The notes under the pieces are model-generated. The model made no database searches. It was not told the origin of the DNA and was given only the letters and a program-made list of their open reading frames with translations. 27,038 nt of DNA from a virus. Shown in pieces: positions 1-27,038 of this stretch; within the stretch, counting starts at the first letter, position 1; every line of letters starts with the position of its first letter. The DNA lies in IMG/VR virus record IMGVR_UViG_3300037517_002978, positions 1-27,038 of that record. The stretch is one strand, 5' to 3'. Made by a program: the position numbers and the translations under genes.

Positions 1-2
1 GG

Positions 3-275
3 GGCGTTCAAGCGCTCTGCGTTGGCGATGATGATGCGATCGACACGGCTTGGGGAACGGCTCAAACCGTGACCGACACGCTCACCGCGACCGGCGACAT
101 GATGGTGACGGCGGAAACGAGCGCCATCACTGCCGCCGGATCGCCCGCTGAAGCGGACACGCTTTGGGTCCGCGTTTACCGCGACGCCGACAATGGCAGC
201 GACACCTTCAGCGCCGACGCTATCCTGCTCTCCGTCGAGCTTTTCCCTTCAATCAGTGGATCGAACGATGCCTGA
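3..275 (+). CDS. C-terminal part of a phage virion (tail fibre/appendage-type) protein, 5' truncated by window edge
   Basis: The reading frame is open from the window edge to a TGA at 273-275, so only about the last 90 residues are visible. The fragment is rich in Thr, Ala and Asp, with alternating beta-strand-like stretches (AETSAITAAGSPAEADTLWV, then a VRVYRD segment, then an AILLSVELF ending). This type of ending is common in receptor-binding or appendage proteins of tailed phages; the assignment is a resemblance, not a motif proof. It is followed with an 8-base overlap by the next gene, so it is the visible start of the late operon that leads into lysis. A GTG at 69 opens the same frame but is unlikely to be the true start because the frame continues upstream. 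Confidence 0.6.
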   Translation, partial: GVQALCVGDDDAIDTAWGTAQTVTDTLTATGDMMVTAETSAITAAGSPAEADTLWVRVYRDADNGSDTFSADAILLSVELFPSISGSNDA

Positions 276-591
276 CCGCCTTAAGTACATTCAGATCATC
301 TTTGAAGATGACGGCGTAAACCCGCCGACGATCAAGCGCGAGTATAAGAGCGTCCATTTCGCTGGCGAAGGCGCGCCGCGCGACGTGGACATCACGGCTG
401 AGGAGCGCTTGGCATTTTATGCGGTCGCTGCGGCGCAAAACTCCGGCCTGATCGCTGAGGCCAACGCCGCGCGCGACCAAGCAATTGGTGAGCGCGACGC
501 GGCTCTCAATGAAGCAAATGGCGAGCGTGAACAGCGCGAGCAAGCAGTCGCGGCGCTGGCTGCGGAGATTGCGAAGCGAACCGAGCAATGA
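268..591 (+). CDS. small coiled-coil late protein, unknown function
   Basis: 107 residues from ATG 268, overlapping the preceding stop by 8 bases. An in-frame start at 193 would overlap the upstream gene by over 80 bases and is less likely. The N-terminal half has mixed hydrophobic and charged residues (IQIIFEDDG near 9-17). From about residue 60 to the end the protein is a heptad-like, Ala/Glu/Arg-rich helix (ARDQAIGERDAALNEANGER), predicted coiled coil. No cysteines, no signal peptide. Its position between an appendage-type protein and a small beta-rich protein suggests a tail accessory or assembly protein. I do not recognise the family. Confidence 0.6.
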   Translation: MPDRLKYIQIIFEDDGVNPPTIKREYKSVHFAGEGAPRDVDITAEERLAFYAVAAAQNSGLIAEANAARDQAIGERDAALNEANGEREQREQAVAALAAEIAKRTEQ

Positions 592-944
592 TCCCGCTTC
601 TGACGGCCGGGGCTATGGCCGCGGCTGGCGCCCGACCGCTCCGTTTCACAGGGCTATTTACAACGTCATCGGCATCCTCGCCGGTTACGTCTTCGACGCG
701 CACAATCGAAGGCACAGGAACGCTGCTGTTCAACAACATCGCCGGCGTTACGGTTTCGGTGCAGTACAGCAAGAACGGCGGAGCTTTTACGACTATCACC
801 GAAGGCCTGACGCTCGCGATGACCAATGGCGACACGTTGGCCGTGCGCTCAACCATCGCAGTCGTTAGTCAAACCACGACTTTTGATATTCGCAACAACG
901 CTGGCAGTGTTCTGATCGAAGCCGTGACGCTGACGCGCACGTAA
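588..944 (+). CDS. small beta-rich virion-associated protein, unknown
   Basis: 118 residues; ATG overlaps the upstream TGA as ATGA (588-591), implying translational coupling. The sequence is Thr/Ser/Val-rich with repeated short strands (GTLLFNNIAGVTVSVQYSKN, then SVLIEAVTLTRT at the end), typical of an all-beta structural domain such as an Ig-like or decoration fold. No catalytic motif is seen. It is the last gene before the 45-base gap that precedes the lysis genes, and its TAA stop is the first part of an intergenic element repeated before the portal gene. Confidence 0.55.
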   Translation: MIPLLTAGAMAAAGARPLRFTGLFTTSSASSPVTSSTRTIEGTGTLLFNNIAGVTVSVQYSKNGGAFTTITEGLTLAMTNGDTLAVRSTIAVVSQTTTFDIRNNAGSVLIEAVTLTRT

Positions 945-964
945 CCCGCGCAAGCCCCATTCCA
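941..964 (+). repeat. intergenic late-gene leader element, copy 1
   Basis: A 24-base segment beginning with the stop codon of the preceding gene matches 25361-25384 at 21 of 24 positions, including CAAGCCCC(A/G)TTCCA. Both copies lie between a TAA stop and the start of a late transcription/translation unit (holin here, portal at the right end). Confidence 0.6.
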
Positions 965-980
965 CATGAAACTGGAATGG
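957..980 (+). promoter_or_regulatory. hairpin covering the holin ribosome-binding site
   Basis: CCATTCCA (957-964) is perfectly complementary to TGGAATGG (973-980), with an 8-base loop. The 3' arm holds the only purine-rich stretch at suitable spacing before ATG 989. No T-run follows, so it is not a convincing terminator; translational control is the better reading. Confidence 0.4.
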
Positions 981-988
981 TAGTCTTC

Positions 989-1285
989 ATGTCTCACGCG
1001 ATAGATGATGAAGGCCCGCGTCCCGCTCATGTGATCGATCACGGTCAAGGGCTATCGCCTAATCGGCCGACGCTTGGCCCCGGCTATGACTGGCTCATGG
1101 AGTTCGCGCGCCAGGCGTTTCGCCCAGCTCTCGGCATCATCTGCATCCTCGGCCTCTCGCGTCATTTCCTTTGGGCAGCGCCAGAGCTTCGTCTTGATGA
1201 GATCAGCCTTCTCATTCTGACGGGCTTGGCCGGTGGCCTTGCAGGCCTTCGCACCGCGGAGCTTACCGCTCTGCGCTCGCGTTGA
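989..1285 (+). CDS. putative holin, two-transmembrane
   Basis: 98 residues if translation starts at ATG 989, which follows a GGAATGG stretch by 8 bases; an upstream in-frame ATG at 977 is possible. A charged, polar N-terminus (about 1-42) is followed by two hydrophobic helices at about 46-63 and 71-88. Between them lies the segment containing WAAPELRLDE, and the end is short and basic. Size, topology and position directly ahead of a spanin pair fit a phage holin that makes inner-membrane lesions for lysis. No endolysin gene is visible in the window; it may lie to the left of the edge. An antiholin or a generic membrane protein is the alternative. Confidence 0.55.
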   Translation: MSHAIDDEGPRPAHVIDHGQGLSPNRPTLGPGYDWLMEFARQAFRPALGIICILGLSRHFLWAAPELRLDEISLLILTGLAGGLAGLRTAELTALRSR

Positions 1286-1959
1286 AGTGGGGTCTCGGTT
1301 TGTGGGCCATCCTGATCGGGCTGCTTGTCGCCTACGTCATCGCTGACGGCTTCTTCGATATCTCCAACAAGATCCGTTCGTGGGCGCGTCCGCTTTGGCG
1401 GGCCGCATGGGGCGCGGTTGTCGGCGTGGCGCGGAAACGTGCTGCGCCGGCGGCTCCCGTAACGGGTCATGTAGGGACCGCTAGCGCGGATAGCGGGTCA
1501 CATATGGACCAGAGCGCGCCCGTCCAAACTCCCCCTAACAATCCTATTCGCCTGCCTTCGATCACTTCGGTGCTGGGATGGTTCTGGAAATACAAGGCCG
1601 CGCTGCTGATCGTGGCGGCGTTCCTGTTTGTGTTCGGGCTCTTGCGCGGGTGCGACCTCAACCCGTTCGGCTCAAGCCCCGATCGCCTGCGGCTCGAGCG
1701 CGACATGGCTGAGGCAGAGGTCGAAACCCAAGAGACCATCAACGATCGCGATCAAGACATCGCCGCGATCGACCGCGATCTCGCGCTGATGCGCCAGCAA
1801 CTCCAAAACCTAGCCCAACGAGGCCGAGATGAAATCGCCGCTGCAGCACCCGATGATGAAGCTCCCATTGACCCTGAGCTTGTGGCTGCTTTTCGTAATT
1901 CCCTTGACCGCATGTGCGTCCCGCGTGCGGACGGAACTCGCGCCGATTCCTGTGAGTGA
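1282..1959 (+). CDS. putative i-spanin (Rz-like) inner-membrane lysis protein
   Basis: 225 residues from TTG 1282 (TTGA overlap with the holin stop). There is an N-terminal hydrophobic helix (about 4-22), a Pro/Ala-rich linker, a second membrane helix (about 105-122, ALLIVAAFLFVFGLL) and then a charged periplasmic coiled coil (about 135-190). This topology plus the embedded lipoprotein gene in another frame is the classic Rz/Rz1 arrangement. An ATG at 1503 would remove the first helix and leave a conventional 151-residue single-pass i-spanin. The TTG start has no clear Shine-Dalgarno sequence, so the true start is uncertain. Role: with its outer-membrane partner it disrupts the outer membrane in the last step of lysis. 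Confidence 0.65.
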   Translation: MKWGLGLWAILIGLLVAYVIADGFFDISNKIRSWARPLWRAAWGAVVGVARKRAAPAAPVTGHVGTASADSGSHMDQSAPVQTPPNNPIRLPSITSVLGWFWKYKAALLIVAAFLFVFGLLRGCDLNPFGSSPDRLRLERDMAEAEVETQETINDRDQDIAAIDRDLALMRQQLQNLAQRGRDEIAAAAPDDEAPIDPELVAAFRNSLDRMCVPRADGTRADSCE

Positions 1960-2134
1960 GGATCTGAGACGCCCTTGCCCGGAAACGGCGCAGCCGGCTG
2001 ATCCTGTCACTCCATCGGTGGCGCTTCAGTTCGGGGCTGCTGCAATTGCCGAGGCGCGCTGCGAGCGGGCTCGCTCAAATAGTGTTATAGCTGTGATCGA
2101 CGCACACAACGACGCAGCAAGGCAAGATGACTGA
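1829..2134 (+). CDS. putative o-spanin (Rz1-like) outer-membrane lipoprotein, overlapping the i-spanin gene
   Basis: 101 residues in the +1 frame relative to the i-spanin, overlapping it by 131 bases. ATG 1829 follows GAGG by 5 bases; in-frame ATGs at 1853 and 1856 are alternatives. A hydrophobic signal peptide (LPLTLSLWLLFVIPLTAC) ends in the lipobox LTAC, so the mature lipoprotein would start at that Cys. The mature part is Pro-rich at first (APIPVSEDLRRPCPETAQP) and helical later, typical of o-spanins. It would reach across the periplasm to the i-spanin. The partial overlap of the two genes makes the spanin assignment for both much stronger than either alone. Confidence 0.7.
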   Translation: MKSPLQHPMMKLPLTLSLWLLFVIPLTACASRVRTELAPIPVSEDLRRPCPETAQPADPVTPSVALQFGAAAIAEARCERARSNSVIAVIDAHNDAARQDD

Positions 2135-2963
2135 CACAAAACACACGATGCGATCTCAGGTGATCGCGCGGCTGCTGAGTGATGATTTGTTTCGCCGCCG
2201 AACGACTGCGCGGCTCCACAAGAGTACCGACAAAAACGGCCCCGGAGGCTGTTGGCTTTGGACTGGCGGCACTGCCACAGGCGACTACGGGACGATTTCG
2301 CTGACGATCCCTATGCCTGGTGGCGCGCGCTTTCGCCGGGCCACCATCTCTACTCACCGCCTTGCATACGCTTTGGCCAAAGGTGATCCGGGCGATCAGC
2401 ACATTCTGCACTCGTGCGACGTTAGACGATGCGTCAACCCCGATCACCTGACGGCAGGCACGCACGCCGACAACATGCGCGACATGGTGGCCAAGGGGCG
2501 ACACCAACGCGCCACTCCTAAAGGTGACGCGGTTACGACCGCGAAGCACTCAAATGCTGACGCCCTTAAGGTCGCTGAGTTGCACCGTGCTGGCCGCACG
2601 AGTCTGGAAATCGTAGCGGAGACCGGCTTCAAGTATCACTTTGTAGTCAATGTTGCGTCTGGCCGTGCATGGTCAGACATTACAGGGCTCCCACGGCGCG
2701 TCTCAATAAAGCGCTCAGCGAAGCCGCGACCAAGGAGAGCTCCATCTCAGCGTCGGCGCTGGATGATCCTCGGGTGCCTAGCGGAGCATGGCCCGCTGGA
2801 CACTGGGGCTCTCGCTAGCCTCGTAGGAGCGCGCCGAGATGCAACGCTTTCAGCGTGCATCGCTCTTGAGCGAGCTGGGCGACTTCAAAAAGTCAAAACG
2901 GGCGTTGGCTTGGCCACACTTTGGGAAGTGCGGATTGAGGCTGCCAAGAGTGAAGCGGCTTGA
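2127..2963 (+). CDS. HNH endonuclease with HTH and C-terminal winged-helix domain
   Basis: 278 residues, start overlapping the o-spanin stop by 8 bases. An HNH_3-type core sits at about residues 75-120: His77 (STHRLAYAL), the LHSCD strand (His95-Cys97), Cys102, Asn104, His107 and Asn116, with the spacing of free-standing phage HNH nucleases. Residues about 140-188 resemble the HTH often appended to such enzymes (ELHRAGRTSLEIVAETGF). Residues about 205-270 look like a winged helix (ILGCLAEHGPLDTGALASLV ... ALERAGRLQKV). Free-standing HNH genes are often mobile (homing-type) passengers in phage genomes; a packaging-associated nick is the alternative. Last gene of the rightward late operon in this window. 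Confidence 0.75.
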   Translation: MTDTKHTMRSQVIARLLSDDLFRRRTTARLHKSTDKNGPGGCWLWTGGTATGDYGTISLTIPMPGGARFRRATISTHRLAYALAKGDPGDQHILHSCDVRRCVNPDHLTAGTHADNMRDMVAKGRHQRATPKGDAVTTAKHSNADALKVAELHRAGRTSLEIVAETGFKYHFVVNVASGRAWSDITGLPRRVSIKRSAKPRPRRAPSQRRRWMILGCLAEHGPLDTGALASLVGARRDATLSACIALERAGRLQKVKTGVGLATLWEVRIEAAKSEAA

Positions 2964-2973
2964 CCCGCCCTCC

Positions 2974-2991
2974 GCCGTCTAGAGTGACGGC
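2974..2991 (+). terminator. weak candidate terminator between convergent genes
   Basis: GCCGTC (2974-2979) pairs with GACGGC (2986-2991) around a 6-base loop, and a broken T-run follows on the plus strand near 3000-3004. It lies between the end of the HNH gene and the stop of the convergent membrane-protein gene. The short stem and imperfect T-run make it tentative. Confidence 0.3.
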
Positions 2992-4028
2992 TAGGCGGCT
3001 TTCTTCGCGTTCTGTTTGTCGCGTTCGCGGAACCACTTGTAGACCGTCGATTGGTGGCGTCCGACCTTCTCGGCAATCTCAGGCACCTCGAAGCGCCCGC
3101 GCATAGAGAACGCCACTGATTTGGCGTCTTGCCACTGAGCGAGTGGCGCTGGTTCTGGCGTTGGCGCGGGCGGCGCCACTGTCGCCACTGCCGTTTCGGC
3201 GGCCGCCACTGGCGCGCCAAACTGAGAGAGCAGGCCAAGCGTCAGAAGTGCTGCTAACCTATTGAGCCAATGGACTTTCGCGCTAGTGGCGCTCAGAGTG
3301 GCGCTGTCATTGGCGGGAGTGGCGCGTGCCACTGGCGTCGCCATTTCGCGTCCGCGCTCCGCCAAAGCGTAGCCCCAAGGCTCAAGGATCGCCCATGCCA
3401 AGAAGATCGCGAACACAGCGAGCGCCAATGTCCAGTGGTGGTGAGGATCGCGCGCCAGTGGCGGGCTCTCGCTCAATTGGCGTTGCGCCTCTGGCAGGCG
3501 AACGCGTGCCGCAGCGGTCGCGGCGTTGAACAATTCGAGCGCCGCTTGCTGGCGGCTTGTCGGGACGTTGGCGGTGTCAGCCGGGAGCTTTGCCCGCTCG
3601 GCTTCAATGGCTCGAGATAGGGTGGCGATCTCCTCGAGCAGCGCGGCACGCTCATTCTCTCGAGCCTCATAGGCCGCGCGCTGGCCCGATGCGAGCACAG
3701 CTTGCGCGCCCATGTCGGCCGAGACCGCGGCGAACACAACGCAGACCCCATAGAAGGCGATAGCGAGCCCGCGCCAGACGCGGCTTGCGCCGTCGAGCCA
3801 GGCGAAGTTCACAGCCGCACAGGCCGCAATGATCTGGGCTGCGATGCAGCCGATCGCGGCGACGGCGTAGAGAGGCCAGATCGCGTCAAGATCGGCCCAG
3901 TCGCGCGAGGCAAGCGCTTCCAAGGCCCGCGCCTTATCGGCCCAGCCCAAGACGCCGAACAGCGCCAGCGCCACGCTCATAACGACGAGCGCGGACTTTA
4001 GAAGCCAGTTTCGCCGGCGGGCTGTCAC
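2991..4028 (-). CDS. multi-pass membrane protein with coiled coil and C-terminal HTH
   Basis: 345 residues from GTG 4028, overlapping the upstream micro-gene stop as GTGA. Hydrophobic helices lie at about 10-29, 53-75, 85-107, 199-216 and perhaps 255-275. A charged coiled coil spans about 118-150. An Ala/Pro/Thr-rich linker (about 275-297) leads to an HTH at about 303-336, with FEVPEIAEKVGRHQSTVYKW giving helix-turn-helix spacing. This suggests a DNA-binding domain tethered to the membrane, or a membrane sensor of infection. The HTH resembles the homeodomain-like type found in transposase and small-terminase N-termini. The coding DNA carries many AGTGGCG motifs on both strands. I do not recognise the full-length family. 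Confidence 0.65.
   Translation of the reverse strand: MTARRRNWLLKSALVVMSVALALFGVLGWADKARALEALASRDWADLDAIWPLYAVAAIGCIAAQIIAACAAVNFAWLDGASRVWRGLAIAFYGVCVVFAAVSADMGAQAVLASGQRAAYEARENERAALLEEIATLSRAIEAERAKLPADTANVPTSRQQAALELFNAATAAARVRLPEAQRQLSESPPLARDPHHHWTLALAVFAIFLAWAILEPWGYALAERGREMATPVARATPANDSATLSATSAKVHWLNRLAALLTLGLLSQFGAPVAAAETAVATVAPPAPTPEPAPLAQWQDAKSVAFSMRGRFEVPEIAEKVGRHQSTVYKWFRERDKQNAKKAA
3111..3463. repeat. cluster of AGTGGCG/CGCCACT motifs
   Basis: Nine exact copies in 353 bases: CGCCACT at 3111, 3174, 3183, 3204 and AGTGGCG at 3142, 3285, 3297, 3318, 3457, plus one-base-off copies at 3131 and 3328. They occur in both orientations and in different codon phases of the overlapping gene, so they are not simply a protein repeat. 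Confidence 0.6.
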
Positions 4029-4198
4029 ACGATCCCCGCCAGATTTGCCAAAGCGATGACGACACCGCCAAGCCCAAGCATGGCGAACGCAACGCGTGGA
4101 AACAGCGTGCGCATGATGTTCTTCGGATTGACCGAAGCCGCAAAGAACATGAACAAGCCCGCAAAAAGCACGATGAGAAGGCCGATGGTTTCAGTCAT
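4025..4198 (-). CDS. 57-residue membrane micro-protein
   Basis: ATG at 4198 to TGA at 4025-4027, overlapping the GTG start of the next gene. The product starts MTETIGLLIVLFAGLFMFFA and has two hydrophobic helices (about 4-22 and 36-56) joined by a basic turn containing NPKNIMR. It is transcribed with the 345-residue membrane protein and translationally coupled to it, so the two probably act together. No family recognised. The Shine-Dalgarno sequence is weak (CAGG about 10 bases upstream on the minus strand). Confidence 0.6.
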   Translation of the reverse strand: MTETIGLLIVLFAGLFMFFAASVNPKNIMRTLFPRVAFAMLGLGGVVIALANLAGIV

Positions 4199-4213
4199 CC
4201 GCTGAACCTGAGA

Positions 4214-4271
4214 GCAGCGAATTAAGACCTGCTTAACTCGCTGCAGAGGACTCTAGCGCCGTGAACTAGAG
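4214..4271. promoter_or_regulatory. two inverted repeats upstream of the membrane-protein unit
   Basis: GCAGCGA-a-TTAAG (4214-4226) and CTTAA-c-TCGCTGC (4232-4244) form a 12-pair dyad with one mismatch and a 5-base centre. CTCTAG (4251-4256) and CTAGAG (4266-4271) form a second. They sit 16-75 bases upstream of the leftward start at 4198, as expected for operators or a structured 5' leader. Confidence 0.4.
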
Positions 4272-4276
4272 ACCGG

Positions 4277-4496
4277 CGCACCGCGGCCCAGCTCAGGCAG
4301 GGCGGACACGTTAGCGCTAACTAGCAGAGGGTGCGAGGCGCGGAGGAAAAGAAGGCGAGAGGGTCGCGACCCTGAGCCTCGCCTGATCCGTTGAAGCGTC
4401 CGTAAACAGCCTCGAAAGCCGCCGTTCCGCGGTGCTCCCGTCTCTGGATTCTTTCCTCCCCGACTTAAGGGCCGCTCCAAAAGGGCGGCCCTTTTT
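4277..4496 (+). ncRNA. candidate structured RNA ending in an intrinsic terminator
   Basis: No credible ORF occupies this stretch. Nested pairings are seen: CGCACC 4277-4282 with GGTGCG 4330-4335, enclosing the palindrome GTTAGCGCTAAC at 4310-4321. GGAGGAAAAGAA 4342-4353 pairs with TTCTTTCCTCC 4449-4459 (11 pairs, one bulged A). Inside that, GGCGAG 4354-4359 pairs with CTCGCC 4378-4383 around AGGGTCGCGACCCT. A strong terminator hairpin follows immediately. The long-range stem closing an internal hairpin plus a 3' terminator is the usual layout of a small RNA. No promoter was recognised, and no known RNA family fits. Confidence 0.35.
4467..4496 (+). terminator. strong intrinsic terminator, rightward
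   Basis: AAGGGCCGC (4467-4475) pairs perfectly with GCGGCCCTT (4485-4493), followed directly by a TTTTT run through 4496. It would stop rightward transcription before the attachment site and integrase. There is no comparable T-run on the minus strand. Confidence 0.75.
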
Positions 4497-4709
4497 CTAT
4501 TCTCTGTCTTCGGCGCGAGGCTGCCACTCCCAACAGCCGGATTGCCGATCGACCATCGGCCACTCTGCGAACAGAGTGACGCCGACCATATCGCGCTCAT
4601 CCTCTGTGACGAGATGGGGGCGGGGCGCATGGCGCAAACACAGGCCGTATTCTTCGTCCACCGGCGCGAAACAAGCGCACGCGCAACACTGATCGTCTGC
4701 AACCCTCAT
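4497..4709 (-). CDS. small Cys-rich protein, putative zinc binding
   Basis: 70 residues from ATG 4709, chosen because GGAG lies 7 bases upstream on the minus strand. The same frame stays open to 5165, but that extension reads through the tRNA fragment and is spurious. Cys8, Cys9, Cys11 and Cys13 near the N-terminus, Cys24 in YGLCLRHAP, a negatively charged middle (TEDERD) and Cys59 in the conserved-looking ending GCWEWQPR suggest a small metal-binding fold of a kind frequent in phage early regions. It is isolated between the terminator and attP. Function unknown. Confidence 0.5.
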   Translation of the reverse strand: MRVADDQCCACACFAPVDEEYGLCLRHAPRPHLVTEDERDMVGVTLFAEWPMVDRQSGCWEWQPRAEDRE

Positions 4710-4867
4710 CAGCAATCTCCATTCCGTCTTCAGAAGTAAAAAGGGTTCCAACACCGGGGAACGGGGCGGAAACGCGTCCCGAACAAATCCCACGGCTTTC
4801 ACACAGCAAGAGCGGCGCGTTCTCGCGCGGTTCCGATCAGTTCTGACAAGTTTTGAGCGCGCTCTCG

Positions 4868-4901
4868 TGGCGTTTTGGCGAGATAAAATCTCGCCACGCC
4901 A
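4868..4901. repeat. strong inverted repeat beside attP
   Basis: TGGCGAGAT (4876-4884) and ATCTCGCCA (4888-4896) are perfectly complementary with a 3-base centre. An outer TGGCG (4868-4872) pairs with CGCCA (4897-4901) across a TTT bulge. It lies about 50 bases left of the tRNA fragment and may be an arm-binding or structural element of attP. Confidence 0.5.
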
Positions 4902-4947
4902 ATGGCTTGTGTGCGGTTGTAGCGGGTTGTAGCTGGCGCAGCTACCG

Positions 4948-5010
4948 GCCCTTGCTAAGGGAGCATACCTTAACCGGGTATCCAGGGTTCGAATCCCTGC
5001 GTCTCCGCCA
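4948..5010 (+). other. attP core: 3' part of tRNA-Ser(GCT)
   Basis: The segment reads as the 3' half of a class II tRNA. It contains an anticodon stem-loop CCCTTGCTAAGGG with anticodon GCT, a long variable arm (ATACC ... GGGTAT), a T arm (CAGGG TTCGAAT CCCTG), the acceptor strand CGTCTCC and GCCA. The matching 5' strand (GGAGACG) and D arm are absent upstream, so this is not a functional tRNA gene. It is the copy of the tRNA 3' end that a phage carries to restore the gene on integration. The integrase gene ends about 150 bases to the right; lysis-side phage genes lie to the left. Confidence 0.8.
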
Positions 5011-5065
5011 GAAAGCTGAATAAAGACAAGGCGTTGAGCGGCATCGCAGGCGCGCAAAAAGGCGC

Positions 5066-5122
5066 GGCCAAAATTGATACTTTGGCCTATCACACGGATT
5101 CCACACCGGACGCGCTCCGGTG
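5066..5122. repeat. two inverted repeats between attP core and integrase stop
   Basis: GGCCAAA (5066-5072) pairs with TTTGGCC (5081-5087), and CACCGGA (5104-5110) pairs with TCCGGTG (5116-5122). They may be integrase arm sites or serve as the 3' end of the integrase transcript; neither has a minus-strand T-run. Nothing else coding is seen in 5011-5161. Confidence 0.35.
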
Positions 5123-5161
5123 AACCGCTTGTGCAACGACGTGCGGAAGCGATCTTACGGC

Positions 5162-6397
5162 TCATGCTACGTCCGATTTTTCGGGCGCGGGGCCGGGGAG
5201 GGAGAGCGGGCGCGCGTTGAGGCCGGGGCGCATCTCCCAGCCGTAGGACAGAACCTCATCGGCCAAGTCGGCCGAGCCAACGTGCGTGTAGCGCATCGCC
5301 ATTGCGGGCTTTGCCCAGCCGCCTTGATCCATGAGCCATGCGAGATCGCGCGTGACTGCGTAAGTCCACGTCGCCCAAGTGTGGCGGAAGACGTGAGGGT
5401 GAATCCACGCCACGCGCTCGCGCTCTGCAATCGCTTCGTAGATCGCCCACACTTGCTTGCGTGCTTCGTTGCGCGCGTCGTGATCAAACTTCGCGCTGCC
5501 GGCGCGATGCACTAGCTCAGCGATGCGCTCACTCTCGTCGTTGTTTGCGCGCTCGCGCACGGCGCGCACGGTGATGCGATCGAGCGCCTTCTGCACGGCG
5601 CCAACTGTCCAGCGCTCACCGCGACCGTTGAGGTAAACGGGGCCTAGTCCGTCCGCTGGCCTTTGCGGCAAGAGTCCACGCACGCGCGTTTGCACATCAA
5701 TGCCGCGCGCGCGTCCTGCTTTCGTGTCGCCTTCCCAAAGCGTGAAGCGATGATTGGCCGGAGAGACTTGCGGCCAATCAAGTTTGATAAGCTCGCCTGC
5801 GCGCGCGCCTGTGCCGACATAGCCGGTGATGATTGCTTTCTCCGGCCCTGCGTTATCGAGCCACCACTGAATCTCTTTCGGTGTGCGCCAGTCAACGCGG
5901 CCGAGCGGAGTAGGGGGCCTGCGAATGCGGCCCTTCGTAAAGCCCCACGATGTCTGATCGGCGGCGTATTGAAGAACGGCGGACACCGGCGTGTAGAGCT
6001 GGCGATTTCTAGTCGCGTCTTTGGCGTTGGGATAAATTGCAGCGGCGAGGTCATCGATCACGCTCTGATCAATCTCGGTGAGCAGCATTTGTCCGAAGAT
6101 GCGCTTCGCACCATCGACCTTGATTTCCGCCGCGTTGATCTTCGCTAGAAAGGTTTTCTCTCCGCCAGCCTTCACATAGCCAATCATCGCCTCAGCGAAG
6201 CTGCGAGGCCGCGGCTTGTTTAGGACTACCTCTTCGTAGATGTCCCGCTTGCGCCGTTCGAGGATGCCTTCCGCGTCTCGCTCATTACGAGTTCCTGCGC
6301 TCTCATCCAAGTTTCTTCCAAGGTAGGTGCCGCGGATTTGCCAGATCCCCGAACGGGGGTGTTTGTAGAGGCGGAGGCGGAGCTTTTCTTGGGACAT
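5162..6397 (-). CDS. int: tyrosine-type site-specific integrase
   Basis: 411 residues. The N-terminal part (1-65) resembles an arm-binding domain, followed by a SAM-like core-binding helix bundle (about 65-160, starting FAEAMIGYV). The catalytic domain (about 170-390) shows Arg199 in GARAGEL, Lys226 in TKAGRARG, His335-x-x-Arg338 in HVFRH, the GGW motif at 359-361 and the nucleophile Tyr370 in MRYTHV. All expected catalytic residues are present, so it should be active for integration at attP. It is the last gene of the leftward early operon and ends about 150 bases from the tRNA-Ser fragment. Its 5' end overlaps the Xis-like gene by 172 bases in another frame. Confidence 0.93.
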   Translation of the reverse strand: MSQEKLRLRLYKHPRSGIWQIRGTYLGRNLDESAGTRNERDAEGILERRKRDIYEEVVLNKPRPRSFAEAMIGYVKAGGEKTFLAKINAAEIKVDGAKRIFGQMLLTEIDQSVIDDLAAAIYPNAKDATRNRQLYTPVSAVLQYAADQTSWGFTKGRIRRPPTPLGRVDWRTPKEIQWWLDNAGPEKAIITGYVGTGARAGELIKLDWPQVSPANHRFTLWEGDTKAGRARGIDVQTRVRGLLPQRPADGLGPVYLNGRGERWTVGAVQKALDRITVRAVRERANNDESERIAELVHRAGSAKFDHDARNEARKQVWAIYEAIAERERVAWIHPHVFRHTWATWTYAVTRDLAWLMDQGGWAKPAMAMRYTHVGSADLADEVLSYGWEMRPGLNARPLSLPGPAPEKSDVA

Positions 6398-6594
6398 TTG
6401 CGCTTCACTGGCTTGGCTGCGAGGGCTTCTTCAATCCGTTCAAATTGGATGCGGCTGATCGTTCGACGCCTGATCTTTCGGCCAGGCATGACGTTGCACA
6501 AGCCTTCGCGCTCATCGAGGAAAGCGCGGAACGCACGCAAGCTCTGATGCAAGCGCAGCGCCGCCTCCTTGTCGGTGATGGGCCAATCACTCAC
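6226..6594 (-). CDS. putative excisionase-like HTH protein overlapping int
   Basis: 122 residues from GTG 6594, overlapping the upstream stop as GTGA. Residues 1-60 look like a MerR/Xis-type HTH (ITDKEAALRLHQSLRAFRAF, then MPGRKIRRRTISRIQFERIEEAL). The remaining half is low-complexity, Ser/Thr/Ala-rich and is read from the start of the integrase gene in another frame. A small DNA-binding protein immediately before int normally controls directionality of recombination. The long out-of-frame overlap (172 bases) is unusual; either the C-terminal tail is real or the integrase starts later than 6397. Confidence 0.55.
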   Translation of the reverse strand: MSDWPITDKEAALRLHQSLRAFRAFLDEREGLCNVMPGRKIRRRTISRIQFERIEEALAAKPVKRKCPKKSSASASTNTPVRGSGKSAAPTLEETWMRAQELVMSETRKASSNGASGTSTKR

Positions 6595-7271
6595 TCAGCC
6601 ACTTCCCATTGCGAGCGAACAACTGGGCTGTCTGTTTGAAGCTGAATTGCGCGGATATGTTTCATCAAGCGCTTGCTGGGATGAAACCACTCGCCGTGTG
6701 ATCGCTCTTTGGCAAACTTCTTGTGGAGCGCTTGTTCTTCGTCGCGGTATTGACCTTCAACCACGGCAAGCACAACCAACTTATCTGGCGAAGCGCTGCA
6801 AAGCCCACGAAAGCGATTACGGAAATCGATCGCGATGCCGATCTTGATGAAGCCTGTGGTGACTGCGCGAATGTAGTAAACACAGCCGCCGAAGTCGCGA
6901 GGCCCCGACGGTCGCTCATAGGGGCGACTTGGCAGCTCGATTACTTCGTCGTCTGGGTGCATGAGGCCGTGATAGCGCTGCAGTCCGGTCGCTGCGCGCC
7001 ACACGCCGGGGTAGGGCGCTAGGAAGGTGCGCGGACTCAGCCACGTCACCTCAAAGCGACCAGCGCGCGCCATCTCGCGGACATTGGTCTCGGTCTTGTT
7101 CAAGACAAGCGCCACTTCCTTCGGCCAAAGTGGGCGCTTGCTTGCGAGCCTTGCTTCAAAGCGAGCGTCAGCCTCTGGCTTCAGATCACGCATGCGCTGA
7201 GCCACATCGGCTATGTCTGCGGCCATGGAGTCAACCAAGGCCTCGCTAACTGGGAGGAGCGCTGCGTTCAT
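6591..7271 (-). CDS. GIY-YIG-type (T5orf172/MUG113-like) protein with N-terminal HTH
   Basis: 226 residues. Residues about 48-72 (WPKEVALVLNKTETNVREMA) look like an HTH. Residues about 126-205 match the GIY-YIG fold variant seen in T5orf172/MUG113 proteins: VYYIRA (131-136), FIKIG (141-145), Arg154/Arg157 on the following helix, EEQALHKKF (178-186) with the metal-binding Glu, and GEWF (193-196). Family members are phage nucleases or nuclease-like DNA-binding proteins. It sits in the coupled leftward operon just before the Xis-like gene and may process DNA or defend against rival phages. The start ATG 7271 has only a weak purine stretch upstream. Confidence 0.7.
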   Translation of the reverse strand: MNAALLPVSEALVDSMAADIADVAQRMRDLKPEADARFEARLASKRPLWPKEVALVLNKTETNVREMARAGRFEVTWLSPRTFLAPYPGVWRAATGLQRYHGLMHPDDEVIELPSRPYERPSGPRDFGGCVYYIRAVTTGFIKIGIAIDFRNRFRGLCSASPDKLVVLAVVEGQYRDEEQALHKKFAKERSHGEWFHPSKRLMKHIRAIQLQTDSPVVRSQWEVAE

Positions 7272-7317
7272 CTCAAATCTCTATTTGGTTTCCCGTGAAG
7301 CCTCAGAAGAGGAAGGG

Positions 7318-7401
7318 TTAGCCCCGCTGTAACTCCGCGTAGTGCATGAACGTATCGCGGCACTTCCGCAGAGCCTCAACCGGGTCGATCACGTCTTTCA
7401 T
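7318..7401 (-). CDS. 27-residue micro-protein
   Basis: ATG 7401 to TAA 7318-7320, preceded by a G-rich stretch (GGGGGG, about 6 bases from the start) on the minus strand. The product begins MKDVIDPVEALRKC and continues with an amphipathic helix (RDTFMHYAELQRG). It resembles the N-terminus of short helical proteins found in phage early operons, apparently here as a minimal version. Operon position between the Rap1a-like and GIY-YIG genes. Function unknown. Confidence 0.45.
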   Translation of the reverse strand: MKDVIDPVEALRKCRDTFMHYAELQRG

Positions 7402-7430
7402 TCAACGCCCCCCTTGGATCTTGCTTTCGA

Positions 7431-7802
7431 TCACACGCACACCTCGGCCAAGGCTAGAGCGATCCCTTCGGCAGCTCCGCGATTCCATTCACGGGGGCGG
7501 CTGCGCGCCCACGCCATGAACAACTCGGCGATCTGCCCTGCGGTGAGGTTTATGCCGGGACAAAATAGCTCCTCATTGCGCACCCATTGCTGCACTTGAT
7601 AGGCGTCCATCGCGCCGCGCACATAACCCAAACACTGAGCAGCGCCCATTGACTCAACTTCGCTGGCATAGCCGCCGTCAACTGCCGCCATCATGGAGCA
7701 TTTGCCGTAGAGATATTGGACGGTCGTGTAAGATTGCGCTGAGGCCTGCGGAACGTAGGACAGGAGCGCGACGGCGAGCGCGGTGGTGGTGGCTTTGAAC
7801 AT
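7431..7802 (-). CDS. secreted Rap1a/Tai-like immunity-domain protein
   Basis: 123 residues; start ATG 7802 follows GAGGT closely. A signal peptide (about 1-22, ALAVALLSYVPQASA) predicts periplasmic export. The mature part carries four Cys (35, 57, 81, 122) and the pattern of the Rap1a/Tai family: CLGYVRGAMDA, FCPG, the helix TAGQIAELFMAWARSRPREW, then GIALALAEVCV near the end. Characterised Rap1a-type proteins are periplasmic immunity proteins against type VI secretion amidase toxins; phage-borne members are common but their role is not established. A role protecting the cell wall of the lysogen is an inference. Confidence 0.65.
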   Translation of the reverse strand: MFKATTTALAVALLSYVPQASAQSYTTVQYLYGKCSMMAAVDGGYASEVESMGAAQCLGYVRGAMDAYQVQQWVRNEELFCPGINLTAGQIAELFMAWARSRPREWNRGAAEGIALALAEVCV

Positions 7803-7810
7803 TGTTACCT

Positions 7811-8005
7811 CTAGACTGACGCGCGAAGAAACTTGACCCGCTCAAGAAAGCGCTCTGCAGCGGCTTCTGCGATGTCATCGTCTCCGTCTAAAAAAGCGCG
7901 AGCGCAAATCTCAAGCTGCTCGTGGGCTTTCTCGCGGATTGCCGCGGTGGCTCTGCGCTTTGCGTCAGCAGCTAGAAAAGCCATCGTAAGTTCGCCGGCG
8001 CTCAT
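7811..8005 (-). CDS. small helical protein, unknown
   Basis: 64 residues, ATGA-coupled to the upstream gene (8002-8005). Almost wholly helical and charged, Ala/Glu/Arg-rich (DAKRRATAAIREKAHEQLEI), no Cys, no membrane segment. Coupling and position in the operon support it as real. No family recognised. Confidence 0.55.
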   Translation of the reverse strand: MSAGELTMAFLAADAKRRATAAIREKAHEQLEICARAFLDGDDDIAEAAAERFLERVKFLRASV

Positions 8006-8238
8006 GCTGCCTCTCTGCGCTTCACGGATGCAGGCATTGGCTGGCCGTTAAATAAATCGCTGCGGATGTCATAGCGGTTCGCACGGATCGCCGCGTGAAA
8101 GCCAGCTTCGCGCAACGTGATGTGAACGATATGCCCGCGCTCTCGCCAGTAAGCCTCTATGCGGATCTTCAGGGCCAACGCGCCAGCGCGCGAGCAGTGA
8201 TCGGGATACTCTGGGACCGCCTCGAAGAGTTCGCTCAT
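8002..8238 (-). CDS. small conserved-looking phage protein, unknown
   Basis: 78 residues, ATGA-coupled to the RecT-like gene upstream (8235-8238) and to the next gene downstream. The protein has a helix (ALALKIRIEAYWRERG) followed by a strand (VHITLREAGFH) and a motif RANRYDIRSDLFNGQPMP. I recall similar motifs in small proteins of alphaproteobacterial phages. Function unknown; it travels with the annealing protein. Confidence 0.6.
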   Translation of the reverse strand: MSELFEAVPEYPDHCSRAGALALKIRIEAYWRERGHIVHITLREAGFHAAIRANRYDIRSDLFNGQPMPASVKRREAA

Positions 8239-9374
8239 TCTTTGCTCCCTTGAATTATTGAAGGCGCGCCAGATCGACTTCCACTGCAGCCCCCTACAGT
8301 GGTGTTGAGACTAAGAAGAGGAGCCGACGCGCCTTCTCCTGCTGGCGGTTGATGACCAGCGGGATTCGAGAAGCGAGCATCAATGCCCGCCTTGATGGTT
8401 TTCTTGAGCGTCTTGATCTCGTCGCGCTCAGAAGGATTGCAGCGCATGAGATTGGTGCGCGCGTTGGCGCGGCTCAGAAACTTCGCAAAGGCCGCTTGCG
8501 CTTCAGCAAGGCTCGCGGCCTCCATGCACGCCAGGCCTTGCGCCTTGATCTCTTCAAACGGGGAGGGCTCTGGCGCTTTCGGTGCGACGCCGGCGGCGAT
8601 GCGCTCGCTCTCTTGAGCGGCGACGTGCTCAAGCCCATCCCAAGTGTTGGCAGAAAGCAGGCCGCGCTTTTCCTCGGCCTCGGCCATGATGTGCGTGATG
8701 TCGTCCAGATCGGTGCAGGCGCGCATGCGAGCGTTCCAGTCTTCAACAAGCGCGTCTTTCTCGGCGCCCTTGATGAAGGGGATTGGCTCGTTGGCGATGA
8801 CCTCAACGTCTTGGGCTTCCTCGGCCATTTGGATGCCGCCCAGCATGTCGGCGCAGCCGTCACGCAGGGCCCAAGCACGGGCGCGCATCTGAAGCATGCG
8901 TGGCGGGTAGGTTGTCCAAGGGCCTTGCTTCTTCCAGAGGCCAGCGGTCTTCGCATCTGAGACTGAGAACGACCGCACAGTCTGTTCGCCAGTGTCGGGC
9001 CGCGTGACCTCGCACCAAGCAATCATTGCGTCGCCGTCGCCGGAAAAATATTCCTTCACCTTCACGCCGCGCGCGCGAACCACACCCATCATCCCATCGC
9101 CCCAAAGCTTCGGGCGACCGTTGATGATGGCAAAGCTCTGCAGCGCTTGAAACGGCGCCATGCCGATTTCAGCCCCGGCCATGATCGCGACCATGACTTT
9201 CTCTGGCGTATTGATGTCCTTCGGCGTCATGCCCGACGCGGCCAGCACTTGCGCGAGCCGATAGGCTTCATCGAAGCTCTGCGGGATCAGCGCCCCGACC
9301 TTGCCGCCCACGCTCACCGGCGCCTTGCGCACAATCTCTTGTCCAGTATCAGCCACGTCTAATAACCTCGCCAT
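8235..9374 (-). CDS. RecT-like phage single-strand annealing protein
   Basis: 379 residues. Residues about 28-190 fit the RecT family pattern: a helix ending ASGMTPKDI, then VAIMAGAEIGMAPFQALQSF, INGRPKLWGDGMMGVVR, FSVSDAKTAGLWKK, GPWTTYPPRMLQMRARAWAL and RDGCADMLGGIQMAEEAQ. The C-terminal third (about 200-330) is charged and helical and is followed by a low-complexity tail (GEGASAPLLSLNTTVGG). RecT proteins coat ssDNA and anneal complementary strands in phage recombination. No exonuclease partner is obvious in the window; the HNH gene overlaps its start by 26 bases and is co-transcribed. Confidence 0.75.
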   Translation of the reverse strand: MARLLDVADTGQEIVRKAPVSVGGKVGALIPQSFDEAYRLAQVLAASGMTPKDINTPEKVMVAIMAGAEIGMAPFQALQSFAIINGRPKLWGDGMMGVVRARGVKVKEYFSGDGDAMIAWCEVTRPDTGEQTVRSFSVSDAKTAGLWKKQGPWTTYPPRMLQMRARAWALRDGCADMLGGIQMAEEAQDVEVIANEPIPFIKGAEKDALVEDWNARMRACTDLDDITHIMAEAEEKRGLLSANTWDGLEHVAAQESERIAAGVAPKAPEPSPFEEIKAQGLACMEAASLAEAQAAFAKFLSRANARTNLMRCNPSERDEIKTLKKTIKAGIDARFSNPAGHQPPAGEGASAPLLSLNTTVGGCSGSRSGAPSIIQGSKE

Positions 9375-9792
9375 TCATCTTCTTTTTCAGAGAGCGGTCG
9401 AAACCCTTGCTCTCGATCTTCGTCTTCCCTTGGATAAGGGCCGGAAGGCCTTCTGCTTTGCGCCTGTCTCGGCGCGCTTGCTGGCCTGTGTCTCGACGCT
9501 GGCGCTTGATCTTCGATGCGCGAGGCGTGTCTTCCTCGTTGTTCTTGCGCTTGTTGCAGCCCCAGCGTTCGCACTGGACGTTAGAGCGAACGTGATCGCC
9601 GCCGCAGGCGAGGGCGATGATGTGGCCCAAGCTCGGCGCGTCAGGATGCGGGACAACCTTCGACCGATCGCACGCAACGCCGCAGCCGCACTTGCAGACC
9701 CAGCCGTCACGCTCGAAAATCTCCGCGTCGGAGAAGTTCTCGACGGCTCGACCATGCTTGGCGGCGCGGCGCTTATGCGTGCTCGCGCTCAA
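9349..9792 (-). CDS. HNH endonuclease-like protein with atypical catalytic motif
   Basis: 147 residues. The core (about 20-85) has the HNH layout: IFERDGWVCKCGCGVAC with Cys33, Cys35 and Cys37, then HPDAPSLGHIIALACGGDH and NVQCERWGCNKRK. The usual Asp before the first His is Gly here (G56-H57), and the position that normally holds the last catalytic His (as in AH..CN) reads Glu-Arg (75-76). Asn71 and the zinc-like cysteines remain. It may therefore be a weakened or specialised nuclease. The C-terminal region is strongly basic. Located between a small membrane protein and the annealing protein, consistent with recombination. Confidence 0.65.
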   Translation of the reverse strand: MSASTHKRRAAKHGRAVENFSDAEIFERDGWVCKCGCGVACDRSKVVPHPDAPSLGHIIALACGGDHVRSNVQCERWGCNKRKNNEEDTPRASKIKRQRRDTGQQARRDRRKAEGLPALIQGKTKIESKGFDRSLKKKMNGEVIRRG

Positions 9793-9995
9793 ACCACGAT
9801 CTCCCTCTTTGGATCAGTGTAAGAAGCCTTCAAGCCTGCGAGTTCAGCTTCGCGGCGGGCTTTCTCTTCCCGCATACGGCGGGATTCTGTTGCTTGCTCT
9901 GCAACGATAAGAAGCAGGCACATGCAGAGAAGCAGGCCAAGCGCGAGAACGGGCGCCAGCACGAAGGCCACGGCGATGTCATTTTCTGTCAGCAC
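9789..9995 (-). CDS. single-pass small membrane protein
   Basis: 68 residues from GTG 9995, overlapping the upstream stop by 7 bases and ATGA-coupled to the HNH gene. One strong membrane helix at about 8-32 (FVLAPVLALGLLLCMCLLLI), then a charged cytoplasmic helix (ESRRMREEKARREAELAGLK). No family recognised. Confidence 0.55.
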   Translation of the reverse strand: MLTENDIAVAFVLAPVLALGLLLCMCLLLIVAEQATESRRMREEKARREAELAGLKASYTDPKREIVV

Positions 9996-10204
9996 CAGAA
10001 AATCTCCTGAGATGCTTTGAGGCGATAGCGGAGGCGGGCCGTTGCGAGATGGCGCTCACGTTGAGCCGTGCGCTCCTCGAACACTTCAAGACGGCGCTCC
10101 GCGCGGTTGATCGCGTTCATGCGGCGCTCTGCTTCGCGCTTGGTCATCTGACCCTCGGCAAGTAGGCGCTCGACACGGCGGCGCTCTCTGTCGAATGCGG
10201 TCAT
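9989..10204 (-). CDS. small basic coiled-coil protein
   Basis: 71 residues, ATGA-coupled upstream (10201-10204). Very rich in Arg and Glu (RERRRVERLLAEGQMTKREA) and predicted as a continuous helix. Operon position supports it. Function unknown. Confidence 0.5.
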   Translation of the reverse strand: MTAFDRERRRVERLLAEGQMTKREAERRMNAINRAERRLEVFEERTAQRERHLATARLRYRLKASQEIFWC

Positions 10205-10383
10205 TGGTCGTCTACTTCCTTCTCAGCAGGCTCATCCTTCGCGCGCTCGCGCGCTTCATCCACACGCCGCCAGTAGTCGTCATCGTTCGGGAATGGGCGA
10301 GGGCTTCCGTCAATCAGGTGGCCTCGGCCCGAGTCGCGGATGTCTTGGCGCTCGCGTTCGGACAGATAGTCGGTGGTTCTCAT
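10201..10383 (-). CDS. small acidic protein, unknown
   Basis: 60 residues, ATGA-coupled on both sides. Highly charged, with SERERQDIRDSGRGHL near the N-terminus, a WRRVDEARERAKDE helix and an acidic end. No cysteines or membrane segment. No family recognised. Confidence 0.5.
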   Translation of the reverse strand: MRTTDYLSERERQDIRDSGRGHLIDGSPRPFPNDDDYWRRVDEARERAKDEPAEKEVDDQ

Positions 10384-10568
10384 GCTGCACGCGCTTCAAG
10401 CAAGCGCATCATGGCCTTCGCGTTGTCAGACGCGCGAGCAGCGATGCGATCAGGATGGTTGTGCGGCGCGTTAGCGTTGCGCCAAGTCACCTTGCGCATT
10501 TCTTCGGCGTGGCAGTGTTCAAGCCACTGGCGCTCAAGATCGGACATGAGAATGCTACGCTCAGTCAT
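10380..10568 (-). CDS. small protein, unknown
   Basis: 62 residues starting MTERSILMSDLERQW at 10568, which overlaps the upstream stop by 8 bases; the frame extends to 10676 but that part overlaps the upstream gene fully. Helical, with a His/Asn-rich centre (ANAPHNHPDRIAARASDNAK). ATGA-coupled to the next gene. Function unknown. Confidence 0.5.
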   Translation of the reverse strand: MTERSILMSDLERQWLEHCHAEEMRKVTWRNANAPHNHPDRIAARASDNAKAMMRLLEARAA

Positions 10569-10884
10569 CGGAACCTCCATCAGCAAGGGCGCGCACGCGG
10601 CGCAGTTCGTCGGCGTCAACCAGATCGTCAAAGCTCGCTTCCACGTTGGCGCGGAAGTCAGAGATGACTTCATCAATGGTCAGGCATTGAGCGCGCTTGG
10701 CGCGATCCCAACGGTTGAAGTAGCGAGAGCCAGCGGCGCGGATGCGGGAGACAACCACGTCGATCTCGTTGAGAAGATCGGCCTTGGCGCGCTCGATGGT
10801 TTCAAGCTCATCGGCTAATTCGAGACGGCCAAGCTCATTGAGTTCGGTGGCCTCGTGCTCAAAGCGTTCTGTGTCGAGGCTCAT
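10561..10884 (-). CDS. acidic helical protein, unknown
   Basis: 107 residues from ATG 10884 (ATGA overlap with the upstream zinc-finger gene). Two long charged helices (EHEATELNELGRLELADELE and IERAKADLLNEIDVVVSRIR) followed by a mixed region with single Cys, and an acidic C-terminus (DLVDADELRRVRALADGG). Possibly a coiled-coil adaptor. No family recognised. Confidence 0.5.
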   Translation of the reverse strand: MSLDTERFEHEATELNELGRLELADELETIERAKADLLNEIDVVVSRIRAAGSRYFNRWDRAKRAQCLTIDEVISDFRANVEASFDDLVDADELRRVRALADGGSDD

Positions 10885-11099
10885 GCTGGTTGCCCCGTAG
10901 TTGAGTCGATTGCGTCGCTGTCGTCTTCCAGCGGGAAACGAACCCACGCATCAAGATCAGCCAAGCAGTCGCCGCACAGGTCCATTTCGCCATCAAGAAC
11001 TGGCGAGAAGATGCGTAAGCGATCTTCGCGCTTGGGCAGCGCCAACGGCTCAAACGTGAGCATGCAGCGGTCGCAGCGGTGCGTTATCTCACGGGACAT
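10881..11099 (-). CDS. small zinc-finger-like protein
   Basis: 72 residues from ATG 11099 (a GTG one codon upstream overlaps the previous stop as GTGA). It has CDRC at residues 9-12 and CGDC in the middle (LCGDCLADLDAW), which together form a likely four-Cys zinc site. The rest is acidic, including the sequence FPLEDDSDAID. Such single zinc ribbons are common in phage early operons as adaptors. Function unknown. Confidence 0.55.
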   Translation of the reverse strand: MSREITHRCDRCMLTFEPLALPKREDRLRIFSPVLDGEMDLCGDCLADLDAWVRFPLEDDSDAIDSTTGQPA

Positions 11100-11452
11100 C
11101 ACGCGCCCTCCGGCAGATCAGCAGCGATATGAACAAGACGCTCAGAAAGGCTCTCAGCGTCTTGGGCAACGATCTGGAGCGCAGAGCGGCCAGACAAGCG
11201 CGCAAGCTCGCGCGCCCGTTGGGCTACCTTGTCCAGAATGTCGGAGAGCTGGACGACTTCATCGGCTGAGGCCTTGGCGGCGCGAACATCGCGCGCAATC
11301 CGTTCGAAGTTCACTCGCCGCCGGTCATCGTCTGCAGCCGCGTCCATGCCAGCCATAAAGACGGCATCCCGAAGCGGCGGGAGAGAGTGGACGATCGGCT
11401 GAACCGGCGCGTCAGCGCGGGGGCGTAGGGGGATGACGTTGGTGTCGGTCAT
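11099..11452 (-). CDS. helical protein, unknown
   Basis: 117 residues, ATGA-type overlap with the DnaJ-like gene stop at 11452. A Pro-rich N-terminus (VIPLRPRADAPVQPIVHS) precedes a largely helical, Ala/Arg/Asp-rich body (RVNFERIARDVRAAKASADE). No cysteines, no membrane helix. No family recognised. Confidence 0.55.
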   Translation of the reverse strand: MTDTNVIPLRPRADAPVQPIVHSLPPLRDAVFMAGMDAAADDDRRRVNFERIARDVRAAKASADEVVQLSDILDKVAQRARELARLSGRSALQIVAQDAESLSERLVHIAADLPEGA

Positions 11453-12030
11453 TATGCGGCCTCCGCGAAGGCGAGCGCGCGCTTGCGCGGCGTGCCGGTT
11501 TTGGTGAGCGTCGCCTGATAGGCGAGGGCGGCAGCGAGCGCGGCCTGCTTCTCCTCGGCGCTCGCCGCGAAGCGAACGGTCTGGTCGAGGCTTGAGGCGA
11601 ACATGGTGTAGGCGGAGCGACCGAAGCGCTTGCTCTCGGTCACGAACGTAACCGTCTCATGCTCGTAGGGGATCATCTCGCCAGTGACTGGATCGGATGA
11701 CGCGCCGCGCTGGATGCCGCGCTCAATCTCAACGATCTTGCCCCAGTAGGAATAGACGCCGCCGCCAACGGTCACGCCGGAACAGCGGATGGTGTCGCCA
11801 ACCTTGGCCTCAGCGTAGGGGCGCGAAAGCAGGTTGTTCATGTAGAGGGCGGCAGCAGCGCCGCGCTTGGTCAGAACTTCCTTTTTGCCAGCGCACTTGA
11901 AGCAGGTGCTGCCGTAGCGCTGGCAGTACGAGTAAGAGCCTGAGCCGCCGCAGCGCGAGCAGGTAACGCGCTCAAAGCGGGTGGCGATTTCGGGGGCGTT
12001 TTCGTTTTGCATGGGAGTGGGCGGCTCCAT
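11452..12030 (-). CDS. DnaJ-like zinc-motif protein, first gene of leftward early operon
   Basis: 192 residues (ATG 12012 is an alternative start). Residues 24-46 hold CSRCGGSGSYSYC followed by CFKC, resembling the Cys-rich zinc domain of DnaJ; the J-domain is absent. The rest is mixed alpha/beta (VGDTIRCSGVTVGGGVYSYW, later TVTFVTESKRFGRSAY) ending in an Ala-rich helix. Similar proteins occur as early phage genes of unknown function. It follows the proposed leftward promoter and leads at least 14 tightly coupled downstream genes. Confidence 0.65.
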   Translation of the reverse strand: MEPPTPMQNENAPEIATRFERVTCSRCGGSGSYSYCQRYGSTCFKCAGKKEVLTKRGAAAALYMNNLLSRPYAEAKVGDTIRCSGVTVGGGVYSYWGKIVEIERGIQRGASSDPVTGEMIPYEHETVTFVTESKRFGRSAYTMFASSLDQTVRFAASAEEKQAALAAALAYQATLTKTGTPRKRALAFAEAA

Positions 12031-12045
12031 CTGTTGATGAAGCGA

Positions 12046-12073
12046 GTGTGCAATACGCCAACCATGCCGTCAA
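12046..12073 (-). promoter_or_regulatory. candidate leftward early promoter
   Basis: On the minus strand TTGACG (12068-12073) is followed after 17 bases by a weak -10 (CACACT, 12046-12051). It lies just downstream of the repressor terminator and upstream of the first gene of the leftward operon at 12030. The GCCAAC motif at 12057-12062, also found twice beside the repressor start, sits inside the spacer as a possible operator. The poor -10 lowers confidence. Confidence 0.35.
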
Positions 12074-12074
12074 T

Positions 12075-12099
12075 AAAAAAGTGGGCACAGCGCCCACTT
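12075..12099 (-). terminator. terminator of the repressor gene
   Basis: AAGTGGGC (12079-12086) pairs perfectly with GCCCACTT (12092-12099) around a 5-base loop. On the minus strand it is followed by TTTTTT, ideal for ending the repressor transcript. On the plus strand ATTTTG follows, so it may work in both directions. Confidence 0.75.
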
Positions 12100-12141
12100 A
12101 TTTTGTTCCGGTTAGTAACCTGTTGTTAGGATGTTGGTGAA

Positions 12142-12501
12142 TCAGGCAACGTCGCCGTTATCCTCTTCATCGGTCGCCATCGCTCTAAGAAGGCGTAAAT
12201 CCGTGGCGCGTCCGCGCTTTACGATCTTGCCCACAATGCGCTTGATCTCGTCGGCTTGCTCCGGGGTGTAGGCCACAAGATCGGCCTCGTCGCAGTTCAG
12301 CGCGATGGCAAAGGCTCGCAATTGGTCGCTGTTATAGCGCCTTTTGCCCCGTTCCAGCTTCGACACGTCGGACTTGGACAGCTTCATAGCGGCGTCGCCC
12401 CATGATTCGGTGATGTCATTGACGCGATCGGCAAGCGCCTCTTGCGAGAGTTCGCGGTGGCGTCGCCACTCTTCAAGATACCAGCGGGTTCTATTGGGCA
12501 T
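12142..12501 (-). CDS. XRE-family phage repressor (CI-like)
   Basis: 119 residues from ATG 12501; the frame is open to 12594 but GGGAGG upstream and the divergent layout favour this start. Residues about 7-70 form an HTH_3 domain: LEEWRRHRELSQEALADRV, an inserted loop, then SKSDVSKLERGKRRY and LRAFAIALNCDEADL. The short C-terminal part (about 75-119) lacks a LexA-like peptidase, so cleavage-type induction is not expected. Divergent from the Cro/YdaS-like gene and followed by its own terminator: the expected layout of a lysogeny switch. It likely represses both early promoters. Confidence 0.75.
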   Translation of the reverse strand: MPNRTRWYLEEWRRHRELSQEALADRVNDITESWGDAAMKLSKSDVSKLERGKRRYNSDQLRAFAIALNCDEADLVAYTPEQADEIKRIVGKIVKRGRATDLRLLRAMATDEEDNGDVA

Positions 12502-12597
12502 AGCCCATTGTGCCAACCTCCCGCATGGCTGTCGTTGGCAGAGGAGGCGACAGGGCCGGCGTGGGGCTTGACCGGAGGGGTGGGCATAATGCACACT
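12495..12597. promoter_or_regulatory. immunity-switch operator/promoter region
   Basis: Between the divergent starts are TGGGCATA at 12495-12502 and again at 12581-12588, and TGCCAAC (12511-12517) inverted with GTTGGCA (12534-12540). A rightward TTGACC is at 12568-12573 and CATAAT at 12585-12590, which would give a very short leader for ATG 12606. The spacing of the two hexamers is not canonical, so the exact promoter is unresolved. Confidence 0.4.
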
Positions 12598-12605
12598 GCC
12601 TTACC

Positions 12606-12908
12606 ATGAGTCTCTCCCTTCTCAAATACTGTGAGTCTTTTGGCCTGACCGTCGCGGACGTAGCGCGCGAGGCCGATCTGGACCCGAAGTGGCTTTACAA
12701 GGTCGCCAAGGGAGAGCGGGGATTTTCCCCGGAGACCGCGGCGGCGATCGAGGCGGCGACCAAAGGGGTCGTTACGCCGTCCGATCTTAACAAAGCACGC
12801 ATGGATTGGCTCGCGGCAAATCCAGACGCGGCGCGGAAGAAAAAGCCGGAGGCTGGCAAGAAGGCCCCCAAGCGCCCTTTCGTAAGGGCTGAGGAGCCGG
12901 TGGCATGA
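12606..12908 (+). CDS. Cro/YdaS-like HTH regulator
   Basis: 100 residues from ATG 12606, with no clear Shine-Dalgarno sequence, so possibly nearly leaderless. Residues about 1-60 form an HTH (YCESFGLTVADVAREADLDP, KWLYKVAKGERGFSPETAAA), close to the YdaS/Cro style. The C-terminus is a basic Lys/Pro-rich tail with KKKPEAGKKAPKRP. Divergent from the repressor, so it is the likely lytic-side regulator and first gene of the rightward early region. Confidence 0.7.
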   Translation: MSLSLLKYCESFGLTVADVAREADLDPKWLYKVAKGERGFSPETAAAIEAATKGVVTPSDLNKARMDWLAANPDAARKKKPEAGKKAPKRPFVRAEEPVA

Positions 12909-12913
12909 CTGCC

Positions 12914-13228
12914 TCAGCTCTTGCTCTTGCTCTTGCTCTTGCTCTTGCTCTTGCTCTTGCTCTTGCTCTTAGCGGGGCGGGGCAGGGTGCCAGCCGTGAT
13001 CGGCTTGCCTTCTTGGAGCAAATGCACTTCGGCGCTTGGCCGCGCCAACAGCACGCCAAGCCGGGTGTAGAGATCGAGCGCGAACGCGGGCGTCATGTGA
13101 CCGTTGGCGATGTATTCGCCGCTACGGCCCTTCATGAGTATGCAGGGGCCATCCCAGTCCAGATGAACAAGCTCGCTGAACAGCGCAGCCGAGCCATCAA
13201 GGCGCGCATTCAAAGCCGCGATCGACAT
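12914..13228 (-). CDS. opposite-strand protein with C-terminal (Lys-Ser)9 tail
   Basis: 104 residues from ATG 13228, preceded by a textbook GGAGG with 6-base spacing on the minus strand. That favours it over the plus-strand ORF in the same DNA, which begins with an improbable Ala-Leu run. The body (1-86) is mixed alpha/beta with HLDWDGPCILMKGRSGEYIA and ALDLYTRLGVLLARPSAEVH; no family recognised. Residues 87-104 are nine Lys-Ser repeats from a hexanucleotide tandem repeat. It interrupts an otherwise rightward gene block. The basic tail could bind nucleic acid. Confidence 0.55.
   Translation of the reverse strand: MSIAALNARLDGSAALFSELVHLDWDGPCILMKGRSGEYIANGHMTPAFALDLYTRLGVLLARPSAEVHLLQEGKPITAGTLPRPAKSKSKSKSKSKSKSKSKS
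12917..12970 (+). repeat. hexanucleotide tandem repeat (GCTCTT)x9
   Basis: Nine perfect head-to-tail copies of GCTCTT. On the minus strand they encode Lys-Ser units at the C-terminus of the gene that stops at 12914. Slippage would change the tail length by two residues per unit without shifting the frame. Confidence 0.95.
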
Positions 13229-13302
13229 TCCAAGCCTCCGTTGTTCCCATCAGGGACCAATCCAAGCGTGTCCAATTTTTCTCGTCAAGGGGGAGCGTAG
13301 TG

Positions 13303-13626
13303 ATGGCTCCCGGCATCACCGAATCCAACGTGCTTTCGATCCTGCGTGCCTCTCGCATGACGGGCCATCGCATCACGCCAGACACCATTCACCGCGACGC
13401 GTTCCGCAAGCAGTGCGTTGAGCTTCGCCGCGCTGGGCTCGCGACAATCAAAAACGAGACGGTGTTCATCACCGCGAAGGGCTTCGGAAAAGCGTGGAGG
13501 AGGGCGCGTGAGCAAAGCGCATCGTCACGTCATGCAGAGCAACGCCGATCGCAAGATGGGGCGCTGGCGCCAGCGTTTGGCGAAACCACCGATCACAAAA
13601 CGGAGAAAAGCAATGGCCTTGAATAG
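13303..13626 (+). CDS. small winged-helix-like protein
   Basis: 107 residues from ATG 13303 (a GTG at 13300 is adjacent), following GGGGGAG. Residues about 1-65 look like a winged helix: ESNVLSILRASRMTGHRITP, then CVELRRAGLATIKNETVFIT and a strand-like end. The last 40 residues are low complexity and overlap the next gene by 119 bases, so the C-terminal tail is doubtful as functional. Probably a DNA-binding early protein. Confidence 0.5.
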   Translation: MAPGITESNVLSILRASRMTGHRITPDTIHRDAFRKQCVELRRAGLATIKNETVFITAKGFGKAWRRAREQSASSRHAEQRRSQDGALAPAFGETTDHKTEKSNGLE

Positions 13627-13858
13627 CGAGCAGCCAGAAAATCCTCTCATCGCGCGCGCCGCGCAAACCGTGAGCGATACGTACTTCATCGAGTCATGGG
13701 GTCTCGACGGCGGCATGACCGCGCTCCGCAACAAGATCGAGTTCTATCAGCGAGTGCTCGCGGAGACCGAAGCCTTCGCCGCCACGCTCACACCCGAAGA
13801 GTACGCGTCGATCGCACTGATGCCGACACGCGAGGTCGCCTCCGCGACGAAAGCATAG
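13508..13858 (+). CDS. small protein, unknown; two possible starts
   Basis: 116 residues from GTG 13508 behind GGAGGAGG, or 81 residues from ATG 13613 behind GGAG with 7-base spacing. The extra N-terminal part is strongly basic, including the sequence RWRQRLAKPPITKRRK. The common part is helical and acidic (IARAAQTVSDTYFIESWGLD, NKIEFYQRVLAETEAFA). No family recognised. Both start signals are good, so two products from one frame are conceivable. Confidence 0.5.
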   Translation: MSKAHRHVMQSNADRKMGRWRQRLAKPPITKRRKAMALNSEQPENPLIARAAQTVSDTYFIESWGLDGGMTALRNKIEFYQRVLAETEAFAATLTPEEYASIALMPTREVASATKA

Positions 13859-13902
13859 CGGCGCGGTCTGGTGGAATCTCCGACAACAGGAGCTAGGGGC
13901 GA

Positions 13903-14088
13903 ATGGACATTTGGCATTTGGTTTTTCTGGCCGTCGCTGCTGGCGCGACTGGCTTGGCTTGGGGCTACCGCGGTCAACGCGACATCGAGCGCGAGCAAGT
14001 GACCTTCTTGCGCGCGCAAGGCGGATACAAAGAGCCGCCGGCGCAATCGACATCAAAGGATGTTGCTCCTTTCCGGGGGGCGCGTTGA
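13903..14088 (+). CDS. single-pass membrane small protein
   Basis: 61 residues behind AGGAG and a short spacer. An N-terminal hydrophobic helix (about 2-20, IWHLVFLAVAAGATGLAWGY) is followed by a charged cytoplasmic tail. Stop and next start overlap as TGATG. Function unknown. Confidence 0.5.
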   Translation: MDIWHLVFLAVAAGATGLAWGYRGQRDIEREQVTFLRAQGGYKEPPAQSTSKDVAPFRGAR

Positions 14089-14423
14089 TGCCTCTCACTC
14101 CAACACGCGATTGGCTCCCCATCATGCGCGATGCGAAGGCTCGCGGGATTCACCGCGCTCAAGTCGCAAGAGAGCAGGGCGTTTCAGCGCCGACTGTCTC
14201 CAAGTGGTGCAGCTTCTATCGCATCGATCTTCCGAAAGGGACAACACGGCGCGCGATTGCGGACTGGCCTGTTGTTCTCGCTGACGCAGCCAAGCGCGGG
14301 CTTACCCTGAAAGAGGTGGCTTACGATAACAATGTCTCTCGCCCTTGCGTGTGCAGGCACACAAAGCGCTTGGGCATTTCGCTCAAAGGCCAACACCATA
14401 CCCCTCGCGCGAGGGCCGCATGA
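14088..14423 (+). CDS. HTH protein with two HTH-like repeats
   Basis: 111 residues from ATG 14088 (TGATG overlap). Two similar segments are seen: AKARGIHRAQVAREQGVSAP with TVSKWCSFYRID (about 16-47), and AAKRGLTLKEVAYDNNVSRP with CVCRHTKRLGI (about 63-95). Each has HTH spacing. It appears to be a duplicated DNA-binding module, likely an early regulator. ATGA-coupled to the next gene. Confidence 0.6.
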   Translation: MPLTPTRDWLPIMRDAKARGIHRAQVAREQGVSAPTVSKWCSFYRIDLPKGTTRRAIADWPVVLADAAKRGLTLKEVAYDNNVSRPCVCRHTKRLGISLKGQHHTPRARAA

Positions 14424-14620
14424 CGGACTTCCCAAACTTCGGGGAAATCCCCGGTCACGTCACGCTCTACGACGTGCAGCGCGAAGCTAAGCAACGCGCA
14501 AAGGACGAAGCGAAAGCTCTCATCCTCAACGAGCTTCTTTACGTCACCACAGACGAAAACGGCCGCCATCTTTCTGAGAGAAAATGGCGAAAGCATTACG
14601 CCTTAATCGAGAGGCTTTGA
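14420..14620 (+). CDS. small protein, unknown
   Basis: 66 residues from ATG 14420 (ATGA overlap with the previous stop). Helical middle (DVQREAKQRAKDEAKALILN) and a basic end with ERKWRKHYALIERL. Near-abutting the next gene (one-base gap). No family recognised. Confidence 0.55.
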   Translation: MTDFPNFGEIPGHVTLYDVQREAKQRAKDEAKALILNELLYVTTDENGRHLSERKWRKHYALIERL

Positions 14621-14621
14621 A

Positions 14622-14828
14622 ATGACCCCAGAACAAGACCGCGACAAGATCAGCGTTCTCTTTGAGGACACTGGCGTTCACGAGAGAGCGGCCAACATCC
14701 TCAACGCAGCGCTGGCGCAGCTACAGGCTCGCCTTTGCTACACGCGCGAGGAAGCCAAGGCCGCGATGCGTGCTCACGTCTCAGCCCCGCGCAAACGCCG
14801 TCAGCGCTCAGAGGATGCTCACGCATGA
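14622..14828 (+). CDS. small protein, unknown
   Basis: 68 residues. Charged helices (RDKISVLFEDTGVHERAANI, LNAALAQLQARLCYTREEAK) and a basic C-terminus containing APRKRRQRSEDAHA. ATGA-coupled to the DUF3310 gene. No family recognised. Confidence 0.55.
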   Translation: MTPEQDRDKISVLFEDTGVHERAANILNAALAQLQARLCYTREEAKAAMRAHVSAPRKRRQRSEDAHA

Positions 14829-15208
14829 GCGATCCCGTAAATCATCCCAAGCACTATCAGCGCGCGGACGGCTTCGAGTGCATCGAGCTTGTTGAGCAGT
14901 TGCCCTTTTGTGAAGGCAACGCGATCAAGTACATCTTTCGTGCTGGCCTCAAGGGCTCGACCATCGAGGATCTGCGCAAGGCGCTCTGGTACGTCGATCG
15001 CGCTGACACGTCCGACAATGCGCTCTCGTTCTGCAAGACAGAGCCTCTGGTCGCTTCGCTTCACCGCGCCGCCGAAGGCTTCACCGACAAGCATCAACGC
15101 ATGGCGATCCTCGCTATTGGCGCTGGTGATCGCGCCCTCGCGCGCCGGCACATCGAAGCGATGATTGAAGATGCTGCGCTCGCAAGCGCTCAGGAGGCGG
15201 CCGCGTAA
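14825..15208 (+). CDS. DUF3310 (SaV-like) nucleotide-kinase-associated phage protein
   Basis: 127 residues. Residues 4-60 match DUF3310: PVNHPKHYQ (4-12), GFECIELVEQLPFCEGNAIK (16-35), YIFRAGLKGS, then IEDLRKALWYVDRA. Members occur widely in phages and are often annotated as SaV-like or nucleotide-kinase-associated; no firm biochemical role is established. The C-terminal half (about 70-127) is Ala-rich and helical. Last gene before a terminator. Confidence 0.8.
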   Translation: MSDPVNHPKHYQRADGFECIELVEQLPFCEGNAIKYIFRAGLKGSTIEDLRKALWYVDRADTSDNALSFCKTEPLVASLHRAAEGFTDKHQRMAILAIGAGDRALARRHIEAMIEDAALASAQEAAA

Positions 15209-15214
15209 ACGAAA

Positions 15215-15253
15215 GGAGCGCGCCAGCGGACAAGGCTGACGCGCTCCGATTTT
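15215..15253 (+). terminator. intrinsic terminator ending the first rightward early operon
   Basis: GGAGCGCG (15215-15222) pairs with CGCGCTCC (15240-15247), and CAGC (15224-15227) with GCTG (15235-15238) inside it, followed by GATTTT. Strong stem and T-run at the end of the DUF3310 gene. The replication block downstream therefore needs its own promoter or antitermination. Confidence 0.75.
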
Positions 15254-15316
15254 CCGATCCCTTGCAGAGACCAATTTTTCGCGCCGCCCAGCGCGATCAA
15301 CACACGAGGAAGAACC

Positions 15317-15535
15317 GTGCGAAGCACAACCTATATACACCCCGACGCGGCGACGCACAAGATAGCGGTCAAGCCCGACGCCACCGCTAATTACAGTCGA
15401 TCTGTGCAACCCCGCCTCAGCGACCCCGCGTCCCATGCTGAGGAAATGTCTCAACTCCAATCACAAGCCCAAGCCGCGTTCCAAACAGGGGAGCACGGTG
15501 GGGGGATGCAATGTGAAATCGGGGCGCGCTCATGA
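15317..15535 (+). CDS. small protein ahead of the replication initiator, unknown
   Basis: 72 residues from GTG 15317, preceded by GAGGAAGAA. Polar, His/Ala/Ser-rich, with no obvious domain (MRSTTYIHPDAATHKIAV). Its stop overlaps the initiator start as ATGA, which supports it as a translated leader gene. Function unknown. Confidence 0.5.
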   Translation: MRSTTYIHPDAATHKIAVKPDATANYSRSVQPRLSDPASHAEEMSQLQSQAQAAFQTGEHGGGMQCEIGARS

Positions 15536-16386
15536 GCTGCGCCGTTCTCCTCCACTTCGCTGACGACACCCGTATCACCAGCACTCAGTTCCGCGTGCTC
15601 GGGCTCATCTTGAAGGGCTACTCAAAGCGCGCCGACATGGCCGCGAAGGTCAACAAGACCGTCGTGACTGTCGCCCGGGCGATCGACGCTCTGGTCAAGC
15701 TGGGCATTGTTGAGCGGGAAACCGTCAAGGGAAAGCCGAGCAAGCTCCGTATCTCGACCCGTATCATGGACGCCGTGCGCGTGCTCGAAGCGGACGCCGC
15801 GACCCGTATCACTGATGCGACTAGTAACACTGGTGATACGACTACCCGTATCATTAATGATACGACCCAAATAACCCGTATCACCAATGATCCGACCACC
15901 CGTATCGCTGGTGATCCGACTGCGCCAAATGATACGGGTCAGTCTGTGGATAACCCGCCTCGCGGGGATGTAAGCACGGGCGCGCGCGCGCAAACACAAC
16001 CTTCTAATACTACAATACCTAGATCTGATCTGATCGTATCGAAGGCGATGATCGATGCGCTGATCGCCCGAGCTGGCGACGGCTGCAACCCGACCCACGG
16101 CGACGTTCACAGCGGCGCAGAGCTGACACGGCTCTTGCGCGGCGGTTGCACCTGGGAGGACATCGAGTTCGCCACAGACAGGTTAGCGGCTTCGTTCCGT
16201 CGGCGCGGCCAGCGCTTCGGCACATGGACGCTGCTCGAAGAGCACGCGGTCAAAATCCGCGACCGCCGCTTGGCTGGATTGCCGGCGCCCACAACGCCGT
16301 CACCGACCGCATCTTGGGACTCGCGACCGCGCCGCAACGGCCCATACGGCGCCAACGGCATCGCGCCGATGGTGGGCGTAGGCTGA
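15532..16386 (+). CDS. phage replication initiator (O-like) with internal origin
   Basis: 284 residues. Residues about 15-75 form a winged helix (TSTQFRVLGLILKGYSKRAD, VNKTVVTVARAIDALVKLGI, VERETVKGKPSKLRI). Residues about 75-140 are a Thr/Asp-rich linker with repeated TRI-x-x-D units, encoded by DNA iterons. A conserved-looking C-terminal domain spans about 165-250 (DALIARAGDGCNPTHGD, WEDIEFATDRLAASFRRRGQ), then a Pro-rich end. An initiator whose gene contains the iterons it would bind, followed by primase and helicase genes, matches the lambda O arrangement by design, not by sequence identity. Confidence 0.65.
   Translation: MSCAVLLHFADDTRITSTQFRVLGLILKGYSKRADMAAKVNKTVVTVARAIDALVKLGIVERETVKGKPSKLRISTRIMDAVRVLEADAATRITDATSNTGDTTTRIINDTTQITRITNDPTTRIAGDPTAPNDTGQSVDNPPRGDVSTGARAQTQPSNTTIPRSDLIVSKAMIDALIARAGDGCNPTHGDVHSGAELTRLLRGGCTWEDIEFATDRLAASFRRRGQRFGTWTLLEEHAVKIRDRRLAGLPAPTTPSPTASWDSRPRRNGPYGANGIAPMVGVG
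15757..16041 (+). other. candidate replication origin: iterons, DnaA box, AT-rich stretch
   Basis: ACCCGTATCA occurs at 15757, 15802, 15844 and 15874, as ACCCGTATCG at 15898, and inverted at 15930-15939; an outlying copy is at 15568. Several copies are followed by TGAT(A/C/G)CGAC, making imperfect dyads, with one perfect 16-base palindrome GTATCATTAATGATAC at 15848-15863. A perfect consensus DnaA box (TGTGGATAA, reverse of TTATCCACA) is at 15945-15953. The stretch 15994-16041 is about 62% A+T by my count, in very GC-rich surroundings, and could be the unwinding element. Confidence 0.65.
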
Positions 16387-16392
16387 TGCGCG

Positions 16393-16740
16393 ATGAGCAA
16401 ACTCTCCGACTTCGGCATCAAGCCGCGCGGCCCGGGCAAGAGCTGGAAACAGACCTGTCCGCGCTGCAGCCATCTTCGCAAGAAGAAAACCGATCACTGC
16501 CTCAGCGTGACGACTGGACCGGCGCAATCTTCGTCGGGCTGGATCGATCCTGGGGTTTCGATTTTCCTTTGCCACAACTGCGGCTGGAAGGATCGCGCTG
16601 ATGAACGCGACCCTGAAGGCGGCGACACCGCCAAGCGGCCTCAGCGCTACCGCGCGAGCGTTCCTAGAAGCCCGTGGCTTGGACACGGAACTGTGCGAAC
16701 GTCTGGGGCTAACAAGCGGCCCAGATCGCGGTGGTCGTGA
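16393..16740 (+). CDS. primase zinc-finger protein, split from the TOPRIM-helicase
   Basis: 115 residues. Residues 18-65 form a primase-type zinc domain: Cys22 and Cys25 (CPRC), Cys36 in DHCLSV, Cys60 and Cys63 (CHNC). In T7-like primase-helicases this domain is the N-terminus of one protein. Here the frame changes: the TOPRIM-helicase starts at 16601 in another frame, while this frame runs on to 16740. The last 46 residues are a low-complexity read of the helicase gene start. A sequencing indel, a natural split, or a programmed frameshift could explain this; no obvious slippery heptamer is seen. Confidence 0.6.
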   Translation: MSKLSDFGIKPRGPGKSWKQTCPRCSHLRKKKTDHCLSVTTGPAQSSSGWIDPGVSIFLCHNCGWKDRADERDPEGGDTAKRPQRYRASVPRSPWLGHGTVRTSGANKRPRSRWS

Positions 16741-18190
16741 GTGGCTAGCGATCCCCTATGAGCGCGCCGGCGCCCGGGTAAACCGCAAGTTCCGCGCAAT
16801 CGATGCCAAGGACTTCCGCCAAGACAAAGGCGGCGAACAAGTCTTCTGGCGTCACGACTGCATCGTTGATGAAGGCTTGGCCGATCAACCGCTCATCATC
16901 ACCGAAGGCGAGTTCGACGCGATCGCCGCGATCCAAGCTGGCTACTGGCGCACTCTCTCGATCCCGGGCGGCGGCAACGCGCAAGCGCAAGCGGAGGCGC
17001 GCACGTCAGGCAAGTACGCCTGCATCGCCGCGGCGCAACCCGGGCTGGATAAGATCAAGCACGTCATCATCGCTACCGATGGCGACGGGGTAGGGGCGGC
17101 GACGCTCACGGACCTAACGAGCCTGCTAGGGCCGGCGCGCTGCCAGTTCGTCAGCTATCCGCCCGGGTGCAAGGATCTGAACGATGTCCTGCTGAAGCAC
17201 GGCGCCGAAGGCGTGCGCGCGTGCATTGATGGCGCAAAGTGGGTGCGCGTCGCCGGCGTCCATAAGCTTTTCGATCTGCCGCCATTGCCGCCGCTCGAAA
17301 CCTGGCGCTCGCACATCCACAAGCCGATCGATGATCTCTTGCCGATTTGCCCGGGGCATCTCTCGGTTTGGACGGGCATCCCCGGGCACGGCAAGTCATC
17401 GCTGCTGAACGCGATCGTGTGGTCAATCTCCGACCGCGACGGGACGCGCATCGCTCACGGCACATTCGAGGCCTCGCCTCAGCGCGAGTACTTGGAGGAT
17501 TGCACCGGCTTTCATCTAGGCAAGCCGGCAAGCGACGCCACCGATCAAGAGCGCGAGATGGCCCGCCAGTGGGTGCAAGAGCGCATCACCTTCATCGTCT
17601 CGGACGGCTATGTCGGCCCGGGCAATGAAGAGTTCTTCGATGCTGACCTTGACTGGTTCTTCGAGGGCGCGCGCACGGCCGTTGTTCGGGACGGATGCCG
17701 CATCGTGATCTTGGACCCGTGGTCTCAGATCGAGCACGCCCGCACCAATGCCGAGCCAGAGACGACCTACATCCAGCGCAGCATCCGCCGCGCCAAGTCG
17801 TTCGCGCGCACGTTCGATGTCCACGTTGCGATTGTCGCGCACCCCAGCAAGCAGCGCCGGATGGAAGATGGCTCTTACGCCATGCCGGAAGGCTACGAGA
17901 TCAGCGGCTCGGCGCACTGGTTCAACGGCGTTGATCTTGGCGTCACGGTCCACCGCGCGCCGCCGCTCATCCTTGATGATGACAGCGGAAACTGGATGCC
18001 TGATCCAAAGTCCACGCGCGTCCTGATCCGGGCTTGGAAGAAAAAGAACCACCGCATCATGGGCAAGCCCGGCGACGCTTACGCATCGTTCGACTCCAAC
18101 ACCGGCCGCTACTCCTCAGCCGAGCACTGGGAAGAGCGCACCCAACCAAAACGCTACGCAAAACCACCGGAGAATCGCCGTGACGATTGA
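16601..18190 (+). CDS. TOPRIM primase-helicase (T7 gp4-like, without zinc domain)
   Basis: 529 residues from ATG 16601, preceded by GGAAGG with 9-base spacing. The TOPRIM domain (about 85-200) shows ITEGEFDA (Glu102, Glu104, Asp106) and ATDGDG (Asp160, Asp162), the metal-binding signature. The helicase domain (about 235-460) shows Walker A GIPGHGKSS (259-267), Walker B-like RIVILDPWSQIE (367-378) and a motif with His/Ser, IVAHPSK (411-417), as in DnaB-type ring helicases. It would unwind the fork and synthesise primers, recruited by the initiator just upstream. The C-terminus is basic. The next gene overlaps by 11 bases. Confidence 0.85.
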   Translation: MNATLKAATPPSGLSATARAFLEARGLDTELCERLGLTSGPDRGGREWLAIPYERAGARVNRKFRAIDAKDFRQDKGGEQVFWRHDCIVDEGLADQPLIITEGEFDAIAAIQAGYWRTLSIPGGGNAQAQAEARTSGKYACIAAAQPGLDKIKHVIIATDGDGVGAATLTDLTSLLGPARCQFVSYPPGCKDLNDVLLKHGAEGVRACIDGAKWVRVAGVHKLFDLPPLPPLETWRSHIHKPIDDLLPICPGHLSVWTGIPGHGKSSLLNAIVWSISDRDGTRIAHGTFEASPQREYLEDCTGFHLGKPASDATDQEREMARQWVQERITFIVSDGYVGPGNEEFFDADLDWFFEGARTAVVRDGCRIVILDPWSQIEHARTNAEPETTYIQRSIRRAKSFARTFDVHVAIVAHPSKQRRMEDGSYAMPEGYEISGSAHWFNGVDLGVTVHRAPPLILDDDSGNWMPDPKSTRVLIRAWKKKNHRIMGKPGDAYASFDSNTGRYSSAEHWEERTQPKRYAKPPENRRDD

Positions 18191-18767
18191 GGCGCGCATT
18201 TCATCGCTCTTGCGCGAGGGCATAGAAGAGCACCAGCAGACGGTCGCCTTCTGGGCTGAGAACACCTATGCGGACCTGGCTGCAAACTGCCAGAGCCCCA
18301 TAGAGCGCCTGTTGCTGGCGCCGCTCATGTTCATTTGGCCGCAGTGCCTGTCTCCGCGGTACGAAGGCCCGGGCGATCGTGAGCGCGAAGCGCGGCTCTA
18401 TGCCCAGTATCGCGTCGGTGATCGCAAACTTGACTTCGCCTACATCGTGACGCCGCTGCAAGAGCCGTGGGAAATCAGGCTCGGCATCGAGTGCGACGGT
18501 CACGAGTATCATTCGAGCGTCGAGCAGAAGGCCAACGACAACGAGCGCACCATCGAGGTCGTCTCGGAGCAGGGCTTCAACATCATCCGCTTCTCAGGCT
18601 CGCAGATCAGCCGCGACCCGAAGGCCTGTGCCGCCAAGGTGGCCGAAGCCGTTGACGGCATCTTCCAGAGCAACGTGTTCGCCTATGTGAAGCGCAAGAA
18701 CACGGACGCCTATCGCGGCATGATTGGCCCGCTTCTCTCCAACATCGCGGAAGGGGATGTGCCATGA
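18180..18767 (+). CDS. Vsr/DUF559-type PD-(D/E)XK nuclease-like protein
   Basis: 195 residues from GTG 18180. The fold signature is visible: an N-terminal helix with SPIERLLLAPL (Glu42), then RKLDFAYIV (Asp85), LGIECDGHEYH (Glu104, Asp106), then a helix with KANDNERTIEVVSEQGF and the strand IIRFSGSQISRDP (Arg137). These are the features of DUF559/very-short-patch-repair-like endonucleases. In the replication operon it may resolve or nick DNA intermediates or degrade host DNA. An ATGA overlap couples it to the next gene. Confidence 0.7.
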   Translation: MTIEARISSLLREGIEEHQQTVAFWAENTYADLAANCQSPIERLLLAPLMFIWPQCLSPRYEGPGDREREARLYAQYRVGDRKLDFAYIVTPLQEPWEIRLGIECDGHEYHSSVEQKANDNERTIEVVSEQGFNIIRFSGSQISRDPKACAAKVAEAVDGIFQSNVFAYVKRKNTDAYRGMIGPLLSNIAEGDVP

Positions 18768-19045
18768 GCTTCATCGCTGACCCGATCGCGCGCTGCTCCA
18801 ACGAGGCGCACAACGCCAAGTCATCCCGGGAGCGCTCTGCCCGGGCGTGGCTGATCGTGAATGCGATCGAGGTTTATGGCCCGTATGTTTCTCTCAGAGA
18901 GCTTGGCCGCAAGACCAACATCAACCTCAGCACGTTGAACGCTGATCTCAATCGGCTCGAAGCAGATGGCCTAGTCGTTCGAGAGACCATGCCGCTCAAG
19001 TATCACGCTAAATCTCCCCGGCATGTTTGGAGCTTGAAACCGTGA
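18764..19045 (+). CDS. winged-helix protein
   Basis: 93 residues. Residues about 25-92 have winged-helix spacing: ARAWLIVNAIEVYGPYVSLR, LGRKTNINLSTLNADLNRLE, ADGLVVRE, then a wing strand ending HVWSLKP. Likely DNA-binding, MarR/IclR-type topology. TGATG overlap with the next gene. Possible replication or transcription control. Confidence 0.6.
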   Translation: MSFIADPIARCSNEAHNAKSSRERSARAWLIVNAIEVYGPYVSLRELGRKTNINLSTLNADLNRLEADGLVVRETMPLKYHAKSPRHVWSLKP

Positions 19046-19302
19046 TGTGGCGCCGCGCCGTAATGGCGATCTCACTTCCGTTAGCGACGCTCTGCGCTTT
19101 TTACCTTTTCGGGGTCGCCGCAGAACTCCAAGCGATTGGCGCGCACGACTACGCGAGCATCCAAGTTGCTCTCGGCCTTTGCATGGCGGCATGGGCCGCG
19201 TTGGCGATCTGTTGGCTGATTTGGAGCCCAAGCCATCAAGAATGGTTTGGCGACGACGAAGAAGAAGAAGGCTCGTCAATGACCAGCGAGCAGGAGCTTT
19301 GA
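19045..19302 (+). CDS. two-transmembrane small protein with acidic tail
   Basis: 85 residues from ATG 19045. Hydrophobic helices at about 6-27 (AISLPLATLCAFYLFGVAAE) and 44-66 (VALGLCMAAWAALAICWLIW), then an acidic tail with DDEEEE. Function unknown; a phage membrane protein such as an exclusion or inhibitor factor is possible but unproven. Confidence 0.55.
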   Translation: MWRRAVMAISLPLATLCAFYLFGVAAELQAIGAHDYASIQVALGLCMAAWAALAICWLIWSPSHQEWFGDDEEEEGSSMTSEQEL

Positions 19303-19303
19303 A

Positions 19304-19810
19304 ATGAAAATCACGAAGAGCCCCTGGACAGAGGAATGCGTTCAACTCTTGCGCCGGTTGCGGCTTGTTGAAGGGCTGGCTTGCAGCGAGATCGCTCGCC
19401 ATCTGACCGCGCTTACGGGCCGTAGGTTCTCCCGTAACTCCGTGATCTCGAAATGCGATCGGCTTGGCTTTGAAGCGCCGTCGCACCTTCGGGGCAATCG
19501 CGAGCGGCAAGCCTCAGCGTTGTCGAACCGCCGCGAGCGCCCGCCGAAGATCGCGCGCGAAGCGAAGCCGCCTAAGCCATTCTCGCAGCCAAGAGCGCCG
19601 ATCGCTTGGAAGCGCTCAGAGGGCCCAGCGCGCGGCGACTGGAACATGCCCTGGTCAAAGCATGTGGACTTCAAGCACTGCGCCATGTTCATCGGGGAAG
19701 AGAGCGGGAGCCAAGGCTTGGTTTGCGGCAAGCCCGCGACGCATGGCGTCTATTGCGAGCACTGCGCGGCGTTTTCGTATCAGCCTCTCAGACTTGCGGA
19801 CGCAGCATGA
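19304..19810 (+). CDS. GcrA-family cell-cycle regulator homologue
   Basis: 168 residues. Residues 8-56 match the GcrA N-terminal HTH: WTEECVQLLRRLRLVEGLAC, SEIARHLTALTGRRFSRN, SVISKCDRLGF. A variable Arg/Pro-rich linker (60-118) precedes the C-terminal domain with CAMFIGEE (Cys126), LVCGKPA (Cys141) and YCEHC (Cys151, Cys154), close to GcrA's conserved C-terminal pattern. In Caulobacter GcrA binds sigma-70 and promotes open-complex formation at promoters with methylated GANTC. A phage copy could redirect host RNA polymerase or read host methylation; this is inference. ATGA-coupled to the Mom-like gene. Confidence 0.75.
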   Translation: MKITKSPWTEECVQLLRRLRLVEGLACSEIARHLTALTGRRFSRNSVISKCDRLGFEAPSHLRGNRERQASALSNRRERPPKIAREAKPPKPFSQPRAPIAWKRSEGPARGDWNMPWSKHVDFKHCAMFIGEESGSQGLVCGKPATHGVYCEHCAAFSYQPLRLADAA

Positions 19811-20397
19811 GCGAACGTGACTCCCCCCTTCGGTATGAGTTTCCGCTGCTGGACTTCCCAGCAAGTCGGATCGTGGACAGGGCAAGAGAATTAACGGTGA
19901 AAGTGTGCTACAAGGACCACGCAGTCGGACTGGTCGAAGCGTGGCATTCAAGGCTTCCAAAAACCCAGAGCGGGCCGTGGATGTTTGCATTCTCTGCCTC
20001 GTTTGAGGGGCGCACGTATGCAGTCGCGTTGTGGAACAATCCAAGCGCGCGTGGATTGCCGCAGACATGGCTGGAACTACGCAGACTAGCAGCGGCTCCA
20101 GACGCACCGCGAAATACATGCTCGTTCATGCTGGGGCGAATGAGCCGATATTTTAAATTGCACCATCCCGAGATCGAGCGGCTGATTTCATACCAAGACT
20201 CCGCCGTTCATACAGGCACGATTTACAAAGCATCTAATTGGACGCAAGGCGCCGTTTCTAAAGCGCGGGCTCGCGACCGCTCAAAGCCGCGCGTTGGCAC
20301 GCGAAGGGACTATCGGTCCAATCTCAACGGGGCCGCTCCCGACGCGGCGGAAAAAATCCGGTGGGAATTTTCGCTAGCGCTGAAGGGGGCAGCATGA
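19807..20397 (+). CDS. Mom-like GNAT-fold DNA-modification candidate
   Basis: 196 residues from ATG 19807 (ATGA overlap). Key pattern: VEAWHSRLPKTQSGPW (about 43-58), AVALWNNPSARGLPQTW, LELRRLAAAPDAPRNTCSFM (89-108) and ISYQDSAVHTGTIYKASNW (127-145). The last resembles the S-(F/Y)-x-D-(x)n-G-(T/I)-(I/V)-Y-(Q/K)-A-x-N-(F/W) signature I recall from phage Mu Mom and its relatives. Mu Mom modifies adenines in phage DNA and blocks many restriction enzymes. The C-terminal 50 residues are basic and may bind DNA. An unrelated acyltransferase-fold protein of phages is the alternative. Confidence 0.6.
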   Translation: MSERDSPLRYEFPLLDFPASRIVDRARELTVKVCYKDHAVGLVEAWHSRLPKTQSGPWMFAFSASFEGRTYAVALWNNPSARGLPQTWLELRRLAAAPDAPRNTCSFMLGRMSRYFKLHHPEIERLISYQDSAVHTGTIYKASNWTQGAVSKARARDRSKPRVGTRRDYRSNLNGAAPDAAEKIRWEFSLALKGAA

Positions 20398-20657
20398 CCG
20401 GCGAACTCCATTCTCTCCCCCGCCCAAATCGCGAACCTCCAGAGCACATCACAGTGCCGATAGATGAGTTTGCTGACCGGCTAGGGCAGCTTATCGCTGA
20501 TGGCGAAGACAAAGCCTCGCGGCTGACCATGACGGCGTTGTCCGTCCCGGCAGCAACACAAGCCGACTTCAACGAAACCAACGAAGCCACAAACCAAGTC
20601 CGCGCTCGTCTCTACGCAGCGCAGTTGAAGGTCTTGATGAAGGGGATAGGGGGGTGA
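20394..20657 (+). CDS. small protein, unknown
   Basis: 87 residues from ATG 20394 (ATGA overlap with the Mom-like gene). The first 20 residues are Pro-rich (SLPRPNREPPEHITVP); the rest is helical and polar. No family recognised. Its end is followed directly by a promoter at 20663. Confidence 0.5.
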   Translation: MTGELHSLPRPNREPPEHITVPIDEFADRLGQLIADGEDKASRLTMTALSVPAATQADFNETNEATNQVRARLYAAQLKVLMKGIGG

Positions 20658-20662
20658 GCCGC

Positions 20663-20691
20663 TTGACAGCGAGTATAGGATATCCTATATC
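20663..20691 (+). promoter_or_regulatory. sigma-70-type promoter overlaid by a perfect palindrome
   Basis: TTGACA (20663-20668), a 17-base spacer, then TATATC (20686-20691). The perfect 16-base palindrome TATAGGATATCCTATA (20674-20689) spans the spacer and most of the -10, so a bound protein would block initiation. It drives the Cys-rich gene at 20712, which has a strong AGGAGG site. The ribbon-helix-helix-like protein encoded two genes on is a candidate ligand. Confidence 0.7.
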
Positions 20692-20711
20692 CGCTGCATC
20701 AGGAGGCAAAC

Positions 20712-20996
20712 ATGGCGACGTTCAAGTATTTCGCAGACATCAACGGCACGACCAGCGAGCTGACGAATGTCTGGCACGACGGTCACGTTTCAACGGCGGC
20801 GCATCACTTCTCTGGCCTGACGCCAGAGGGCGCTCGTGTTGCCGCCACCCGCAAGATTGAGATGAAGGCCCGCCCCTCGCGTCACGAGTGCGACGCGCGC
20901 TGCATCAACGCAACTGGCCGCGTTATGAAGTGTGAGTGCTCTTGCGGCGGCAAGAACCACGGACGCGGGTTTTCTTGCGAGATGGTGGCAGCATGA
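20712..20996 (+). CDS. small Cys-rich protein, putative metal binding
   Basis: 94 residues behind AGGAGG. A beta-like N-terminal half (FKYFADINGTTSELTNVW) is followed by a cysteine cluster: Cys60, Cys64, Cys74, Cys76, Cys78 and Cys89, with the segments HECDARCINATGR and KCECSCGGKNHG. I recall this type of cluster from small phage proteins, probably zinc-binding. First gene after the palindromic promoter; ATGA-coupled to the next. Confidence 0.65.
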   Translation: MATFKYFADINGTTSELTNVWHDGHVSTAAHHFSGLTPEGARVAATRKIEMKARPSRHECDARCINATGRVMKCECSCGGKNHGRGFSCEMVAA

Positions 20997-21184
20997 CCAG
21001 CGAATCCCAGCGCAGAGCCAACAAGAAACAGGACGCCACCCGGAAACGGGTGGCGCTTTGGCTTGAGCCTGATGACGCCAAAGAGTTGGCGAAGATCATG
21101 CGCAAGCACGGTCTCCCGTCGCGCATTGCCGCGCTTCGGCATCTAATAGCCGAGTCAAAAGCCCATGATCTGCCCCCGCGCTGA
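20993..21184 (+). CDS. ribbon-helix-helix-like small regulator
   Basis: 63 residues from ATG 20993. A basic N-terminus precedes a strand (RKRVALWLEP) and two helices (DDAKELAKIMRKHG, SRIAALRHLIAESKA), the order of a ribbon-helix-helix DNA-binding dimer. Co-transcribed from the palindromic promoter at 20663, so autoregulation is plausible. Next gene starts inside its end (20-base overlap). Confidence 0.55.
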   Translation: MTSESQRRANKKQDATRKRVALWLEPDDAKELAKIMRKHGLPSRIAALRHLIAESKAHDLPPR

Positions 21185-21365
21185 GTGCCCCATAGAGCGT
21201 ATCCGCGTTGCCATCAACGCCACGCTCAAGGACGCCAAGCGAGCGCAGAGCGAAACCGTGATGTCCTGCACCTTCTGCAAGAAAACAGTAGGCTGGAGAC
21301 ACGTCGGAGACCAAGACATCCCCCTTGCTCATGAAGAGGTTTGGGGAGCGCAAAAGAGGGCTTGA
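21165..21365 (+). CDS. small Cys-containing protein, putative zinc binding
   Basis: 66 residues from ATG 21165. CPRAEC near the N-terminus and CTFCKK at about 35-40 could make a four-Cys site. The C-terminus HEEVWGAQKRA resembles the C-terminus of a 16-codon micro-ORF at 21836. Its TGA overlaps the -35 of the next promoter. Function unknown. Confidence 0.45.
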   Translation: MICPRAECPIERIRVAINATLKDAKRAQSETVMSCTFCKKTVGWRHVGDQDIPLAHEEVWGAQKRA

Positions 21366-21390
21366 CCCCTACGCAGCTTCTGCGTATATA
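21362..21390 (+). promoter_or_regulatory. second sigma-70-type promoter overlaid by a dyad
   Basis: TTGACC (21362-21367), a 17-base spacer, then TATATA (21385-21390). TACGCAG (21370-21376) and CTGCGTA (21380-21386) form a perfect 7-base dyad over the spacer and into the -10. The arrangement parallels the promoter at 20663 but with a different operator sequence. It would transcribe the genes from 21442. Confidence 0.65.
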
Positions 21391-21441
21391 GAGGGTGTCG
21401 CCAACGGGGAATGATCCACGGGGCGGCGGGAACAAAACCAA

Positions 21442-21642
21442 ATGAGCACCTACACCGTTTACGCCAACGTCGAGCAAAAAGACTTCTCTGAAGTCTCAAG
21501 ACATCGCTCGCTTAAAGCCGCTGGCAAATCGTATCAGGCCGCGCATACGGGCAATCTTCGCCGAGTGCTTGACCAAGATGGTAATGACGTAACCAGCGCG
21601 GCGTGTGATGCGGTCAATGCGGTCGCTGAAAATGACCGCTGA
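21442..21642 (+). CDS. small protein, unknown
   Basis: 66 residues starting MSTYTVYANVEQKDFSEV; strand-helix pattern, no cysteine motif except one Cys near the C-terminus. First gene after the promoter at 21362. Overlaps the next gene by 11 bases. No family recognised. Confidence 0.5.
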   Translation: MSTYTVYANVEQKDFSEVSRHRSLKAAGKSYQAAHTGNLRRVLDQDGNDVTSAACDAVNAVAENDR

Positions 21643-21826
21643 AGAATACCGCGCAGCCTTAGCAGCCCTTGGCCTTAGTCAGGTCGGGGCTGCTCCCGTT
21701 TTGGGCGTTAGCCCGCGCACAGCGCAAACCTACGCCGCAGAAGGCCCAAGCGGTCCTGCTGCACTTGCCATTCGCCTGCTGTTGGAATTGCCGCCAGCAA
21801 AGCGCGCGCGCTACATCGAAGGCTAG
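21632..21826 (+). CDS. small HTH protein
   Basis: 64 residues from ATG 21632. Residues about 4-45 form an HTH (EYRAALAALGLSQVGAAPVL, GVSPRTAQTYAAEGPSG), similar to short phage YdaS/Cro-like proteins, followed by a helix (ALAIRLLLELPPAKRAR). Transcribed from the dyad-containing promoter at 21362 and a candidate to bind it. Confidence 0.6.
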   Translation: MTAEEYRAALAALGLSQVGAAPVLGVSPRTAQTYAAEGPSGPAALAIRLLLELPPAKRARYIEG

Positions 21827-22011
21827 AGCGGGCCATGTTTAAGGAAGAGATTTGGGGAGCGGCCACAGGCAAGCGCAGCGCGTAAAGTTTGTGTTAGTGG
21901 CTTCGCCCGTTCCGTAGTGGCGTGATCCAATCATCAAGCTGTAAGACCCGTTCCGCCACCTATGGCGTTTGTGCAAGCTACCCAAAGACCAGACGGGCAA
22001 GCGCGCACACG

Positions 22012-22320
22012 ATGGAAGAGTTCTTATCAAACCCGCTGCTGCTCCTCGTCCTTGGGTACTTTTTAGCGCGGTGGGATAAGCGCGGAGACCAGCAGATAGG
22101 CGGCGAGGTTTCGTTTTCAGCCTTGAAGGCATCCATCGAAGAGAAGTTCAGAAGCGTCTTCCAGCGCCTTGATGTCTTAGACGACAGCCGCGCCAAGCAT
22201 GACGAGCGCATCTCCGATCTGGTCAACCAAGTGCATGAGCTTGTCGCCCGCTTAGATGTGCTCATCGGCATCGGCCGCAGCGAGGCCATGCGACACAAGC
22301 AACGGGGCATCGCAGTTTGA
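22012..22320 (+). CDS. membrane-anchored coiled-coil protein
   Basis: 102 residues from ATG 22012, with no clear ribosome-binding site. One N-terminal membrane helix (about 4-20, FLSNPLLLLVLGYFLARW) and a long coiled coil (about 38-92, IEEKFRSVFQRLDVLDDSRA). Resembles small phage hemolysin XhlA-type or DUF1515-type coiled-coil proteins in layout only. The preceding 185 bases contain a 16-codon micro-ORF at 21836-21886, GTGGCG (21917-21922) pairing with CGCCAC (21954-21959), and CCCGTTCCG twice; nothing else was recognised. Confidence 0.5.
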   Translation: MEEFLSNPLLLLVLGYFLARWDKRGDQQIGGEVSFSALKASIEEKFRSVFQRLDVLDDSRAKHDERISDLVNQVHELVARLDVLIGIGRSEAMRHKQRGIAV

Positions 22321-23018
22321 GCCTCACCACAGAGACATACGCAGCAGCCCGCAATGAAGCCATGCTCTCCGGCGCAAAGCCGCGCGATCTGCTTGAAGCC
22401 CTAGAGACCATAAACCGGCTAGAGGCCGTCAACGCCGCTCTGGTCCGCAATGCCGCTTGGGCCAGAGGCGCTAGAGGCGACGCCACCACCAAGATCCCCG
22501 GCCTGACTGATACGCTGACTGAGCTGGTCCGTCGCTTCGCTGCCTGCGGCATTGTCCGCTACGCCGACATGAACGATCTTCACCGCCACAAGTCCGCACT
22601 CTGCAAGGCGCTGAAGACTCTCGCCCCATCGGTCAAGATCGAGACCCTGATAGGCGAAGGCTACGAGATCGTCTCAGGCTTCGATGAGCTTTACCGGCTG
22701 CTCCACCAAGGCAAGCAGCCATCGCTCCGGGCCAACGGCTTCACCGTCAAGCAGACCGCGATCCTGAAGCACCTGGTGCTCCGCGGCTCCGCCCACGTTG
22801 ACCAGATCGCCTGCCTTCAACGCCATATGTCCAACATCCGCGCAGCCCTCAAGAAAGCTGGCCTCTCCAAGAAGATCACCATCTCCACCCACGGGGGAGA
22901 AGGCCTCTACACCTTGGACAAGGGCAAGGACATTCTCGAAGCGCTCCTCTCTGGCGAAACCCGCACAGAGCCAAAGCGCCCCAAGCAACCAACCCTCGCA
23001 CTGGTGCACGCAGCATGA
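22317..23018 (+). CDS. tandem winged-helix (OmpR-type) putative regulator
   Basis: 233 residues from TTG 22317 (TTGA overlap); an in-frame ATG 15 codons on is an alternative. After an N-terminal helical part, two segments resemble the OmpR/PhoB C-terminal winged helix. The first (about 67-118) has LHRHKSALCKALKTL and KIETLIGEGYEIVS; the second (about 141-200) has LQRHMSNIRAALKKAGL and ITISTHGGEGLYTLD. Both end in the family's G-x-G-Y-type wing. There is no receiver domain. Immediately upstream of the packaging genes, so a late-gene activator is a reasonable guess. No Cys-rich or enzymatic motifs. Confidence 0.6.
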   Translation: MSLTTETYAAARNEAMLSGAKPRDLLEALETINRLEAVNAALVRNAAWARGARGDATTKIPGLTDTLTELVRRFAACGIVRYADMNDLHRHKSALCKALKTLAPSVKIETLIGEGYEIVSGFDELYRLLHQGKQPSLRANGFTVKQTAILKHLVLRGSAHVDQIACLQRHMSNIRAALKKAGLSKKITISTHGGEGLYTLDKGKDILEALLSGETRTEPKRPKQPTLALVHAA

Positions 23019-23344
23019 AACGCTACATCGCAAGATACTCAGGCAAGGACGGCTTTGAAGAACGCTACGAGGTGATCGACACGAACACCGGGGAAAGCAT
23101 CTCAGGCCAACTCCCGTATCACACCGCCAACGACAAGGCCCGCATGCTCAACCAAGAGCCAGACGCCAGCGGCTTTGCCTTCGCACCTGTTGCCATGCTC
23201 GCGCCGACCATTCATGCCGATCTTGCAGCCGAACTCCTGAAACAATGGCAGTCAGGCAATACGCTCCTCCAGATCCCGATTGGCCAAGACCAAGACTTCC
23301 AGTTCACACCGATCTTTATTGTTAACGAGCCCGACAATGGCTAG
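23015..23344 (+). CDS. small protein, unknown
   Basis: 109 residues, ATGA-coupled to the winged-helix gene. A strand-rich start (MKRYIARYSGKDGFEERYEV) is followed by a mixed region with SGFAFAPVAMLAPTIHADLA and an acidic end. Overlaps the next start by 8 bases. No family recognised. Confidence 0.55.
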   Translation: MKRYIARYSGKDGFEERYEVIDTNTGESISGQLPYHTANDKARMLNQEPDASGFAFAPVAMLAPTIHADLAAELLKQWQSGNTLLQIPIGQDQDFQFTPIFIVNEPDNG

Positions 23345-23744
23345 GCGCACCAAGAAAACAGAGGCCGAAGCCAAACCTGAGAGCAAGTCTCAATCAGGTC
23401 GCGAGGCGACGCAGTGGAAGCCCGGCCAATCGGGCAATCCTGGCGGCCGTCCGGCGGTGATCCGAGAGATTCGCGACCTCGCCAGAGAGAACACGCTCAA
23501 GGCCTTCAACACGCTGCTCAACGCCTGCGAGGCCGAAGATGCGCCTTGGGCGGCTCGCGTTGCAGCAGCGGCCCACATCCTCGACCGGGGCTACGGCAAG
23601 CCCACCCAGCACGTCTCTCAGACCGTGCGCCACATTAAGCAGATGACCGATGACGAGCTTCTCGCCTACCTCAGCGGCGTTGAGTCCGCCGACAGCAGCG
23701 AGGGAATTGCTGCGCCGGAGAGCGATCAGGGCAAGCCTCACTGA
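23337..23744 (+). CDS. DUF5681-domain protein, candidate small terminase
   Basis: 135 residues from ATG 23337. Residues about 25-40 contain WKPGQSGNPGGRP, the hallmark of DUF5681 proteins usually found next to large terminases. A helical middle (VIREIRDLARENTLKAFNTL, APWAARVAAAAHILDRGYGK) follows, then an acidic C-terminus. Position directly before terL and size fit a small terminase or packaging adaptor that selects DNA; the family itself is not formally characterised as TerS. Overlaps the next gene. Confidence 0.65.
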   Translation: MARRTKKTEAEAKPESKSQSGREATQWKPGQSGNPGGRPAVIREIRDLARENTLKAFNTLLNACEAEDAPWAARVAAAAHILDRGYGKPTQHVSQTVRHIKQMTDDELLAYLSGVESADSSEGIAAPESDQGKPH

Positions 23745-25104
23745 ATGGGCTAGAGCGTGTGGCTATGAGCCTGCGCCGCACCACGCGATCCTGATCGATC
23801 GGCTTGAGCGCTTAGCGCGCGGCGAGTTCCGGCGGCTGTTCGTGTTTATGCCGCCGGGCTCGGCCAAATCGACCTATGCCTCGATCCTTTTCCCGCCGTG
23901 GTATCTGGCGCAGGGCAACTCAGGCCATGTGCTGGCGGCTTCTCACACGGTCACGCTGGCTGAGCGCTTTGCCCGCAAGGTGCGCAACACAGTAGAGGAG
24001 CACGCCCACGAACTGGGTTTTGGTCTCTCTGCTGACAGCACGGCGGCAGGCCGATGGGAAACCAACACCGGCAAAGAATACCTTGCCGCAGGCGTCGGGA
24101 CCGGCATCGCGGGCTTCCGTGCGGGGCTGGGGCTCATTGACGATCCCGTGGCGTCTCGCGAGCAAGCCGACAGCGAGCGCGCCCGCAACACCACTTGGAA
24201 CTGGTACGAGGATGACTTCTCAAACCGCCTGATCCCCGGCGCGCTTGAGCTAATCATACAAACTCGCTGGCACGAAGATGATCTGGGCGGGCGCTTGCTT
24301 GCCCGTGACGACGGCATCGCGACGCACGTTCTCTCGCTCCCGGCTGAAGCAGGCCAAGACGATCCTCTTGGCCGTGCGCCTGGCGAGTTTCTGTGGGAAG
24401 GGGAGTATGGCTACGCGCAGCGCTTGCGCGAAAAGAAAGCGGCCTATGTCGCCGCCGGCGACAAGCGGAGCTGGGCGTCCATGTTTCAGCAGAACCCCGT
24501 GCCGGATGAAGGCTTGTTCTTGGACGTGGGGAAAATCCAGCGGACGAAGGCCCCGCCGACCGCGGAGGTTCGCGTCTATGCCGCCAGTGACTACGCCACC
24601 AAGGACGGCTCAGGCGATTACACTGTGCATGTGGTTGGCGGGCTCGACGCTGACGACAATCTCCACATCCTTGACCTATGGCGCAAGCAGACCACGACTG
24701 ACGTCTGGGTCGAGCAGATGAAGAACATGGTCCGCTCTTGGCTCCCGCTCGAATGGGGCGAGGAGAACGGCGTCATCATCAAGGCCGTCAGCCCTCAGAT
24801 CGACTCCAAGTTCGCCCAGGAGCCGAAGGCCTACGTCTCCCGCGTCCAGTACCCGGTGATCCACGACAAGCCGACGCGAGCCCGCACGCTGCAAGCCCGC
24901 ATCGCCAGCGGCAAGCTCTGCATCTCACCGGACGCCTATTGGGCTGACGAGCTAATCGCGGAGCTTTCGCGCTTCCCAGCCTCAACCCATGACGACCAAG
25001 TGGATGCGGTGGCGCTGCTCTCAATCGTTGCGGCTACGCGCGGCCCGCCGAAGAAGAAGAAGGCTGCAGGCCCGCCCGCAAGCGGCTCATTCTGGGGAAC
25101 GTAA
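23650..25104 (+). CDS. terL: terminase large subunit
   Basis: 484 residues from ATG 23650; TTG 23707 would cut the overlap with the upstream gene from 95 to 38 bases and may be the true start. The ATPase domain has FVFMPPGSAKST (Walker A at about 68-75), GLGLIDDPV (Walker B, Asp164/Asp165) and IIQTRWHEDDLGGRL (coupling motif). The nuclease domain (about 300-460) has YAASDYATKDGSGDYTVH (metal-binding Asp) and HDDQVDAVAL near the end. It powers DNA translocation through the portal and cuts concatemers. Length and motif order are typical. Confidence 0.9.
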   Translation: MTSFSPTSAALSPPTAARELLRRRAIRASLTEWARACGYEPAPHHAILIDRLERLARGEFRRLFVFMPPGSAKSTYASILFPPWYLAQGNSGHVLAASHTVTLAERFARKVRNTVEEHAHELGFGLSADSTAAGRWETNTGKEYLAAGVGTGIAGFRAGLGLIDDPVASREQADSERARNTTWNWYEDDFSNRLIPGALELIIQTRWHEDDLGGRLLARDDGIATHVLSLPAEAGQDDPLGRAPGEFLWEGEYGYAQRLREKKAAYVAAGDKRSWASMFQQNPVPDEGLFLDVGKIQRTKAPPTAEVRVYAASDYATKDGSGDYTVHVVGGLDADDNLHILDLWRKQTTTDVWVEQMKNMVRSWLPLEWGEENGVIIKAVSPQIDSKFAQEPKAYVSRVQYPVIHDKPTRARTLQARIASGKLCISPDAYWADELIAELSRFPASTHDDQVDAVALLSIVAATRGPPKKKKAAGPPASGSFWGT

Positions 25105-25106
25105 TC

Positions 25107-25364
25107 ATGAGACGCGCCCCCAAGCCCATCCTCATAGAGCGCTGGAATCCCCCTGAGACTTGCCGCATAGCCTGGAGCGCAGAGCCCAAGGCTTCTGTTT
25201 TCACGGGGAACGTAAAGCCCGAGGAGAAGGAGCGAGCGCTTCAAGAGATGCACAGGGCCATCCGCGCCGATGGCTACGATCCTGAAGCCTGCGAGATTGT
25301 CTGGCGGATGATCGATGTGGGCTGGGGCTGGGTGGCGAGAGTGCGCGAAGCCTCAGCAGCGTAA
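25107..25364 (+). CDS. small protein between terminase and portal, unknown
   Basis: 85 residues from ATG 25107, 2 bases after the terminase stop. Basic N-terminus (MRRAPKPILIERWNPPETCR), a charged helix (KPEEKERALQEMHRAIRADG) and a Trp-rich end (VGWGWVARVREA). No family recognised. Its TAA begins the second copy of the late leader element. Confidence 0.55.
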   Translation: MRRAPKPILIERWNPPETCRIAWSAEPKASVFTGNVKPEEKERALQEMHRAIRADGYDPEACEIVWRMIDVGWGWVARVREASAA

Positions 25365-25384
25365 CACCCGCAAGCCCCGTTCCA
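25361..25384 (+). repeat. intergenic late-gene leader element, copy 2
   Basis: Matches 941-964 at 21 of 24 positions, again starting at a stop codon and lying just before a late gene start (portal). Contains CAAGCCCCGTTCCA. Confidence 0.6.
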
Positions 25385-25398
25385 ACTAAACACGCATT

Positions 25399-25414
25399 GC
25401 CCCATGCATGGGGC
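25399..25414. promoter_or_regulatory. perfect palindrome covering the portal start codon
   Basis: GCCCCATGCATGGGGC is a perfect 16-base palindrome that contains the portal ATG (25408). The 25 bases upstream show no Shine-Dalgarno sequence. It could hide the start in RNA or bind a protein. An out-of-frame ATG at 25404 is also inside it and stops after 10 codons. Confidence 0.5.
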
Positions 25415-27038
25415 CTATTCCCAATTCGGGCACTGAAGACGCAAAGCGCGCGGCTGAGGCCGATGAGAGCGCTCGTCTCACTGTTGCCCGTGAACGCCTC
25501 AAGATCGCCCAAGAGCATGACCGCTCCAACGAAGAGGCCATGCATGAAGATGGCCTCTTCGTTGTGGGCGGGCGCAACCAATGGGATGAGCGCGCGCTGC
25601 GTGAGCGCGACTTGGCCGGGCGCCCGATCTACACGGGCAACATTCTCCCGCCGCTGCTGGCCCAGATCACTGGGGAAATCCGGCGCAACAAGCCCGGCAT
25701 CACTTGCAAGCCCGGCGACAGCGACGCGACCGCTGAGGCCGCGGAGATATTCGAGGGCCTGATCCGCTCGATTGAGCGACTGAGCCAAGCCCCGCGCGTT
25801 TACGCCCGCGTCGGCAAGATGGCCGCCTCTGTCGGCAAAGGCCACATGCGTATCGTCCCGGTCTATGCGGACGATGAGAGCTTTGACGTTGAGCTGCGCA
25901 TCCGCGCCATCCGCAACGTCTATTCGGTCAAGTGGGACCCGAGCGCCCAGCAAGACGACAAGGGCGACGCCAACTGGTGCTACGTCACCTCCGAAGTCGA
26001 TAAAAAGGCCTTTGACGAAGCCTACCCGCAAGCAGGGGAGGCCGCTTGGGCTAAGGCTCAGGCCATCCAGCGCAAGCTTGATGGGTGGCGCACCGGCGAC
26101 GGCAACCGCGTCACGGTCTGCGAAGAATGGCTCGTCAAGAAAGAGCCCTATCAGCGCTATCGCGTAGCCCACACCCGCCCGACCTATATGGGCGTCCAGA
26201 TGGTGCAGCCGACCAACCAAGAGGTTGAGATCGACGGCGACGTTGGCGGCAACACGATCGACGGCGTTGAGGCCGAACACTTCCTTGAGGTCATGGCCCA
26301 GCAGGGCTTTGACGTTGTGCAGTCGCGCACCGCCTACAAGCGCACCGTCTGCATGTATCTCTGGGGCGGCGACAAGCAGCTTGCCGGCCCCATCGAGTGG
26401 AAGGGCCAGCGCATCCCGATCTTCACCTGCGTTGGTGAAGAGATCGACGTTGGCGACCAGACCATTGAGCACGGCATTGTCCGCCACGCCAAGGATGATG
26501 TTCGCTCCTACAACTATGCACGCTCGGCCATGTTGGAGCTTGTCAGCCAAGCGCCCAAGGCGCCGATCATGGTGGCGGACGAGCAGATCGACGGCCACGA
26601 AGACGTGTGGGTGCTCTCGCAAAAGCAGCCCGTCCCGTATCTGCCCTACAATCACATTCCGGGCTTGGGCGCACCGCAAGAGCGCAGCGGCCCGTCTGCG
26701 AACTCAGGCCCGTCTGAACTCGCAGCCTTGGCGCTCACCGGCATCAAGGACACCACCGGCATTCAAGACGCTGCCATCGGCAAGCGCTCGAATGAGACCA
26801 GCGGCATCGCTATCCAGGCGCGCGACGCTCAGGTGGACACCGGGACCTACGTTTATCTCGACAACCTGAACTCGACCATCGAGTCGATGGGCAACGAGCT
26901 GGTTTCAGCGATCCCGCATTACTACTCGGCCCGCAAGCAGATCATGATCCTCGGCAAGGACGACGCGCCGGCGATCATGGAGCTGGACGGCATCGATCTG
27001 AACCTTGGCAAGTACCACGTCATCTGTTCGCGTGGCCC
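25408..27038 (+). CDS. P22-like portal protein (3' truncated by window edge)
   Basis: Open from ATG 25408 to the window end: 543 codons visible. Start: MGPIPNSGTEDAKRAAEA. Features of the P22-type portal family: ILPPLLAQITGEIRRNKPGI early, LIRSIERLSQAPRVYARVGK, ASVGKGHMRIVPVYADDESF, YSVKWDPSAQQDDKGDANWC, then the stem/wing helices with YARSAMLELVSQAPKAPIM and TGIQDAAIGKRSNETSGIA. Portals form the dodecameric DNA gate at one capsid vertex and bind terminase. It follows terL and a small ORF. A 492-codon opposite-strand frame here is only its shadow. Confidence 0.85.
   Translation, partial: MGPIPNSGTEDAKRAAEADESARLTVARERLKIAQEHDRSNEEAMHEDGLFVVGGRNQWDERALRERDLAGRPIYTGNILPPLLAQITGEIRRNKPGITCKPGDSDATAEAAEIFEGLIRSIERLSQAPRVYARVGKMAASVGKGHMRIVPVYADDESFDVELRIRAIRNVYSVKWDPSAQQDDKGDANWCYVTSEVDKKAFDEAYPQAGEAAWAKAQAIQRKLDGWRTGDGNRVTVCEEWLVKKEPYQRYRVAHTRPTYMGVQMVQPTNQEVEIDGDVGGNTIDGVEAEHFLEVMAQQGFDVVQSRTAYKRTVCMYLWGGDKQLAGPIEWKGQRIPIFTCVGEEIDVGDQTIEHGIVRHAKDDVRSYNYARSAMLELVSQAPKAPIMVADEQIDGHEDVWVLSQKQPVPYLPYNHIPGLGAPQERSGPSANSGPSELAALALTGIKDTTGIQDAAIGKRSNETSGIAIQARDAQVDTGTYVYLDNLNSTIESMGNELVSAIPHYYSARKQIMILGKDDAPAIMELDGIDLNLGKYHVICSRG

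Follow-up and report, generated by a model that had tools for sequence, protein, structure and literature searches.

The stretch 15757-16039 of the window is very probably the replication origin of a phage and appears to lie inside the phage's own initiator gene (15532-16386). An intragenic origin is well supported because the gene carries a repeat array beyond what chance or coding would yield, an AT maximum follows the array, the nearest related module found carries a variant of the repeat and arrays recur throughout the family. The initial annotation had proposed an origin-like array of iterons with an AT-rich stretch in a replication-initiator gene, and sequence comparison supported this proposal.

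The window, i.e., the whole stretch of DNA that was analyzed, comprises 27,038 bases of IMG/VR virus record IMGVR_UViG_3300037517_002978. The same phage was found on two further IMG/VR contigs, and one base differs over the stretches compared. The gene content is that of a temperate tailed phage, because an integrase gene lies beside a match to tRNA-Ser and because a RecT-like gene, repressor-like genes and a terminase are present in the window. The integrase is of the tyrosine type, matches phrog_1 and is encoded at 5162-6397 on the minus strand. Adjoining it, 61 bp (4955-5015) match the 3' part of tRNA-Ser genes; this stretch was matched in 99 of 142 genomes of the alphaproteobacterial class, the four loci checked were tRNA-Ser, and the stretch looks like a candidate phage attachment site. 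GC skew across the window had no obvious turning point at the proposed origin. The features of the replication region are the following.

15532-16386, plus strand: candidate replication initiator gene, 284 aa, from weak profile matches and position
15568-15577, plus strand: iteron half-site ACCCGTATCA, exact; isolated copy close to the gene start
15757-15766, plus strand: iteron half-site ACCCGTATCA, exact
15802-15819, plus strand: ACCCGTATCA (exact copy at 15802), then inverted TGATGCG
15823-15840: imperfect dyad AGTAACA-CTGG-TGATACG, 2 mismatches
15844-15864: ACC and the perfect dyad CGTATCA-TTAA-TGATACG (dyad at 15847-15864; exact plus-strand copy at 15844)
15874-15894: ACC and the dyad CGTATCA-CCAA-TGATCCG (dyad at 15877-15894, 1 mismatch; exact plus-strand copy at 15874)
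15898-15918: ACC and the dyad CGTATCG-CTGG-TGATCCG (dyad at 15901-15918, 2 mismatches; last base of the plus-strand copy is G)
15930-15939, minus strand: inverted iteron half-site (ACCCGTATCA on the minus strand), exact; frame differs from that of the plus-strand copies
15945-15953, minus strand: DnaA box TTATCCACA, matching the consensus; a function for it is unsupported
15992-16039: putative DNA unwinding element, the 48 bases with the highest AT content in the window
16393-16740, plus strand: zinc-finger ORF (CPRC...CHNC), candidate zinc-binding part of a primase, from motif and position
16601-18190, plus strand: Toprim primase-helicase, 529 aa (phrog_239, E 1.7e-63; Toprim_2 and AAA_25 above cut-off)

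The repeat ACCCGTATC was present in seven copies in the initiator gene. When one mismatch was allowed, ACCCGTATCA had eight matches in 27 kb, seven of them inside the gene, and shuffled windows gave a mean of 0.50 and a maximum of 3. Exact copies of CGTATCA numbered 12 in the window and eight in the gene (shuffles: mean 1.2, maximum 4). Inverted half-sites of the type TGATNCG were located at 15813, 15834, 15858, 15888, 15912, and 15930, and CGTATCA and its inverse pair as 18-bp dyads with a gap of 4. The initial annotation had placed ACCCGTATCA units at 15757, 15802, 15844, 15874, and 15898 and, inverted, at 15930; these coordinates were correct and the listed copies real, but the copy at 15568 had been overlooked. 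The interleaved dyads that it described were recovered as well, with the gap of 4 and with a perfect example at 15847-15864. Single-strand folding of 15740-16045 gave a z of -3.4, which is expected from inverted repeats and was left unused as evidence.

All six plus-strand copies lie in one reading frame, where they encode Thr-Arg-Ile, and are separated by multiples of three; therefore, a repeat at the level of the protein had to be tested. The repeats could be what remains of a tandem duplication, or could reflect repetition of the protein in a disordered linker, and be devoid of a function as DNA. The shared frame agrees with such an explanation, as does a looser statistic for any 9-mer, which reached seven in one of 600 recodings with the phage codon table (0 of 600 with the gene's own table). 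The specific repeat is harder to obtain from coding. With the protein held fixed, the seven observed copies of ACCCGTATC compare with a maximum of two among 5000 recodings with the phage codon table and of five among 5000 recodings with the gene's own table, and when the gene's own codons were permuted 2000 times, with low-complexity and overlapping copies excluded, no 9-mer exceeded a maximum of four. The codons of the inverted units are GAT-NCG; the amino acid that follows Asp is Ala, Thr, Thr, Pro, Pro, and Thr in turn, yet the silent third bases are constant. CGT encodes Arg in all six plus-strand copies but makes up only 19 of the 228 Arg codons of nine further genes in the window. One copy is near the gene start, another is inverted in a different frame, and the successive spacings within the array are unequal (45, 42, 30, and 24). 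Half-sites of the nearest related module occupy two frames, and unrelated motif families recur at the same place in other phages. Leftover duplication or a protein repeat is thus highly improbable, and the simplest reading is that the array is held at the DNA level. That the linker is repetitive because the DNA is, as had been suggested from the sequence, held up, since the array exceeds the demands of the protein under synonymous recoding.

The stretch 15992-16039 is 66.7% AT and ranks first among all 48-mers of the window. None of 5000 synonymous permutations matched its AT content at this position, and five of 1500 reached an equal maximum anywhere in the gene. The 48-base AT-rich stretch of the initial annotation is real and is the maximum of the window, but it does not abut the DnaA box, since the peak is at 15992-16039. 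Five GATC sites fall within 44 bp (16022-16065), overlapping the end of the AT-rich stretch and extending past it. They form the densest such cluster of the window, which was reached by five of 3000 permutations; an excess of GATC was absent in related initiator ORFs (23 seen vs. 19.7 expected).

The product of the initiator gene, P0001, has a winged-helix-like region (approximately residues 15-63), a repetitive linker (approximately 75-135) and a C-terminal region (approximately 174-270). Its gene is directly upstream of the primase-helicase module, a place that suits an initiator. P0001 had weak matches to replication initiation proteins in PHROG (E 0.0011-0.0018) and matched the MarR family in Pfam (PF01047, E 0.0064) below Pfam's cut-off; the lambda O family gave no Pfam match at E ≤ 0.05. 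No homologue was detected by tblastn against phages, and pattern scans with P0001 recovered nothing from genome contigs and only the same phage from viral contigs. Searches of genomes gave weak matches in one of 385 and three of 299; L198 alone was accepted as a convincing relative, and L199 and L200 were set aside. A structure prediction (mean pLDDT 41, pTM 0.23) was too poor to use.

The array could also be an autoregulatory operator of the winged-helix protein, or a locus controlling replication by handcuffing or incompatibility, rather than a start site. Members of the MarR family bind palindromes of about the size of these dyads, and both the weak match of P0001 to that family and one promoter-like match in the array, on the minus strand (shuffles: mean 0.3), agree with such a role. 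However, the array lies 225-400 bp inside the gene, away from its start, and is followed by the AT maximum of the window, and relatives repeat this order of array and then AT, in mid-gene and beside a primase-helicase. An operator or control locus is therefore decidedly unlikely, and an origin is the preferred reading of the array.

Twenty-four stretches of viral contigs contained three copies of ACCCGTATC, and two of these were the same phage (L006 and L020). The remainder, judged by their GC content and by the ORFs over the densest cluster, were mostly collagen-like or simple-repeat genes or were without a candidate initiator ORF; none resembled an initiator gene, and they were taken as chance. 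One viral contig (L010; 67 kb, 37% GC, 13.5 kb examined) had four copies of ACCCGTATC at a 22-bp spacing (6330-6404), overlapped only by a 55-aa ORF; these copies are iteron-like and apparently unrelated.

The nearest module among the loci listed was L036, whose primase-helicase is 54% identical to that of the window. Its initiator ORF (2740-3750) contains ACCCGTAAC, a one-base variant of the repeat, at 3157 and 3181, and further copies of CGTAAC or its inverse at 3214, 3237, 3291, 3301, and 3313. The dyads formed by these sites include a perfect one, CGTAAC-TCAG-GTTACG, and two with one mismatch and 6-base gaps, the same spacing as that between the six-base cores in the window. Seven of the 11 exact copies of the CGTAAC half-site in 9.56 kb fall in the initiator ORF, where the half-sites occupy two frames and two have the ACC prefix, and the AT maximum of the locus (3339-3387) is just past them. 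L036 failed the rule of three exact 9-mers used in the family comparison below, and its sites were found by eye after the motif of the window was known. The motif ACCCGTANC occurred seven times in the initiator ORF of the window, twice in that of L036 and 0.02 times on average (at most once) in the other 124 ORFs. P0001 and the product of the L036 ORF are at best distantly similar (phmmer E 0.33; BLASTP E 2e-4 with 20% identity, a weak match obtained with the composition correction off and the linker included), and P0001 had no match at E ≤ 0.1 when the L036 record was searched by a sensitive method. The sites are therefore better conserved than the proteins.

A second link was provided by the genome locus L198, whose protein has 33% identity to the C-terminal region of P0001 (E 6.8e-6). 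Its N-terminal half differs and resembles proteins annotated as "replication initiation protein" in Staphylococcus phages and as "DnaD-like helicase loader" in a Vibrio phage, and its array consists of AGCGACGCA repeated five times (0 of 1000 permutations). A different binding half and a different repeat, combined with a shared C-terminal region, would be expected under the origin model. Proteins related to that of L198 were detected in five of 299 genomes, its own included. The matching ORFs were read in two of these, L204 and L206, which are tied to P0001 only via the C-terminal region of P0008; neither had a 9-mer three times, which speaks against a universal rule.

Relatives of the whole module were found via an alignment of the primase-helicase (16601-18190) and four related phage proteins. 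Viral and genomic contigs each contributed their best 80 loci, which gave 160 loci, i.e., 159 relatives, one of them the same phage, and the window. The candidate initiator ORF was defined as the longest plus-strand ORF that encodes 150 aa or more and ends close to the primase, and 126 of the 160 loci had one. A 9-mer occurring at least three times within 400 bp was present in 53 of these 126 ORFs vs. three of 126 primase segments of equal length (best 80 loci per scan). Synonymous permutations equalled the array in at most one of 60 trials for 44 of the 53 ORFs and in two or more for the other nine. Among the 1300-bp stretches upstream, an array was detected in 56 of 142, compared to four of 142 controls (best 80 loci per scan). 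Relatedness was handled by a crude k-mer filter only, which kept 112 of the 126 ORFs; 48 of these non-redundant ORFs had an array, compared to 2.7 expected from synonymous permutation and two in primase segments.

The repeat motifs differ between phages, but their place in the middle of the gene recurs (median position 0.47, quartiles 0.40-0.54). AT content in the 50 bp past the last repeat was 0.10 above background (43 loci) and was 0.573 vs. a synonymous expectation of 0.520 (n = 44, p = 2.6e-7), with z above 1 in 28 of the 44 ORFs and below -1 in two. Lambda O, the positive control, gave three copies spanning 0.39-0.47 of its length (matched by 0 of 300 permutations), and lambda P gave no array (228 of 300 permutations matched). 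An exact 9-mer repeated three times was absent from 73 of the 126 initiator ORFs (best 80 loci per scan); in these ORFs the sites may be degenerate, as in L036, or absent altogether. The initial annotation had held that relatives keeping the protein without the repeats would speak against an origin. The outcome for the most part favored the origin: L036 has a variant of the repeat and arrays were found in 53 of 126 ORFs, but 73 of 126 had no triple and L204 and L206 had no array.

Two other observations concern repeats in these genes. Dyads of the form CGTANC-TAAA-GNTACG occurred in initiator ORFs on Asaia and Bosea contigs (L158 at 3581, L161 at 3395, L166 at 3395, and L192 at 3404). At the variable position, a change on one arm is mirrored on the other (T/A, G/C, C/G), and the dyad looks like a conserved palindromic site. 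In phage vB_RanS_PJN03 (L033), the gene preceding the primase-helicase (3069-3740) encodes a linker with the exact peptide repeat KPTETQKTQAFFE, a candidate intragenic array.

The DnaA box TTATCCACA at 15945-15953 is an exact match to the consensus, is the only exact copy in the window and lies between the array and the AT-rich stretch. Host DnaA bound there could be an essential co-initiator of the proposed origin, as in iteron plasmids. The perfection of the box, its uniqueness in 27 kb and its place favor such a role, and only five of 100 shuffles of the whole window contained at least one exact box; in lambda, DnaA boxes downstream of pO near ori-lambda have been footprinted, according to an excerpt of PMC3985674. 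However, the encoded peptide yields the box readily, in 279 of 5000 synonymous permutations (a 5.6% event). None of the 125 other candidate initiator ORFs, L036 included, had an exact or TTATNCACA box (best 80 loci per scan), and boxes were no commoner in initiator ORFs than in flanking DNA (one in initiator ORFs, none in the primase, one downstream and three upstream, in approximately 95-100 kb each). An essential co-initiator thus seems rather unlikely, and the box is probably unneeded for the proposed origin. The perfect box noted in the initial annotation is exact, but the direct use of host DnaA suggested from it was unsupported (279 of 5000; 0 of 125).

In the proposed origin, the winged-helix-like N-terminus of P0001, probably dimeric, would bind the dyads. 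With several initiators bound, the DNA would be wrapped or strained, and the AT-rich stretch 15992-16039 would melt. The C-terminal part of the initiator may then recruit the Toprim primase-helicase of the phage (16601-18190), aided by the zinc-finger protein (16393-16740). The rest of the replisome, including the polymerase, is probably the host's. DnaA possibly assists; a need for it is unsupported.

The conserved split primase is the most interesting by-product of the analysis. The zinc-finger ORF (16393-16740) matched no Pfam family and overlaps the primase-helicase gene (16601-18190) in a different frame. A regular expression found the zinc finger in 92 of the 160 loci (L036-L194 and the window; best 80 per scan), and relative to the finger the Toprim frame was +1 in 55 loci, the same and open in 37, and -1 in none. 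Counted by eye, there were 52 distinct junctions, of which 36 had an ATG 14-29 nt past the last cysteine codon; in the same range, ten had only GTG or TTG and six had no start (L041, L044, L047, L049, L116, and L120). A separate internal start just past the zinc finger would explain most of the split primases. Programmed frameshifting could join the two parts of the primase at junctions without a nearby start, but it is not called for at most junctions, for which the internal start accounts. The literature searched, from which subscription journals were largely missing, contained no recognised account of a zinc-finger ORF in the +1 frame or of such origins beside Toprim primase-helicases.

The intragenic layout is already known from lambda, and the phage of the window adds one more probable case. 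In lambdoid phages, initiator-bound repeats in the middle of gene O are followed by an AT-rich tract (annotated in NC_001416; described in an excerpt of PMC7466680), and the array is at 0.39-0.47 of O, close to the median of 0.47 in the family of the window. The lambda O precedent put forward in the initial annotation was right as architecture, but the proteins are not recognisably lambda's, and the next genes here are the zinc-finger ORF and the Toprim primase-helicase, not the lambda P loader for host DnaB. The excerpts seen of PMC6316719 and PMC5499656 place oriL of SPP1 within gene 38, which encodes the replisome organizer G38P, and propose the same intragenic layout for ORF20 of 80alpha. 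In SPP1, and by that proposal in 80alpha, direct repeats and an AT-rich unwinding element lie within the initiator gene, and SPP1 also encodes its own helicase; SPP1 differs in pairing a helicase of the DnaB type with a separate loader and in using the host primase, whereas the phage of the window has a Toprim primase-helicase. A staphylococcal link is provided by L198, which shares the C-terminal region of P0001 and has an N-terminal half like that of a Staphylococcus phage initiator; a direct similarity of P0001 itself to these proteins is unsupported.

The primase-helicase resembles T7 gp4 and Twinkle in combining Toprim with a RecA-like helicase, and together with the zinc-finger ORF it has the same three parts. 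It differs from them in that the zinc finger is encoded apart, by an overlapping ORF of a different frame, and in that the enzyme adjoins an initiator gene carrying repeats. T7 is not known to require such an initiator for the start of replication. We suggest, tentatively and with some doubt, that phages with lambda-like intragenic origins may form a large class, with many members from Alphaproteobacteria, in which the DNA-binding domain and its iterons swap as a cassette and the initiator recruits a common Toprim primase-helicase, like Twinkle or T7 gp4, with a separate zinc-finger subunit in the +1 frame.

The analysis assigns an exact candidate origin to a phage that has been seen only in metagenome contigs. 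It also suggests a simple way to search other phages: in the gene that precedes a Toprim primase-helicase, repeats should be sought close to the middle, with a peak of AT content immediately past them. Such repeats would predict the target of each initiator's DNA-binding domain, so that pairs of domain and site may be read in bulk. If the broader proposal is true, an iteron-bound initiator that loads a gp4-type enzyme would be a strategy distinct from those of lambda, which uses host DnaB via P, and of T7, which is primed by transcription, and delivery of a gp4- or Twinkle-type enzyme to an origin would be a less familiar start of theta replication.
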